Of a stretch of DNA of 64,000 bases, positions 1 through 64,000 are shown piece after piece. Each line of letters opens with the position of its first letter. Position 1 is the stretch's first letter. The position numbers and the translations under genes were made by a program. The stretch comes from Lentisphaerae bacterium RIFOXYC12_FULL_60_16 (GTDB lineage: Bacteria > Verrucomicrobiota > Kiritimatiellia > UBA8416 > YA12-FULL-60-10), in assembly GCA_001803315.1 (NCBI GenBank), contig MHBQ01000065.1, positions 1-64,000 on the forward strand, given 5' to 3'. The notes under the pieces were generated by a model. That model was not told the DNA's origin and made no database searches. It saw only the letters and a list, made by a program, of their open reading frames with translations.

Positions 1-202
1 ACGCTCCGCGCACGGCCTCCTCGATATGCCCTCGTCTCAATCCCTTTTGCTTCCCTCGCTCAATCCAGCCTCTTCCTTACCAGTATTTGGAACCGCTGCT
101 TGTCCCCCTTCGCGCTGGACGACAGCCCAAACGATCGCTAGTATTCAACCCGGACTTACCGAATTCAGGTCCTTCAAACGCGGAATCATAAGGAAAAAGG
201 AA

Positions 203-1078
203 ATGACGAAGAAGTTAGTACTCGGACTTCCAAAAGGGAGTCTTCAGGATGCAACCTTTTCCATGTTAAAAAAAGCGGGGTTCAATATTTCCGTCAGTTC
301 CCGTTCCTACATCCCCACGGTTGATGACCCCACGATCGAAGCCAAATTGATTCGGGCCCAGGAAATCAGCAGATATGTGGAACTGGGTATGCTGGATGCG
401 GGGATTACGGGTTATGACTGGATAATGGAAAACGGTTCCAAGGTTCATGAAGTTGCGGAATTAATGTACGCCAAACAGGGGCTCCGCCCGGTCCGCTGGG
501 TTATTGCCGTGCCGGAAAAATCTTCCATCCGGAAAATATCCGATCTTAACGGAAAACGGATCGCGACCGAAGCCGTAGGGCTCACTCGACGTTTCCTGCA
601 AACAAACCATATCAAGGCAGAAGTTGAATTTTCCTGGGGTGCAACCGAAGTCAAGGTCCCGGATCTTGTGGATGCAATTGTCGAACTGACCGAGACCGGA
701 TCATCCCTGCGGGCCCACAATTTGCGAATTGTGGAAACGGTGCTGGAATCCACGACCCGCTTCATTGCCAACAAAACCGCATGGAAGAATTCATGGAAAC
801 ATTCAAAAATTGCCCAGATCGCCATGCTGCTCAAAGGAGCCTTGTCGGCGGAAACCAAGGTGCTGCTGAAGATGAATTGCAGGAATGCTGCCGTGAAACG
901 CATTACACAGGTATTGCCCTCGTTGCATGCGCCAACGGTAAGCACCTTGGACACCACGGGTTGGGTCGCTGTCGAATCGGTGGTGGATGAATCCGTCGTA
1001 CGAGAGATCATTCCCCGGCTTAAAACGGCCGGTGCAGAAGGCATTATTGAAATTCCTTTGAACAAAATCATCCCCTGA
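203..1078 (+). CDS. hisG: ATP phosphoribosyltransferase (long form)
   Basis: MTKKLVLGLPKGSLQDATFSMLKKAGF N-terminus and C-terminal regulatory-domain-like tail (VVDESVVREIIPRLKTAGAEGIIEIPLNKI). ATG at 203, preceded by AAGGAAAAAGGAA, is preferred to the ORF-track start at 26. Confidence 0.93.
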   Translation: MTKKLVLGLPKGSLQDATFSMLKKAGFNISVSSRSYIPTVDDPTIEAKLIRAQEISRYVELGMLDAGITGYDWIMENGSKVHEVAELMYAKQGLRPVRWVIAVPEKSSIRKISDLNGKRIATEAVGLTRRFLQTNHIKAEVEFSWGATEVKVPDLVDAIVELTETGSSLRAHNLRIVETVLESTTRFIANKTAWKNSWKHSKIAQIAMLLKGALSAETKVLLKMNCRNAAVKRITQVLPSLHAPTVSTLDTTGWVAVESVVDESVVREIIPRLKTAGAEGIIEIPLNKIIP

Positions 1079-1098
1079 TTAGGAAAGGAGAATCCGAC

Positions 1099-1188
1099 AT
1101 GGGTTCAATCAAGAAGAAACGCCTGAAGAAAATGTCCAAGCACAAATACCGGAAACGCCAAAAGGCGAATCGGCATAAGAACAAGTAG
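1099..1188 (+). CDS. AURKAIP1/COX24-domain-like (bS22-type) small basic protein, 29 aa
   Basis: Own translation MGSIKKKRLKKMSKHKYRKRQKANRHKNK*, with AGGAAAGGAG ribosome-binding site 8 nt upstream. Below the ORF-track length cut-off. Confidence 0.8.
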   Translation: MGSIKKKRLKKMSKHKYRKRQKANRHKNK

Positions 1189-1194
1189 GCAGCG

Positions 1195-1223
1195 CCTTGG
1201 TCCCGGGCATGCCGGGATCAAGG
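1195..1223 (+). terminator. 12-bp GC-rich hairpin after the small basic protein (no U-tract)
   Basis: CCTTGGTCCCGG-GCATG-CCGGGATCAAGG; one G-U pair. No poly-T follows, so terminator function is uncertain. Confidence 0.35.
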
Positions 1224-1311
1224 ACGGCTGTTCGCGATCAACACACTATACCAAAACATCGGTCAAGGTTCCGGGTTATTAAGACCGGTTCATCGATCGG
1301 GAAATGTCTGT

Positions 1312-2799
1312 GTGTCAGAAAACCGCCTTCAGAGGTTGTCGGGATTGTGTATACGCACGGGTTATAGTGGCATACTCGGGCTGTGCTTGGCGATTACTGC
1401 GTGTCGGTCAGTTTCTACTGACCGGCACCCCCTGCCTCCAACGGTGGCGCTTTCCCAGGCAGAATGCCGGTTTGCGACCGCACTCGCTCACTATACACAG
1501 GGACTGATTTACGAGAACACCGTGGGGCGTGGCCACGTATCCACATTGGTTGCGTTTGAAAAAGCATATGCCCAGGATACTGAATCACACCGGTTGACCA
1601 GTCACACCGCACGGGCGCTGTTACAACACCAACAACCAGAACGTGCTCTGGAATATTTCCGAAAAGCCTGCACATATAACCCGGAAAATGCCGCGGCTTG
1701 GGCCGATTTTGGATCGGCCAGCCAACTCGCCGGGCAAACCAATGACGCCATAGCCGCCTATAATCGTTCATTGAAACTCGACGCGATGCAGACACCGGTC
1801 TACACCTCCTTGGCCGGATTATATCTCAGCAAACATGACGATCATGCCGCCGTCAAGGTCTTGCTGCGGGGCATAAAGATTCCGGAGGTTATGCCTCCCA
1901 TTGTTGCCTTCTGCTTTGATCAGGGACGCCTATTGGTCGAACAGGAGCAAATCGAACGTGCCATACCTTTATTTCTATTGATGGCGGAATATGCACCTGC
2001 TCAACGAGAACGCTTCCACCTCCTGGTTGGTGAATTATATGAATCGATTAATCGACCGGATGAAGCAGCACAACAATACACCAAGGCCATTGGTCTGGCG
2101 ACTTCAACGCCTGAAGCGTACTTGCGACTGGCTGAATTGCAGGAAGTGCAAAGCCCTGACAGTGCTCATGGAATACAAACCCTGCAGCAGGGGTTGAAAC
2201 GTTTCCCGGACAATCCCGCCATTCTTTTCGCCATGGCATATACCCATCACGTGCAACAGGAACATGAGAATGCCCTGCCTTTTCTGAACACAATCATAGA
2301 ACAGGTAAAATCATCCGAAGGCGAAAGGTTGTCTGCCGGATTTTATCTGTTACATGGTTCCGTGCTTGAACGTATGCATCGATTTAACGAGGCGGAAATG
2401 GTCTTTGAAGAGTGCCTCTCCATCTATCCCAACCACCACCAAGCATTAAACTATCTCGCCTATATGTGGGCGGAACAAAACAGAGCCCTGGAACTGGCCG
2501 AACGCTATGTCAAGCGGGCTCTCGATTTGGATCCCGATAACGGCGCCTATCTTGACACCTTGGGCTGGATTTTCTACCGGCAAGGAAAATATTCTGAAGC
2601 ACTTGAAATCATCATTAAGGCCTCCGAAAAGCTTCCCAACGACGCGACCATTCTGGAACATCTGGGGGATATCCATCTCGCCCGGGGAGACACCAAACAG
2701 GCCGCGGAAGCCTGGACGACCAGTTTGCGGCTGAATGCAGACAACAAACCCCTTCAGCTGAAAATGCTCGATCACGGAACACCCATCCCCTCACACTAA
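1312..2799 (+). CDS. TPR-repeat protein, probable lipoprotein
   Basis: GTG start. Lipobox-like LAITAC near the N-terminus, followed by repeated TPR motifs (e.g. PENAAAWADFGSASQLAGQTNDAIAAYNRSLKLD). Confidence 0.8.
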   Translation: MSENRLQRLSGLCIRTGYSGILGLCLAITACRSVSTDRHPLPPTVALSQAECRFATALAHYTQGLIYENTVGRGHVSTLVAFEKAYAQDTESHRLTSHTARALLQHQQPERALEYFRKACTYNPENAAAWADFGSASQLAGQTNDAIAAYNRSLKLDAMQTPVYTSLAGLYLSKHDDHAAVKVLLRGIKIPEVMPPIVAFCFDQGRLLVEQEQIERAIPLFLLMAEYAPAQRERFHLLVGELYESINRPDEAAQQYTKAIGLATSTPEAYLRLAELQEVQSPDSAHGIQTLQQGLKRFPDNPAILFAMAYTHHVQQEHENALPFLNTIIEQVKSSEGERLSAGFYLLHGSVLERMHRFNEAEMVFEECLSIYPNHHQALNYLAYMWAEQNRALELAERYVKRALDLDPDNGAYLDTLGWIFYRQGKYSEALEIIIKASEKLPNDATILEHLGDIHLARGDTKQAAEAWTTSLRLNADNKPLQLKMLDHGTPIPSH

Positions 2800-2801
2800 C
2801 C

Positions 2802-3875
2802 ATGCCCGCCATCCATCAACTTCTCGCAGGATTCGCAAATGGCGATGCCATTAGCAATGAGGCACGTACACTCTCCGGAATTTTTACCCGTTGGGGCATG
2901 CCCGGCCATTTGTTTTGTGAACAGAAACGGATTCTCCCTCAACTCCGCAATGAATCGCTCGATTTGTCGGCATTGTCAGATCGCATAAAACCGTCGGATA
3001 TCGCCATACTGCATCTTTCCATCGGATCCCCGGCCAATCGACGGTTTGCCGAGCTGCCATGCCGAAAAGTTATACTTTACCATAATATTACACCGTCCAG
3101 CTATTTTGAAGCGGTCAATCCACCCATGGCCAGGCAACTGGCCTTGGGACGACAACAAGCCGCCGATTTGGCGGGTGTAGCGGATTGTGTGTTGGCCGAC
3201 AGCGCCTTTAATGCACGTGAACTCGAGTCCATCGGTTACCGTGACGTCGCCATTCTTCCACTGGTATTGGATTTCAAGAGCCTGCAAACCGCACCTGATC
3301 GCGCCACGTTGCGACGATTCAGGGACGGTCGCCGTAATATCCTGTTTGTGGGCCGTATGGTACCCAACAAATGCATCGAGGATGTAATCACCGCTTATTA
3401 TTATTATACGAAGACCATGGATCCTGATTCACGGTTGATACTCGTCGGTTCCTATGCTGGAACGGAACGGTATTACCATCTCCTTCAAACCCGCATTCGC
3501 GACCTTGCATTGAACCGGGTTCATATTGCCGGATCCATTCCCCTCTCTGAATTGACCGCATGCTATCAGGTAGCCGACGCATTTCTCTGCATGAGCGAAC
3601 ATGAAGGATTCTGCATACCCCTGCTTGAGAGCATGCTTTTCAAGGTTCCGGTTCTGGCATATGCTGCTGCCGCAGTTCCTGAAACGCTCCAGCACAGCGG
3701 TATTCTGGTGCGGGAAAAGCGATTCGAATGGATCGCAGAGACCTTGAGCGCACTCTGTCGACCCGGACCCCTTCGTGAAGCCGTTATCAACCGGCAGAAT
3801 GAACGCATGACCGCATACCGGGAACGTCATATTGACGCCGAATTACGACAACACCTTTCACCGCTTCTATCCTGA
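2802..3875 (+). CDS. Glycosyltransferase family 4
   Basis: GT-B C-terminal motifs: NILFVGRMVPNKCIEDVI, HIAGSIPLSELTACYQVADAFLCMSEHEGFCIPLLESM. Confidence 0.88.
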   Translation: MPAIHQLLAGFANGDAISNEARTLSGIFTRWGMPGHLFCEQKRILPQLRNESLDLSALSDRIKPSDIAILHLSIGSPANRRFAELPCRKVILYHNITPSSYFEAVNPPMARQLALGRQQAADLAGVADCVLADSAFNARELESIGYRDVAILPLVLDFKSLQTAPDRATLRRFRDGRRNILFVGRMVPNKCIEDVITAYYYYTKTMDPDSRLILVGSYAGTERYYHLLQTRIRDLALNRVHIAGSIPLSELTACYQVADAFLCMSEHEGFCIPLLESMLFKVPVLAYAAAAVPETLQHSGILVREKRFEWIAETLSALCRPGPLREAVINRQNERMTAYRERHIDAELRQHLSPLLS

Positions 3876-3880
3876 CCTTC

Positions 3881-4819
3881 ATGATTACCCTCAACCATTT
3901 GGGTGAACGTAACTGGATTAAGCATATGTCTGCAGCCCTGCCGACTCGTCCGGATGTCGTGGAAGGCGTTGGCGACGATTGTGCCGTGGTATCAACCGGT
4001 GGTGCCCATGACTGGCTTTTAACCAGTGATGCCGTCATCGAAGGCGTTAACTTTGATACAGGAACCGCCTACCAGCGTATTGGTCACAAGGCGCTGGCAC
4101 GTGCATTAAGCGATATTGCCGCCATGGGTGGCGAACCGCGGTGGGCGCTCATTGATCTCGTCATTCCGCCGGATGTCGAATTGGTCTGCGTGGACGATCT
4201 GTATTCCGGCATTAATGCGCTGGCGGCGAAACATCAGGTCGCCATTGTCGGCGGTGATACCGCGCATGCTTCCCAGCTTGAAATTCATGTGTTCCTCACC
4301 GGTAGCGTCCCAACCGGCCGCTTTATTCGACGGTCCGGCGCACAGGTGGGTGACGGACTCTGGGTCACCGGACGGTTGGGCGGAAGTCGGTCCGGGCATC
4401 ATCTGGATTTTGAACCGCGTATGGCGGAAGGCCGTTTCCTGCGTGAATGGGCCACGTCGATGATCGACATCAGTGACGGGCTCGCCATTGACGCCAGCCA
4501 CCTGGCGATCATGAGCAACGTTGGATTTCTAATCCGGGCGGATGACCTGCCGCTTCGTCAGGAGTTGCGGAAAACCGTCCCATATCCGACGGCCATTGAC
4601 CACGCTTTGTATGATGGTGAGGATTTTGAATTATTGTTTACCGTTCCAGCGAAGCGAACCCTGGCGTTTCAATCCGCGTGGTCACATGCTGGATTATGCC
4701 CCCTGACCCGGATTGGAACCGCCTCGATGGATGCGGGCCTGGTATGCTTACAGATGGCCGACGGGTCTATCCAAGCATGCAAAGCGGAAGGATACGATCA
4801 CTTTCAACATGGCGGCTGA
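3881..4819 (+). CDS. thiL: Thiamine-monophosphate kinase
   Basis: GDDCAVV, DIAAMGGEPRWALIDL, ATSMIDISDGLAIDASHLA, YDGEDFELLFTVP: ThiL/AIRS-family motifs. Confidence 0.93.
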   Translation: MITLNHLGERNWIKHMSAALPTRPDVVEGVGDDCAVVSTGGAHDWLLTSDAVIEGVNFDTGTAYQRIGHKALARALSDIAAMGGEPRWALIDLVIPPDVELVCVDDLYSGINALAAKHQVAIVGGDTAHASQLEIHVFLTGSVPTGRFIRRSGAQVGDGLWVTGRLGGSRSGHHLDFEPRMAEGRFLREWATSMIDISDGLAIDASHLAIMSNVGFLIRADDLPLRQELRKTVPYPTAIDHALYDGEDFELLFTVPAKRTLAFQSAWSHAGLCPLTRIGTASMDAGLVCLQMADGSIQACKAEGYDHFQHGG

Positions 4820-5264
4820 GATTCAAAAAATATCCACGGATTCCGTTCAGGCGACCCGGCGGCTTGCAACCGCCTTGGTGCGATCCTGTCCAGGCAGGCT
4901 CATTCTTGCGTTGCATGGCGACCTTGGAACCGGAAAGACCTGTTTTGTACAGGGGTTGGCAGACGGACTGGGCATCCGCCGGCCAGTAACCAGTCCGACA
5001 TTCACCTTGATCCGTGAGTATGCTGCCGATCGACCACTCATTCATGCGGATTTATACCGCATGAACACCACCCGACAATCCCTGGATATCGGGCTTGAAG
5101 AATATTTCGAAGGTGATCACCAGGTTGTGGCAATTGAATGGGCCGAGCGAGCCAACCTGTTGCTTCCCGATGATACCATTCATGTTTATCTATGCGCGGG
5201 CGATGATCATACCCGGCGCAACCTGGAGTTCCACCACTGCCCCGTCAGGATCGATTCGTTGTGA
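4809..5264 (+). CDS. tsaE: tRNA threonylcarbamoyladenosine biosynthesis ATPase
   Basis: Walker A HGDLGTGKTCFVQGLADGLG, SPTFTLIREY, HADLYRM, EWAER. ATG at 4809 overlaps the thiL end. Confidence 0.92.
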   Translation: MAAEIQKISTDSVQATRRLATALVRSCPGRLILALHGDLGTGKTCFVQGLADGLGIRRPVTSPTFTLIREYAADRPLIHADLYRMNTTRQSLDIGLEEYFEGDHQVVAIEWAERANLLLPDDTIHVYLCAGDDHTRRNLEFHHCPVRIDSL

Positions 5265-5315
5265 ATGCGTGGCCGGGTCCATGCCATGTCAAAACGAACC
5301 TCAGTCGCCGGCAGT

Positions 5316-5413
5316 TTCAAAAAGGGAAAGCCGGTATTTACTGACAGGCGTAGCGGGGGTTGGATTTTCCGCCAGAGGCGGATCTGCCTCCGGCAGAGAA
5401 CCAACGACCTTCA
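5316..5413 (-). repeat. Partial tandem duplication of tRNA-fMet 3' half plus terminator tail, interrupted by a 30-bp palindromic insert
   Basis: gtagcgggggttggattt (5350-5367) and gaaccaacgaccttca (5398-5413) are identical to the tRNA 3' part at 5454-5487. Insert 5368-5397 tccgccagaggcggatctgcctccggcaga. ttcaaaaagggaaagccgg (5316-5334) resembles ttcaaaaagaaaaggccg (5410-5427). Confidence 0.75.
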
Positions 5414-5444
5414 AAAAGAAAAGGCCGAAACAAGCGTTCCGGCC
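5412..5444 (-). terminator. Rho-independent terminator of tRNA-fMet
   Basis: Minus strand GGCCGGAAC-GCTT-GTTTCGGCC followed by TTTTCTTTTT. Confidence 0.88.
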
Positions 5445-5451
5445 CTCAAAT

Positions 5452-5528
<77 letters not shown>

Positions 5529-5540
5529 ATCGAATAAGGA

Positions 5541-5569
5541 ACGTTATCTGGTCCGGTCGCGCCTGTCAA
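5541..5569 (-). promoter_or_regulatory. Putative sigma70-type promoter of tRNA-fMet
   Basis: Minus strand TTGACA - 17 nt - TAACGT about 12 bp upstream of the tRNA. Confidence 0.6.
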
Positions 5570-5580
5570 CGCTTGAATCA

Positions 5581-5608
5581 CGAATATCGAATCGTACGTC
5601 GATATTCG
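5581..5608. repeat. Perfect 10-bp inverted repeat, 8-nt spacer
   Basis: CGAATATCGA-ATCGTACG-TCGATATTCG. Confidence 0.7.
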
Positions 5609-5647
5609 CCGTTGTTTTCCTCGATCCAAGGCGAAATAAAATGCGCT

Positions 5648-7024
5648 TCAGCCCTGCAATGGCGGGGGTTTCGGCAATCCTTCCAAGCACTTCAATGAGG
5701 TTTGAAGTTCCTGATCAGGCAACTCGTAATCCGTTAATTTTCCGTTCAGGTAGGCTTCATATCCGTTCAGATCCATAAGACCATGCCCGGAATAATTGAA
5801 CAGGATGATACGTTCTTTTCCTTCCTCCGTGGCCCGTTTGGCTTCGCGAATCGCGGCGGCGATGGCGTGCGAGGTTTCGGGCGCTGGAATGAATCCCTCC
5901 GTGTTGGCAAACAGCATCGCGGCTTCGTAACACTCCGTCTGCGGCAACGCGGCGGCTTCGATCAACCCCTCCCGGAGAACATGCGAAACCAGGGGCGCCA
6001 TGCCATGATAACGCAGTCCGCCGGCATGGATCGGAGCCGGGACAAAGGCGTGCCCCAGCGTATGCATCGCCAGCAGCGGTGTCATCATCGCGACATCACC
6101 GGAATCGTAGGCAAAAGGACCACGGGTCAAAGTCGGACATGCCGCCGGTTCCACAGCCAGAATTCGGACCGATTTACCATGAATCCGATCCGCGACGAAC
6201 GGGAACGCCATCCCGGCGAAATTCGATCCGCCTCCTGCGCACCCGATGACCACATCCGGATATAATCCGATCTTCTTCATTTGCTTCTGGGTTTCCAGGC
6301 CAATCACCGTCTGGTGCATCAGGACATGATTCAACACGCTGCCCAGCGCATAGCGGGTGTCCTTTGACGTGACCGCATCCTCAATCGCTTCACTGATCGC
6401 TATCGCCAAACTGCCGGGAGTGTTGGGTTGTTGCTGAAGAATCGTTCGGCCGGCCTGGGTTTCCATGGAAGGACTGGCGACACATTGCCCACCCCACATC
6501 CGCATCATCATTTTACGGAAAGGCTTCTGATCAAAACTGATCCGCACCATGTAAACCTTGCATTCCAACCCCATCAACTTGCATCCCAGAGAGAGGGCAC
6601 ATCCCCATTGTCCGGCACCCGTTTCAGTGGCAAGCCGCTTTATTCCAAATTCACGGTTGTAATAAGCCTGGGCCACCGCCGTATTCGCCTTATGACTGCC
6701 GGGGGGTGATACACTCTCATCTTTGTAATAAATTTTTGCCGGCGTTTTGAGGGCCTTCTCGAGGCGACGAGCCCGACGCAAGGGACTCGGTCGCCATAAC
6801 CGGTAGACTTCCAGGATCGGTTCCGGGATGGCATGCCATCGTTTCGTGCTGACTTCCTGCTCGATAAGGTTCATCGGAAACACAGGGGCCAGGGCTTCAG
6901 GTCCAATGGGTTTCCCATCCTTGCCGAGCGGAGGCGGAAGAGGATGCGGAAGATCTGCCTGGATATTATACCATTTGCGGGGAATTTCCCGCTCGGTTAA
7001 ACAAACCTTCACATCTTCATCCAT
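5648..7024 (-). CDS. trpB2: TrpB2-type tryptophan synthase beta-like PLP enzyme
   Basis: [69 protein letters not shown]: TrpB2-like motifs. Confidence 0.9.
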
Positions 7025-7310
7025 GACGCATCCTCCGTTTCAGGTTCCGTTTCAACTTTCCGGCATTGAGCAACCGTCCCGTAATCGAACCGGGATTACG
7101 TAATACTTTAGCACCACGGGTAATCTTACACAGACTTACACCGAGGTTGTGGGCGATGGCACGTTGTGACACACCACCCGCCAACAATCCCATCAGGCGC
7201 CAACGCAAGGCAATATCCCGGCATTCGGCTGGTGTGAAGAGTTCGGCAAATAAACGTCGCATGGTCTTGCGATCCCGAACCCCGCAGAATGCCTGAATTT
7301 CGTCCGTCAT
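7017..7310 (-). CDS. TrpR-family repressor-like DNA-binding protein
   Basis: [51 protein letters not shown]: TrpR/YerC helix-turn-helix pattern. Overlaps trpB2 start by 8 nt. Confidence 0.85.
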
Positions 7311-7324
7311 GAAGCCATCCCTTT

Positions 7325-7368
7325 GTTTCTATGGAAAGAAACATAACAACGCGTGCGTACCGAGTCAA
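7325..7368 (-). promoter_or_regulatory. Putative trpR-trpB2 promoter with overlapping inverted repeat
   Basis: Minus strand TTGACT (7363-7368) - 17 nt - TATGTT (7340-7345). GTTTCT-N6-AGAAAC (7325-7342) overlaps the -10. Confidence 0.5.
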
Positions 7369-7385
7369 GCCCGAGTCGCAACAGA

Positions 7386-7814
7386 TCAGGCACCATCCCG
7401 CGTCCAGTCCGTCCGGACACGTCCCTGCTTGACAGCCGCATGATGACGCTTGTCGGCCAGCATCCGCTCCTTCTGGCGTCGTGAACGCCGGCGTTTCTGC
7501 CGCCGGATACGGGAGACCTCACGTTCACGTTCGGACTTTATCCCCTGCAAACGCTCAGTCAAACGATCACACAAGGCACGACGCGCCATAAATCGGTTTA
7601 AGGCACGGGAACGGGTTGCCTGGCATTTCACCCGTATTCCGCTGGGGCGATGCAGCAGATCGACACATGAGGCGGTCTTGTTGACTTTCTGTCCCCCTTT
7701 CCCTGATCCCAGGATAAAGGTCTCAACCAGATCGTGTTCCCGCACTCCAAGGACCTGCATCCTGCGGGATTGAGCAACCTGTTTTTCAGATGAAACTATG
7801 GTTCCGTCGGGCAT
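7386..7814 (-). CDS. Peptide-chain release factor-like (GGQ domain) protein
   Basis: LGSGKGGQKVNKTASCVDLLHRPSGIRVKCQATRSRALNR plus basic C-terminal tail. Start chosen at MPDGTIVSSE because the longer ORF overlaps divergent pheA. Confidence 0.85.
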   Translation of the reverse strand: MPDGTIVSSEKQVAQSRRMQVLGVREHDLVETFILGSGKGGQKVNKTASCVDLLHRPSGIRVKCQATRSRALNRFMARRALCDRLTERLQGIKSEREREVSRIRRQKRRRSRRQKERMLADKRHHAAVKQGRVRTDWTRDGA

Positions 7815-7915
7815 AAATAACCGGTGTGACACGGTTCCGGGAATTTTGGCTTTCCGATAACCGTATCCCCTGTTACCATCTTGGGCATTTGTGTGCAAGG
7901 CAAGATCGGAAAAAT

Positions 7916-8749
7916 ATGGACCATATTGCATATTTCGGGCCGGAAGGCACCTATTCGGAATTGATCGCACGCAAACGATTCGGTAAACATTCAACCTACC
8001 TCCCTTTCCCCGCCATTACGGATGTGTGCCGTCATGTCGCACGCCATCCTGGACATCTCGGTGTGGTACCCATCGAAAACTCATCCGGTGGAGCCATCCA
8101 TGAGACCGTAGACATTTTGATTGCACACCGCCCCCGTGTCTGGATACATGAGGAATTAAGTCTGAATGTACGTCTGGCGCTTCTGGGACATCGTGGTAAC
8201 ACGATCCGGACCTTGTATTCACATTTTGCCCCCCTGGATCACTGTGCCGCATGGATACGCAAGCATATGCCGGGGGTAGGCAAGCATCTCACCACAAGTA
8301 CCGCCCAGGCTGCCGAAAAGGCCGCCCAAGACCCTCATGCGGCAGCGCTTGGAAATCGCACATTAGCGGCACTGCATGCCCTGTCCGTCCTGCATTTCCC
8401 GGTGGAAGCCGATGTCCCCAACCTGACAACCTTTCTGGTCCTGACCGCACGAACACCCATGGCTCCGCCAAAGCGGCCGGGAACCAAAATGACGCTCGTT
8501 GCCCATTTACCAAACCGACCCGGCAGCCTTTGCACGTTTCTCGAAACATTCCGCGATGAGTCCGTGAATCTTAGTCGGATATTGTCACGCCCCATTCGGG
8601 GTTGTCCACGGGAGTATGCATTTCTGGTTGACGTGGAAGGTTCCCCATCCAATCCACACGTCCGGTCTGCCTTGCAAAGGGCCAAGGCCACATGCGTCAG
8701 CCTCCGGATTGCCGGTTACTTCCCTTGCCGCAAACCCTATTCCTCATGA
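7916..8749 (+). CDS. pheA: Prephenate dehydratase with ACT domain
   Basis: IAYFGPEGTYSE, GVVPIENSSGGAIHETVDIL, C-terminal ACT segment NRPGSLCTFLETFRDESVNLSRILSRP. Confidence 0.9.
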   Translation: MDHIAYFGPEGTYSELIARKRFGKHSTYLPFPAITDVCRHVARHPGHLGVVPIENSSGGAIHETVDILIAHRPRVWIHEELSLNVRLALLGHRGNTIRTLYSHFAPLDHCAAWIRKHMPGVGKHLTTSTAQAAEKAAQDPHAAALGNRTLAALHALSVLHFPVEADVPNLTTFLVLTARTPMAPPKRPGTKMTLVAHLPNRPGSLCTFLETFRDESVNLSRILSRPIRGCPREYAFLVDVEGSPSNPHVRSALQRAKATCVSLRIAGYFPCRKPYSS

Positions 8750-9894
8750 TCCGGACGCCCCCCAACCCACAGCCCATCGCCTTTCGTCATTGCCGGGAAT
8801 ATACCGCCGACTTGGCGCCGGTTCTGGAATCGCTTCTGGAACCCCTGGGCGGCATGGCTGCTTTTGTTAAATCCGGTCAAACCGTAATCCTGAAACCCAA
8901 TCTTCTATCGGACCGACATCCGGATCAGGCCATTACCACCCACCCCGCACTGGTGCAGGCCGTGATCCGTTTGGTACGCCGGCAAGGCGGCATACCTCGG
9001 ATTGCCGACAGCCCTGCCGCGGCGGTCAAACTGGAACGGGTATGGGAAAAGACAGGGATGAAAGCACTGGCGGAAACCGAGCAGGTTGACCTGATCAATC
9101 TGGAACAGGCTGGATCCGTACGGTTCGACGATGCGGAAGGTTCATTTACAATCGCCAAACCGATACTGGAAGCCGACGTTTTAATTAATATTCCAAAGGT
9201 TAAAACCCATGTATTCATGACGCTGACAGGTGCCGTCAAGAATCTGTATGGAACCATTCCGGGCTACCAGAAAACGCATCTACACAAACAACATCCCGAT
9301 CCTTTTAGTTTCGCCCGCCTCCTCGCACGGATACATGATCGCATTCCACCGGCTGTAACCATTCTGGATGGTATCGTAGGCATGGAAGGTAATGGCCCCT
9401 CCGGTGGTACCCCCCGCGCCTGGGGGTTTCTTGCTGCCGGACGGGATGCTTTCCAGCTTGACGCATTCCTTTGTGCCCTGCTCAAGATTCCCCTTGGTTC
9501 AGTTCCCTACCTGTTCAAGGACCGGTTACCTTCTCCGTCATGTTCCTCCGTCGATGCGTTCGACATACGGGGTGATACACCGCGACTTGACCCGCGCCCC
9601 TGCCAGATTCCCCCTTCCTTTCTACTACGTTTTATCCCGCGCTTTCTGGTGAAACTGGTCGCTCCTTACTTTTGGTTGCGGCCCGCCATTGCCGCCTCAA
9701 CCTGTATCCGGTGTCTCCAATGTGTAGCGGCCTGTCCCATGCAGGCGCTGACAACAGCGGATCGACAGGTCCCGACCTTGACCCCTTCCCGTTGTATCGG
9801 ATGTTGTTGTTGTCATGAAGTCTGTCCAGTCAAAGCAATCAGCATGGAACGAAGTCCCCTGCTACGCATGATTCGCAGAAAGCGAAATCCATGA
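8746..9894 (+). CDS. DUF362 domain protein with C-terminal 2x[4Fe-4S] ferredoxin module
   Basis: VILKPNLLS, INIPKVKTHVFMTLTGAVKNLYG, CIRCLQCVAACP and CIGCCCCHEVCP. ATGA overlap with pheA. Confidence 0.87.
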   Translation: MIRTPPNPQPIAFRHCREYTADLAPVLESLLEPLGGMAAFVKSGQTVILKPNLLSDRHPDQAITTHPALVQAVIRLVRRQGGIPRIADSPAAAVKLERVWEKTGMKALAETEQVDLINLEQAGSVRFDDAEGSFTIAKPILEADVLINIPKVKTHVFMTLTGAVKNLYGTIPGYQKTHLHKQHPDPFSFARLLARIHDRIPPAVTILDGIVGMEGNGPSGGTPRAWGFLAAGRDAFQLDAFLCALLKIPLGSVPYLFKDRLPSPSCSSVDAFDIRGDTPRLDPRPCQIPPSFLLRFIPRFLVKLVAPYFWLRPAIAASTCIRCLQCVAACPMQALTTADRQVPTLTPSRCIGCCCCHEVCPVKAISMERSPLLRMIRRKRNP

Positions 9895-10838
9895 AACCGG
9901 TCCGTTTTCGCCATCGGGTTGAATACCAGGCGCTGCGATTCATTGAATCGGTATGCCGTAAACTTCCCTATCGACAGGCCCTTGCGCTTGCGGGTGCGAT
10001 TGCACGCATTATGTTTATGCTTGCACGATCACGGGTTCATGTGGCGACGGCCCGTATTCTGTCGGTTCTTGGCAACACCATGACCCCTGCAGAAGCCCGG
10101 CAAGTGGCCTGGATATCATTGCGGAACATGCATTTCAATCTGGTTGATCTTTTACGTGCAGAGCCCCTGTCCGACGACCTGTTGCTTCAACGATTCGGCA
10201 CGTTGAATGTCCTGCCTGAAATCCCCCGTCCATCAACCAACCACACGGGAATCATCCTGGCCACACCCCACATGGGCTCCTGGGAACTGGCCGCCGGTTT
10301 ATTTCATCATGCCGTTATGCCGCTGTTCACAATCAGTGCCCCCCAGCATAACGCTTTGGTCGCACAATATAGTTTTACCCTGCGGCTTCGATTCGGTGTT
10401 GAGACGCTTATCCGGGGTTCCGATATGATGCGCACCGTTATCCGCCAGCTACGCCATGGCAAATCACTGGCCATCATGCCCGACCTGCGGTGCCCCGAGC
10501 CTGAAATCGAAGTGCCATTCCTCGGCGGTATCGCAAATGTTCGCCGCGGAATGGCGTTGTTTGCCCGTCTGGCAAATGTCCCGATATATCCATGCATCTG
10601 TATTCGTGACGGTTGGACACGCCACCGGATCGAGGTCCATCAACCGATCCTACCCGACAAATCGCTGGACAATGAGACGGATATCCGAAGAATGACCGCC
10701 GGTGTATTGAAAATCATGGATCAGGCAATACGCGAACATCCCGAGCAATGGTTTTGGTTCAATAAACGTTGGGTGTTGGATCCAATCATTCAGGTTCCGC
10801 ATAAGCAACAGCCGGAGAAGTCCGGAACGGGAGATTAA
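9891..10838 (+). CDS. LpxL/HtrB-like lysophospholipid (lauroyl) acyltransferase
   Basis: ILATPHMGSWELAAGLF, AIMPDLRCPEPEIEVPFLGG, PEQWFWFNKRW. Confidence 0.87.
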   Translation: MKPVRFRHRVEYQALRFIESVCRKLPYRQALALAGAIARIMFMLARSRVHVATARILSVLGNTMTPAEARQVAWISLRNMHFNLVDLLRAEPLSDDLLLQRFGTLNVLPEIPRPSTNHTGIILATPHMGSWELAAGLFHHAVMPLFTISAPQHNALVAQYSFTLRLRFGVETLIRGSDMMRTVIRQLRHGKSLAIMPDLRCPEPEIEVPFLGGIANVRRGMALFARLANVPIYPCICIRDGWTRHRIEVHQPILPDKSLDNETDIRRMTAGVLKIMDQAIREHPEQWFWFNKRWVLDPIIQVPHKQQPEKSGTGD

Positions 10839-10840
10839 CC

Positions 10841-12064
10841 ATGGAAGTACAGGATCTTTTTGCAGATCGTATCGGTGGTAAACATTTCGGAACCGATACA
10901 ACGATTTACAAGTTTGAGAAGATCAAACGTGCAAAAGCAGCCGCCCGACAACAGAATCCAGGCATCGAATTGCTTGATTTTGGGGTTGGTGAACCCGACC
11001 AGATGGCACCCGATACCATTCGTTCCGCACTCAAACAGGCGGTCGATGATCCGGCAAACCGCGGCTATTCGGATAATGGAATTACCGAATTCAGACAGGC
11101 GGCGGCCCGTTATCTCGAAACCTTCTTCAAGGTGCGAAACATCGACCCCGACACGGAAATCAACCACAGCATTGGATCAAAACCAGCCCTGGCCATGTTA
11201 CCAATGTGTTTTATCAACCCCGGCGACGTAAGTCTGGTTACCGTTCCCGGTTATCCCGTGCTTGCCACGCACACCCGATACCTGGGTGGTGAAGTCGTGA
11301 AATTACCCCTGTTGAAAGCGAATGCATTCTATCCGGATTTGGATTCAATATCGGGCGATATCGCCCGACGGGCCAAACTGATCTATGTCAATTACCCGAA
11401 CAACCCCACCGGCGCACCCCCATCGGAAGCCTTTTTCGACCGGCTGATTGCCTTTGCCCAGGCTCATAACGTCCTCATTGTACAGGATGCCGCCTATGCA
11501 ACGCTGATATACGGAAGTCCCGGTCTTTCTATTCTCAGCCGCCCCGGCGGCAAAGCTTGCGCCATCGAACTGCATTCCATGAGTAAGAGTTACAATATGA
11601 CCGGATGGCGCCTGGGGTTTGTCGCCGGATCATCACGGGTTGTCCAGGCTTATGCAGAGGTGAAGGACAACATCGATTCCGGTCAGTTCAAAGCCATCCA
11701 GGTGGCGGCCTGTGCCGGCATTGCCAACCGGGACCTGTCCGATGCAATCAAGGCACATTACGAACAACGCCTGCATAAGATGGTAAAGGCGTTACAATCG
11801 GTTGGATTCCGTGCCACCATGCCGGGCGGTACCTTCTACTTGTACGTTGAAGCTCCAACAGCCGCTGGCCCCACCTTGTTTCATACCGCCGAGGATGCCT
11901 CGCAACATCTGATTCGTGAATGTTTGATTTCAACCGTTCCCTGGGATGATGCCGGCCGCTATCTCCGATTTTCCGCCACCTTTGAATCCGCGGGAATATC
12001 CGACGATGACCGGGTGATCGGTGAACTTGCCAAACGGTTGGGCAAGCTCAATCTCCGGTGGTAA
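10841..12064 (+). CDS. dapL: LL-diaminopimelate aminotransferase-like class I/II aminotransferase
   Basis: LLDFGVGEPDQMAPDTI, NYPNNPTGAPPSEAFFDRLIAFAQ, HSMSKSYNMTGWRLGFVAG. Confidence 0.85.
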   Translation: MEVQDLFADRIGGKHFGTDTTIYKFEKIKRAKAAARQQNPGIELLDFGVGEPDQMAPDTIRSALKQAVDDPANRGYSDNGITEFRQAAARYLETFFKVRNIDPDTEINHSIGSKPALAMLPMCFINPGDVSLVTVPGYPVLATHTRYLGGEVVKLPLLKANAFYPDLDSISGDIARRAKLIYVNYPNNPTGAPPSEAFFDRLIAFAQAHNVLIVQDAAYATLIYGSPGLSILSRPGGKACAIELHSMSKSYNMTGWRLGFVAGSSRVVQAYAEVKDNIDSGQFKAIQVAACAGIANRDLSDAIKAHYEQRLHKMVKALQSVGFRATMPGGTFYLYVEAPTAAGPTLFHTAEDASQHLIRECLISTVPWDDAGRYLRFSATFESAGISDDDRVIGELAKRLGKLNLRW

Positions 12065-12073
12065 TACGCTTGA

Positions 12074-13039
12074 TCACGCTCGGTAGGATTGCAAGTTGCG
12101 TTCAATACGTTTTTGAACCGGTTCGTCGTCGACCACAAACTCCCGTCCAGTGATAAGTTCATAGGCCTGAATATAACGCCGGGCAGCTTCAATCCTGACA
12201 TCGTCCGGAAGTAGGGGCGGTTTCCCTTCACCGCGGAATCCACGGTCCGCCAGCCATTCCCGCACATATTCCTTGTCGAGCTTGCGTTGGTCCTTGCCTT
12301 GTTCAAACAGGGACCGGTAGGTATCGGCGAACCAGAACCGGGAAGAGTCCGGGGTATTGATCTCATCCGAAACGACCAACTTTCCGTTCAACTTTCCCAA
12401 TTCATACTTGGTGTCGACAAAGATCAATCCACGGCGGGCCGCGATTTCGACACCGCGTTGGTATAATTTAAAGCAAATATCGGCGGCCGCATCAAAAGTC
12501 ACCGGATCTATCAACCCGTCCGCTATGGCCTCCGCCCGTGAAATCGGACGGTCATGCTTTTCATGCTTGGTGGTTGGCGTCAGGATTGGCTGGTTGAGTT
12601 TCTGGTCTTTGCGAAGACCTTCGGCCAGTCGGTTCCCGCAAAAATCACGGACTCCCCGTTCGTAATTGTACCATGCTGACGTGGTGGTGACGCCGGTGAT
12701 ATATCCCCGCACGATCAACTCCAGCGGCAATTGTGCGCACTCCGCAACCACCATGACATTGGGATCAGGAACCGACAGTACGTGATTCGGCACAATATCA
12801 GCAGTCTGCTCGAACCAGAAGGCCGCCATTTGAGTCAACACCTGCCCCTTAAATGGAATGGTTCCCAGTATGCAGTCAAAGGCGGAAATCCGGTCGGTTG
12901 CAATCAATATCCGACGTCCCGGCTGTTTATAGGAATCACGGACCTTTCCTTGTTCACGTTGTCCCATGCCGGTTAGCGTTGTTTGTTCCAAAACCTGTTT
13001 CAATTCCTGCCGGATACGTGATTCAGATATCATGATCAT
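12074..13039 (-). CDS. purC: Phosphoribosylaminoimidazole-succinocarboxamide synthase
   Basis: QGKVRDSYKQPGRRILIATDRISAFDCILGTIPFKGQVLTQMAAFWF, VRGYITGVTTTSAW, FVDTKYELGK. Confidence 0.95.
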   Translation of the reverse strand: MIMISESRIRQELKQVLEQTTLTGMGQREQGKVRDSYKQPGRRILIATDRISAFDCILGTIPFKGQVLTQMAAFWFEQTADIVPNHVLSVPDPNVMVVAECAQLPLELIVRGYITGVTTTSAWYNYERGVRDFCGNRLAEGLRKDQKLNQPILTPTTKHEKHDRPISRAEAIADGLIDPVTFDAAADICFKLYQRGVEIAARRGLIFVDTKYELGKLNGKLVVSDEINTPDSSRFWFADTYRSLFEQGKDQRKLDKEYVREWLADRGFRGEGKPPLLPDDVRIEAARRYIQAYELITGREFVVDDEPVQKRIERNLQSYRA

Positions 13040-13055
13040 TCCTTACGGGCGTTGG

Positions 13056-13706
13056 TTACGATTTCAGTTGTTCGATCAAAGGATAAAGCCGGCGACCCGG
13101 GCAGAGGCTCTGGCCAAGGTCACGATGACCATATATGCGATGCAGTTTGATATCAAAGGTGCGTCGAAGCAGCCCCAGCAGTTTCATCAGGGACCCGACC
13201 TGCTCACCGGTCGGTTCCTGAATTTCATAATTACCAAGCAGGACCACACCGATATTCCGCTCATTCTGGTCGACGACATGGGCTCCCTCATAAACCAGGG
13301 ACCGGCATTCCCATATGCGCCCGGCCCGATCCAGCAGGAAATGATAACCGATGTCGCCATACTGACGTTGCCAGTGATCCTGAAGAATACTATTGAGTGC
13401 TTCAATCACCTTGGGTTCGGCAAGCGGCTGTACCGGCACTTCGCCCGCGGTGTGGTGAACCGTGATACGGTCAAATCCGCCAGCCTCCCGCATCCGCCAC
13501 GGTCGCGGCACCATGGTGGTCCAGTTTGCACGAGGGCTGACAACCAGCCCCTCCTTTGCATAGTCCACATCAATCGGTGGCAACAAACGTTTGGCAACTG
13601 CCGCCTGGGTGGTCGGGATCAGCCCACAGCTCACGGGAAGCGCCATGATAAACCGCCATAAAAATCCACGTCGTGTCATGGGATGTGTCATCGAAAATAC
13701 CCGCAA
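13056..13706 (-). CDS. N-acetylmuramoyl-L-alanine amidase (PGRP/Amidase_2 type), possible Tat substrate
   Basis: TRRGFLWRFIMALPVSCG signal-like start; DRITVHHTAGE, GYHFLLDRAGRIWECR, NIGVVLLGNYE, YGHRDLGQSLCPG. Confidence 0.85.
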   Translation of the reverse strand: MRVFSMTHPMTRRGFLWRFIMALPVSCGLIPTTQAAVAKRLLPPIDVDYAKEGLVVSPRANWTTMVPRPWRMREAGGFDRITVHHTAGEVPVQPLAEPKVIEALNSILQDHWQRQYGDIGYHFLLDRAGRIWECRSLVYEGAHVVDQNERNIGVVLLGNYEIQEPTGEQVGSLMKLLGLLRRTFDIKLHRIYGHRDLGQSLCPGRRLYPLIEQLKS

Positions 13707-13712
13707 TAAATC

Positions 13713-14330
13713 CTACAGCATATCCAGGTTCATCACCCGCGGGACTGACCGCCACTTCCGTTGTTCACCGATCCGTGTCAAAAGCTGACCACAATGATCG
13801 ACCATTTCGCCCGCCACGGGTATAACCTGTTGCGGCACGTCTGTTCCCATCAGTAATTGGGCGGTCGAACAGACATGCAACAATCCCAACACCCCCCGGC
13901 CCTGTTCGGGGTCCCAGACTTCCGCCATGGATTCCAACACCAAACGCAGGCCGGCAAAAAACACCAGTTCCAATCCCGCATCCTGAGTCACCGTCATGCG
14001 ACGAAGGTCCAGAACCCACACCGCATCGGAACCGGCGGCAATCCACTCGGTGGGACGAACCAACCCCGTCCCGTGCAGCAAGAGTCGTTTCGCCGCCATA
14101 CCATGGCCCATTGAATCCAAGGCACGCGATGCAAGCACCAGGGCATGATCGGAATCCACGAGAAACGACGTACGTCCATCTTCAATGAAATCTTCGACAG
14201 CACCGGCCATCTGTTCAATGGCATGTGGCTCCAGAAACTCATCACCACATGCCGACTCGATGATATGTGACAAATGCGCCACCAGACGACTCTGACGGGT
14301 GGCGACGGTGATCCCCGGGTCCAATATCAT
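13713..14330 (-). CDS. Hypothetical protein, translationally coupled to nrdR
   Basis: 205-aa ORF in the same operon as nrdR with 4-nt overlap. No confident family. Confidence 0.7.
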   Translation of the reverse strand: MILDPGITVATRQSRLVAHLSHIIESACGDEFLEPHAIEQMAGAVEDFIEDGRTSFLVDSDHALVLASRALDSMGHGMAAKRLLLHGTGLVRPTEWIAAGSDAVWVLDLRRMTVTQDAGLELVFFAGLRLVLESMAEVWDPEQGRGVLGLLHVCSTAQLLMGTDVPQQVIPVAGEMVDHCGQLLTRIGEQRKWRSVPRVMNLDML

Positions 14331-14794
14331 GCTTCCGGAGCATCCTTCCCCACCAGTCCCTCGATAGCGTTAAGGAACTGGTTGACATCCCGGAACCGAC
14401 GATACACGGACGCGAAACGTACAAACGCTACTTCGTCGAGTTTCTCCAATCGTTCCATAACCTTCCGCCCGATAGCTTCACTGGAGACTTCACGTTCGTA
14501 TTCGCTTTCCAACTCCTCGATAATACTGTCAACAATCTTTTCGATTTGTTCGGCACTGATGGGCCGTTTTTCGCAGGCACGGTGCAGGCCGTTTGCCAGC
14601 TTGTGGGCATCCAGGGCCTCATGCCGGCCGTCACGTTTCACGACCCTCAACTTGGCCTTCACCACTTCTTCATAGGTGGTGAAACGCTGGCCGCACAGCA
14701 TGCAACTTCGCCGGCGGCGGATGACTGCACCGTTTCGGGCTGAACGACTGTCGATAACCTTGTCTTCGAGATTTCCGCATTTTGGACAACGCAT
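14327..14794 (-). CDS. nrdR: Transcriptional repressor NrdR
   Basis: MRCPKCGNLEDKVIDSRSARNGAVIRRRRSCMLCGQRFTTYEEV zinc ribbon plus ATP-cone. Confidence 0.96.
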   Translation of the reverse strand: MRCPKCGNLEDKVIDSRSARNGAVIRRRRSCMLCGQRFTTYEEVVKAKLRVVKRDGRHEALDAHKLANGLHRACEKRPISAEQIEKIVDSIIEELESEYEREVSSEAIGRKVMERLEKLDEVAFVRFASVYRRFRDVNQFLNAIEGLVGKDAPEA

Positions 14795-14806
14795 AGTGAT
14801 CTCATC

Positions 14807-15598
14807 CTAATCATTCAAAACGGTGCGTACTGCCTCCAACACCGCAATCGCACTGTTGCCACGGATAAATTTACGTATCCCGGTTCCGGAATCCGTAAAT
14901 TTCGTACTGGCAACCTGCACATTGCTGTCATCGTATAAAACGATTGGAATGGTTTTGGTGTTTGGCATCTCCTTCAAAACCTGAGCCACGGCATCACCAT
15001 TCATGTTGACCAGCACAAGTTTCAGGACAATGATATCCGGGCGCATCACAATGGATTTTTCCAGGACCTCAGGACCACTGTAAACCCTTTCCACGACATA
15101 CCCTTCGGATACCAGAACCGTGGCAAGCTGTTCGCTTACCGCACGGTCATCTTCCCCGATGAGCACTTTCCGTCGGGTTACCCGTGCACCCGGCGACGGC
15201 TCATCGTCTGCTCCGCTGCGCAGGAAAATGATCCTTCCCACCTCCATCAAGAGATCATTGGGATCGCATGGCTTGGCAATAAAACCTTCAACATCCACAT
15301 TGGCAAAAAATTCCGCCATATTTGCCCGTGCCGTTAAGACCAAAATCGGATACTTGGGCTTACCATCAACATTGGATACTGCCTTGAGAAACCCAACCCC
15401 CCCCATGCCGGGCATGCTCATGTCGAGGATAATGAGATCCGGCGTAAATCGCGCCAGTTTCTTTAACCCCTGCTCACCACTGTCTGCCGTCGTAACCTCG
15501 TATCCTTCAAACCGCAGAAAATCGCTCAAGGTCACCAACAGACTGGTATCATCATCCACCAGAAGAATCTTACGCTTGGGTTTATTTTCCATTTCCAT
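14807..15598 (-). CDS. Tandem response-regulator receiver protein (second REC lacks phospho-acceptor Asp)
   Basis: REC1 ILLVDDDTS...LIILDMSMPGMGG; REC2 KVLIGEDDRA...IIVLKLVLVNMNG. Confidence 0.87.
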   Translation of the reverse strand: MEMENKPKRKILLVDDDTSLLVTLSDFLRFEGYEVTTADSGEQGLKKLARFTPDLIILDMSMPGMGGVGFLKAVSNVDGKPKYPILVLTARANMAEFFANVDVEGFIAKPCDPNDLLMEVGRIIFLRSGADDEPSPGARVTRRKVLIGEDDRAVSEQLATVLVSEGYVVERVYSGPEVLEKSIVMRPDIIVLKLVLVNMNGDAVAQVLKEMPNTKTIPIVLYDDSNVQVASTKFTDSGTGIRKFIRGNSAIAVLEAVRTVLND

Positions 15599-15660
15599 GC
15601 TTTCACCTCATCGCTTAACGTTTATCCCAAAAACGATCGATATTCAACCGCTGTCAGGGT

Positions 15661-17310
15661 TCATACCAAGGTCGCCATACCGAGAAAAGCACCTTCCAGT
15701 TTATCGAACAAGGCGGATTCCTGCCAGGGCTTGCTCAAGGCCGGAATGGAGAAACTGTTGAGGATATGGGCGCGGGCCTTCCCGACGTTCCCGGCCGTAA
15801 CCACAATGATCGGTATACGCATGAAACGCTTGTCGCTTTTCATTTTCAGAATCACTTCTGTTCCGTCCATTTCAGGCAATCCCAGATCCAGGATAACGGC
15901 GTCAGGTCGGGCGCGTTCCAGGCAGGCTAATGCCTCCAAACCCGTACTGGCCGGTTGGGTCCGATACCCCTGACCGGTCAATTGCGCTTCCAGAATCTCC
16001 CGTACACCCGTTTCATCTTCAACAACCAGTACGGCGGGAGATTCCACCAGGGACATGCTGATGTATACAATGGTCCCGTGATCCAATTCAGGGGCTGGGC
16101 TTTGTATTTCAATGGTTCCGCCGTGCAGTTGAACGATTTCCTTCGAAATAGCCAGCCCCAGGCCGGATCCGGAAGGTTGCTCACCCACCGTGAAGTAACG
16201 ATCCATGACCTTGTCAACAGCTTCGGGAGGTATCCCAATCCCGGTATCCTGGACCGTTATCAGAACATGTCCCGCCCAATTTGGGTAATGCTGGATCCGC
16301 ACCGCAACCTGCCCGCTACCCTGCGGAGTGAACTTTATGGCATTGCCAACCACATTGAGTATGACACGTTCCATTTTGAGCGGGTCACAATTTACAAACC
16401 ATCCCCCGGCATCCGAACCGGATTCGATGGTAAATTCCAAACCCTTTTGTTCGGCAAGTACCCGAAGCGAATTACAGGCACGACGAACCAAACGGACCAG
16501 GGGGGTTTTGGAACGCGAAAGGGTGAGCGTGTTTGTTTCAATTTTCCGCAGGTCCAGGATATCATTGACCGTTGCCAGCAGGCGACGTGAATCCCCTTCC
16601 AGCATTTCCATATAATGGCGGACCCGGTCAGGAAGCGGCCCGACCACACCACGCAATAAATTATGCACGGCATAGATCATGGACGTTAGCGGCGTTCTTA
16701 ATTCATGCGAGACATTGGACACAAACTGCGACCGTGACCGGTCATGTTCTTCAAGGCGCTTGACAGCCTGCTCCAAAGCCTCCTGGGCGCGCTTTCGCAC
16801 GGTAATATCCCGCACAAAAAACACCAGCAGAAGATCACCGGATAATTGGAATTTATTGACGGCAATCTCCGAATGAAAGGTGGACTTGTCCTGTCGCACG
16901 CAGACCGCTTCGATCAACGTGAATCGATGATCCTCGAGATTGGCCAGTACGGCTTCCAGGATGCTGTCGTCGGCACCCGACATCAAATCGATGACACTCG
17001 TCCCCTCCAGTTCATTCCCGGCACAGAGAAAGAAATCCTGGGCGCGTCGATTAAACAGGCGTATGCGTCCCCGATAATCGGTCATAATGACCGCATCATA
17101 CAGACACTGGAATAATCGCGTGAAATCACCAGAAAACGCGGTGTCCATCCCGGAGGCAAGGGCAGCTGAAAGCTGGTTCCCGTCTTTCGGGAAGATATGG
17201 GTTTGCCGTTTCTTACGCTCCAACGACTGGCCCAGAAAATCCGGATGGATATCGATACGCTGGGTTCTGGAGAAGTCATCATTTCCGAATGTATCCGATT
17301 CCGGTGTCAT
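15661..17310 (-). CDS. Hybrid sensor histidine kinase (PAS-HisKA-HATPase-REC)
   Basis: FVSNVSHELRTPLTSMIYAV H-box, TVQDTGIGIPPEA G1 box, SGLGLAIS, C-terminal REC AVLVVEDETG...VILDLGLPEMDG. Confidence 0.92.
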   Translation of the reverse strand: MTPESDTFGNDDFSRTQRIDIHPDFLGQSLERKKRQTHIFPKDGNQLSAALASGMDTAFSGDFTRLFQCLYDAVIMTDYRGRIRLFNRRAQDFFLCAGNELEGTSVIDLMSGADDSILEAVLANLEDHRFTLIEAVCVRQDKSTFHSEIAVNKFQLSGDLLLVFFVRDITVRKRAQEALEQAVKRLEEHDRSRSQFVSNVSHELRTPLTSMIYAVHNLLRGVVGPLPDRVRHYMEMLEGDSRRLLATVNDILDLRKIETNTLTLSRSKTPLVRLVRRACNSLRVLAEQKGLEFTIESGSDAGGWFVNCDPLKMERVILNVVGNAIKFTPQGSGQVAVRIQHYPNWAGHVLITVQDTGIGIPPEAVDKVMDRYFTVGEQPSGSGLGLAISKEIVQLHGGTIEIQSPAPELDHGTIVYISMSLVESPAVLVVEDETGVREILEAQLTGQGYRTQPASTGLEALACLERARPDAVILDLGLPEMDGTEVILKMKSDKRFMRIPIIVVTAGNVGKARAHILNSFSIPALSKPWQESALFDKLEGAFLGMATLV

Positions 17311-19064
17311 GTTGACAACCCGCCCGCTTTGGAACCCGTCCCGTAAAGGGTTTCCTGAATACCCGCATCGGGTGTCATGTTGTCCGGCATGCCGCAAATG
17401 GTTTTCAAGTTGTCGACCAGAACTTGCAATCGCTCACCGCTTTTCAGCGCCAGTTCCACCAGGGACAACTGGTCGGCATCGAGTTTACCGATGTTTTGTG
17501 CGTGTATGATCTGGACCGCGCAATTCACAACCGACAACGGCTGGCACAATTCCTGTGCAATTTCCGCCAACATGGCGAAGAGTCGGCGACGGGGAATATG
17601 CAACCCGGCTCCGGCATCAATGGCCTGTTGCTCGATTTTATCAACCGTATCCTGATCCTGCCGGATGGCGTTGCCCAGCGTTGCCAGCTTTTCTTCGGTT
17701 GCAGTCGCCGTTTCAGAAACCGATTGCCCCAAGGTCTTGGCCAGTTCGGCCACCTGCCCTTTTTCATCCGAGGCAATGGTCTGAACCCGCTTCTCCAATT
17801 CGACCAGCAGGTTGGCAAGATTGCCCAGGGCGGCAACGTCACCGCCCCCGCCCATTGAGGGTCCGGCACCGGCTCCGGATGCAGGAGCATTTGATGCATC
17901 GGGTTTGCTTCGGATCAAAAGTTCCTTCCACTCCGTATCCGACAAGCCGCCTTCCATCAGACGTTCCCTGATCTCCGAGTCCTCGGGTTGATCCCCCCCT
18001 TTCTTTTTCAGGTACCGGAGAATACGGCTTTCACTGCTTTCCACCGCTTCACGCCGTTTAAGGTATTCGGTTGTCAAGGAATCGATGGCCAGTTCATCCA
18101 CCAGTTCTTCGACAACATCATGAACTTTCTGCTCCGCTTCCGAGGTAGTCCCCGCCATGTTCCGTAGTTTATCAAGAACTTCCCGCTCCATCAGCATCAG
18201 GCTTTTGGATATGGCTTTGCGCCCTTTTTGGGTCTTGGCCCCGGGTTGTTTGCTTAACCCTTCATGAACCCGCCGCAGGCATCCAATGATAATATCGGAA
18301 AAATTTTCCCCACCCGAAGTCTGGGCCATCTGGCGAACTTCCGCAGCGCGGAGAATCAGCTCCCCCAGTCGCTTGGCATCCGGCACCGCTTCCAAACCGG
18401 ACTGCAGGGCGGGATCCGAAGCATCCAATTCACCTTTCAAGAATGCCAGGATAGTCTCAACCCCTTTGGCGGAATCGTTCGCCAAATCACTTTCGCCCTT
18501 CCCCCCTCCATCATTCCCACCACCACCAGCCTCCACCATGCCCGCCGCAAAGGCATTCTCCACCGCCTGACGATCGACGACCGTCTCATCCTCATCGACT
18601 TGTTGCATGGTGACACGTCGGGAACGAACCCCGCCGATACCGGCATCGGCAATAAACTTGGAAAACCCGCCCAAGGCTCTCAGTTCTTCAGGCTTGGCAT
18701 TCAACACTTCCATCAACTGGTTATAAGCCTCACGGGAAAGGCCTCGTTCAATGACAAAATTGGGCACTTCCAGGTCAATCAGGTGGGTGGCAAAGGTACG
18801 GGCCAGGGGGTTCTTCAGTTCAATGGATTCACCATTGACGACCACCCCCTCATCCGTGATGTTGAATTGGATCTCCAGGGTCTCACGCATGGCGGATTGG
18901 GTCCGTTGGTAGCCATCATCCAGAGCCTTTAATGTGACCCCGTGTTTAGGGCCATACAGGTAGGTATTGCTAAATATCAACCCCAGGGCACGAACCAACC
19001 CTTCCGCATCTTTTAAGCGGGCCCGGCTTTCACCGGCAGTTCCATCTACGCTTGATTCTGACAT
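17307..19064 (-). CDS. Large signalling-associated protein with C-terminal degenerate DHp-like helix pair
   Basis: C-terminal LAEIAQELCQPLSVVNCAVQIIHAQN...LALKSGERLQVLVDNLKTICGMP resembles HisKA with Q at the His position; no ATPase domain. ATGA overlap with the hybrid kinase. Confidence 0.7.
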   Translation of the reverse strand: MSESSVDGTAGESRARLKDAEGLVRALGLIFSNTYLYGPKHGVTLKALDDGYQRTQSAMRETLEIQFNITDEGVVVNGESIELKNPLARTFATHLIDLEVPNFVIERGLSREAYNQLMEVLNAKPEELRALGGFSKFIADAGIGGVRSRRVTMQQVDEDETVVDRQAVENAFAAGMVEAGGGGNDGGGKGESDLANDSAKGVETILAFLKGELDASDPALQSGLEAVPDAKRLGELILRAAEVRQMAQTSGGENFSDIIIGCLRRVHEGLSKQPGAKTQKGRKAISKSLMLMEREVLDKLRNMAGTTSEAEQKVHDVVEELVDELAIDSLTTEYLKRREAVESSESRILRYLKKKGGDQPEDSEIRERLMEGGLSDTEWKELLIRSKPDASNAPASGAGAGPSMGGGGDVAALGNLANLLVELEKRVQTIASDEKGQVAELAKTLGQSVSETATATEEKLATLGNAIRQDQDTVDKIEQQAIDAGAGLHIPRRRLFAMLAEIAQELCQPLSVVNCAVQIIHAQNIGKLDADQLSLVELALKSGERLQVLVDNLKTICGMPDNMTPDAGIQETLYGTGSKAGGLST

Positions 19065-19193
19065 GCTTCAAACCCTGTTTTTGAACCACCCTACCATAGC
19101 CGCCGATTATATAGTCAAAGTCACAGGAAACTCAAGGGCATGTTAAGGGATCCATGGTCTCCATTTCTCCCGGATGATTTTTACTGAATACAC

Positions 19194-19221
19194 TTGACGC
19201 AAAACGCGGCATCACTATGGT
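19194..19221 (+). promoter_or_regulatory. Putative promoter of the ABC transporter/DUF1854 operon
   Basis: TTGACG - 16 nt - TATGGT. Would place transcription start downstream of the ORF-track ATG at 19217. Confidence 0.4.
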
Positions 19222-19276
19222 ACGCGCCGAAAGGTTGATGGTGCGGGTGCTGGTGGTTCTTGCGGTGCCTGATGCT

Positions 19277-21526
19277 ATGAAATTGTCACACAGGGGCGTA
19301 AGTCCTACCAGTATCCGGCCGCATACGATTCCGGCCGGTTTGGAATCCCAGGCCAAGGCCTTGGGAATAACAGCGGACAACTGCCTGTTCTGTGTTCCGA
19401 GTGACTTGGCTTTGGATGGATCCATTCGGGATGTGTGGCTGGTGGTTACCCACACGACGGTCCTGACACTTTCCGCCGACGCCACCGACGGCAAACCACT
19501 ATCCGGACCGTTTGAATTTACGCATATCGGTAAAGTAAGATGTTTCCAGACCGTTGGAAGCGCCTTTCTTCAAGTGCAGGTTGACAACCTATACGTCAAC
19601 GTCGTCCGATATAGCAATGCCCGCCGGGAATCCTTCAGTCGTGCGGCCGGTCAAATTGAACGGCTGGTCAAGCATGAACCCTTGCAGGACGATGCGTTAA
19701 CCCGCAAAAGCGACCGGACCTGTGATCACTGTGGACTTCCCCTGGCGGGCAAAGAATCACCCTGTCCGCGTTGCAGCGGACACCGCGGGGTTTTTGCCCG
19801 ATCGCTCGGCCTCATGCGCCCCTACGGGGGAGCCATTCTTTTGTTGCTGGCAACCATGATTGCCGGCGTCCTGCTCGACCTGATTCCACCCCAATTGACC
19901 CGGGTTCTCGTCGACAAGGTGATCACACCCAAAACCAACCTGCATTGGCTGCCGATGATCCTCCTGGGACTGATCATTGCATCCGGCAGTCGCTGTCTGC
20001 TCAATATCGTCATCGGGCGGACCAGCAGTACGGTAGGGACCCGTATTACCCGTGAACTGCGGGAAATGCTGCAACATAAGCTGATGAACTTGAGTGTTGA
20101 ATACTATAACCGGCATTCGGTCGGGTCCCTGATGAGCCGGGTTTTATACGATGTTGATTATTTCCAGAGTTTCGTCAGCCAGGTCGCCCAGGGATTTCTC
20201 CTGAACCTCATGCTGGTGCTCGGTATAGGAACCGTTCTGTTCCTGATGAACTGGCACCTGGCGCTCCTGGTCCTCCTACCCATTCCTTTCGTCGTCATCG
20301 GCACCATTTTCTTCTGGAAACATATCTATCCGCGGTACTACATGTTCTGGGAAAGCCAAAGCAAAATGGCGCAACTGCTCTCCGGCCTTCTTTCCGGAAT
20401 CCGACTGGTCAAATCCTTTGGGCAGGAGGCCCGCGAGGAAAAACGGTTCAGCGGTTGCGCCGAACACTCGAGGAGTTCACGCCGCAAACTCGAATCCGGA
20501 CACGCGACATTCAACCCGATCATGGGCTTTGTCTTCGGGCTTGGCGGCCTGATTGTGTGGTATTCGGGCGGTAACCAGGTGCTCGGCGACAAGATGACCC
20601 TGGGCACCTTGATGGCCTTCTTCGGTTACCTGGGCATGTTTTACGCCCCCATCTCATCACTCAGCATGTTTTCCAACTGGGTAACCGGTTTCATTTCCTC
20701 CGCACAACGGGTTTTCGAGATCCTTGACTCTTCCGCCGTTCTCCCAACCGCCACCGACCAGATCCACCTTCCGTCAATCCAGGGCCGGATTGAATTTAAG
20801 AATGTCGTGTTTGGATATGATCCTTACACCCCCATCCTTAAAGGCATCAGTTTTACCATTGAACCCGGCCAATTCATCGGCATTGTAGGGAAAAGCGGTT
20901 CGGGGAAAACCACGTTGGTAAACCTGCTTTGCCGGTTCTACGACACCCAGCGTGGAACGATTTCCATTGACGGCGTGGATGTCCGGAAAGTCAACCCGGA
21001 CGATCTACGCGGTCAAATCGGCCTGGTTCTGCAGGAACCGTTTCTGTTTCGCGGTTCCATTGCCGAAAACATCGCATACGGCCGGCCTGGATCTCCCCCA
21101 CTCAATATCATCGATGCGGCCAAAGCCGCCAATGCCCACGATTTCATCAGCCGGCGGGCGGGCGGCTATGATGCAAAACTCGGCGAATACGGCGCCGGTT
21201 TGTCCGGCGGCGAACGCCAGCGGGTCAGCATCGCACGCGCCCTCCTCTGCGAACCACGCATCCTGATCCTGGACGAGGCAACCAGTTCCGTAGACACCGA
21301 ATCCGAACAGGAAATCCAGAGAGCCTTGTCGGATCTCACCAAAGGCCGCACCACCATCGCCATTGCCCATCGCCTCTCGACCCTCAAGAACTCGGATCGG
21401 ATTCTCGTCCTCGATGAGGGGCGTATCGCCGAACAGGGAACCCACGAGGAATTAATGCTGATCAATAACGGCATCTACCGGAAACTGGTCCGCATCCAGA
21501 CCGAATTAACCCGACTGGAGATGTAG
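19277..21526 (+). CDS. ABC transporter fused permease/ATPase with N-terminal sensor-like region and zinc ribbon
   Basis: CDHCGLPLAGKESPCPRC, six-TM segment, GIVGKSGSGKTTLVNLLCRFYD, LSGGERQRVSIARALLCEPRILILDEATSSVD. Start MKLSHRG preferred. Confidence 0.9.
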   Translation: MKLSHRGVSPTSIRPHTIPAGLESQAKALGITADNCLFCVPSDLALDGSIRDVWLVVTHTTVLTLSADATDGKPLSGPFEFTHIGKVRCFQTVGSAFLQVQVDNLYVNVVRYSNARRESFSRAAGQIERLVKHEPLQDDALTRKSDRTCDHCGLPLAGKESPCPRCSGHRGVFARSLGLMRPYGGAILLLLATMIAGVLLDLIPPQLTRVLVDKVITPKTNLHWLPMILLGLIIASGSRCLLNIVIGRTSSTVGTRITRELREMLQHKLMNLSVEYYNRHSVGSLMSRVLYDVDYFQSFVSQVAQGFLLNLMLVLGIGTVLFLMNWHLALLVLLPIPFVVIGTIFFWKHIYPRYYMFWESQSKMAQLLSGLLSGIRLVKSFGQEAREEKRFSGCAEHSRSSRRKLESGHATFNPIMGFVFGLGGLIVWYSGGNQVLGDKMTLGTLMAFFGYLGMFYAPISSLSMFSNWVTGFISSAQRVFEILDSSAVLPTATDQIHLPSIQGRIEFKNVVFGYDPYTPILKGISFTIEPGQFIGIVGKSGSGKTTLVNLLCRFYDTQRGTISIDGVDVRKVNPDDLRGQIGLVLQEPFLFRGSIAENIAYGRPGSPPLNIIDAAKAANAHDFISRRAGGYDAKLGEYGAGLSGGERQRVSIARALLCEPRILILDEATSSVDTESEQEIQRALSDLTKGRTTIAIAHRLSTLKNSDRILVLDEGRIAEQGTHEELMLINNGIYRKLVRIQTELTRLEM

Positions 21527-21528
21527 CC

Positions 21529-22086
21529 ATGACCGAGGCCACTCCCACACCCCCTGCCTCCATACCGCGGGTATATGACAAGGGTATCCGGTTGCTCTTA
21601 CCGGAGACCACGTCGATATTCGAAGGAACCTTTTCCCTCCTCCACTGCATGGTGAAGGGCGACACCCTCTACCGGGCGGTCTATGCACAACGCCTTTTCC
21701 CCATCCGACACCCCGATCAGTTCATATCCCTCCACTACACCGACATTGACGACAAGGACAAGGAAATCGGAGTGATTGAGACTCTGGCACAATTCCCGGC
21801 CGACCAACAGATATTGGTCAAACAGAGCCTGCGTTCCCAATACTACGAACAGGTCATCCAGCGCGTCATTGAAATTTCCGACGAATTCGGCCTGCTTTTT
21901 CTGGAAGTCGAAACCCAGCGCGGCATCGAGTCGTTTGTCATGCCGTGGCGACACGATCGTGCCGAGGATTACGGAGAGACCGGGAAGGTCCTGCTGGACG
22001 CCTTTGACAACCGGTACGTGATTCCGGATATTTCCCAGTTACCCCCCACGGACCGATCCCGTTTCCAGAAGTATATTTACTGGTAA
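21529..22086 (+). CDS. DUF1854-family protein
   Basis: ASIPRVYDKGIRLL...FPIRHPDQFISLHYTDIDDKDKEIGVIETL...RYVIPDISQL; resembles the DUF1854 family known next to cyanophycin-associated ABC transporters. Confidence 0.75.
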   Translation: MTEATPTPPASIPRVYDKGIRLLLPETTSIFEGTFSLLHCMVKGDTLYRAVYAQRLFPIRHPDQFISLHYTDIDDKDKEIGVIETLAQFPADQQILVKQSLRSQYYEQVIQRVIEISDEFGLLFLEVETQRGIESFVMPWRHDRAEDYGETGKVLLDAFDNRYVIPDISQLPPTDRSRFQKYIYW

Positions 22087-22111
22087 CCGGTTGCTTCGAT
22101 CCCGCAACAAC

Positions 22112-23050
22112 CTATAAACGCAGGTTGAAGCACAGAACCGCCAATACGGCACAGGTCGCGCTTACATACCAGGCACGGTTCCGGGGTTCCCCGAACAGTA
22201 GGGCGCATATCACCGCACCACTTAGGATCGTGCTGACACAGGCAGAGGCGAAACCAATGCCGGCCGGCAAGCGTGCGGCATATACCAGCAGGAAGAAACC
22301 CGCTGTTGACCCGAACCCGGCCAACAACCCCAGCCATGCAAAATCACCAAACGACACACCCGCCCTCATAAAACGAACAAAGGGTCCGACACAGGGGATG
22401 ATCAACCCGCCGTACAGGGCAAAATAAAAACAATCATGGAAACGATCGAACCAGGTGATTCCAGGTTCCAGCAGACGGGCCGACAGGTCCTGCATGATGA
22501 TGCCGGACACCCCCACAGCTCCGATCAACAGGCAAAGTATCCCGAGATATTCAAGGCGGGCTTGCAACGCTTTCCAACGCGTCTTGTGGTCAGGCAGTGC
22601 CCCGGTGGTAGGCGGCTGCTGCGTCGTTTGACTGCCGGCCACCACGCAGACCGCAGCAAGGCAAAGTCCCGTCATGGTCAACCCATTCAATGGTTGTCGC
22701 AAAAACAACACCGCATACAACGCGGTGGGGACAAACATGAGATTGAGTGCCGCGTTGATCGGCGTGAAGGGCCCCCGTTGCCGGGCAGGCCCGATCAATT
22801 GCACGGCCCCTCCCTGGGCCAGCCCGGCCAATACCCCTCCCAGGAAAACCCACTTCGAAAAAGCCGGCGCGCCGTGACTTGTCATCACCCATCGACATCC
22901 AAAGACGAGCATTCCGACGATTCCGACACTGAAAATAATCAGGGGGGGTGCAACCCGACGCATGCGGCCTGCCTCGTAGGCGAGCGTCATGAGGGAAAAA
23001 CAAATCCCTGCAAGAATCGACAACCCGCCCCACCACAGTTCACGCGGCAT
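22112..23050 (-). CDS. DMT/EamA-like 10-TM transporter
   Basis: Multiple hydrophobic segments with internal two-half organisation (LMFVPTALYAVLFLRQPLNGLTMTGLCLAAVCVVAGS). Confidence 0.75.
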   Translation of the reverse strand: MPRELWWGGLSILAGICFSLMTLAYEAGRMRRVAPPLIIFSVGIVGMLVFGCRWVMTSHGAPAFSKWVFLGGVLAGLAQGGAVQLIGPARQRGPFTPINAALNLMFVPTALYAVLFLRQPLNGLTMTGLCLAAVCVVAGSQTTQQPPTTGALPDHKTRWKALQARLEYLGILCLLIGAVGVSGIIMQDLSARLLEPGITWFDRFHDCFYFALYGGLIIPCVGPFVRFMRAGVSFGDFAWLGLLAGFGSTAGFFLLVYAARLPAGIGFASACVSTILSGAVICALLFGEPRNRAWYVSATCAVLAVLCFNLRL

Positions 23051-23056
23051 GAATGA

Positions 23057-23836
23057 TCAACCAACCTTCACGTGAAACAAACGGGCGGCATTCCGGTAAA
23101 GAATCTGATGCTTGTCATCATCGGATATCCGCGCAAAGAGAATTTTTCCAAGCTGTTGCGACATGGAAAAAGTGGGCACATCCGATCCCCAGACAATCCG
23201 GTCCGCACCAATTTCGGTCACGAACTGTTCAATCATGTTGGTATGTTCACGTGAATAGGTCAGATCCAGGTAAAGGTTGAGTGTCTTCTTGGCGGCATCA
23301 ATATAGGGTTGATAAACAAATCCACTCCCCGAATGCGCCGCCATGAACACAACGTCCGGAAAACGGGCAGCCGCCCGGTCAAATCCGGTCAAGTTCCCGC
23401 CCCAGGTGTGGGCCAGGACCGGCAGACAGCGGGAACGCGCAAACTCCCATACCGGATCATACAGGGGATGATCATAATCCGTACCCGTCTGGTAGACCTT
23501 GATCCCCTTGAATCCTGGGATGGAAAAACATCGTTCCAGTTCCCGTGCGATCAAATCCGGATACTGGGCGCTGACATGGCAGTAGCCAATCAGGCGGTTG
23601 GGATAACGGCGCATGGCATCCGCCACCAGATCGTTGCCGCCAGGAATGTCGCCATACAGGCCTTCAACGGCGCTTATCGCAGCCCATTGAATCCCGATAC
23701 GTTCCATCTCGGCAACTTGAACTGACAAGTCCGGGCTTTTGGACGTTCCAAACGATCCGACATGCATATGCATGTCAAACACCGGAAAATCCACCGGTAT
23801 CCCCTGGCGACCATATTCGATTAACGGACGCGTCAT
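23057..23836 (-). CDS. Amidohydrolase-2 family metal-dependent hydrolase
   Basis: FDMHMHVG, GFKGIKVYQTGTDYDHPLYDPVWEFA, AHSGSGF, IVWGSDVP. Confidence 0.82.
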   Translation of the reverse strand: MTRPLIEYGRQGIPVDFPVFDMHMHVGSFGTSKSPDLSVQVAEMERIGIQWAAISAVEGLYGDIPGGNDLVADAMRRYPNRLIGYCHVSAQYPDLIARELERCFSIPGFKGIKVYQTGTDYDHPLYDPVWEFARSRCLPVLAHTWGGNLTGFDRAAARFPDVVFMAAHSGSGFVYQPYIDAAKKTLNLYLDLTYSREHTNMIEQFVTEIGADRIVWGSDVPTFSMSQQLGKILFARISDDDKHQILYRNAARLFHVKVG

Positions 23837-24579
23837 AACGTCACCTCGTTCAATAAATGTTCCATGGTGTTCCCTGCGATCAGGGCACGATCCGCGCCGG
23901 AAATGTCCGCATACATCAGATGGGCAACCATTCCTCCAGGCGAGAAATGTGGCAGACCGGAACCAAATATCAGGCGATTGGCTTTAAAATGATCCAAAAA
24001 CCGCATGGGGCCATGAGAGGGTATGTAAAAATGTCCCAGGCAGACATGCAGATTCTCAAAACGGCGCAACAAGGGATACAACCACCAGTCATCGCCATAC
24101 CCCACCCCGACCAGAACGATGCGCAAGCCGGGGAATGCCTGGCAGAATTGGTGGAGTTGTTCGGGGTTCGTCATATCCCGGTGGAAAAAGACCGGAATGC
24201 GATGCCGGATACAGGCGTTGGCCACGTCCTCAAAGAACCATGGCCAAAGCGCAAGATTCGAAGGGACCAGCCAAAGGCTCCGGCTCCCGCAGGATCGCAT
24301 CAGGTCAAGGTATCCATCCATGGTGCATTCGTCCCGATGCGGGTTCGGGCGAAGGCTCAGGCACGGTAGGAATCGACCTCCGGATTGGTTGCAGGCGTCG
24401 ATTAAGCGTTCGTTTCCCCATTCTGCATTCCCACCGTCCGCGGAAAAATTACTATGTACCAATGCCTGATCAATGCCGAAATGATCCAGGAGTCCAAGGA
24501 TCTCATGCGGTTGGTACGGCAATAAACGGTCCCGGTGCATCCAGGGACCGATCCCGCAAAAGGCGTCCAGGAATTTCAT
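23833..24579 (-). CDS. Amidohydrolase-2 family protein
   Basis: MKFLDAFCGIGPWMHRDRLLP...LIFGSGLPHFSPGGMVAHLMYADISGADRALIAGNTMEHLL. 4-nt overlap with the next gene. Confidence 0.78.
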   Translation of the reverse strand: MKFLDAFCGIGPWMHRDRLLPYQPHEILGLLDHFGIDQALVHSNFSADGGNAEWGNERLIDACNQSGGRFLPCLSLRPNPHRDECTMDGYLDLMRSCGSRSLWLVPSNLALWPWFFEDVANACIRHRIPVFFHRDMTNPEQLHQFCQAFPGLRIVLVGVGYGDDWWLYPLLRRFENLHVCLGHFYIPSHGPMRFLDHFKANRLIFGSGLPHFSPGGMVAHLMYADISGADRALIAGNTMEHLLNEVTL

Positions 24580-24639
24580 ATTGTCACCTGCCTCGTGTGC
24601 TGAATTCGATGTGCATGGTACGCATGTTTAAATTTGCTG

Positions 24640-24667
24640 ATTGTATCATCCTTTTTTCGGATGGCAA
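24640..24667 (-). promoter_or_regulatory. Putative promoter of the amidohydrolase operon
   Basis: Minus strand TTGCCA - 16 nt - TACAAT, with CATCC/GGATG inverted repeat in the spacer. Confidence 0.45.
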
Positions 24668-24708
24668 GTTATCCGGGGTTCATCTTGATCCGGACGACCG
24701 TGTTACCC

Positions 24709-27363
24709 TCAAGGGCGGCCGGATTTGAGCGGCACAAGCATTTGCCAACGACCTTTCCTCTCAAACGGTTCGCCATCCGGAAGGATAATCCGTGCACGTA
24801 CCCCCACCGGCACCAAGCCCGAAAGCCGGTAGCCGCCCGGGGTTCGTCGCCAAGCCAGGGTGATCGGGCCTTGCACGGTCATCACCCGGGTCGAACATGA
24901 CGTTAACAGATCCAACCGGGGCCGGATCCATACCTGACGGGAATCGGCCGCCAAGGCTCCGATTCCCGCTACATGGCGCGGCAGATAATCCACCGGAGCT
25001 GCCGACCAGGGATGACAATACGAATCAAGATGATCACCGGCAAAGGTTTCCCAGGTCGTTGTGGCGCCATGATCGAGCATGTTCCCCCAACGGGATCGCA
25101 GATAGTCCAAGGCGGTCGCATGCAGATCAACGTGCGCCAACATCGGCAACACATACAACCCGAAATAGGGACCACAGCGAGCCATCGTTGCATCGGCCGA
25201 ATTGACGATCCGGTCCATGAGTCCCCGTCGAAGTTCCAATCCACCGACACCGGCCATGACATTCCAGACATTGGTCTGTTGACTGACCTGTCGCAACGGA
25301 CGTCCCTTCCGGATCCCATCCGAATAAACCTGTTTTCTACGGTTCCAGAAGATCCTGCATTGAAGGCCAAGTCGTGCCGCGTGTTGCCGGTAACGATGCC
25401 CACCGGATTCCCCGCAGGTTGCAAGCATATCCGCCATGGCATGCAGGGTCATGGCCAACAGGGCATTCATGGCGGAATTGACACCCCGGCGATCAATCCC
25501 CGGCTCATCAGCGTTGTGCCAGCCCAACCCGGGATGATCGATAAAGACATTCACCAGGGGGTTGCGCAGGGTAGCCGCTGCTGACGACGGATCACGCACC
25601 CATCCGGTTGAAGGGCCATGCCGGTGATTCGATGCCGGAACCACCCCACCCGTCCCCCGGTGTTCCCAGTCGAAGGAAAACAGTCCCCGGTCATCACAAT
25701 GACGCTCATACCAGCGAAGTAGACGACGGCAGGCAGGCAGAACGTCACGGAGTGTTTGTATGTCACCGGTTTCCTGCACGTAGTCATCGACCCACCATAC
25801 CGCCAGCAAGGCATAGTCAAGCAGGACATTGGGAAGTCCTGAAAAAGTCGTTGTCTTGATCATGCCATCCGGGGACTGCACGGCAAAGGTTTCACGGATC
25901 AAGTGCTTCCAGTATGAATAATCGCCGGTCAGGCGTCCGATCCAGCGGGCAACCGGATTACCATCCCCCACATAGGGGGCTTGTTCCCGTGTGGGACAAT
26001 CCATCAAACCTTCCTGGGTTCCCATCCGCACCGTACGTTCACAAAGGGCCCATACGGCATTCAAGCGGGCATCGGAACAGTTAAACCGTCCCGACCAATC
26101 GAGATCCGGCTCCGAGGCCAGCATTCCCAACCTTGTCAGTTCAACGGTCCCCTCAAACCCGCGGAATATGAGCAACAGATATCGCCCGGCAGAGAAAGCG
26201 ATCGGGAACCACGCGTTAACGCCACGGCGTGCCTCAAAACAATCCACATAAGAATTACCCTTGCGCAGTACTTCCGGCCGCTTCCCCTCCATCCGTTCCG
26301 CCCATCCGATATCGATGGTTCCACCCGTGTCGGATCGCATACGAAATTGAACGCTCCCCGTGTATTCCGCACCAAGGTCCAACACCACCGCCACCCCCTC
26401 GGCAGCCCGCATCCGGGTCATGCGAAATCCTCCCGTTCGGGCATTCAACCGGCCGATGCGCGCATACGTCACCCGCCCCCAGGATTCCTCCATCAACCCC
26501 TTGCCGATCACATGGCACGGTTGCTGACGATCCAGGGTATACGGCCGGTTGCTCCCGCTAACGCTACAGGCCCGAAGCCGTCGAACCGCAGGCTGGAAAC
26601 AATACGTAAGCCGGGGAAGACGATCGTCCAGGTAGATGCCACCCGGCTGCTTGCCAAAGGCTGGTAAGACGGAAACCATGGACCATCCACCGTCATCATA
26701 GCCAACCGATTGCCAATCAAACGGATGCAGATCCGCATGAAAATGTTCAATGTGACCGATCGCCCAACTCCGGCGGGGCGCGTCGGCACTCCATCCGGTC
26801 TGGCTGTTTACACGCCAGGATGCATCGGACGGAAGGGTCACCGTGCGATTTCCGGTCAGCGAAAGATCAATCCGGGCCACCAGTCCGGGACATCCGGATG
26901 GCACATAGTTATGCAAGGCGATCCCATGCGCATGTACCAGGACGGCAGCCACATTACGACCCGTTCGCAGATACGGACGGATGTCATACCGTTGAACCGG
27001 ACGTCGGTGCGGATGGAAAAAAGACGGTCCCCTGCCAAGGTAATGTCCATTGATCCAGAGATGATAGAGGGAATCGGCAAACAGGGCGATACCGGCCTGT
27101 TTCAAATCCTTCACACAGCGAATCGTAAAGGTACGGCGAAACAGGCGGGTTTGCGCAATTCCCCTTACCGGACCCGACCAGATACGATCGATGTTGTCGA
27201 GTTCATGGTTACAAGTCTTGCCATCCGCGTGTTTGAGCGAGTGCATTTGCATAGCATTCATAATCCTGTCGGCCTGAACCAGTTCAATTAGATCCCTGTA
27301 GAGATGAACGGGAGCTGTCCGCTTCCAACCATCCGACGATATCACGTTGACCTTGGTAATCAA
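24709..27363 (-). CDS. Alpha-L-rhamnosidase-like glycoside hydrolase (GH78)
   Basis: N-terminal beta-sandwich RLFRRTFTIRCVKDLKQAGIALFADSLYHLWINGHYLGRGP; (alpha/alpha)6 barrel motifs QEGLMDCPTREQAPYVGDGNP, LDYALLAVWWVDDYVQETGD, TTTWETF, HPWSAAPVDYLPRHVAGI. Confidence 0.87.
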   Translation of the reverse strand: MITKVNVISSDGWKRTAPVHLYRDLIELVQADRIMNAMQMHSLKHADGKTCNHELDNIDRIWSGPVRGIAQTRLFRRTFTIRCVKDLKQAGIALFADSLYHLWINGHYLGRGPSFFHPHRRPVQRYDIRPYLRTGRNVAAVLVHAHGIALHNYVPSGCPGLVARIDLSLTGNRTVTLPSDASWRVNSQTGWSADAPRRSWAIGHIEHFHADLHPFDWQSVGYDDGGWSMVSVLPAFGKQPGGIYLDDRLPRLTYCFQPAVRRLRACSVSGSNRPYTLDRQQPCHVIGKGLMEESWGRVTYARIGRLNARTGGFRMTRMRAAEGVAVVLDLGAEYTGSVQFRMRSDTGGTIDIGWAERMEGKRPEVLRKGNSYVDCFEARRGVNAWFPIAFSAGRYLLLIFRGFEGTVELTRLGMLASEPDLDWSGRFNCSDARLNAVWALCERTVRMGTQEGLMDCPTREQAPYVGDGNPVARWIGRLTGDYSYWKHLIRETFAVQSPDGMIKTTTFSGLPNVLLDYALLAVWWVDDYVQETGDIQTLRDVLPACRRLLRWYERHCDDRGLFSFDWEHRGTGGVVPASNHRHGPSTGWVRDPSSAAATLRNPLVNVFIDHPGLGWHNADEPGIDRRGVNSAMNALLAMTLHAMADMLATCGESGGHRYRQHAARLGLQCRIFWNRRKQVYSDGIRKGRPLRQVSQQTNVWNVMAGVGGLELRRGLMDRIVNSADATMARCGPYFGLYVLPMLAHVDLHATALDYLRSRWGNMLDHGATTTWETFAGDHLDSYCHPWSAAPVDYLPRHVAGIGALAADSRQVWIRPRLDLLTSCSTRVMTVQGPITLAWRRTPGGYRLSGLVPVGVRARIILPDGEPFERKGRWQMLVPLKSGRP

Positions 27364-27553
27364 TCCTCATACAGACGATGAAATGGGTGAGTACCGGGAT
27401 GTTTCGGTTTATTTTGAATCCTGAATGGCCATAGGCGTTATCTCCTGCTATAGTCCGACCATTGATTTTCGAGGAACAGATGCCGACCAACCAACACATC
27501 CGTGCATGCTTGAGCCACAAGGCTTTTCAGGGCCGGCTGATCGGGGACCGTCC

Positions 27554-30500
27554 ATGAAGCCCACCCACCCTTTTGTCCACTTGCACGTACATACCAGTTA
27601 CAGCCTCCTGGATGGAGCCTGCCGGATCAAGCCGCTCATCGAAGCCGTCGCAGCCGCCAATATGCCGGCGGTTGCCATCACGGACCATGGCGTCATGTAT
27701 GGCGTCATCGATTTCTATGAAACGGCACATGAAGCCGGCATCAAGCCGATTATCGGGTGCGAGGTGTATATCACCGAGGGCAGCCGGTTCGATCGCAAAG
27801 GAGGCGAAGAACAGGGTGCCACCCATCACCTGGTGTTGCTTGCCGAGGATATCAACGGTTATTTCAACCTGGTGCGCCTGGTTTCCATGGCGCATCTCGA
27901 AGGCTTCTATTACAAGCCCCGTATCGATCGGGAACTGCTCAACAAGTACCATGCCGGTCTGATCGGCTTATCCGCCTGCCTCAAGGGTGAAGTGGCCGGT
28001 AAACTGGCCGTCAATGACTTGGAAGCCGGTGTTCGCCTGGCTGCCGAGTATGGTGAAATATTCGGCAAGGACCGCTTTTTCGTCGAACTTCAGGATCACG
28101 GGCTTCAGGAACAACGGGCCGCAAACCAGCACATGCTTGAACTGACACGCCGGACCGGCATCCCCTTGGTCGCCACGAACGATGTCCATTACCTGCGCAA
28201 GGAAGATGCCGAAGCCCATGAAGTCCTGCTGTGCATGCAAACCCAGACGGTCATGAGCAACCCGCGCAGGATGCGCTACAAGACGCATGAATTCTACCTG
28301 AAATCTTACGCTGAAATGCAGCAACTATTCCGGGATTATCCCGGATCGGTTGAGCGGACGGCGGAAATTGCCGAACGTTGCAACGTGGAATTGGATTTCG
28401 GCGCCTACCATTTCCCGAAATATCATGTCCCGGAGGGAAAGACCCAGGATTCCTATCTGCTCGAACTGGGCCATGCAGGTCTTCGACAGCGCTACGGCAT
28501 ACAGAATCCGCTGCATCCGGCCACGGCCAGGGAAAAAGAAATTATCGACCGGTTCGAGAATGAATTCGGAGTCATCCAGAAGACCGGATTCGTCAATTAC
28601 TTTCTCGTGGTATGGGATTTCGTTCATTTCGCACACGACCACAAGATCCCGGTTGGACCTGGGCGCGGGTCCGGTGGCGGCAGTATCGTGGCCTATGCAC
28701 TGGGCATTACCGCGATTGACCCGCTCCGCTACGGCCTCATTTTTGAGCGATTTCTCAATGTCGAACGCATTTCACCTCCGGACTTCGATATCGACTTCTG
28801 CCAGGCTCGCCGGGAAGAAGTCATCGAATACGTCAAAAACAAATACGGCCGGGAAAACGTGGCCCAGATCATCACCTTTGGTTCGCTGGGCGCGAAAACC
28901 GTCATCCGGGATGTCGGGCGCGCACTTGAAATACCCTTCGCCAAGTGTGATCAACTGGCCAAGATGGTGCCCGATGACCCCAAGATTGCCCTCAAGGATG
29001 CCCTCGCCCAGAACGACGATTTTAAAAAATGTTATCACCAGGATCCCGATTGTAAACGCATTCTGGATTATGGCTTTGTTCTGGAAGGACTCTATCGGAA
29101 CCCTGGTACGCATGCCGCCGGTGTTGTCATCGGCGAAAGCGCCTTGATCGATATCATCCCGCTTGCCCGGGATAAACAACAGCAGGTCATCACCCAGTAT
29201 GCGATGGAGCCGATCGGCAAAATCGGTCTTCTCAAGATGGATTTCCTTGGGTTAAGAACCCTGACGGTCATCCAGGAAGCGGTGGAGCTTATCAAGCGCA
29301 ACCACCAGGTCGAGGTGGACCTTGCCAACCTGCCGCTGGACGATAAAGCCGCCTATGATCTGCTCAGCCGGGGCGATACGGTTGGCGTGTTTCAGCTGGA
29401 AAGTTCAGGCATGCGTGATTTGCTTCGACGCGTCGGCATCAGCCGCATCGAAGACCTGATCGCCATGATCGCACTGTATCGCCCGGGTCCCATGGCCATG
29501 CTGGACGATTACGTCAAGCGTAAGTCGGGGAAAATGCGCATCGAATACGATCATCCCCAGCTCGAAGCCATTCTTGGTGAAACCTACGGCATCATGTTGT
29601 ACCAGGAGGATGTCATGCGGGCGGCGAATGTCCTGGCGGGATATACCATGGGCGAAGCCGACATCCTGCGCAAGGCCATGGGTAAAAAACGACCCGAAGT
29701 CATGGAGAAACAACGTGCCAAGTTTGTCGGCGGATGCAAAAAGAAGGGCATTCCAGCCGACCAGGCGGATCATATTTTCGAGAACATTGCCAAGTTCGCG
29801 GGTTATGGATTCAACAAATCGCACAGTGCCGGGTATGCCATTGTCGCCTATCAAACCGCCTACCTGAAGGCCAACTACCCGTCCGAATTCATGGCTGCAA
29901 CGATCTCCAGTGAAATCGGCAACGCCGACAAACTGCCGGTCTTCGTCGCGGAATCAAGCACCATGGGGCTTCAGGTACTCCCCCCCGACGTGAATCACAG
30001 TGTCGTGCGATTCCTGCCACACCAGAACACCATCCGGTTCGGTCTAGCCGGCATTAAGAACATCGGAGAAGGCGCTGCCGAGGCCATTGTTCGGGAACGG
30101 GAGACGAACGGACCGTTCCGGGGACTGATGGATTTCTGTTCCCGTCTCGACGGACAAACCGTCAACAAGAAGGTCTTGGAAAGCCTGATCCGGTCAGGTG
30201 GTTTTGATACGATCAACCCGCATCGCGCCCAGTTGTTCAATGCCATTGATTATGCCCTCGGCCAGGCATCTGCCGCACAACGTGACAAGGCCGTCGGACA
30301 AGGCCAGCTCTTTGACCTGCTGGATACGGGAACCTCCCAGGATGCACCGGAACGCCTGCCCGACGTACCACCCTGGCATCCCAGCCAGGTACTGGCCGGG
30401 GAACGGGAATTATTGGGTATCTACCTGAGCGGACACCCCCTTTCCCAATGCGCCGCCCTGCTTAAACGCTACCAGACCAGTGACGTCAAGGGATTGCCCG

Positions 30501-31075
30501 CCATCGATGACCAACACCAGATCCGCCTGGGGGGAATCGTCTCCGCCATCCGCCGCACGGTGACCAAGGCAAAAAAAGAACCCATGGCGATCGTCGAACT
30601 TGAGGATCTTGATGGGACGGTCACCGTCATGATGTTTCCCTCCACCTACGACCGCTACAAAGCCCTGCTGTCCGACGATGCCGCCCTGCTGGTCTGCGGC
30701 TCGGTAGACAAGAAAGAAGACAAACCGAAACTGATCGCCGAGGAACTCTATCCGCTGAACGATGCCCCCCTACATTTTACGGAAAAAATCAGTATTCACC
30801 TGCCCGTGAATTCACTCACACCGGAACGACTTCAGCGTTTGCATGACATTCTTTCACAGCATCCAGGCCCCATACCGGTATGGATCTGCCTGCAATATCC
30901 CACGGGTGAAAAGGTTTTTATGGACACCGAGGGCCGTTTCCAGGTCGATGCTTCCGAACCCCTGATCCGGGCCCTTGAACATGAAGCCGGGGAATCAAGC
31001 GTATTTGTGGCCGTTTCACCAAACGCATGTAAGAATCCACCCAAGTCACGCAACCGGTGGCCACGGAAGGAATAA
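27554..31075 (+). CDS. dnaE: DNA polymerase III alpha subunit
   Basis: PHP FVHLHVHTSYSLLDGACRI; GPGRGSGGGSIVAYALGIT; PPDFDIDFCQARREEVIEYV; GYGFNKSHSAGYAIVAYQTAYLKANYP. ATG at 27554 preferred. Confidence 0.96.
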   Translation: MKPTHPFVHLHVHTSYSLLDGACRIKPLIEAVAAANMPAVAITDHGVMYGVIDFYETAHEAGIKPIIGCEVYITEGSRFDRKGGEEQGATHHLVLLAEDINGYFNLVRLVSMAHLEGFYYKPRIDRELLNKYHAGLIGLSACLKGEVAGKLAVNDLEAGVRLAAEYGEIFGKDRFFVELQDHGLQEQRAANQHMLELTRRTGIPLVATNDVHYLRKEDAEAHEVLLCMQTQTVMSNPRRMRYKTHEFYLKSYAEMQQLFRDYPGSVERTAEIAERCNVELDFGAYHFPKYHVPEGKTQDSYLLELGHAGLRQRYGIQNPLHPATAREKEIIDRFENEFGVIQKTGFVNYFLVVWDFVHFAHDHKIPVGPGRGSGGGSIVAYALGITAIDPLRYGLIFERFLNVERISPPDFDIDFCQARREEVIEYVKNKYGRENVAQIITFGSLGAKTVIRDVGRALEIPFAKCDQLAKMVPDDPKIALKDALAQNDDFKKCYHQDPDCKRILDYGFVLEGLYRNPGTHAAGVVIGESALIDIIPLARDKQQQVITQYAMEPIGKIGLLKMDFLGLRTLTVIQEAVELIKRNHQVEVDLANLPLDDKAAYDLLSRGDTVGVFQLESSGMRDLLRRVGISRIEDLIAMIALYRPGPMAMLDDYVKRKSGKMRIEYDHPQLEAILGETYGIMLYQEDVMRAANVLAGYTMGEADILRKAMGKKRPEVMEKQRAKFVGGCKKKGIPADQADHIFENIAKFAGYGFNKSHSAGYAIVAYQTAYLKANYPSEFMAATISSEIGNADKLPVFVAESSTMGLQVLPPDVNHSVVRFLPHQNTIRFGLAGIKNIGEGAAEAIVRERETNGPFRGLMDFCSRLDGQTVNKKVLESLIRSGGFDTINPHRAQLFNAIDYALGQASAAQRDKAVGQGQLFDLLDTGTSQDAPERLPDVPPWHPSQVLAGERELLGIYLSGHPLSQCAALLKRYQTSDVKGLPAIDDQHQIRLGGIVSAIRRTVTKAKKEPMAIVELEDLDGTVTVMMFPSTYDRYKALLSDDAALLVCGSVDKKEDKPKLIAEELYPLNDAPLHFTEKISIHLPVNSLTPERLQRLHDILSQHPGPIPVWICLQYPTGEKVFMDTEGRFQVDASEPLIRALEHEAGESSVFVAVSPNACKNPPKSRNRWPRKE

Positions 31076-31197
31076 GAACACCTTGACCCTGGACCTGCGC
31101 AATCCTCCATACACCGCGCGTTTGCCTTGATTCGTAACCATGGTAACCTATGATCTCCCCGTCGGGGATATCGGGGATTTATTGAAAGGAATGGATA

Positions 31198-32268
31198 ATG
31201 ACCAAACGTGAACGTTTTCTCGCATTTGCCAATTTCCAGGCGGTCGATCGTGTCCCGCGCCGCGCCAATTTCATCGAAAGCCTTCGCCTGGCGCTGGAAC
31301 AACGTTTAGGGAAGGATCCCTGGCAGTATTTTGACATGGATAATGGGGATGGCTCCCCGTTACGTCCGCCGGAGGGATTCCAATACCCCGACTATTCCCC
31401 CTACCATCCCGGCCGTGTCCATGGTCAAAATGGATTCACCATCGATGGAAATGGATGCGGACATCTTTCCCATGGATTCCATCATTTTACCGAATATCTG
31501 AGTCCACTCATCAATGCCGAACGTTTTGAAGAACTTGAACGATACCCCATCATCAACAACGCCACGTGGCTCGACGACCATATGCGCGAAGCGGCCAATC
31601 GGGCCCATGCCGCCGGAAATTATACATCGATCTTTGTCGGGCACATGTACGAGAACGCCTGGCAGGTTCGCGGTTATGAACCGTTCCTGATGGACTTGCT
31701 GACCCAGCGCGATTGGGCGGAATATCTGCTGGATAAGTTCTGTGAAAACAACATCCGTACCGCCGTTGCCGCCGCACGGGCCGGCTATGACTGCATCATG
31801 ACAGGCGATGACGTGGCCAACCAGAACGCCATGATGTTCCAACCGGACTTGTGGCGATCCGTGATGAAACCCCGTTGGGCCAAGGTCATTGCGGCTGCAC
31901 GGGCCATCAAGCCTGACATCCATGTCTGGTACCATTCCGACGGCAATGTATGGGACATCCTGTCCGACTTGATCGAGATCGGCATCACCATCCTGAACCC
32001 GGTTCAACCGGAATGCATGAACCCCGTCGCAGTCCGCAAACATTGCGGCAAACATCTTGCATTCGACGGATGCGTCGGAACCCAAACCACATTCCCGTTC
32101 GGAACCCCCGCCGACATGGCAAAGGTCCTGCATCAGCTGGCGGATACCCTTGACGCACGACAGGGCGGGTTGATGCTCTCCCCCACCCACGTCCTGGAAC
32201 CCGAAGTTCCACTGGACAACATCCTTGAATTCTTCAACACCTGCGACCAACTCAAGGGAACCACCTGA
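31198..32268 (+). CDS. Uroporphyrinogen decarboxylase-like (corrinoid methyltransferase-type) protein
   Basis: MTKRERFLAFANFQAVDRVPRRANF; YDCIMTGDDVANQNAMMFQPDLWRSVMKPRWAKVI; WYHSDGNVWDIL. Confidence 0.82.
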   Translation: MTKRERFLAFANFQAVDRVPRRANFIESLRLALEQRLGKDPWQYFDMDNGDGSPLRPPEGFQYPDYSPYHPGRVHGQNGFTIDGNGCGHLSHGFHHFTEYLSPLINAERFEELERYPIINNATWLDDHMREAANRAHAAGNYTSIFVGHMYENAWQVRGYEPFLMDLLTQRDWAEYLLDKFCENNIRTAVAAARAGYDCIMTGDDVANQNAMMFQPDLWRSVMKPRWAKVIAAARAIKPDIHVWYHSDGNVWDILSDLIEIGITILNPVQPECMNPVAVRKHCGKHLAFDGCVGTQTTFPFGTPADMAKVLHQLADTLDARQGGLMLSPTHVLEPEVPLDNILEFFNTCDQLKGTT

Positions 32269-32273
32269 TCCGC

Positions 32274-32636
32274 ATGTTGAACGAAGTCACGACCACCCGG
32301 CAGATTTCCGGAGAACCCCATCGACGCTGGTTTGCCGACTCGCACATGGACCTTATCGTTTGGGATAAGGACGGGGAACGGATCGGGTTCCAATTATGCT
32401 ACCGATCGTGCGGTACGGAACATGCCCTCACATGGATGCGGGAGGGTGGCTTCGCACATAACGGTGTGGATGATGGAGAATCCGGGTCATTTGCCTATAA
32501 AATGACACCCGTCCTGGTCCCGGATGGCCTTTTCGACCGCAACCGGGTCCTTTCTGCTTTCCAGGAGAACGTTGCGGAAATTGACCATGCAGTTGCGGAA
32601 TGGGTCATTCAAATCCTGAAAACTTATCCCGTATGA
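32274..32636 (+). CDS. Hypothetical protein, 120 aa
   Basis: Intact ORF 5 bp downstream of and co-directional with the UroD-like gene; overlaps the next CDS by 4 nt. Confidence 0.65.
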   Translation: MLNEVTTTRQISGEPHRRWFADSHMDLIVWDKDGERIGFQLCYRSCGTEHALTWMREGGFAHNGVDDGESGSFAYKMTPVLVPDGLFDRNRVLSAFQENVAEIDHAVAEWVIQILKTYPV

Positions 32637-33445
32637 AACCTTTGCTTGAATTCGGCATTTTCACCGATGCACACACCGCTTCCGGCGCTACGATGGACCG
32701 CGACCATGCCGGTTCGCCCGTAAAAATAAGGGACTGTCTTTCCATTTTAAACCGGGAAGGAATTGATTGGACTGTCAACCTGGGTGACTTGGTCGACCGC
32801 TCGGCAGCAGAATCCATGGGAGCCGAGGCACGCCATTTGGAGGCCCTGCTGCCCATTCTGGCGCGTTTCAACGGGCGCTTGACCCACGTCCTGGGAAACC
32901 ATGACCTTTCCGGGATGACCAAGCAGGACTTCCTGGAACGGATTGGGGCACCCGTTTGCCAGTCCTTCTTTGCCTTCGATGTTCAATCCGTCCGTTGCAT
33001 GGTTCTCGACGGCAACTTCAATGCCGACGGGTCGGATTTCGCTCCCGGAAACCAGGACTGGGCGAATGCCTGGATGGCAATCAACGAACTCGCCTGGTTG
33101 CGCAACGAGTTGAATACCGCCCGAAACCGTCCCGTAATCGTTTTCTGCCATGAAAACATCGAACCCCGAACGGTGAACAACCGTCCCGATCCTCACGTCT
33201 TGCGTAATGCAGACGAGATTCGCTCCCTGTTCGCCGCACATGGCAACATACGGGCAGTCTTTCAGGGACACTACCATCCCGGTACTTCCGTGGTGCATGA
33301 CGGGATTCCCTACATCACCATGACGTCAATGGTGACCGGGTCCGGCCCCGACGACAATGCCTTCGGTATTGCATCCGTATGGCACGACGGAACAATTTCC
33401 ATAAGGGGATTTGGCCGCCAGCCGGACATCGTGCTGCCATCGTGA
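32633..33445 (+). CDS. Metallophosphoesterase (calcineurin-like)
   Basis: FGIFTDAHTASG, WTVNLGDLVDR, HVLGNHDLSGM, VFCHENIEP, AVFQGHYHPGT. Confidence 0.9.
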   Translation: MKPLLEFGIFTDAHTASGATMDRDHAGSPVKIRDCLSILNREGIDWTVNLGDLVDRSAAESMGAEARHLEALLPILARFNGRLTHVLGNHDLSGMTKQDFLERIGAPVCQSFFAFDVQSVRCMVLDGNFNADGSDFAPGNQDWANAWMAINELAWLRNELNTARNRPVIVFCHENIEPRTVNNRPDPHVLRNADEIRSLFAAHGNIRAVFQGHYHPGTSVVHDGIPYITMTSMVTGSGPDDNAFGIASVWHDGTISIRGFGRQPDIVLPS

Positions 33446-33451
33446 CATTTC

Positions 33452-34354
33452 ATGCGTCATTCGGTACATTGCCCCGTCATGCATATAAATCCCTATCCTG
33501 ATCACGGCACGTGGTTGCGCGCAAACTTCCACGCCCATAGCTCGGAACACAGCCTGTGCGGAACGGTTCCCCTGGCTGAAGGAATTCGCCGCTATTTTGA
33601 ATCGACAACCGATGTTCTGGCCATTACCGACCACAACCATGTCACCCCCCTGGAGGTGTTTAAAAATAGATACCCCGGCAAAATACTGCTCGAAGGTTAT
33701 GAGCACAGTACAGGCCCGAATTATGTCATTGCGGGGGGACGGGTCCCCCCGCCCCAGTTTCATGACACAACCGCTACGATCCTGGATGGCGCAACGAATT
33801 GCCTCCGATTCATCTGCCATCCCGACCCCCACCCCGGGCGTGAATATTGGCCCATGGAAACCCTGCTGTCTTTGAAGTCCGTTGTGGACGGCATTGAAAT
33901 CCACAACGGACATTACGGCATTGCCCGCATGCTGGAAACCGGACATCGGCCGGAATACCGGCATATATGGGACCAGGTGCTCACGGCAGGTTGCCACTGG
34001 TGGGGTTACTGCAACGACGATTTCCATGAACCGGCCGATTTCAGCAACGCCTTCAATATGGTCTGCGTTGATGCCATCACACCGGAGGCCGTGGTGCGCG
34101 CTGCCAAACAGGGCGCCTGTTACGGTTCCACCGGCATCCTGGCGGACACGATACAGCTCCACGGCAACATCATCCAGGTGACCACACGGGAAACGGTACA
34201 AGGTCGTTTCATCGGAGCAGGCGGACGGATACTCCGCGAATCTCAGGGCCGGCAATTTGATTATTCGATTCCGGAAAATGAACCCTACATCCGGTTTGAA
34301 GCCGATAACGGACCGCAGGCACTCTGGTTGCAGCCGTTTTTCAAGACGGCATAA
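33452..34354 (+). CDS. PHP-domain (CehA/McbA-like) metallohydrolase
   Basis: RANFHAHSSEHSLCGTV, DVLAITDHNHVTP, ICHPDPHPG, WWGYCNDDFHEPADF. Confidence 0.85.
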   Translation: MRHSVHCPVMHINPYPDHGTWLRANFHAHSSEHSLCGTVPLAEGIRRYFESTTDVLAITDHNHVTPLEVFKNRYPGKILLEGYEHSTGPNYVIAGGRVPPPQFHDTTATILDGATNCLRFICHPDPHPGREYWPMETLLSLKSVVDGIEIHNGHYGIARMLETGHRPEYRHIWDQVLTAGCHWWGYCNDDFHEPADFSNAFNMVCVDAITPEAVVRAAKQGACYGSTGILADTIQLHGNIIQVTTRETVQGRFIGAGGRILRESQGRQFDYSIPENEPYIRFEADNGPQALWLQPFFKTA

Positions 34355-34363
34355 ATAATCACC

Positions 34364-36391
34364 CTACAACAACCGCGTGGCGCTTCCCCCAATGGTCTTG
34401 AAAATCATCACGTTGATTTCCTTCTCGTTCAGTTCATCGCCGGCTCCGGGATAACTGCCGACTTCGTGATACCGCTGATAGAATTCAGGATGGTCCGGCG
34501 CACAGGGTTCCTGTCCCGGCAACAGTTCAAAACATGTCGTGTTGCGAAACGGCCACAGATCCACCGGCGAACGGGCGGCCACCCCTTCAAAGATCTGATT
34601 AATCATTTCGAGCGCAATGGGGACATCACGTTTTGCCACAGCCCAACTGTTCGCCGGATGCACATCCCGCCAGAGGTCCGCCTGGACAATCGCCGCCACA
34701 TGGGGATCATCGATCAACAAACCGATTTCCGTATTGAGGTTCGCCGACCGCGGATCCAGGTTGTAGGAACCGATGAACGTATAGCGGTCATCCATGACAA
34801 AGGATTTGGCATGGATGCATAAAAACGGACGAGGCCCACCCGCTTCATGGGAACGGCGTTCAAGCGCAGGATACTGTGGAAGAATCTTCAACAAATCCTC
34901 CGGATGCGGCTTGAATTCATAGATCTCCATCTTTGCCTCATCAAGATAGAGGGATCGCATGCGAAAGTTAGCCGAATAGGCAATCAGATTGTCCGTTGAC
35001 CCGAAACTGTTTGAGGAAATAACAACCCGCAGGGCGGGATTTTTCCGCTTGAGCCGGAGAAACATGCGGCGCGTGGCACTATCGAGCACCAGGTACGGAG
35101 TTTGCATGATCAGGCTCGATTGCACCTTTTGGATCAAGCGGGAGATCTGGCCGGTTATCTGCCCCTTCCCATGGAAAAAAAAGAACTTCCGGTTCTTGCC
35201 CGGTTTATCCGCCAGCAAGGTGACACGTTGGGCCGGAATCAACCGGCGGGCAAATTGTTCCGCAATCAGTCGATTGTCGCTGGCGCCGGCGGTCAGCGCA
35301 TCAAACCAACCGGGCTTTACCCAGTCTGCCCGGTCACGCTTGAGGTCAACCGGCCCCTGGTTGATACGCTTGGCCACATCCTTGAGCTTTTGGACGGGAA
35401 CGGCATAATCACTGGCCCAGAAGGTCTCGAAGACATCCCCCATGGACTGGCCGAGGGGGCCAATCAACAGGACATCACGATCCTTGAAGTTTATCCCTTC
35501 ACCGAAGTCGTAATAACAATTCTGGTAATTCCGTCCACCGGTTATCCCCATGAACTGGTCCACCAGGAACAGCTTGTTATGCATGCGCTGGTTGGTGCGA
35601 TTGGGCGTCAGGTAGTCCAGCACTTCCTGGAGCGGTGCCGGATCCATACGGTTCGCAATCGGCCGGTAAATCCGGACTTCGAAATTCGGATGAACCGTCG
35701 CCAGGTAGGCCATCAGGTGGATATTGCGAACCGAACTGAAATGATCCGTCATCAAACGTACTTTGACCCCCCGGCGGGCTGCTTCCATCAGTTCGTACAG
35801 GACCAGGCGTCCACACTCATCATCCCGGAATATATAGGTCTGGATATTGATCGACTGGCGAGCCTGACGGATCAGATGGATACGCAACAACAGGGCATCG
35901 TATCCGCTGTTCAATATGCCCACAAAATTACTCGTTTCGACATCACGTCCTGAATCCAGGTTCATGATCGTTCGCCGCAAAAACAACCAAAGCGGAGAAA
36001 CCCCGCCGAACGGATCTTCGTTCAAGGTCTCCACCGGTCCGGCTTCCGCCGGCTTGGTTCCTGTCGCTGGATCTGGTTTCACGGCCTCCGCCGGTGATGC
36101 CGGTGATACCGGAGGAGGCTGCAAGGTGTTTGCAGATTCGGCTGGCTGGTCTTTCCCGGGCTGAACCGGTTCACGCACCCTGGCGGGGGCCGTTCGTTCA
36201 GGCATCGGTGGTTTCGTTTCAGGCGGGATTTCAATGCGGCCTTCCTGCTGGTATTGTTCGCGCTGGAGGGACTGCTGCCGCAGCCAATCCGCATAATCAT
36301 CGGCATGGACCGTGGACACGAACACGATGATGGCGGGAAGCGCTCTTACCAACCCCTTCCATTTCCATTCAGGCATGATCATGAGATCCAC
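34364..36391 (-). CDS. Phospholipase D-like (cardiolipin-synthase-type) protein
   Basis: Two HKD motifs: RMHNKLFLVDQFMGITGGRNY and CIHAKSFVMDDRYTFIGSYNLDPRSANLNTEIG. N-terminal Pro-rich linker. Confidence 0.9.
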   Translation of the reverse strand: MDLMIMPEWKWKGLVRALPAIIVFVSTVHADDYADWLRQQSLQREQYQQEGRIEIPPETKPPMPERTAPARVREPVQPGKDQPAESANTLQPPPVSPASPAEAVKPDPATGTKPAEAGPVETLNEDPFGGVSPLWLFLRRTIMNLDSGRDVETSNFVGILNSGYDALLLRIHLIRQARQSINIQTYIFRDDECGRLVLYELMEAARRGVKVRLMTDHFSSVRNIHLMAYLATVHPNFEVRIYRPIANRMDPAPLQEVLDYLTPNRTNQRMHNKLFLVDQFMGITGGRNYQNCYYDFGEGINFKDRDVLLIGPLGQSMGDVFETFWASDYAVPVQKLKDVAKRINQGPVDLKRDRADWVKPGWFDALTAGASDNRLIAEQFARRLIPAQRVTLLADKPGKNRKFFFFHGKGQITGQISRLIQKVQSSLIMQTPYLVLDSATRRMFLRLKRKNPALRVVISSNSFGSTDNLIAYSANFRMRSLYLDEAKMEIYEFKPHPEDLLKILPQYPALERRSHEAGGPRPFLCIHAKSFVMDDRYTFIGSYNLDPRSANLNTEIGLLIDDPHVAAIVQADLWRDVHPANSWAVAKRDVPIALEMINQIFEGVAARSPVDLWPFRNTTCFELLPGQEPCAPDHPEFYQRYHEVGSYPGAGDELNEKEINVMIFKTIGGSATRLL

Positions 36392-36923
36392 CTTCTGTTA
36401 TGAGGTCGCCCAGATCCAGGGAGTCTCCATCCGTCATGAAATCATCCCGGCTCAAGGCAAATTCTGATTTCGGCATCGGCAGGTAGCGTCCGGTTGTCTC
36501 GGATAGAACCTGTCCTTCAACATCCAGCAGGCACCCACCCGTCTCGCACATACGACCCGATACCCGGCAGGCCCATCCCTCGGCACGAACCGCCTTCCCC
36601 ACCCGGACCGGTGCACGGAGCCGCGTATGCACATCCACCGCCACACAAGCACGCCGGGAAGCCAACATGGCAGCCCATGTCATCACCTCATCCAACAGGA
36701 TCATGCTGATACCGCCATGAACCAGGGTCTTCCATCCCACGTCGGTTTCCCGTGGGACATAGTCCAACACAACGGTATTACCGCCCTGGACCCGGGACCG
36801 TTGCTGAAATCCCCGCATATTCTGTTCACCGCAAACCAGGCAATGCCGGGTCCACGGCAGGACACCATCCCGCTCCGACAAGCGCAAGCGCTCACCATTC
36901 GAGCCCCCGGCAGTGCGTACCAT
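36369..36923 (-). CDS. PaaI-type hotdog thioesterase with N-terminal CxxC-like segment
   Basis: HCLVCGEQN; TLVHGGISMILLDEVMTWAAM; hotdog fold pattern. Confidence 0.78.
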   Translation of the reverse strand: MVRTAGGSNGERLRLSERDGVLPWTRHCLVCGEQNMRGFQQRSRVQGGNTVVLDYVPRETDVGWKTLVHGGISMILLDEVMTWAAMLASRRACVAVDVHTRLRAPVRVGKAVRAEGWACRVSGRMCETGGCLLDVEGQVLSETTGRYLPMPKSEFALSRDDFMTDGDSLDLGDLITEGGSHDHA

Positions 36924-38275
36924 CAGACATCCCCCCCGGCAGCCGATCCATCCGAAGGGACATCTGTGTCTGGTTCCGTTTCAGCCAATGTCCCTTCCAT
37001 CAAAGGCGGCAACACGGTGTTCGGCAAATCCTGGACTGAACGCAACCGGCGATTAATGGCACGTGTCCGCTGGAGTACGTTTTTCTCGATGCTATTGCTG
37101 GCTTCCTGGAGTTTGCGCTGGACCCCTTCGATCACACCGCCAAATTTATCGAATTCCGTCTTCACGGCCGCCAGCAACTGCCAGACTTCACTGGAACGTT
37201 TCTGGATGGCCAGGGTCCTGAATCCCATCTGCAGGCTGTTCAGCAGCGCCGCCAGTGTCGTGGGACCCGCCAGGTTCACCCGGTAGAGGCGTTGCAAAGC
37301 CTCCACCAGTCCCGGCCGTCGCAGGACTTCGCTATAAAGTCCTTCAACCGGCAGGAAAAGGATGGCAAAATCGGTCGTCAGCGGCGGCACGATATACTTG
37401 GAACTGATGTCCTTTGCCTCCTGGCGTATTCGTTGCTCGATTTTCTGGGCGGCATCCTGGACCGCGGCTGAATCACCCCGTTCCGATGCGTCGATCAGTC
37501 GTTCATAATCCTCGCGCGGATATTTGGCATCGATCGGCAACCAGACAGGGACATCCTCACCATCGCCACGACCGGGTAACCGGATGGCAAATTCAACCAC
37601 CTCATTGGTATCGGGCCGCACCCGGAAATTCTGTGTATACTGTTCAGGCGCCAGCACCTGCTCCAGCAAGGCGCCGAGTTGCATTTCCCCCCAAAGCCCG
37701 CGTGTCTTCACGTTGGTCAGGACTTTCTTCAAATCACCAACCCCGCTGGCCAGGGTTTGCATCTCACCCAGACCGGCATGCACCTGTTTAAGTTGCTCGG
37801 TAACCAGTCGGAATGATTCACCCAGACGTTTCTCAAGGGTTCCCTGCAACTTTTCGTCAACCGTCTTGCGCATCTCCTCAAGGCGAACCGCATTATCCTG
37901 TTGGATGCGGGTCAATTTTTCATCCACCTTCTGTTGCAACGCCTCCAATTTTTGTTCCAATCCCTGGGTCAGTTTATCCAGGCGACCCGTCTGCACACCC
38001 GCCTGGTCTGCCATCTGCCGGATAACGGAATCGTTGAAGGTTTGGAAACGCGTGGACAATGCTTCCCGCAAGGCGCTTATCTGGACGCCGGTTTCCTCAC
38101 GGTTCCGGCCGAGTTCCTCGCGGAGCAGGCGTTCCCCGCGTTCAAGACCTCGTTCCAGTGAATCCAACCGGGGAGACAGGTCCTGGGGAGACCTTACACA
38201 TTTCCAGACGGCGACCAGGACAGCCACCAGGGCAAGTTGCAGTACCACCACCAGAACAAGAAGACTGATAGTCAC
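36923..38275 (-). CDS. rmuC: DNA recombination protein RmuC
   Basis: GLWGEMQLGALLEQVLAPEQYTQNF, IDAKYPREDYERL, FAILFLPVEGLYSEVLR, LNSLQMGFRTLAIQKRSSEVW. Confidence 0.92.
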   Translation of the reverse strand: MTISLLVLVVVLQLALVAVLVAVWKCVRSPQDLSPRLDSLERGLERGERLLREELGRNREETGVQISALREALSTRFQTFNDSVIRQMADQAGVQTGRLDKLTQGLEQKLEALQQKVDEKLTRIQQDNAVRLEEMRKTVDEKLQGTLEKRLGESFRLVTEQLKQVHAGLGEMQTLASGVGDLKKVLTNVKTRGLWGEMQLGALLEQVLAPEQYTQNFRVRPDTNEVVEFAIRLPGRGDGEDVPVWLPIDAKYPREDYERLIDASERGDSAAVQDAAQKIEQRIRQEAKDISSKYIVPPLTTDFAILFLPVEGLYSEVLRRPGLVEALQRLYRVNLAGPTTLAALLNSLQMGFRTLAIQKRSSEVWQLLAAVKTEFDKFGGVIEGVQRKLQEASNSIEKNVLQRTRAINRRLRSVQDLPNTVLPPLMEGTLAETEPDTDVPSDGSAAGGDV

Positions 38276-38296
38276 AGGTTTATCCTCGTTTCGGCC

Positions 38297-38324
38297 AGTG
38301 TATCACGATGACAACCGGTGTCAA
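38297..38324 (-). promoter_or_regulatory. Putative rmuC promoter
   Basis: Minus strand TTGACA (38319-38324) - 16 nt - TACACT (38297-38302). Confidence 0.45.
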
Positions 38325-38353
38325 ACCGCCCAAATCGAGGGTGCTTGGGCGGT
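38325..38353. repeat. Perfect 9-bp inverted repeat, 11-nt loop
   Basis: ACCGCCCAA-N11-TTGGGCGGT in the rmuC/tRNA-Pro intergenic region. Confidence 0.65.
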
Positions 38354-38531
38354 GAGTTTGTGCATTTTCCGCTGGAGCCGGCTCGACCCCGGGCCGGTCT
38401 GGATCCGAGTTGGTCAGGTAAGGGAACGGGGCGATGTCGCCTGTCTCCAAACGGAGGTAAAATTAGTCCGTCGCATGCAAATCCTCAAACTCCCATATGC
38501 ACCCAACTGGTTTGTTTTGAAGAGGTTTGTT

Positions 38532-38559
38532 TTGACACATCGGAATCTTCCGCTAGACT
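38532..38559 (+). promoter_or_regulatory. Putative tRNA-Pro promoter
   Basis: TTGACA - 16 nt - TAGACT, 22 bp upstream of the tRNA. Confidence 0.6.
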
Positions 38560-38581
38560 GGTCCGCGATTCAGATCTTCTT

Positions 38582-38658
38582 CGGGGCGTAGCGCAGACTG
38601 GTAGCGCGTTTGGTTCGGGACCAAAAGGTCATGGGTTCAAATCCCATCGCCCCGACCA
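38582..38658 (+). tRNA. tRNA-Pro (CGG)
   Basis: CGGGGCG...TTTGG-TTCGGGA-CCAAA...CGCCCCG-ACCA; complete cloverleaf with encoded CCA. Confidence 0.95.
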
Positions 38659-38737
38659 CCAGTCCCCCTCCCTTCCAACTCGACAACCGTGGGTGATCAT
38701 TGCTATTAGTCTGCAACCGTTCCTTAAAGGATGATTA

Positions 38738-40954
38738 TTGCGAATCATGAGCGATCCGACACACCAGTCCGCCAATCCATTGAACCGTTCGACTATCGGT
38801 TTCCTGATCGGACTCGGCGTTTTTGCGATCATCACGTTGATCCGGTTGGCGGGATGGCTGGAGCCGCTCAACCTGAAATGGATGGATGCCGCAGTTCGAT
38901 GGACCGTACACTGGGGATTCTCGCCGTCTCCGGAAAACATTGCCGTGGTGACCATCGATCAGACCAGCCTCGAACAGGTTCATCAAACCATGGCGCAACG
39001 ATGGCCATGGCCCCGTATTTTCTACGCCCGCATGATCGAATATCTACACCAACAGGGCGTCCGCGCCATCGTATTTGACATGTTGTTCACCGAACCGGAG
39101 ATCGATCGAATGGACATCGCGGGCGAAACATCCGATGCCGCCCTTGTCGATGCCACCCACAAAGCCGCCATGGTCCATCATGCGTTTATGCCGCTACGCC
39201 AGGGACTTGAACCAGATGCCGAAAAATGGACCGCTTTGCATAGTACGCAACCCTTCCCCACCAACTTCCCGGCGCTTTTCTCGGGATTCTCACTGCCTGT
39301 TTTTGCGTCCATGGCCTCACCTTCCGCCGACCTGATCGCAAACGCACGAACGGTCGGATCGGTGTTTATTCAACCCGACAGGGATGGCATCATCCGGCAT
39401 AGCGCACCGCTCGGTATCCAGTGTAACGGCGCCTGGTTTCCCTCCCTCCCGACTGCCGTTGCATGGGATTTCCTGGGACGACCGGACGCTGCCAGGGTGG
39501 ATGGTTCCTTACAGTTGGGGAGCATCCCCTGCCCCCTCACCTCACAGGGCCGGTTCATTATTGGCTGGTACGGAAACCGTCCAGGCACCCATTCCCCATT
39601 TGCTCATTTTTCCGCGTATTCCGTGCTCCGCTCAAGCGCCCAACTGGATGCCGGACTTACCCCGGATATCCCCCCTTTCTCCTTTCTCGGTAAAATCGTC
39701 TACGTGGGATCGTCCGCCCCGGGACTTTCTGACCTGAAAGCCACCCCCTTGAATTCCAACACGCCGGGAGTCGATATCCAGGCCACCATGCTCGCAAACA
39801 TTCTCTGCGGGCATGCCGTTGCACGCACAGGAACCGCCACGGGCAGCGCCTTGCTCCTTGCATTATGCCTACTGGTCGGAGGGGGTACCGCTCATAATCG
39901 TCGGACGTGGTGGCATATGATCGGCATCCTGGGGGTTCTCATCGCCCTGTTGGCGTTCAGTGTCGCCTTGCTGGCCTTGCGCCGTATTTGGTTTGACCCC
40001 CTGCCGATGGTCGCAGGAATCGGACTGACCTGGGTGGGCGTCATATTTTCCAATTACCTGCACGAACGACGCCAGGGATTGGTCGTTCGCGGGATTTTTG
40101 AACATTACCTGGACCGATCCGTCGTTCAAACATTGGTGGCAGATCCGCGGCAGGTCCGACTTGGCGGTGAACGACGCCACGCAACCGTGCTGTTTTCCGA
40201 TGTCGCGAATTTCACCAGCACGTCCGAACAACTCAACCCGGAACAGGTGGTTCACTTCATGAACCTCTATTTGAACGCCATGACCGAAATTATCCTGGCC
40301 GCTGGTGGATTTCTGGACAAGTTTGTCGGTGATGAGATAGTCGCCATCTTTGGCGCACCGCAATCCATGCCCGACCATGCCGCACGGGCCTGCCAGGCCG
40401 TGTTGCGCATGCAGGAACGGCTCCGTGAACTTCAACCCGCTTTCCGTGATGCCGGTTGTCGCACGGAAATCTTTTCGCGGACCGGGCTCAGTACCGGCGA
40501 GCTCATTGTCGGAAACATGGGATCCGAAACCCGCATGAACTACACCGGCATGGGCGATACCATGAATCTTGGGGCCCGTATTGAAGGCGTGAACAAGGTG
40601 TACGGGACACGTGTCCTGGTAAGCGGCCAAACGGCCCAGGATGCCGGACCGGATTTTGTCTGGCGCGAAGTGGACGCGGTTCGCGTCAAGGGCCGCGCCA
40701 CGCCCGTCTCTCTCTTCGAACTGGTGGGAGGTCCGGCTGGCGTTTCCACGGAGATCCTGGTACGCCTTCACGGCTACCAGGCGGCCTTCGCACAATACCG
40801 TCAACGACACTGGCAGGAGGCCATCGCCATGCTGGAACCACTCGCGACCGCAGGGGACGGACCCTCCATCAACCTCCTTGCCCGGTGCCGGACATACGTA
40901 CAGACCCCTCCCCCTGCTGACTGGGATGGATCCTACACCATGGTGACCAAATGA
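38738..40954 (+). CDS. CHASE2-domain adenylate/guanylate cyclase
   Basis: IAVVTIDQTSLEQV...AIVFDMLFTEPE (CHASE2), TM segments, cyclase ATVLFSDVANFTSTSEQLNPEQVV...GDEIVAIFGAP...GLSTGELIVGNMGSETRMNYTGMGDTMNLGARIEG. Confidence 0.93.
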   Translation: MRIMSDPTHQSANPLNRSTIGFLIGLGVFAIITLIRLAGWLEPLNLKWMDAAVRWTVHWGFSPSPENIAVVTIDQTSLEQVHQTMAQRWPWPRIFYARMIEYLHQQGVRAIVFDMLFTEPEIDRMDIAGETSDAALVDATHKAAMVHHAFMPLRQGLEPDAEKWTALHSTQPFPTNFPALFSGFSLPVFASMASPSADLIANARTVGSVFIQPDRDGIIRHSAPLGIQCNGAWFPSLPTAVAWDFLGRPDAARVDGSLQLGSIPCPLTSQGRFIIGWYGNRPGTHSPFAHFSAYSVLRSSAQLDAGLTPDIPPFSFLGKIVYVGSSAPGLSDLKATPLNSNTPGVDIQATMLANILCGHAVARTGTATGSALLLALCLLVGGGTAHNRRTWWHMIGILGVLIALLAFSVALLALRRIWFDPLPMVAGIGLTWVGVIFSNYLHERRQGLVVRGIFEHYLDRSVVQTLVADPRQVRLGGERRHATVLFSDVANFTSTSEQLNPEQVVHFMNLYLNAMTEIILAAGGFLDKFVGDEIVAIFGAPQSMPDHAARACQAVLRMQERLRELQPAFRDAGCRTEIFSRTGLSTGELIVGNMGSETRMNYTGMGDTMNLGARIEGVNKVYGTRVLVSGQTAQDAGPDFVWREVDAVRVKGRATPVSLFELVGGPAGVSTEILVRLHGYQAAFAQYRQRHWQEAIAMLEPLATAGDGPSINLLARCRTYVQTPPPADWDGSYTMVTK

Positions 40955-42582
40955 ACCCATTCAACGGCAGGACGTGTAGACCCCCTGCAATCACCCTCTT
41001 CCTGACTCTTCTTTTGGCGCTTACCGCCTGTCAAACCGGTCCGGCGGATATGGCCACCATCCGGAACGATGCCAGTCTCATCGGCAAGGAGGGAAACTGG
41101 GCGCTCAAAGCCCGCTATGGCAAACCCGGCGTCCGCATGGATCTCGAATATCTGCGACTTTTCACCCGCGAGATGGACAGCTTGATCAGCGAAATGTCCG
41201 CCCTGCATCGCAGCCTGTCACGCCGCCCCCTTGAACATTTCACCAGCGAACAGCATGACCGGGTGGAACAGATGTTGTTCCGGTTCGTCGTCTGTTGGGA
41301 ATCCCTCTGGGATCTCGTCACCTTTTATTCGGATTTCGGAGACAAGGTCGGCGATTCATCGCTCGCCGACAAGGGGTTCCTGATCGGGTATGACGCCGCC
41401 TTGCACCTGAACTACTATGGTTGCAAGATGGTCCTGACCTTCCTGGACGAACCGGCGTTTACCGCCAAGTTGAACGAGGGATATCCTCGCTGTGAAATTC
41501 CTTCCGGAACCTTTGATCGAATGGTCCAGTCGGTCACCTCCCTTGACAACATCGAATCCATGGAAATCGCCTGGCAGGTATTTAAAGAGCAATCCGAGGA
41601 TTCTCGGTCCCGGCTGGCCCGGGTGGCTCGTCGTGACACGGATGCCCGTGCGTTGGTCGCCGATATCCGGCGCATCCGGCTTTACCAGGAAGCCCAGGTC
41701 GAACGCCTGCTTCAGGCACGTTCCATCCTGTTCCCGGGCATGGAAAATCGCATCCGCCATTCCAAGATTGTTGCCGCGATTGACAACCTACGGAAAGACG
41801 GCGCCGACCTGCTGTTCAAGGTGGCGGGCACCTTGGGCAACGGCATTGTGATCCTGACAAAATCCCCCCTGGCGTCCCCCATCGAGCTGACCCGTGAGCA
41901 GATTGACCAAACACTCAAGGCCTTGCGGCCCGGCGATGTGCTGCTGATGTTCTCGAAGGGTTACATGACCAACGTCTTTATTCCCGGCCGTTTCAAACAT
42001 GCCCTGACGTACGTCGGGACCTCCGGCCAGCGCATCGGATTGGGCATCCACACCTATGCGTCAGGTTACGATGAAAACAAACTTAAGCGGGTCATGCAGA
42101 CCCTGGCACGGTTCGATCTGACTCCGGGAACCGAACCGGACCTTGTTGAAGCCGTCGGGGAAGGCGTCATTTTCAATTCCCTGCGCCAGGTCCTGGAACA
42201 TAAAGTCTGCCGTCTGGTGGTCTTTCGTCCCCTGCTGGATGCCGAGGGGTTATCCCGCTACTTATCCACGGTGTTTTCATTCCTGGGCGCAGGTTATGAT
42301 TTCCGCTTTGATTTCAGCGAGGCGGAACATCTCTGCTGCACCGAGTTAACCTACCGCGCACTCAACGGGGTTGGCCCCATCCGCTTCGACCTCTCTCCCC
42401 GTATGGGACGCATGACGCTCAGCGCCGACGACATCGTCCACCAGCATTTCAAAACGCCGCGTGAATCACGCGGGATGGCCGTTGTCCTGCTGGCTGAACC
42501 GGATCCGGAACAATCCGGCGATGCCGGTCGGATCCTCACGGATGATGCAGCCGCCAGCCGCCTGGCAGAAATCATCAACTGA
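40951..42582 (+). CDS. Lipoprotein with YiiX/C92-like permuted papain domain
   Basis: Lipobox LLALTAC; LRPGDVLLMFSKGYMTNVFIPGRFKHALTYVG (Cys replaced by later His/Cys pattern); EAEHLCCTELTYRAL. Confidence 0.7.
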   Translation: MNPFNGRTCRPPAITLFLTLLLALTACQTGPADMATIRNDASLIGKEGNWALKARYGKPGVRMDLEYLRLFTREMDSLISEMSALHRSLSRRPLEHFTSEQHDRVEQMLFRFVVCWESLWDLVTFYSDFGDKVGDSSLADKGFLIGYDAALHLNYYGCKMVLTFLDEPAFTAKLNEGYPRCEIPSGTFDRMVQSVTSLDNIESMEIAWQVFKEQSEDSRSRLARVARRDTDARALVADIRRIRLYQEAQVERLLQARSILFPGMENRIRHSKIVAAIDNLRKDGADLLFKVAGTLGNGIVILTKSPLASPIELTREQIDQTLKALRPGDVLLMFSKGYMTNVFIPGRFKHALTYVGTSGQRIGLGIHTYASGYDENKLKRVMQTLARFDLTPGTEPDLVEAVGEGVIFNSLRQVLEHKVCRLVVFRPLLDAEGLSRYLSTVFSFLGAGYDFRFDFSEAEHLCCTELTYRALNGVGPIRFDLSPRMGRMTLSADDIVHQHFKTPRESRGMAVVLLAEPDPEQSGDAGRILTDDAAASRLAEIIN

Positions 42583-42678
42583 CATTTTCCGGGCAGTTGA
42601 AGCTTGAGCCATGCATGAAGATTGTGTTAGGAATGACGATCGGTTGAACGAGGGCTTGCACGAAGGGAACGAAACCTA

Positions 42679-43032
42679 ATGAAGATTCCGCTGAACATGG
42701 GTGCTTCTTCCAACACATCTGGTCGGGCGGCACAGAACAAGGCGCTGGAACGTGACCTTGCGGCGGTTAAAAAAGGCGATTGGACAGCCAAGAACAATCT
42801 GGCCAAGTCCTTCGCCAACCTCCTGCGATCCCTTGCGGAAAAACGAAGCCAGGATCCCACCACGATCAACACCCTCGTTGAAGCAGGCAAGGAAGGGCTC
42901 TATACCGCCGCCGCAAAATTCAAACTGGATCAGGGCGCTGAACGCTTTCACGTTTTTGCTCTCGATTTCGTCGAAAAAGCGATGGACAACAAGGGTAAGG
43001 GCGGCTTTTTCGCATGGTTGTTTCGCCGCTGA
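42679..43032 (+). CDS. Small protein resembling an isolated, divergent sigma-70 region 2
   Basis: AKNNLAKSFANLLRSLAEKRSQDPTTINTLVEAGKEGLYTAAAKFKLDQGAERFHVFALDFVEKAM, similar in pattern to sigma r2 (LVxxxLxLVxxxA...LIQEGxxGLxxAxxKFDxxxGxxFxxYAxxWIxxAI). Confidence 0.6.
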   Translation: MKIPLNMGASSNTSGRAAQNKALERDLAAVKKGDWTAKNNLAKSFANLLRSLAEKRSQDPTTINTLVEAGKEGLYTAAAKFKLDQGAERFHVFALDFVEKAMDNKGKGGFFAWLFRR

Positions 43033-43044
43033 CAGGTTCCGCTA

Positions 43045-43683
43045 TTGCATCCCTTCAATCTTGACCCGGACAGCCTGATTCATCTTCCGCAACCGGGTGA
43101 CAATCCGTTTCCCCTAACCGAATGGTTCCCGGCGTACACCGGCATTGAACTGGATATCGGTTGTGGAAAGGGACGGTTCCTGGAAGCCCGAGCCAAAGCC
43201 CATCCCGAAACCGGCCTGGTTGGTATTGACCGGATGCTTAAACGCCTGCGAAAGGTAGATCGCCGGCTACGCAGGACCGGGTGCCAAAACGTCCGGCTCA
43301 TCCGGGCTGATGCCGATTACACCGTAACCTATCTGATTCCAACCGGCACCATTTCAACCGGCTTCATATATTTCCCGGATCCATGGCCCAAACGCCGGCA
43401 TCATAGTCGGCGTCTGTTCTCCCCGGCATTCGTCGATGCCCTCTTCAGGATTCTGACGGCATCAGGCATTATCCATGTGGCAACCGATCACGAAGATTAT
43501 TTCCGCTGGATTACCGGCACCATGCACCCGGACGACCGTTTCATTGAGATCCCGCCGTACCGGCCCAACCCTGACGAACAAACGGATTTTGAACGCCAAT
43601 TCATCCAGGAGCAGCGGCCGGTATACCGGTATTCGTTTCAAAAGCGATTGATCGACGCAATCCCGCCGCCGCACACCCCATGA
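43045..43683 (+). CDS. trmB: tRNA (guanine-N7-)-methyltransferase
   Basis: IELDIGCGKGRFLEARAKAHPETGLVGID; GFIYFPDPWPKRRHHSRRLFSPAFV. TTG start. Confidence 0.92.
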   Translation: MHPFNLDPDSLIHLPQPGDNPFPLTEWFPAYTGIELDIGCGKGRFLEARAKAHPETGLVGIDRMLKRLRKVDRRLRRTGCQNVRLIRADADYTVTYLIPTGTISTGFIYFPDPWPKRRHHSRRLFSPAFVDALFRILTASGIIHVATDHEDYFRWITGTMHPDDRFIEIPPYRPNPDEQTDFERQFIQEQRPVYRYSFQKRLIDAIPPPHTP

Positions 43684-44920
43684 GCAGACCATAGAGAAGC
43701 ACGATCTCGCCATCGCCGAAGTTGTATTCGACCAGTCCGTTCAACATAAGCGCGAACAGGGCAAACAGGATAAACCGGGCGGCCCGCTGATCAGGACCAC
43801 GGGCAAACACCAGAAATCCAAGCGCATCCAGTAATGCCTTGCTCATCCAGGCAACGTAAAAGGCAAATCCGAGCCACCCCATTTCCACCCGAATCTGGAA
43901 TAAATTGGAATGCAGGTGATTCCGGTTCGGCTCCACATCCGGTCCGTATTCCCGCATGAAATCACTGGACATCGAATACCAACCGATCCCCTCCGGATAA
44001 TCCCGTGCCATGGCCGGTGCAAGCTGGGTCCACATGTACATGCGGCCGCCGCGACCCTCCTGAAATTCATCCCGCAACCCCTCCAGACGCGACCGCACCG
44101 GTGGGACAAACCAAAGGCTCAGCACCGCCAGGACCAGCAACAGGAACCCCTTGCGTCCGGCACGCCCAACCAACAGTGCCCCTGCCGCGATGATCGCACA
44201 CATCCAGGATCCGCGTTTGAAGCTCATGAGCAGGCCCGTCCCGCACAGCAGCAGGAGTGCCATGAACCATCTCCGTGAACGGACTTGGGTACAGGCACTG
44301 GTCACCCAGGCTACCGCCAATAGGATACCGACCACGAACCGCTGGGCATGTGTCATGGAACCGATTTTTATCATCCCGTCCATCCAGGTTTCAACAACCT
44401 CGGTACGCACGAGATTCCATGCCTCCAGGGGGGCCGATACCCATTGACGAAGCGTCAGAACCACCATGCCGACTGCCAGGGCCAGCAGGACATCGGTCTG
44501 GCGTCGCTCTGAATTTACCAGGGTCGCCGACAGCGGAATGATGAAGAACCAGGCCAGTTTATCCAGTTTCCGGACCCCGGTGTCCGGATCGATCCCGAGA
44601 TACGTCACCGGAATAGCCAGCAGGAAGAAGGCCGCCCACAACCAGGCGGTTAACGGGAAACGAATGCGCCGTGCTTCATCGAATGAATACTGCACAACCA
44701 GGATGGCGCTGATCATGGCAGCGATCCGGGAGGCCCCCAGTGAAAACGGCATGACACAAACCGAGACCAGAAAAATAAGCCAGGCCGCATGTTCCCGGCG
44801 CAGTGACGCGCCTGACCATGCGGAGGTCAAAACCAGCGGAAGACGCCACCTCCGACTTGCGGATAGCCGGGTGTTATCACCCGATCCCGATGCAGGATCG
44901 ACCGAAGAAAGCGTTTCCAT
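43601..44920 (-). CDS. O-antigen ligase/polymerase family (Wzy_C) membrane protein
   Basis: Multiple TM segments; MYMWTQLAPAMARDYPEGIGWYSMSSDFMREYG...NHLHSNLFQIRVEMGWLGFAFYVAWM. Confidence 0.85.
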   Translation of the reverse strand: METLSSVDPASGSGDNTRLSASRRWRLPLVLTSAWSGASLRREHAAWLIFLVSVCVMPFSLGASRIAAMISAILVVQYSFDEARRIRFPLTAWLWAAFFLLAIPVTYLGIDPDTGVRKLDKLAWFFIIPLSATLVNSERRQTDVLLALAVGMVVLTLRQWVSAPLEAWNLVRTEVVETWMDGMIKIGSMTHAQRFVVGILLAVAWVTSACTQVRSRRWFMALLLLCGTGLLMSFKRGSWMCAIIAAGALLVGRAGRKGFLLLVLAVLSLWFVPPVRSRLEGLRDEFQEGRGGRMYMWTQLAPAMARDYPEGIGWYSMSSDFMREYGPDVEPNRNHLHSNLFQIRVEMGWLGFAFYVAWMSKALLDALGFLVFARGPDQRAARFILFALFALMLNGLVEYNFGDGEIVLLYGLLMGCAAAGLRRSIAFETNTGIPAAAPG

Positions 44921-45636
44921 GTCATCCCCCATTTCCGTTTGAAACAGGCTTTGGCATCCGTACAAACCGAGGCGTCAAAACGCGATGCCGTCATACGTGA
45001 GAAATGATATACCAAACTGGTCCCGACACCAATAAAATGCCGGCACCCATGCTGGTACATCGCAAAGGCAAGGTCGGGATCGCTTCCTTCACCCGGAAAG
45101 TAGGCCTCGTCAAATCCACCCACCGCATCCCAATCCCGTTTCGCCAGCAGGAGGGGCGTCCAGGTGCTGACCACATTATAGGGCCGTCGGAGACGGGGAA
45201 GGTCGTTGAGCAGGTCAGCTTCCCGGAAATGCGACGGGTCACAACCATAATCCTGCCCGCCGATATAACCGGGGTGGGCACGGCCTGCCTCGATCGCGGT
45301 GCCGGACAACCAGAGGGGATCAGCCATCCCCAGGTATTGCATCAAGGCCGTATCCCATCCGGGTAACGCCACCATGTCGTCGTTGAAAAAACACACATGG
45401 TCGCAGCCGGCCTGCTTAACGCCGCGGTTGACCGCCCCGCATACCCCGAGATTGTGTTCGAAATACAGGGTCTGGACACCCGTCCCCCCACCCCATTGAC
45501 GACACGCATCATCGGCTTCATTGAAACACACGATGATCTCATGTTCGACCGCACTATGCCGACGCAGACTCCGAACGGCCAAATCCAAGCAGGAAAGGTT
45601 TTTCCACGTTGGAATGACGATCGAAAAACGCGGCAT
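44827..45636 (-). CDS. Glycosyltransferase family 2
   Basis: FSIVIPTWKNLSCLDLAVRSLRRH, CFFNDDMVALPGWD, GGFDEAYFPGEGSDPDLAFAMYQHG. Confidence 0.9.
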   Translation of the reverse strand: MPRFSIVIPTWKNLSCLDLAVRSLRRHSAVEHEIIVCFNEADDACRQWGGGTGVQTLYFEHNLGVCGAVNRGVKQAGCDHVCFFNDDMVALPGWDTALMQYLGMADPLWLSGTAIEAGRAHPGYIGGQDYGCDPSHFREADLLNDLPRLRRPYNVVSTWTPLLLAKRDWDAVGGFDEAYFPGEGSDPDLAFAMYQHGCRHFIGVGTSLVYHFSRMTASRFDASVCTDAKACFKRKWGMTWKRFLRSILHRDRVITPGYPQVGGGVFRWF

Positions 45637-45637
45637 C

Positions 45638-46858
45638 CTACCTCCGACCGGTTCCCGGATTGCGTCGAGCCTCCTGCTTCACCGCTTGGAAGGCCCCGGT
45701 ATCCGTTGATAAACGGACCGCCGCCAAGGCCATACCGATACCGGCTTTCATGGCCTGCTGGTAGGCATAATCCGTGTTGGCAAGTTTCATGAAATCGCGG
45801 GTATGCAAAGCGGCCACGGTATGGCCGGCCGGTACAATGCCGAAAAAGGGATGCGACGCAGGCACGATCTGACTGACATTCCCCATATCCAGTGAACCGC
45901 GGGTCTCATTACCCTTCGCCGTTTCAAAGACAATTCCGGCCATGTTATAGGCTTCGGTCATGACGGTTTCCAAGGCAGCATTAATCCGAAACGAACGATA
46001 TCCCGGTTTGACCGGACGAATGGATACGCCGGCGCCCAGCGCGAGTCCAGCCCCCCGGGCTGCACGCCTGACCTGCCGGCACAAGGCGTCAAGCCGGGCC
46101 TCACTGGAGCTGCGCACCACCACCTCGACAACCGCTTGTTCCGGTATGACGTTCACCGCTTTGCCACCGTCGCGTACCACGGCGTGTAGACGCGCATCTT
46201 CATGCAGATGCTGACGCCAGGCATTGAGGGCGTTGATAAATAAAACCGCTGCATCCAAGGCATTGATGCCGTCCCAGGGACAAACCGCCGCATGGGCGGC
46301 CTTTCCACGAAATTGGACCACCAGGGTCTCAAGCGCATTGGCGCCCGCAATGGGACGGTTAAAGGTCGATGGATGCGTCATCCAGCAAGCGTCCAGATGG
46401 TCAAACGCATGCCGGTCCGCCATGATCCCCTTGCCGGCAAACAACTCTTCAGCCGGGGTCCCGATGATTTCAAAGCGGCCCCGCCAGTGCGCCCGGGTTC
46501 CCGCCATACCGACAGCAGCAGACAAGGCCGCCACCGTGATCAGGTTATGCCCACAGGCGTGCCCCAACCCGTCAAGGGCATCATATTCGGCCAGGACGCC
46601 CAGACAGGGACCCCGCGGGGTTCGACCGGTCAATGTCGCACGGAAGGACGTTTTCAACCCGACCCAGGGATGTTCAACCCGGTATCCCTGTTCGCGTAAA
46701 AAAGCAACCACCCGCTGTACCGCACGGTGTTCCTGGAATCCAATCTCCGGTTCAGCATGCAAGGCACGGCCGATAGCCCGGAGGGCGGAAGCCTGCCGTC
46801 GCACACAATCCTTGATGCCGGTGCCGGCTTTACCGTATGGCTGCTTTTTCGCGGGCAT
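45638..46858 (-). CDS. M20-family amidohydrolase (AbgB-like)
   Basis: ALHAEPEIGFQEHRAV, LAEYDALDGLGHACGHNLI, GTPAEE, RGKAAHAAVCPWDGINALDAAV, RGSLDMGNVSQIVPA. Confidence 0.9.
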   Translation of the reverse strand: MPAKKQPYGKAGTGIKDCVRRQASALRAIGRALHAEPEIGFQEHRAVQRVVAFLREQGYRVEHPWVGLKTSFRATLTGRTPRGPCLGVLAEYDALDGLGHACGHNLITVAALSAAVGMAGTRAHWRGRFEIIGTPAEELFAGKGIMADRHAFDHLDACWMTHPSTFNRPIAGANALETLVVQFRGKAAHAAVCPWDGINALDAAVLFINALNAWRQHLHEDARLHAVVRDGGKAVNVIPEQAVVEVVVRSSSEARLDALCRQVRRAARGAGLALGAGVSIRPVKPGYRSFRINAALETVMTEAYNMAGIVFETAKGNETRGSLDMGNVSQIVPASHPFFGIVPAGHTVAALHTRDFMKLANTDYAYQQAMKAGIGMALAAVRLSTDTGAFQAVKQEARRNPGTGRR

Positions 46859-46859
46859 G

Positions 46860-47936
46860 TCAGCCTTTCCATTCCCAGGCCGATTCATCGTCCTTGACCG
46901 GGAGGGAGACCGCCCGCCGCTTGGCGGCGGACTGGTACATGGCCAGCACAATTTCCAACGTCGGCCGCACGGCGGTTACCGGAATAACCACTTCCCGATC
47001 TTCCCGAACGGCGTCGATCATGTCCTGAATGACCACCTGATGATCCAGGAACCCGAAATCGGTTGCACCACCGGCGGCGGTTGCCTGGGATGCACTGCCC
47101 AGCTGCCGGATGGCATCATCGCCCGGCTGTTCATCACGGAACTTCCAAGTATGGATCTTTTCACCGGTTACAATGGCGGTCCCGTTGGTTCCGTTGATTT
47201 CAATGCGCAGATCGGTTCCCGGCCACAGGGCCGTGGAGGCTTCCACCACACCCTGGGCGCCATTGGCAAACTCGACAAATGCCAGTACCGTATCCTCGAT
47301 TTGGATGCCCGGATGTGCCAGGTTGTTCATCCGCGCCTGAACCCGCCGGGCCGGCCCAATGAGGTACTGCAACAGATCAATGTAGTGAAAGGCATGCTGA
47401 ACGGTCACACCAGCGCCGCTTTTCCGTGACATCCGCCAGGCATCCGATTGGTAATACTCAATGGAACGGAACCATTTCATGTAGGCATCCGCATGCAACA
47501 CCGTGCCAAACCGGCCGCTGTCAATGGCCTGCTTGATGGCCTGAATGGACTTTCTCACCCGACACTGCACCGTGCAACCGAACTTGACCCTGGCCTTCTT
47601 GCAGGCGGTAATCATCTCGTCCGTATCATGAAGACTCATGGCCGGTGGTTTCTCCGTCAACACATGCCGCTTGGCGGCCGCCGCCTGAACCACGGCATCC
47701 CGGTGCAAATGATTGGGCAGACAAATATTCACGACCTGGATGGCCGGATCCGCCAGCATTTCCTTGAACGTGTAATAGGCCTTGACCTTGTATTCGGCCG
47801 CCATCTTGTCGGCCCGTTCCTTGGCCATGTCACATATGGCCAGCAATTTTCCCCCTTTTGATGCCTGGATGGCCTTGGCATGAAAAGGCGACACCAAACC
47901 CGCCCCCAGAATTCCAAACCCGATGGATGTAGCCAT
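46860..47936 (-). CDS. Gfo/Idh/MocA-family oxidoreductase
   Basis: IGFGILGAGLVSPFHAKAIQAS; NICLPNHLHRDAVVQAAAAKRHVLTEKPPAMS; QHAFHYIDLLQYLIG. Confidence 0.92.
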   Translation of the reverse strand: MATSIGFGILGAGLVSPFHAKAIQASKGGKLLAICDMAKERADKMAAEYKVKAYYTFKEMLADPAIQVVNICLPNHLHRDAVVQAAAAKRHVLTEKPPAMSLHDTDEMITACKKARVKFGCTVQCRVRKSIQAIKQAIDSGRFGTVLHADAYMKWFRSIEYYQSDAWRMSRKSGAGVTVQHAFHYIDLLQYLIGPARRVQARMNNLAHPGIQIEDTVLAFVEFANGAQGVVEASTALWPGTDLRIEINGTNGTAIVTGEKIHTWKFRDEQPGDDAIRQLGSASQATAAGGATDFGFLDHQVVIQDMIDAVREDREVVIPVTAVRPTLEIVLAMYQSAAKRRAVSLPVKDDESAWEWKG

Positions 47937-47967
47937 GACGAATCCCCCTATTCCCTTGCCTCCGGCT

Positions 47968-49005
47968 TCAGGCCGGAATCAGCAGGGCTTTTAACGCTTC
48001 CAACCGCTCAATCGCATCAAAGACCGATTCCCACTGTGCCAGTGGTGCACGATGGCTTATAACCTCCTGGGCTGGTACCGCACCGCTGTGAATCAGGTGA
48101 ATGGTCCGATCCCAGGATGTGTAACTGGTGGACATGCAGAACTGGACATCCACCACCTTGAATGCAAATTTGTCCCAGGGAAGTTCCACGGGCCGGTTGC
48201 CGGTCAGGCCGATCGCACAAATCCTGCCACGTTTCCGCACCAGATCAACCGTTGAAGGTATGGCCTTCGGGGCTCCGCTGCATTCCGCCACGACATCCGC
48301 ACCCAGCCCGCCGGTCAGTTCCATGACGGCTTCCACAGCGTTGCGTTGGCCGATGTTGATAACCTGGCGGAATCCCAAATCACGGGCTTTCTTGAGCCGC
48401 AACGCCTCGTCACCAGGAGTTCCAAGAATCACCACTTCGCGGGCGCCTGCCGCCCGTGCCACCATGGCGGTCAACAAACCGATGGGCCCGGGCCCCTGAA
48501 CCACGACCAGGTCCCCGGGAATCACCCCGGTCCGTTCAATCAGGTCCGTCACGGCATTCGCAGTAGGTTCCACAACGGCAGCCTGATCCCAGGTCATATC
48601 GGCGGGAATGGTATGCAGCAAGCGTTCAGGATAGCAGATGTATTCCGCCATACCGCCATCAATCCCCCATCCCGGAGATCGTTTGTCCGGACAAATCTGG
48701 ATGTTCCCGGTACGGCAAAGCGGACATACCCCGCAGGCACGGGTGTGCGGTTCTGCCACCACCCGATCCCCCTCCTTGATCCGTTTGCAGTCTGCCCCCC
48801 GCTCAATGACCGTTCCCGTAAACTCATGACCCAGAATGACGGGCGGCCAGTAGGGAAAGCTGTCATGCCGCACATGGATATCCGAACCACAGATACCGCA
48901 GGCGGCAATCTTTATCTTCACTTCACCGGGACCGGGAACCGGCTCCTTGACATCCCGAACCTCGATGAAACCGACACCTTTTTGTGTTTTTACGAGTGCT
49001 TTCAT
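47968..49005 (-). CDS. Zinc-dependent MDR-family (threonine/sorbitol dehydrogenase-like) dehydrogenase
   Basis: CGICGSDIHVRHDSFPYWPPVILGHEFTGTV; four-Cys structural zinc CGVCPLCRTGNIQICPD; VVVQGPGPIGLLTAMVARAAGA. Confidence 0.93.
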   Translation of the reverse strand: MKALVKTQKGVGFIEVRDVKEPVPGPGEVKIKIAACGICGSDIHVRHDSFPYWPPVILGHEFTGTVIERGADCKRIKEGDRVVAEPHTRACGVCPLCRTGNIQICPDKRSPGWGIDGGMAEYICYPERLLHTIPADMTWDQAAVVEPTANAVTDLIERTGVIPGDLVVVQGPGPIGLLTAMVARAAGAREVVILGTPGDEALRLKKARDLGFRQVINIGQRNAVEAVMELTGGLGADVVAECSGAPKAIPSTVDLVRKRGRICAIGLTGNRPVELPWDKFAFKVVDVQFCMSTSYTSWDRTIHLIHSGAVPAQEVISHRAPLAQWESVFDAIERLEALKALLIPA

Positions 49006-50246
49006 TCTGTTACCCCCGAATAACCGGTCAGGAAATCCACCAATACACAAGCCGCGGCGGCCACATCGTTGAGATCAATCTGTTCCTGGCGCGAATGCGC
49101 CACTTTCAAGGAACCCGGTCCATACACCAATGAAGGGATTCTCAACTGGTTGTTGTAGAACCAGGCATCACAGGATGCCGTCATGCCGGCAATCTCGGTG
49201 GGAGCACCCAGTTTGCGCGATGATTGAAGCAGGGCCTGCGGCACCTCGTGCGAGGGTTCAAGCACGCTGCTGTCATGCCGGTACAGGAAGGTAAGTTCCA
49301 CGTTGTGCATGGCATCCGCGCCCAACCCGGCAGCCAGGGCCGCGGACATTTCCGCCTGAACCTGCTGATGTGTCTTGTTGGGCAGGAGTCCCAACACCCC
49401 CATCAGCACCGCCTTGCTTGGCGCCGATGCCGGCCAGTTGCCGGCCTGCAAACTACCGAAGGTGATCGGCATCGGGTTCGGATAACCGTCAAAAAGAGGA
49501 AATCCCCGTGAAGCGGCCAGCAGCTCTGCATGATAACGTTCCAGAACCGCCATGGCATCCCGTGCCAGCAATAACGCGCTTCTCGTCTGGCCGGCCTGGC
49601 CGCTATGCCCCGCTTTGCCGGTACAGACCAGGCGAAACCAGACGGCACCACGGATCGATGTCAGTATTCGCTGTTCCGTGGGTTCCAGCACGATGCAGGC
49701 ATCGGCCTTTTCCCCGCGCCGCGCCATGGCAAGCGTACCATTGCCGCCATTCTCCTCCTCCACAACGATATGGGCCACAAGATCCCCCTTGAGGCGGATA
49801 CCCAACTGTTGCAAGGCACGGAATACCAGCCAGATCGTGGCGGCCTGGCCCTTGGCATCACAAGCGCCACGGCCATGCACCACGGTTCCCTCGATTCGGG
49901 GATTCCACGGTTCAGCCATATCCTCCGAAGGCGGGACCACGTCCAGATGCGTATTAAACAATACCGTAGGCCCCCCACCCGTCCCCTTGCTCACGGCCCG
50001 CACATTAAACCGACCCTTGTAACGGATATCCGGGATCGGCGTGCTGTAATCCGGGTCGTTGCGCAGGGCGTCATCGAGCGGTATGCGCGTCGCACGCGAT
50101 GCACATCGCTTGAATCCACCCAATGCCAAACGCATGGCGTCCCGTTCACAACCCGGTGTCGACGGGCACCGGATCAGATCGCACAGGAAATCCCGTGCTT
50201 CCGGCAGAACGGCGGCAATGCCCTCGCGAATGCGGTCCGGTGTCAT
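49002..50246 (-). CDS. M20-family peptidase/deacylase (ArgE/DapE-like)
   Basis: VLFNTHLDVVP, VHGRGACDAKGQAATIWLVFRAL, VVEEENGGNGTLAM, GKAGHSGQAG. ATGA overlaps on both sides. Confidence 0.9.
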   Translation of the reverse strand: MTPDRIREGIAAVLPEARDFLCDLIRCPSTPGCERDAMRLALGGFKRCASRATRIPLDDALRNDPDYSTPIPDIRYKGRFNVRAVSKGTGGGPTVLFNTHLDVVPPSEDMAEPWNPRIEGTVVHGRGACDAKGQAATIWLVFRALQQLGIRLKGDLVAHIVVEEENGGNGTLAMARRGEKADACIVLEPTEQRILTSIRGAVWFRLVCTGKAGHSGQAGQTRSALLLARDAMAVLERYHAELLAASRGFPLFDGYPNPMPITFGSLQAGNWPASAPSKAVLMGVLGLLPNKTHQQVQAEMSAALAAGLGADAMHNVELTFLYRHDSSVLEPSHEVPQALLQSSRKLGAPTEIAGMTASCDAWFYNNQLRIPSLVYGPGSLKVAHSRQEQIDLNDVAAAACVLVDFLTGYSGVTE

Positions 50247-51565
50247 AACGAAAGGTCCTTCAGGACAGACTCCATGATCTGGAGGCTTTCATCCGCCTGT
50301 TCCTGGGTAATCACCAGCGGCGGTGCGACCCGGATGACATTGCCATAGACCCCCACCGAACCGACAATCAAACCGCGGTTGGCACACCCGTCAATCACGG
50401 GACGGATCAACTCGGGAGCCGGCTTTTTGGTCTTTTTGTCCGCAACGAATTCCAGCCCCATGACAAGCCCCATGCCGCGCACACAGCCAAGGTACGGGCA
50501 TTTGGACGCCATGGACTGGAGCCGTTCCATCATGAATCGGCCGATCCGGGCAGAATTTTCAACCAACCGTTCCCGCTCATAGATCTCGAGAATCGCGATG
50601 ACCGCCGCACTGGCTACCGGGTTGCCACCGAGGGTGCTGGACAACTCCCCTTTCTTCAAGCAGGCGAACACGGAATCACGCGCCGCCACAGCCGATACGG
50701 GAACGCCGCAACCAATGGCCTTGCCGATGGTCATGATGTCGACATCCAGCTGCTCGTGCTCCTGGGCCCACATCTTACCCGTTCGGCCATAGGACGCCTG
50801 CACTTCATCAAGCGTTATCAGCATGCCCCGCGCGTGCGCCCATTCCACCAACCGGGTCAACCACCCTTCCGGCGGGAAGATGAACCCGGCGGCTCCCTGG
50901 TAGGGTTCCACCAGCACGCCTGCCAGGCTGCCTACCGAATTGGACTGGATAACGGTATCGAGATAGTCGAAATAACGGCGGAACGACGGTCCATCCTGGC
51001 AGAATCCCAGGGTGTCACGGTACGGATTCGGGAATGCTGCCCGGATAATTCCAGGAACCCCGGGACCATAGCCACGTTTGGGACCCGCCATGCCACCCAT
51101 CGAGGCAGCGCCAAAGGTCCGACCATGGAATCCGCCTTCGAAAGTCAGGATTTCAAAACATCCCGTCTTCCGTCGCATCAGGCGCATGGCGGCTTCCGTC
51201 GTTTCACTGCCCGTCGACAGGAAAAAGCAACGGTTAAGATGCTTGGGCAGCACCTTGACCAGCTTTTCAGCAGCCAGGATCCGCTGAACATTGGCGCATT
51301 CGTAATTGTTAAGCAGTTGTCCGGACGCTTCCTGAACCGCCTTGACGAGGTGGGGGTGACAATGCCCCACATTGGTAACCAGCACCCCGGACGTCCAGTC
51401 AATGAACTGGTTGCCGTCAACATCGTTCACCACGCATCCATGGGCGGACTCCCACACGATCGGCGCCTGATATCCCACAACATCCGCTTCAAACTGATGC
51501 CAGCGTTCCAGCAAGGCCTTGCTTTTGGGACCCGGCAACGAACCATTCACACGTGTGATTTTCAT
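50243..51565 (-). CDS. Class III PLP-dependent aminotransferase
   Basis: GNQFIDWTSGVLVTNVGHCHPHLVKAVQ, FFLSTGSETTEAAMRL, FEGGFHGRTFGA, LITLDEVQASYGRTGKMWAQEH, TIGKAIGCGVPVSAV. Confidence 0.93.
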   Translation of the reverse strand: MKITRVNGSLPGPKSKALLERWHQFEADVVGYQAPIVWESAHGCVVNDVDGNQFIDWTSGVLVTNVGHCHPHLVKAVQEASGQLLNNYECANVQRILAAEKLVKVLPKHLNRCFFLSTGSETTEAAMRLMRRKTGCFEILTFEGGFHGRTFGAASMGGMAGPKRGYGPGVPGIIRAAFPNPYRDTLGFCQDGPSFRRYFDYLDTVIQSNSVGSLAGVLVEPYQGAAGFIFPPEGWLTRLVEWAHARGMLITLDEVQASYGRTGKMWAQEHEQLDVDIMTIGKAIGCGVPVSAVAARDSVFACLKKGELSSTLGGNPVASAAVIAILEIYERERLVENSARIGRFMMERLQSMASKCPYLGCVRGMGLVMGLEFVADKKTKKPAPELIRPVIDGCANRGLIVGSVGVYGNVIRVAPPLVITQEQADESLQIMESVLKDLSL

Positions 51566-51602
51566 AAAACCGCAGCTCGCTTTCCCACCCCGGATCGGGA
51601 TG

Positions 51603-52589
51603 TTACTTCCTGAGGGTTTCCTTGTTGATCACGCACCGGGCATTGCCGCCCTTGGACCATGATACGATATCGTCGAGTATACTCTTCCGGATTTCCCACC
51701 CGGCCTCTTCCGATGCCCACCCGATATGCGGGGTCAGGATGATGTTGTCCAACCCGAACAGCGGATGCGTCGGGGGCGGTGGTTCAACGGTAAAAACATC
51801 GATTGCCGCACCGGCAATCCGCCGTTCACGCAGCACCTGACCGAGCGCCACCTCGTCCACCATGCCGCCCCGGGCAGTATTGACCAGATAGGCGGTTGGT
51901 TTCATCAGGGACAGGGTGCGGGCATTGACAATCTGCTTCGTTTCATCGTTCAACGGTGTGTGAACGGTCAGGAAATCCGATTCCTTGAACAGCGTATCCG
52001 TATCCACCCACTGTATCCCCTCCATCTCCGCCTTCCGCTTATCACTCAGATAAGGATCGGAACCGAGAATACGGAATCCAAAACTCTTCAGCTTTCTGAA
52101 GACCCGGCTCCCGATCCGCCCCAACCCCAGGATTCCAAGGGTCTTTCCGTCCAACCGGTAAATGGGAAACAGTTTCGAAAAATCCCATTGGCCGGTGGCG
52201 CTGGCCTGGTCGAGGGTTGCGCGGCTCCAGACTACCTTGCGTCCGCAGGCAAAGATCAAGGCCACGGCATGCTCCGCCACATCTTCCTTGCAGTAGTCCG
52301 GCTGATAGGCGAACTGGATGCCATGCCGGGTGCAGGCAGCGACGTCCACGTTGTCATACCCGATGCCATGGCGGATCAGCAGGCGGCAATCCTTCAACAA
52401 GGCCAATTGCGCGTCATGCATCTTGACCATATTGACCACCACCACCTCGGCGCCGGCACACTGGGAAGCAACCTCTGCTTCCGGCTTGAACTTCAACTGG
52501 AAGGCACCAAACCCGATACCCGCCTTGCGCAATTCGCCGGCTTCCCAATCCAGATTGTCCTCGATATAATCGGTCACTACCGCTTTCAT
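51603..52589 (-). CDS. D-2-hydroxyacid dehydrogenase (CtBP-like)
   Basis: GKTLGILGLGRIGSRVFRKLKSFGFRILGSDPYLS, YLVNTARGGMVDEVALGQVL, LTPHIGWASEEA. Confidence 0.92.
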   Translation of the reverse strand: MKAVVTDYIEDNLDWEAGELRKAGIGFGAFQLKFKPEAEVASQCAGAEVVVVNMVKMHDAQLALLKDCRLLIRHGIGYDNVDVAACTRHGIQFAYQPDYCKEDVAEHAVALIFACGRKVVWSRATLDQASATGQWDFSKLFPIYRLDGKTLGILGLGRIGSRVFRKLKSFGFRILGSDPYLSDKRKAEMEGIQWVDTDTLFKESDFLTVHTPLNDETKQIVNARTLSLMKPTAYLVNTARGGMVDEVALGQVLRERRIAGAAIDVFTVEPPPPTHPLFGLDNIILTPHIGWASEEAGWEIRKSILDDIVSWSKGGNARCVINKETLRK

Positions 52590-53659
52590 CGCTTGATCTC
52601 CACCCAGCGTCGTGCGCTGTCCGACTGGTAAACGGCCTCAACCACCCGTAACGCTTCCACCCCATCCTGGCCGCTGATCGGTGGTTCCTTGCCGGTCCGC
52701 ACAGACCGTACAAACGCCCGGAGATACTCCAACCCCATGAATCCGGAATAACCGGGGGTCGGCTGAAGCTCAAACTCCTGGCTGCGCCGCGGTGAACCGG
52801 CAAAGGCGGCATCGTCGCTGCACACATGCAGCACATCCTTCTGTCCCTCGTAGGCCGGTGACCAGGAGATCACCCCACGGGTCCCCCGGAACGCCACATA
52901 CAGGTCACGCCCGCAAGGGAACGCATCCGGCACGGTGTAACTGATATCCAACGCCACAATGGCTCCCTTTTTGAAACGCAAATGGGCAAAGGAATTATCC
53001 TCGACGTCGTATTCCTGGTTGATTTTGACATTACGCCCGGAAACCTCAACCACTTCATCCTGCAGGATCATCCGGCAGAGATCGATCCAGTGGACCCCCA
53101 GATTATACATGGGGCCACCGCCGGATTTTGCCTTTTCCAAAATCCAGGGGGACTTTCCGTCCAAATAACGGGTCAGTCGACCGGCAGCACAACGACCTTC
53201 ACCACCCACAACCTCTCCGATCATCCCGGAACTGATCAGACGCTTGATTTCCTGGGCCACGGGATGCAACCGCCAGCAATATCCGGTGGTCAATTGAACC
53301 TTGTTTCGACGGGCAGCAGTCACGATGCGTTCCGCCCCGCGGCGCGTGGATGCCATGGGTTTTTCCACCATCAAATGGGCGCCTGCCGCCGCACAAAGTT
53401 CGGCCGCGTCGGGACAATCCACATGCGGCAGAAACAAGGCTGCAATATCCGGCTGTTCAGCTTTCAGGAGTCGATCCAACCGGTCGTATCCGCGGATCCC
53501 GAAGTCCTGGCAGAAAGGTTCACGAAGCGTGCCATCCTCTTCAAAGACGGACGTGACCCTGACGTCCGGAACCGCCTTGAACAGGGTCATGTAGGAACGG
53601 GGGTGCAAATGCCCCAACCCGATCACGGCAACCTTCAATGGTGCAACCTCGCGTTTCAT
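52586..53659 (-). CDS. Gfo/Idh/MocA-family oxidoreductase
   Basis: VAVIGLGHLHPRSYMTLFKAVP; GAHLMVEKPMASTRRGAERIV; GGGPMYNLGVHWIDLCRMILQ. Confidence 0.92.
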   Translation of the reverse strand: MKREVAPLKVAVIGLGHLHPRSYMTLFKAVPDVRVTSVFEEDGTLREPFCQDFGIRGYDRLDRLLKAEQPDIAALFLPHVDCPDAAELCAAAGAHLMVEKPMASTRRGAERIVTAARRNKVQLTTGYCWRLHPVAQEIKRLISSGMIGEVVGGEGRCAAGRLTRYLDGKSPWILEKAKSGGGPMYNLGVHWIDLCRMILQDEVVEVSGRNVKINQEYDVEDNSFAHLRFKKGAIVALDISYTVPDAFPCGRDLYVAFRGTRGVISWSPAYEGQKDVLHVCSDDAAFAGSPRRSQEFELQPTPGYSGFMGLEYLRAFVRSVRTGKEPPISGQDGVEALRVVEAVYQSDSARRWVEIKR

Positions 53660-53701
53660 CCGGTTTAGTCCTGCCTTTCTGTTACCAACATCATTCCCAA
53701 A

Positions 53702-54901
53702 TCAGATACGCGGGACGTCGACTTCCTGCCCGCGCCGTTCCGACGATACATAGGCGGCATACGTGGCCAGCGTGGTGTCCATGGCCAATTCCCATCCGGA
53801 TTGAGGAGCGGTTCCATCCGCCGCACAGGTCATGAAATCCTGGAGCTCCGCCTGATACCCGATCGTGAAATTCTCGTCCGGCGCTGCCTGTGTCCAACCT
53901 TCCTTCGTGCTGGCCTTCTCGATCAGGTAAATATCGCGGTACTGGTCGTCGCGGGGATTATAGGTATCCATGAGACCGGCCGGACTCAAGTGACACCGGC
54001 TGCGATGATTGTTTGCGAACACCTCGACGTAATCGTATATCCCGCCCAGCACCACTTCCGAGGTGACGATATCGCCCACCATCCCGTCTTCAAACACCAC
54101 ATGGATCATCCCGTAATCTTCAATATCCAGGTAATCGGTCCGAATCATCTTCACATCACGATACGCCGGCTGACGGGTCAGTTCATGAACCCGGGCACTC
54201 ACGGCAATCGGACGGATCGGGCGGCCATCACGTGCAAGCCCCTCCACCCGCTTCAAGTACAGTAACGCACCCAGGGGATGAACCCCCTTGCCGATCAGGG
54301 AACCGCCTCCGGCATATTTCCATATCCCATAAACCGGAGAAGCCGATCCATTGTGAGACTCCTCGCCCATCATCCGCAGGATCTGGGCGCCGGTCTTCTC
54401 GATGATCTCACGCTCCTTCTGGATCCCGGGGGCATAGACGAAATTTTCGGCATATCCGAAACAGACTCCGGCCTTTTTGACCCGTTCATTCAACTGGACA
54501 AGCTGTTCCGTAACCGCATCCAGCATGGGTTGTTTGGATGCCCGATTCCCCCGGAAAGCGTCGTCACCCGGGGGGCCGAAATAACCGGTCAAAGGTTTTT
54601 CGCAAATCAAACCCTTGCCGGCCTCAATCGCCATACGAATACCGGGTTCATGGGCACACGGCGGGGAACAGATATCCAACACATCCACGTGATCAAGCAT
54701 GGCGGTGACATCACGAAAGACCGGTATGCCATGCGCCCGGCCGAAAGTCTCACGACTTTCCGCCCGCAGCGACGTGATGGCCGTGATTTCAACCTGCACG
54801 CCGTAGACCCGGCGCAGGCAGGCAACATGGAATTGCCCGGCAAACCCAGCGCCGATTATCCCCACGCGGATTTTTTTCATCGGATTCGCCGGCATCCTCA
54901 A
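53702..54901 (-). CDS. Gfo/Idh/MocA-family oxidoreductase
   Basis: RVGIIGAGFAGQFHVACLRRV; VLDICSPPCAHEPGIRMAIEAGKGLICEKPLTG; GGGSLIGKGVHPLGALLYLKRVEG. Confidence 0.92.
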   Translation of the reverse strand: MRMPANPMKKIRVGIIGAGFAGQFHVACLRRVYGVQVEITAITSLRAESRETFGRAHGIPVFRDVTAMLDHVDVLDICSPPCAHEPGIRMAIEAGKGLICEKPLTGYFGPPGDDAFRGNRASKQPMLDAVTEQLVQLNERVKKAGVCFGYAENFVYAPGIQKEREIIEKTGAQILRMMGEESHNGSASPVYGIWKYAGGGSLIGKGVHPLGALLYLKRVEGLARDGRPIRPIAVSARVHELTRQPAYRDVKMIRTDYLDIEDYGMIHVVFEDGMVGDIVTSEVVLGGIYDYVEVFANNHRSRCHLSPAGLMDTYNPRDDQYRDIYLIEKASTKEGWTQAAPDENFTIGYQAELQDFMTCAADGTAPQSGWELAMDTTLATYAAYVSSERRGQEVDVPRI

Positions 54902-55929
54902 TATTTGCCGTTCTGTGTTTCAAAATGCGTGGTTTTGCCAAGACTTTCCCCACCCTTGCTCACCCAGTGCGCGATCCATTCAATCACGGTGCCGAGGGGT
55001 ACGGAGGGATTGCCGAACAACTGGTTCGCTTTACGCGCATTGTTCAGGTATCCACGCCCATTTTCTTCACCGGTAAAGGTAGCGGGCTTGCCCATCAACC
55101 GGCCAAACTCCATGGCCGCTTCCCGAATCGAAAAGGTTTCGGGGCCGGTGACGTTGAGAATGGTCGCCGGTGAACTGGCCAGTTCCAGCGCCTGCAACAC
55201 CTGTGAACAGGCATCACCCTGCCAGATCACATTGGCAAAACCCGTCGTCACATCCACCGGTTGCCCCTTCCAGACCCGTTCCGCCACATCGAACAAGACA
55301 CCGTACCGCAACTCCACGGCATAATTGAGGCGGATATGGACCACGCGTTCCCCTTTTTGTTCGGAGAAATAATCAAACATTCGCTCCCGACCGAGACAGG
55401 ATTGCGCATATTCGCCAATCGGGTCGGGGGGCAGGGTTTCAGTTGCACCACACGTCTTCATATCCAGGACGGGATAGACACACCCGGTGGAGAAAGCGGC
55501 GATCCGCGAACGGGTAAATACACGGGCCACATTGTGCGGCACCATCACGTTGATCGCCCAGGTCAGCGATTCACTCCCGGTGGAACCGAACTTGCGTCCC
55601 ACCATGTAGACGATATTTTCGATCGCCGGCAGTTTGGCCACGGCATCAGGATCCATCAAGTCACAGGTCATGGTCTCAACCCCTTGATTGGCAAGGGATT
55701 CAAGCGCTTTCGGCATGACATCGACCGCCACCACCCGCTTCTTGAGACCGGCGGCCTGCAACGCCCGTCGCGCCAGCAGGGTCATGGTAGGGCCAACCTT
55801 GCCGCCGGCGCCCAGAATCATGATATCCCCGGACAAGCGCTTCATGGCGGCCACCAGCGAATCGCCGGGTGTCGTCAGGATGTCGTCCAACTGTTTAACG
55901 GTTTCAATGTGCTTCGGCAGATTATGCAT
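54898..55929 (-). CDS. NAD(P)-dependent epimerase/SDR-like protein
   Basis: DIMILGAGGKVGPTMTLLARRALQAAG; IAAFSTGCVYPV; FDYFSEQKGERVVHIRLNYAVELRYGVL. Confidence 0.87.
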   Translation of the reverse strand: MHNLPKHIETVKQLDDILTTPGDSLVAAMKRLSGDIMILGAGGKVGPTMTLLARRALQAAGLKKRVVAVDVMPKALESLANQGVETMTCDLMDPDAVAKLPAIENIVYMVGRKFGSTGSESLTWAINVMVPHNVARVFTRSRIAAFSTGCVYPVLDMKTCGATETLPPDPIGEYAQSCLGRERMFDYFSEQKGERVVHIRLNYAVELRYGVLFDVAERVWKGQPVDVTTGFANVIWQGDACSQVLQALELASSPATILNVTGPETFSIREAAMEFGRLMGKPATFTGEENGRGYLNNARKANQLFGNPSVPLGTVIEWIAHWVSKGGESLGKTTHFETQNGKY

Positions 55930-55986
55930 GATGAGTTCTCCTGGATGAATTCCCCGGTTCCCCGCAACCGGACAAAATACGCGTAG

Positions 55987-56017
55987 ACTATAGCATTGCG
56001 CCGGCTGGCATAGTCAA
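55987..56017 (-). promoter_or_regulatory. Candidate promoter/operator of the nine-gene metabolic cluster
   Basis: Minus strand TTGACT-19 nt-TATAGT (extended TGC before the -10), overlapped by GACTAT(55986-55991)/ATAGTC(56010-56015) inverted repeat. Confidence 0.35.
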
Positions 56018-56023
56018 GACGCA

Positions 56024-56578
56024 TCAGGCCTGTTTGACAAAATGCTTCAACCAGGCCATCAGCCCCTGTTCACCGGCGGCATCGTAACGTCGGTTATCCA
56101 CACAGGATTCCTTGGCAATGGCCACCAGCGGGGTATATCCCGACTTACCCTCATGTACGCTGGTCTTGCGGAATAATCCGCCCTTCTCTCCGGTCGTGGA
56201 CGACAAGACCACGATTGGAATGCCCGATTTCCGGCCGGCCGCTTCATACTCTTTTTTGAGGGCATCAATCACGGCCCAGCCATCCATGACCGGCATGTTG
56301 AGATCCAGAACGATCAGCAGCGGATCGTGCACATGCTTGGCACGGATCAACACCAGTTGCTCCAGGGCCTCACGTCCGTTTGACGCCTGGTATATCGCCA
56401 GTTTCGGATCCGACAGGCGGACATCCCGTGCCACCTTCATGCGGATGGACTTCTCATCATCCACCAGGAGAACCGAATTACTGTTGGGATCCATGCTGTG
56501 CCGTATGGAATCCAGAAAGTCATGATACGAGGTTTGACCCAGATCCTGTTCATCCAATACCAGTCGTTGTGCCGTCAT
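56024..56578 (-). CDS. Single-domain response regulator
   Basis: NSVLLVDDEKSIRMKVARDV...LLIVLDLNMPVMDGWAVIDALKKEYE...IPIVVLSSTT. Confidence 0.88.
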   Translation of the reverse strand: MTAQRLVLDEQDLGQTSYHDFLDSIRHSMDPNSNSVLLVDDEKSIRMKVARDVRLSDPKLAIYQASNGREALEQLVLIRAKHVHDPLLIVLDLNMPVMDGWAVIDALKKEYEAAGRKSGIPIVVLSSTTGEKGGLFRKTSVHEGKSGYTPLVAIAKESCVDNRRYDAAGEQGLMAWLKHFVKQA

Positions 56579-57834
56579 GTTGTTTCCTCCTGTTGCAACT
56601 CGATCCGGAAGGTCGTTCCCGTGGGCCCGGTCTCGCACCGGATCGTTCCGCCATGAACATCCACGATTTTCTTGGCAATCGTCAAACCAAGACCGGTTCC
56701 GCCTTCTTTTTTTGTCTTGAATGGAATAAACAGGTTGTCGGCGATCTCGGACGGCATGCCCGGTCCGTTATCGGACACCGTAAGGACCAATCCGCCCGTG
56801 TCGGACGGCGCCGCTGTCAGGCGAACGGCGGGGACCGCCCCTCCGCCATGCTGACGCAATACTTCCACGGCATTCTTGCACAGATTGAACAGCGCCATCT
56901 TCATTTGTTCAACATCCATCCGAAAATCCGTAATGCCGGAATCCACCGATTCCCCGACCCCGATCGCCTCCGCGCCCATGTCACGGACCAGGGCGCGAGT
57001 CGAGACCACCACTTCATGCACCAGGGCAGCCACTTCCCGCATCTCGAACCGTGGTTCATACACCTTGGTCAATTGCAGGTATTTCTTGGCAAGTTCAGCG
57101 CCTTCCCGGACCGCCGTCTCGGCCAGCGAGAAATCCTCGCGGGTTGTCGCGTTGGCCCAGGTGGGCACCGAGGCCGTAAGATCATCGGCCAGACAATTCA
57201 ACCAGGACAACCCGCCGATCAGCTTGTTCTTCAGTTCATGGATGACCTGATACGAGGTCTGTCTCAATTTCATGACTTCCAACCCGAACGCAATCAACGG
57301 AAGCGTACCGAACACCGGTCGGAACGTTTCGGCAAACACGGTGTCCTGCTGAAATTCCGCGGGTTCAAATTCCCGGCGGGCCACCCCGTCGCACTGCCCG
57401 TCCAGCACATCCCGATCAAACAGGAGTTGTACCGCCCCCATGTTCCGACGCGCATGATCGGCATTGCCGCGGGCATGAACCGACGGAATGGGGATGCTCA
57501 GGAGGTAACGGGTCTGCCGCTGAATCTGACGGTCAACCCCGTCATAATGCCGTTTGTCGCCCGGCGCAAACGTGTAGATGACCCGATCCCGGTTGACCGT
57601 GTCGCCGGCGATGCTGTTCAGCGGAACCCGCATACCGATCAAGGACGGCTGATCGGCAAACAGGAACTGGAGATAGGGTCCCTCCTCGCCCAGGATCGAC
57701 CCTCCCGTGGCCCCCGCCAGACGGATGCACGTGTCCAACGCACACTTCAGCAATTCATCCGGTGTGCTGCTGAAACTCAACCGGACCAAATCCTGCAAGT
57801 GCGTTTCCATGGCAATCAATTTAGCCTGAAACAA
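56575..57834 (-). CDS. Sensor histidine kinase with N-terminal GAF-like domain
   Basis: H-box QVIHELKNKLIGGLSWLN; TVSDNGPGMPSEIADNLFIPFKTKKEGGTGLGLTIAKKIVDVHGG. 4-nt overlap with the RR. Confidence 0.9.
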   Translation of the reverse strand: MFQAKLIAMETHLQDLVRLSFSSTPDELLKCALDTCIRLAGATGGSILGEEGPYLQFLFADQPSLIGMRVPLNSIAGDTVNRDRVIYTFAPGDKRHYDGVDRQIQRQTRYLLSIPIPSVHARGNADHARRNMGAVQLLFDRDVLDGQCDGVARREFEPAEFQQDTVFAETFRPVFGTLPLIAFGLEVMKLRQTSYQVIHELKNKLIGGLSWLNCLADDLTASVPTWANATTREDFSLAETAVREGAELAKKYLQLTKVYEPRFEMREVAALVHEVVVSTRALVRDMGAEAIGVGESVDSGITDFRMDVEQMKMALFNLCKNAVEVLRQHGGGAVPAVRLTAAPSDTGGLVLTVSDNGPGMPSEIADNLFIPFKTKKEGGTGLGLTIAKKIVDVHGGTIRCETGPTGTTFRIELQQEETT

Positions 57835-57867
57835 ACCGTTGCGGCCAGTGGTTTCTAACGCCCCGGG

Positions 57868-58980
57868 TCAGCGGCTGAAGCAACGAACACATTCCTGCAT
57901 GGCGGATTCCTGATGTTCGATGGATTCCACCAGTTTGAACTGGGTCCGGCATCGGTCCAGATTGTGCCCCGGTCGATGCACTTTGAAGTATACGTCCCCG
58001 GCCAGGTAATCGGTGAGGAAGCGGATGCCGATTTCCAGGGTGATCAGCTTACCGCTGAAAGGAAGCAAATCACGTTCTGCCGGGGTCAGGAAGGCCCCGG
58101 CCGATTCCAGGTATCCCTGCACCAGCGCCTCGAAGAGGTCGAGCTTTAGGCACACTTTGGAGAGATCCCGTTCATCCTCGGCGCTGGGACTGGTGGAGGT
58201 CCGCACCATGTCACCGAAGTCATACAAGGCCAGACCGGGCATGACGGTATCCAGATCGATCACACAAATCCCCTGGTGCGTGGTGCTGTCCAGCATGACA
58301 TTGTTGATTTTCGTATCATTGTGCGTCACCCGCTCCGGAATCAAGCCCTGCTCCAAGTGGTCGATCAACACACGCGTCACGGGCTCGTGCCCCAGCACAA
58401 AGTCGATTTCCGCGCGGGCGGTTGCCGCCCGATTGGCAACATCCTGTTCCAGGACACGTTGAAACGCCTGAAAACGTTTTGGCGTATGGTGAAAATCCGG
58501 GATGGTTTCATGCAAACGTCCTCCGGGCAAATCCGTCAACAGGGATTGAAATTCACCGAAGGCACGCGCGGCCTCATACGCAATTCGCGGGCTCTCGACA
58601 AAATCGACCGAGCGTGTTTGTTCAATGAAATGGTAGGTCCGCCAGGTATTCCCTTCGGCATCCACAAAATGGGTCTTCCCGTCACGTGTGGGAACCAGCG
58701 ACAAGGCCCGCCGCGCAGAATCCGGAACACCGGCCGCCGCCATACGCCGGTGCTGGTGTTCGGTTACCCGGGAAATATTCTCCATGACCTGGCCCGGTTG
58801 TCGGAACACCGTGTGGTTGATCCGCTGATGGATGAAACGATGCGGGGTGCCGTCCTGGTCGAAACTAGCCAGGAAGGTATCGTTGATATGCCCGTTCCCG
58901 TAGGGTTCCACACCCAGAAAACGGCCAGGGGTCTGGAATTGACCTGCAATGGCCGCTACATCATACCCCGCCTTTACCAT
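57868..58980 (-). CDS. APH-fold phosphotransferase, N-acetylhexosamine 1-kinase (NahK)-like
   Basis: GVEPYGNGHINDTFL, FIHQRINHTVF, VTHNDTKINNVML, CVIDLDTVMPGLALYDFGDMVRT. Confidence 0.85.
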   Translation of the reverse strand: MVKAGYDVAAIAGQFQTPGRFLGVEPYGNGHINDTFLASFDQDGTPHRFIHQRINHTVFRQPGQVMENISRVTEHQHRRMAAAGVPDSARRALSLVPTRDGKTHFVDAEGNTWRTYHFIEQTRSVDFVESPRIAYEAARAFGEFQSLLTDLPGGRLHETIPDFHHTPKRFQAFQRVLEQDVANRAATARAEIDFVLGHEPVTRVLIDHLEQGLIPERVTHNDTKINNVMLDSTTHQGICVIDLDTVMPGLALYDFGDMVRTSTSPSAEDERDLSKVCLKLDLFEALVQGYLESAGAFLTPAERDLLPFSGKLITLEIGIRFLTDYLAGDVYFKVHRPGHNLDRCRTQFKLVESIEHQESAMQECVRCFSR

Positions 58981-59011
58981 CCCATCCGCCTTCCTGAAAC
59001 AGAAACCACCG

Positions 59012-59050
59012 TGTTTCGCTCGTTGACAGACGAAACATATTTCTTATACA
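59012..59050 (+). promoter_or_regulatory. Promoter of the PfkB kinase gene with overlapping inverted repeat
   Basis: TTGACA (59023-59028)-16 nt-TATACA (59045-59050); TGTTTCG-N12-CGAAACA (59012-59037) spans the -35. Confidence 0.55.
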
Positions 59051-59116
59051 AAGCGCGTCAATGCAATTCATAAGAAAAAGTGCGGTTGCCGGCAAACCAT
59101 CCGGGAAGGAAAACCC

Positions 59117-60217
59117 ATGAGCATTTTAACTATCAAGCCGCTTGCATCCTGCAAATATTCCGTTCTTTCCCTGGGCGAGATCATGCTGCGTCTTGACCCC
59201 GGGGAAGGTCGCATCCGTACAACCCGATCATTCACTGCGTGGGAAGGCGGCGGCGAATACAATGTCGCACGCGCCATCCGCAAGTGTTTCCGCATGCCGG
59301 CTGCCGTGGTCACCGCCTTTGCCGACAACGATGTCGGTCGTCTGCTTGAGGATTGCATCCTGCAGGGAGGCGTCGACACGTCCCTGATCCGCTGGATCCC
59401 CTATGATGGCGTCGGCCGGACCGTCCGCAATGGCTTGAACTTCACGGAACGGGGTTTCGGCCTTCGCGGCGCCGTGGGGATATCCGACCGGGGATTCACC
59501 GCTGCCTCCCAGTTGAAACGCGGCGATATCGACTGGAACCATATATTCGGCACCCTGGGTGTCCAATGGCTCCATACCGGCGGCATTTTCGCCGGCCTCT
59601 CGGAAACCACCCCGGGAGTCGTCGAGGAAGCCATGGAAGCCGCCCACCGGCACGGCACCATCATTTCCTATGATCTCAATTACCGATCCTCCCTCTGGAA
59701 AACCATCGGCGGCCAGAAAAAAGCCCAGGAAGTCAACCGGTCACTGGCCCGATATGTGGATGTCATGATCGGCAACGAGGAGGACTTCACCGCCGCCCTC
59801 GGTTTCAAGGTGGATGGTGTGGATGAACACCTCGCGTCGCTGGATGTAAACAATTTCCGGAAAATGATCGAACAGGCAGTCAAAACCTATCCCAACTTCA
59901 AGGTGGTTGCCACGACCCTGCGCACGGTAAAAACCGCCACCGTGAATGATTGGGGCGCCATCTGCTACGCCGGCAACCAGTTTTATGAAGCCATGCTGCG
60001 CAAGGATCTGGAAATACTTGACCGGGTGGGTGGCGGCGACAGTTTTGCATCCGGCCTGATCTATGGATTCATCACCACGGGTGATCCAGCCGTAGCCGTC
60101 AATTGCGGCGCCGCCCACGGGGCGCTTGCCATGACCACACCGGGCGACACCTCCATGGCATCGCTGGACGAGGTTGAGAAACTCATGAAGGGCGGCAGCG
60201 CCCGCGTGGTCCGCTGA
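59117..60217 (+). CDS. PfkB-family sugar kinase (2-keto-3-deoxygluconate kinase-like)
   Basis: VLSLGEIMLRLDPG, GGGEYNVARAIRKC, SYDLNYRSSLW, IGNEEDF, LDRVGGGDSFASGLIYGF. Confidence 0.88.
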   Translation: MSILTIKPLASCKYSVLSLGEIMLRLDPGEGRIRTTRSFTAWEGGGEYNVARAIRKCFRMPAAVVTAFADNDVGRLLEDCILQGGVDTSLIRWIPYDGVGRTVRNGLNFTERGFGLRGAVGISDRGFTAASQLKRGDIDWNHIFGTLGVQWLHTGGIFAGLSETTPGVVEEAMEAAHRHGTIISYDLNYRSSLWKTIGGQKKAQEVNRSLARYVDVMIGNEEDFTAALGFKVDGVDEHLASLDVNNFRKMIEQAVKTYPNFKVVATTLRTVKTATVNDWGAICYAGNQFYEAMLRKDLEILDRVGGGDSFASGLIYGFITTGDPAVAVNCGAAHGALAMTTPGDTSMASLDEVEKLMKGGSARVVR

Positions 60218-60233
60218 ACCCCGCGTTCGCAGG

Positions 60234-61031
60234 TTACAAGGCGCCGAAAAATATACTGGTGAAGCTGACCACCGGCGAGGTTTCGCGGAAATCGTCGACG
60301 GCATTCCGCACATCGTCCAGCAGGCCATTCACCTGCCGGTACAGTGTATCGTCCTGCATGAACTTGCCCAGGGTCCCCTCCCCTTGTTCCAGGCGATCCG
60401 TCACCAGCTTAAGGGACGCCACGGCAGCCGACAGGTCCCGGTAAACCACATCGTCGGTTGAGAGTAATTTCCCCAAGGTTCCTTCTCCACGGTTCAGGCG
60501 ATCGCTGATTTCCCTGAAACCGGCAATCATGTCCCGCAAATTGTCCACCATCTTGCCCTCCACCACGCCACCGCGGATCTCGTTAATGATTTTCGCCGCA
60601 TCGGACATGATGTTAAAGGGATCCTGTCCGCGGATCAGGGCATCCGCGGGAAGCATCGGATGATCCGCCGCCCCTTCATGGATCAGCATATGACGGCCGC
60701 CCAGGATGGAGGTGGTTTCGATCTGGATGCGGTAATCCGTACGCATCTGCAGCTGTTTGTCGAGCGTCAGGACAACCTTCACGCCGGATTGATTGGTATC
60801 CAGCATCATCGCTTTCACCTTGCCCACCTGCATTCCCCGAGCCACGACGCTGTCACCGTCACGCAATCCCATCACATCGGTAAAATGCACATCCATGCGA
60901 AACTTGGTTCCGAACCAGGTCTCGCGCGACAGGATGATGGTAAAATAGGCAAGCCCCAACAGGACCATCACGATGAACGACCCCACGATCACCTCAACCG
61001 TCGTTTCCCTTGAAATCCAATCCCGTTTCAT
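60234..61031 (-). CDS. MCE/MlaD-family protein
   Basis: N-terminal TM ETTVEVIVGSFIVMVLLGLAYFTIIL, FTDVMGLRDGDSVVARGMQVGKV, ILGGRHMLIHEG, GEGTLGKLL repeats. Confidence 0.9.
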   Translation of the reverse strand: MKRDWISRETTVEVIVGSFIVMVLLGLAYFTIILSRETWFGTKFRMDVHFTDVMGLRDGDSVVARGMQVGKVKAMMLDTNQSGVKVVLTLDKQLQMRTDYRIQIETTSILGGRHMLIHEGAADHPMLPADALIRGQDPFNIMSDAAKIINEIRGGVVEGKMVDNLRDMIAGFREISDRLNRGEGTLGKLLSTDDVVYRDLSAAVASLKLVTDRLEQGEGTLGKFMQDDTLYRQVNGLLDDVRNAVDDFRETSPVVSFTSIFFGAL

Positions 61032-61798
61032 TCCGATTTCCTTTCCCACCCGCCCGTCCGCGTAATGTATTGCGCTTCCAGGAACGCTTTCACTTCCGGC
61101 TGTTCAGACTGTACGAAACGGTCCGGATCAGCCAGCTCGACGATCCGACCGTCATGCAACATGGCGATACGGGTCCCGATCGACAAGGCACTGTGCATGT
61201 CGTGTGTCACCACCACGCTGGTAATCCCCATGTCGCGCCGCATCTGTTCAATGAGGGTATCGATGGTTCGCGCGGTCACGGGATCCAGTCCTGACGTGGG
61301 TTCATCATAGAGCACGATCTCCGGCTTGCCCACAATGGCACGTGCAAGCCCCGCCCGTTTACGCATGCCGCCCGATATCTCGGAGGGCTGTTTGTTGGCA
61401 TCCGCTTGCAGGCCGACCATCTCCAGCACCCGGTGAACCCGTTCCTGAATTTCATCTTCCGAAGCATCCGTATTCTCGCGAAGCGGCAACGCCACATTTT
61501 CCGCCAGATTGAGCCATGCCAGCAGGGCGCCACCCTGGAACAGGTAACCAAACCGTTCACGGATACGTCTCAGGTCATCCCCCCGCGCCTCACTGACACA
61601 GGTGTCTCCCACCCAAACCTTGCCTTGATCCGGTGTCATCAGACGCACCATATGCTTGAGTGTCACGCTTTTCCCGACACCGGAGGGCCCCACAATGACA
61701 AACGTCTCGCCTTGCTGGATATCGAAATCAACGCCGTCGAGCACCTGCCGTCCGCCCAACGATTTTTGAACCTTTTCAAAACGAATCATATGCACCAC
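61028..61798 (-). CDS. MlaF-like ABC transporter ATP-binding protein
   Basis: VIVGPSGVGKSVTLKHMVRL, SEISGGMRKRAGLARAIVGKPEIVLYDEPTSGLDPVTARTIDTLI. Confidence 0.93.
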   Translation of the reverse strand: MVHMIRFEKVQKSLGGRQVLDGVDFDIQQGETFVIVGPSGVGKSVTLKHMVRLMTPDQGKVWVGDTCVSEARGDDLRRIRERFGYLFQGGALLAWLNLAENVALPLRENTDASEDEIQERVHRVLEMVGLQADANKQPSEISGGMRKRAGLARAIVGKPEIVLYDEPTSGLDPVTARTIDTLIEQMRRDMGITSVVVTHDMHSALSIGTRIAMLHDGRIVELADPDRFVQSEQPEVKAFLEAQYITRTGGWERKSE

Positions 61799-62611
61799 TC
61801 AATAAAACAGGCGGGTTACGATATACCCGGTGATTAAAATCAACAGAAACGAAACAATCACCGACCGGCGGGTGGACAATCCAACCCCGACGGCGCCACG
61901 GGTGGTGGCGAATCCCTCGTGCGAGGCAACCACGGTAATAAGAATACCAAAAATAACGGCCTTCAATACGCCGACAAACAGATCCTTCACTTCAGCAAAG
62001 CGGGTGGCATTATCCAGATAGGCCTCCCAGGAGACACCCAATTGCGTCATCCCCACCAAACCTCCACCGAGCAACCCCAGCACACAGGTGTAAAACGACA
62101 GCAACGGCGTCATGATGGTCATCGCAATCAGGCGTGGCATCACCAGGAAGCGTACCGGATCGATGGACATGATCTCCAACGCATCAATTTCCTCGGAAAT
62201 GGTCATGGTCCCCAACTGGGCGGTGATGGCCGATCCCACGCAGGCAGCCAGGATCAACCCGGTCATAAACGGCCCCATCTCGCGCAACATGGACACCATA
62301 ACCGCGGTGCCGATATTCACCTCCTGGTTGAACCGGCGCAACTCGATCCCGGTCTGCAGGGCCAGGATCATACCGGTGAACAGGGCCACAATGGTGATGA
62401 CACCCAGGCTCTTGATGCCCGAAATATACATCTGCCCCAGGATCTCGCGGCGGCTCCGGCTCGTCAACGCATGGCGAAACGATCGCACCGCGGCAATCAA
62501 CAACAAGGTGGCAATTCCGGTCTGCTGGCAGGCATGCATTGCCAGGCGACCCACCCGTCCCACCCAGTTATTGGGCGGCGGATAATATTCAACCTCCTTG
62601 ATCACCGTCAC
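61799..62611 (-). CDS. MlaE/YrbE-family permease
   Basis: FTGMILALQTGIELRRFN, MLREMGPFMTGLILAACVGSAITAQLGTMTISEEIDALEIMSIDPVRFLVMPRLIA. Confidence 0.94.
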   Translation of the reverse strand: MTVIKEVEYYPPPNNWVGRVGRLAMHACQQTGIATLLLIAAVRSFRHALTSRSRREILGQMYISGIKSLGVITIVALFTGMILALQTGIELRRFNQEVNIGTAVMVSMLREMGPFMTGLILAACVGSAITAQLGTMTISEEIDALEIMSIDPVRFLVMPRLIAMTIMTPLLSFYTCVLGLLGGGLVGMTQLGVSWEAYLDNATRFAEVKDLFVGVLKAVIFGILITVVASHEGFATTRGAVGVGLSTRRSVIVSFLLILITGYIVTRLFY

Positions 62612-64000
62612 GGAGCCACTCCTCCAACCCCAGTCGGAATCCGCCGACTGGAAAATTCAACCTTGAACAAGACATCTTCCGGAATCTCGGGCCCGGCAGG
62701 CTTCGACATGCGTGTATGCCGGAAAAGATACAGGAACCGATAGGTCCGGCGCAAACCTTCCCTTTCATAACCTGCCAATCCAAGCAGGAATGACCAGGCC
62801 CGCTGTTCATCGGATTGGCGGGACCGGTATAAGGGAAAAATCGACCAGGAGCGGCTGTTTCCTGAGGCGCGCCGCCGGTAGACACCCCACAACCATGATT
62901 CATCCAACTGGTTCGTGGTCCATGTCCGGTCGTACAAGGTCCACAACGGAGCCCAATTCCGCTCCAACCCCCCCGGGCATGGCAGCGGCCACAGGACCGG
63001 GGCACGAATCCGACGTTCTTCACCCCGTCGTTCATAGGATGCCAACGGCCATAGCTGTTCAAAACATTCGGTCGGGTCCGGTTCCGTCACGCCGGATTCC
63101 ACACGCGGACGTACCGTCTTGTGGTAGATCAACGGGAATAAACGCCTGTGTTCAACCACGTCACGGGCTTTCTGCTGGGTTTGTGCATATCCGATCGGCC
63201 ATACGAAAAAGGCGCTCTTTTCCAGGGCTGTCTCACGCCATCCGAACAACGGCCAGACATGGAACCGGTTGACATCCCCCGTCCCGTAACGAATGAACGG
63301 CCAGGGAGCATTGACATCCACCTGCGTATCCGAACGCGACCACCGAAAGAATGGCGGCAGGACCATCCACCCTTTCTGGTCATTCAAGTTGACCCGGCCA
63401 ACCAGGGGAAACAACACGAACCCGTTGCCGGTTTGATCCGGATATTCGTACCGCACCGATGACCAGATCGGCCACAAGACAAACCGCTTGGTCCATTGAT
63501 CTTCCCGCCATGACTTGCCATACAGGGGAAAGACCCGGTCACGTCGCACCCCCGGCCCCCGCACCCGCGCATAGATCGGCCACAACACATGGTGGGATTC
63601 AATCCCAACATCCCGAACATGGCCATACAAGGGGAAAAGGAAGAAATCGATTTGGTCCATACCAAGAAATTCCCGGACCCGCCCACCCAACGGAAACACG
63701 CCGCCATAGGACTGACCCTGTACACTGCGCCCCCAACACGCCAGTGGGAAAAGGACTGACCGGTATCGTCCCGTCGGCGAGGACTGCTGAAAATCATGCT
63801 GGAAGAAAAACAAATACCGGGCAAAGGCATCCTCCCCCCGGGATCGACGCATGCCGACCGGCCACAGGTATTCATGGAGGATTCTTCCGGACTCCTGATT
63901 GTCGGTGCAACTGTACCAGGGACGCACGGCGCGAAACGTTAAAGGACCCGCCTCCTGACGTTCAAGAAACGGACCCAGTGCCCGCCGGCGCAGGGTGCCG
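62608..64000 (-). CDS. Repeat protein rich in [FW]-P-[LI]-[YWF] motifs, truncated at the window edge
   Basis: At least 15 motifs such as LFPLYGHV, LWPIYARV, VFPLYGKS, LWPIWSSV, LFPLVGRV, VWPLFGWR, VWPIGYAQ, LFPLIYHK, LWPLASYE, IFPLYRSR. Frame stays open from 63927 to 64000; 4-nt overlap with mlaE. Confidence 0.8.
   Translation of the reverse strand, partial: GTLRRRALGPFLERQEAGPLTFRAVRPWYSCTDNQESGRILHEYLWPVGMRRSRGEDAFARYLFFFQHDFQQSSPTGRYRSVLFPLACWGRSVQGQSYGGVFPLGGRVREFLGMDQIDFFLFPLYGHVRDVGIESHHVLWPIYARVRGPGVRRDRVFPLYGKSWREDQWTKRFVLWPIWSSVRYEYPDQTGNGFVLFPLVGRVNLNDQKGWMVLPPFFRWSRSDTQVDVNAPWPFIRYGTGDVNRFHVWPLFGWRETALEKSAFFVWPIGYAQTQQKARDVVEHRRLFPLIYHKTVRPRVESGVTEPDPTECFEQLWPLASYERRGEERRIRAPVLWPLPCPGGLERNWAPLWTLYDRTWTTNQLDESWLWGVYRRRASGNSRSWSIFPLYRSRQSDEQRAWSFLLGLAGYEREGLRRTYRFLYLFRHTRMSKPAGPEIPEDVLFKVEFSSRRIPTGVGGVAP

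Follow-up and report, generated by a model that had tools for sequence, protein, structure and literature searches.

An eight-gene oxidoreductase, aminotransferase and deacylase block conserved within one phylum, with a putative role in the catabolism of an unusual sugar

Gene content of the block and its surroundings

The window, by which we mean the whole 64,000-nucleotide stretch analysed here, carries nine intact enzyme ORFs on the minus strand between positions 45638 and 55929, with families assigned by Pfam and NCBIfam (Table 1). An earlier note on this DNA had described nine coupled minus-strand enzyme genes of these families, in this order and with ATGA-type overlaps, and that description holds. 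Overlaps of 4 bp occur at SDR/GfoA, GfoB/DHDH, AT3/M20a, and M20a/MDR. Spacing is 1 bp at GfoC/M20b and at M20b/GT2, and the three remaining junctions among the nine genes have gaps of 31-42 bp. Two genes have better start codons than those originally listed, which lie too far upstream: ATG 49005 for MDR and ATG 46858 for M20b.

Table 1. Enzyme genes of the block and flanking genes in the window
Gene	Assignment	Positions	Strand	Remarks
O-antigen ligase	O-antigen ligase / Wzy_C protein	43601..44965	-	PF04932; outside the conserved block
GT2	GT2 glycosyltransferase	44827..45636	-	PF00535
M20b	HipO/AbgB-type M20 amidohydrolase	45638..46858	-	TIGR01891 above cutoff
GfoC	Gfo/Idh/MocA dehydrogenase	46860..47936	-	nearest solved chains 3q2k/3q2i; closes the conserved block
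MDR	Zn-dependent medium-chain dehydrogenase	47968..49005	-	PF08240/PF00107 and NCBIfam; nearest solved chain 4ej6; resembles threonine dehydrogenase / scyllo-inosose dehydrogenase
M20a	M20 deacylase, ArgE/DapE-type	49002..50246	-	PF01546; nearest solved chain 3pfo
AT3	class III PLP aminotransferase	50243..51565	-	PF00202; nearest solved chains alanine/serine racemase, GABA transaminase, isoleucine 2-epimerase
DHDH	D-2-hydroxyacid dehydrogenase, phosphoglycerate dehydrogenase / glyoxylate reductase-like	51603..52589	-	PF02826/PF00389; nearest solved chains 1wwk, McyI, glyoxylate reductase
GfoB	Gfo/Idh/MocA dehydrogenase	52586..53659	-	PF01408/PF02894
GfoA	Gfo/Idh/MocA dehydrogenase	53702..54901	-	PF01408; position kept in carriers
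SDR	extended SDR / NAD-dependent epimerase family	54898..55929	-	PF01370; heads the conserved block
Receiver	receiver protein	56024-56638	-	just upstream of the block
Histidine kinase	histidine kinase	56575-57834	-	just upstream of the block
APH	APH-fold kinase	57868..58980	-	PF01636; upstream, same direction
PfkB	PfkB kinase, closest to KDG kinase	59117..60217	+	nearest solved chain 2afb (KDG kinase)

The window's enzymes retain their metal (zinc), PLP, and catalytic motifs, which are also conserved across the genomes that carry the block. In SDR, C178 is an invariant Cys at the position expected for the catalytic Lys of YxxxK, as judged from a 19-sequence alignment. The structure model of SDR, built from a three-sequence alignment, reached a mean pLDDT of 51, and that of GfoA a pLDDT of 67. 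No structured RNA was found in the region, and promoter-like or terminator-like sites showed no excess.

The immediate surroundings are not shared with the block elsewhere. The block occurs without the histidine kinase and receiver genes in other genomes, the carrier loci examined have no homologue of the APH-fold kinase, and none of the genes labelled in them is a GT2 homologue. The PfkB gene is divergent from the block and lies 3.2 kb upstream, counted from SDR.

Conservation and co-occurrence in the phylum

The conserved unit consists of eight genes: SDR, GfoA, GfoB, DHDH, AT3, M20a, MDR, and GfoC. The nine-gene boundary drawn earlier was one gene too wide, since no M20b orthologue lies beside the other clusters (the best match, at 40% identity, is unlinked). 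M20b is a lineage-specific addition outside the conserved unit and, like GT2 and the O-antigen ligase, is not common to the carriers.

When 84,980 genomes were scanned with GfoA, ten loci came back, and the full SDR-to-GfoC block is present in two of them. Further carriers came from searches within the window's phylum, and the space outside it was covered by GfoA patterns and plasmids. The 13 carriers, several of them incomplete draft genomes, comprise members of the window's class (G000, the window itself, with G410, G165, G049, G412, G007, and G190) and others of the same phylum (G070, G274, G215, G182, G386, and G392). As far as contigs show, 11 of the 13 keep the order GfoA-GfoB-DHDH-AT3-M20a-MDR-GfoC. 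This stretch is complete on a single contig in nine carriers, and what can be seen of it in G007 and G182, up to the contig ends, agrees with the order. The block is dispersed in G190 and G215, with most genes still present; DHDH, AT3, and M20a remain adjacent in G190. SDR heads the block in G000, G410, G165, G049, G392, and G386, with a TetR gene between SDR and GfoA in G392. It is near the block in G412 and lies elsewhere in the genome in G070, G274, G215, and G182. Among plasmids, the AT3 search gave no homologue above 37% identity among the matches listed, and the SDR matches belonged mostly to a family paired with DapA-like aldolases.

AT3 occurs in 10 of the 388 genomes sampled from the phylum. 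In a panel of 32 genomes, made up of these ten AT3-chosen carriers and 22 others, M20a and GfoB are present in exactly the ten carriers. MDR is found in nine of them, G190 being the sole tested carrier without an MDR candidate. GfoC is present in all ten and in none of the three other genomes searched. SDR likewise occurs in every carrier of the panel, compared with 96 genomes in the whole sample of 388, and an FAH orthologue (E <= 1e-95) is restricted to five of the 388 genomes, all of them carriers; the corresponding chance figures (6e-7, if independent, and 3.5e-9) overstate significance because the genomes cannot be counted as independent. Comparison of the distance matrices for the seven core genes gave correlations of 0.66-0.97, with SDR versus DHDH as the exception (0.15). 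Since species descent also contributes to such correlations, they count as evidence that the genes do not recombine freely and not as evidence of a function.

That the genes act as one functional unit, as the earlier note supposed, is borne out by their co-occurrence and conserved order in carriers. The check for free recombination found that the genes travel together with their order mostly kept, so the idea of a shared pathway survived.

Neighbouring genes and the putative catabolic route

In G412, of the window's class, the operon runs from GfoA to GfoC in the usual order and continues with FAH, PfkB, and a KDPG/KHG aldolase (Eda), with a TetR gene beside GfoA and SDR beyond the aldolase. 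Its PfkB is 75% identical to that of the window, and its Eda scores above the TIGR01182 cutoff. The KDG-kinase-like PfkB gene is inside the operon in G412 and outside the block in the window; kinase and aldolase both belong to the G412 operon, whereas only the kinase is near the window block. The earlier remark that the cluster lacks a kinase and an aldolase is right for the block itself, but it fails as a property of the pathway. PfkB also adjoins GfoA divergently in G070, G274, and G182. The family is nearly universal in the panel (30 of 32 genomes), so only its position counts as evidence, and its presence alone was dropped as an argument.

In G070 and G274, a gene for the exo-N-acetylmuramidase NamZ adjoins PfkB and the cluster. 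This arrangement would suit the catabolism of N-acetylmuramic acid from peptidoglycan, in which C1 oxidation, D-lactyl loss, deacylation, and deamination would lead to KDG, and DHDH, whose family includes D-lactate dehydrogenases, would take the D-lactate. The adjacency is limited to one genus, however, and the 34% NamZ match at the G049 locus lies about 6 kb past GfoC. An etherase was not found, and such a pathway offers no clear role for AT3 or MDR. Because of the restriction of NamZ to a single genus, we keep this link as a weak rival and regard it as quite improbable.

A further alternative places the block in amino-acid or N-acyl-amino-acid metabolism. M20a would free an amino acid, AT3 would transaminate or racemise it, and DHDH would reduce the keto acid, with the sugar-type dehydrogenases acting elsewhere. 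The closest relatives of AT3 (alanine/serine racemase and GABA transaminase), M20a (ArgE/DapE), and MDR (threonine dehydrogenase) suit such chemistry, as does the adjacency of DHDH, AT3, and M20a that survives in dispersed G190. Yet this scheme has no place for three Gfo/Idh enzymes, SDR, KDG kinase, and KDPG aldolase, and we hold it to be very unlikely.

FAH is linked to the block in G392, G386, and G412 and unlinked in G070, G274, and G215; in G386 it follows GfoC and is 67% identical to its G392 counterpart. This FAH scores best against the 2,4-didehydro-3-deoxy-L-rhamnonate hydrolase family, with 216 bits where the equivalog cutoff is 500. The sequence carries an HxxE motif, like the catalytic His and Glu of described hydrolases (PMC6336799). 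TetR genes accompany the cluster in G412, G392, and G386. The SDR family extends through Proteobacteria, Firmicutes, Actinobacteria, and the window's phylum, often paired with DapA-like aldolases, and TetR genes or sugar transporters lie near some of these paired members.

The G412 operon, the co-occurrence of FAH, the position of PfkB, and the DapA, TetR, and transporter neighbours of the SDR family favour catabolism to 2-keto-3-deoxygluconate (KDG) or a KDG-like acid, and we consider it probable that the block is a catabolic operon whose pathway ends there. At the level of family membership, M20a of the ArgE/DapE group and the class III aminotransferase suggest a substrate with nitrogen, probably acylated, and the five sugar-type dehydrogenases point to a sugar or sugar acid. 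From sequence, the substrate would most likely be an N-acylated amino sugar or amino-sugar acid, the amino-sugar part of this prediction standing at about even chances. A stepwise route of oxidation, deacylation, and transamination on an unusual sugar, as first proposed, is still the best reading. It would be largely non-phosphorylative and would feed the lower Entner-Doudoroff pathway.

In this route, a sugar or sugar acid taken up by the cell would be the substrate of SDR and the Gfo/Idh enzymes, which would oxidise or epimerise it. M20a would remove the N-acyl group, and AT3 would hand the amino group on to a 2-oxoacid. DHDH may reduce the 2-ketoaldonate arising via AT3 or, alternatively, oxidise D-glycerate set free by FAH-type cleavage. 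The carbon skeleton would emerge as KDG or a close relative, for which two branches can be envisaged. In one, KDG kinase would phosphorylate it and KDPG aldolase would split the product. In the other ('Route III'), the Zn-dependent MDR would oxidise C4, and FAH hydrolysis would yield pyruvate and a hydroxyacid. MDR is, on its sequence, a candidate 2-keto-3-deoxy acid 4-dehydrogenase only.

Several observations count against a catabolic role. No transporter or sugar-acid dehydratase is present in any cluster examined, the G412 operon included. In the window's genome, FAH is represented only by a 56% homologue at an unrelated locus, and homologues of this type are frequent in the class. The genes of G190 and G215 sit among housekeeping genes with no visible regulator.

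The retention of block genes in G190 and G215, though scattered, would also suit the biosynthesis of an unusual cell-surface amino sugar. Here, Gfo/Idh enzymes and SDR would oxidise, AT3 would aminate, M20a would trim an acyl group, and a neighbouring glycosyltransferase, ligase, or exporter would use the product. Three carriers of the class have surface-glycan genes directly downstream and co-oriented with the block, a different set in each: GT2 and the O-antigen ligase after M20b in the window, GT2 and an FkbM methyltransferase in G049, and a Wzm/Wzt exporter in G165. GfoC is closest to 3q2k/3q2i, which we take to be WlbA, a surface-sugar biosynthesis dehydrogenase, and presumably the 3-dehydrogenases of the UDP-ManNAc3NAcA pathway. 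The match to 3q2k is full-length (E 1.9e-42), with UDP binding and activity a prediction only. However, other carriers have no surface-glycan genes at this place; G412, among them, has FAH, KDG kinase, and KDPG aldolase there. The block contains no DegT aminotransferase, acetyltransferase, or nucleotidyltransferase, and the FAH co-occurrence and TetR genes suit catabolism. The surface-sugar role raised by the earlier note is weakened because its GT2 and ligase genes are not conserved, although G049 and G165 also have surface-glycan genes, of other kinds, directly after the block; on balance, we think it unlikely.

Comparison with known pathways and significance

A literature search found no description of the cluster or of an equivalent pathway, and the pathway itself appears undescribed. 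Individual parts of the catabolic route have counterparts. In the oxidative chitin (GlcNAc1A) pathway of Pseudoalteromonas, which proceeds through OngB, OngC, and KdgK (PMC9537276, PMC12017989), an amino-sugar acid undergoes non-phosphorylative deacetylation and deamination to KDG before KDG kinase acts, as proposed here. The enzymes differ: OngB is of the D-aminoacylase type and OngC of the D-amino-acid deaminase type, whereas the block has an M20 deacylase with a class III aminotransferase and adds five dehydrogenases plus DHDH. No OngA or RidA genes were seen in the clusters.

Route III of L-rhamnose, L-fucose, and pentose degradation combines a dehydrogenase with an FAH-family hydrolase that cleaves a 2,4-diketo-3-deoxy acid, yielding pyruvate and a hydroxyacid (PMC6336799). 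Its likeness to the present system lies in the FAH of relatives of the block and in the MDR candidate of tested carriers except G190. In contrast, neither the cluster proteins scanned nor those of the G412 operon include an acid-sugar dehydratase; the block adds an aminotransferase and an M20 deacylase, and G412 adds KDG kinase and KDPG aldolase. The L-glucose/L-galactose pathway of Luteolibacter LG18 (Verrucomicrobiota), compared by description only, reaches KDG by oxidation and epimerisation and continues through KDG kinase and KDPG aldolase (PMC12632266). It too keeps the KDG kinase outside the main cluster but, unlike the block, has no nitrogen-removing enzymes.

Biosynthetic systems offer partial parallels. 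The WbpB/WbpE/WbpD/WbpI pathway to UDP-ManNAc3NAcA (PMC10622841) resembles the block in its oxidation followed by transamination and in the affinity of GfoC. The aminotransferase here is class III rather than DegT-type, and the block has no acetyltransferase, 2-epimerase, or UDP-sugar 6-dehydrogenase. A three-gene azasugar cluster of aminotransferase, phosphatase, and dehydrogenase (PMC8382821) shares the pairing of an aminotransferase with a Zn dehydrogenase; no phosphatase is present among the proteins of the block or the G412 operon, and M20a and the Gfo/Idh enzymes are extra in the block.

A fuller version of the catabolic route can be put forward tentatively, and with considerable doubt. 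An N-acylated amino sugar would be broken down by a pathway that is phosphate-free and undescribed: several Gfo/Idh enzymes, together with an SDR that has lost the usual catalytic lysine, would remodel the sugar, the M20 deacylase and class III aminotransferase would remove nitrogen, and KDG would be split via kinase and aldolase as well as via MDR and FAH.

Eight genes that travel together, mostly in the same order and in several families of a single phylum, with enzymes of the KDG branch alongside, mark a real pathway. The identity of its substrate would at one stroke give functions to three subfamilies of Gfo/Idh enzymes, to the class III aminotransferase, and to the M20 deacylase, and would reveal the diet of these little-cultured bacteria.

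Sequence motifs and partners of the SDR family

Across several phyla, all 19 SDR sequences of alignment A1 carry an invariant Cys (YAQSC) at the position of the catalytic Lys of YxxxK. The C-terminal GKPTHFE motif of the family is likewise strongly conserved. Away from the cluster, the family forms a widespread pair with a DapA-like aldolase, often near TetR and sugar transporter genes (loci L098-L100, L102-L103, and several of L069-L080). This pair appears to represent a distinct pathway for sugar acids that has yet to be characterised.

GfoA homologues and a further window ORF

In a number of bacteria, non-cluster homologues of the dehydrogenase GfoA have a UroD/MtaA-like protein encoded nearby (loci L028, L036, L037, and L011). 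In genome G006, a GfoA homologue is close to another PfkB kinase, to a protein weakly matching KDPG aldolase, and to an SDR similar to a mannonate oxidoreductase. Within the window, the ORF with repeated FPL/WPL-type motifs has no Pfam match, and MlaE/MlaF/MlaD-like genes follow downstream.

Neighbouring genes in two same-phylum carriers

In cluster carriers G070 and G274, a gene for the exo-N-acetylmuramidase NamZ adjoins PfkB and the cluster. In both genomes, a sodium/solute symporter gene immediately adjoins that of the hydrolase FAH.

Coordinates of the features discussed
Feature	Location	Remark
ORF	window:62608-63927	439 aa
SDR	window:54898-55929	YAQSC in place of YxxxK (alignment A1)
GfoA homologue locus, G006	L034:7849-10703	
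NamZ gene, G070 and G274	L093:4527-5735; L094	
Symporter gene, G070 and G274	L128:6425-8095; L129:6523-8127	

This symporter may serve as the importer for the cluster's pathway.
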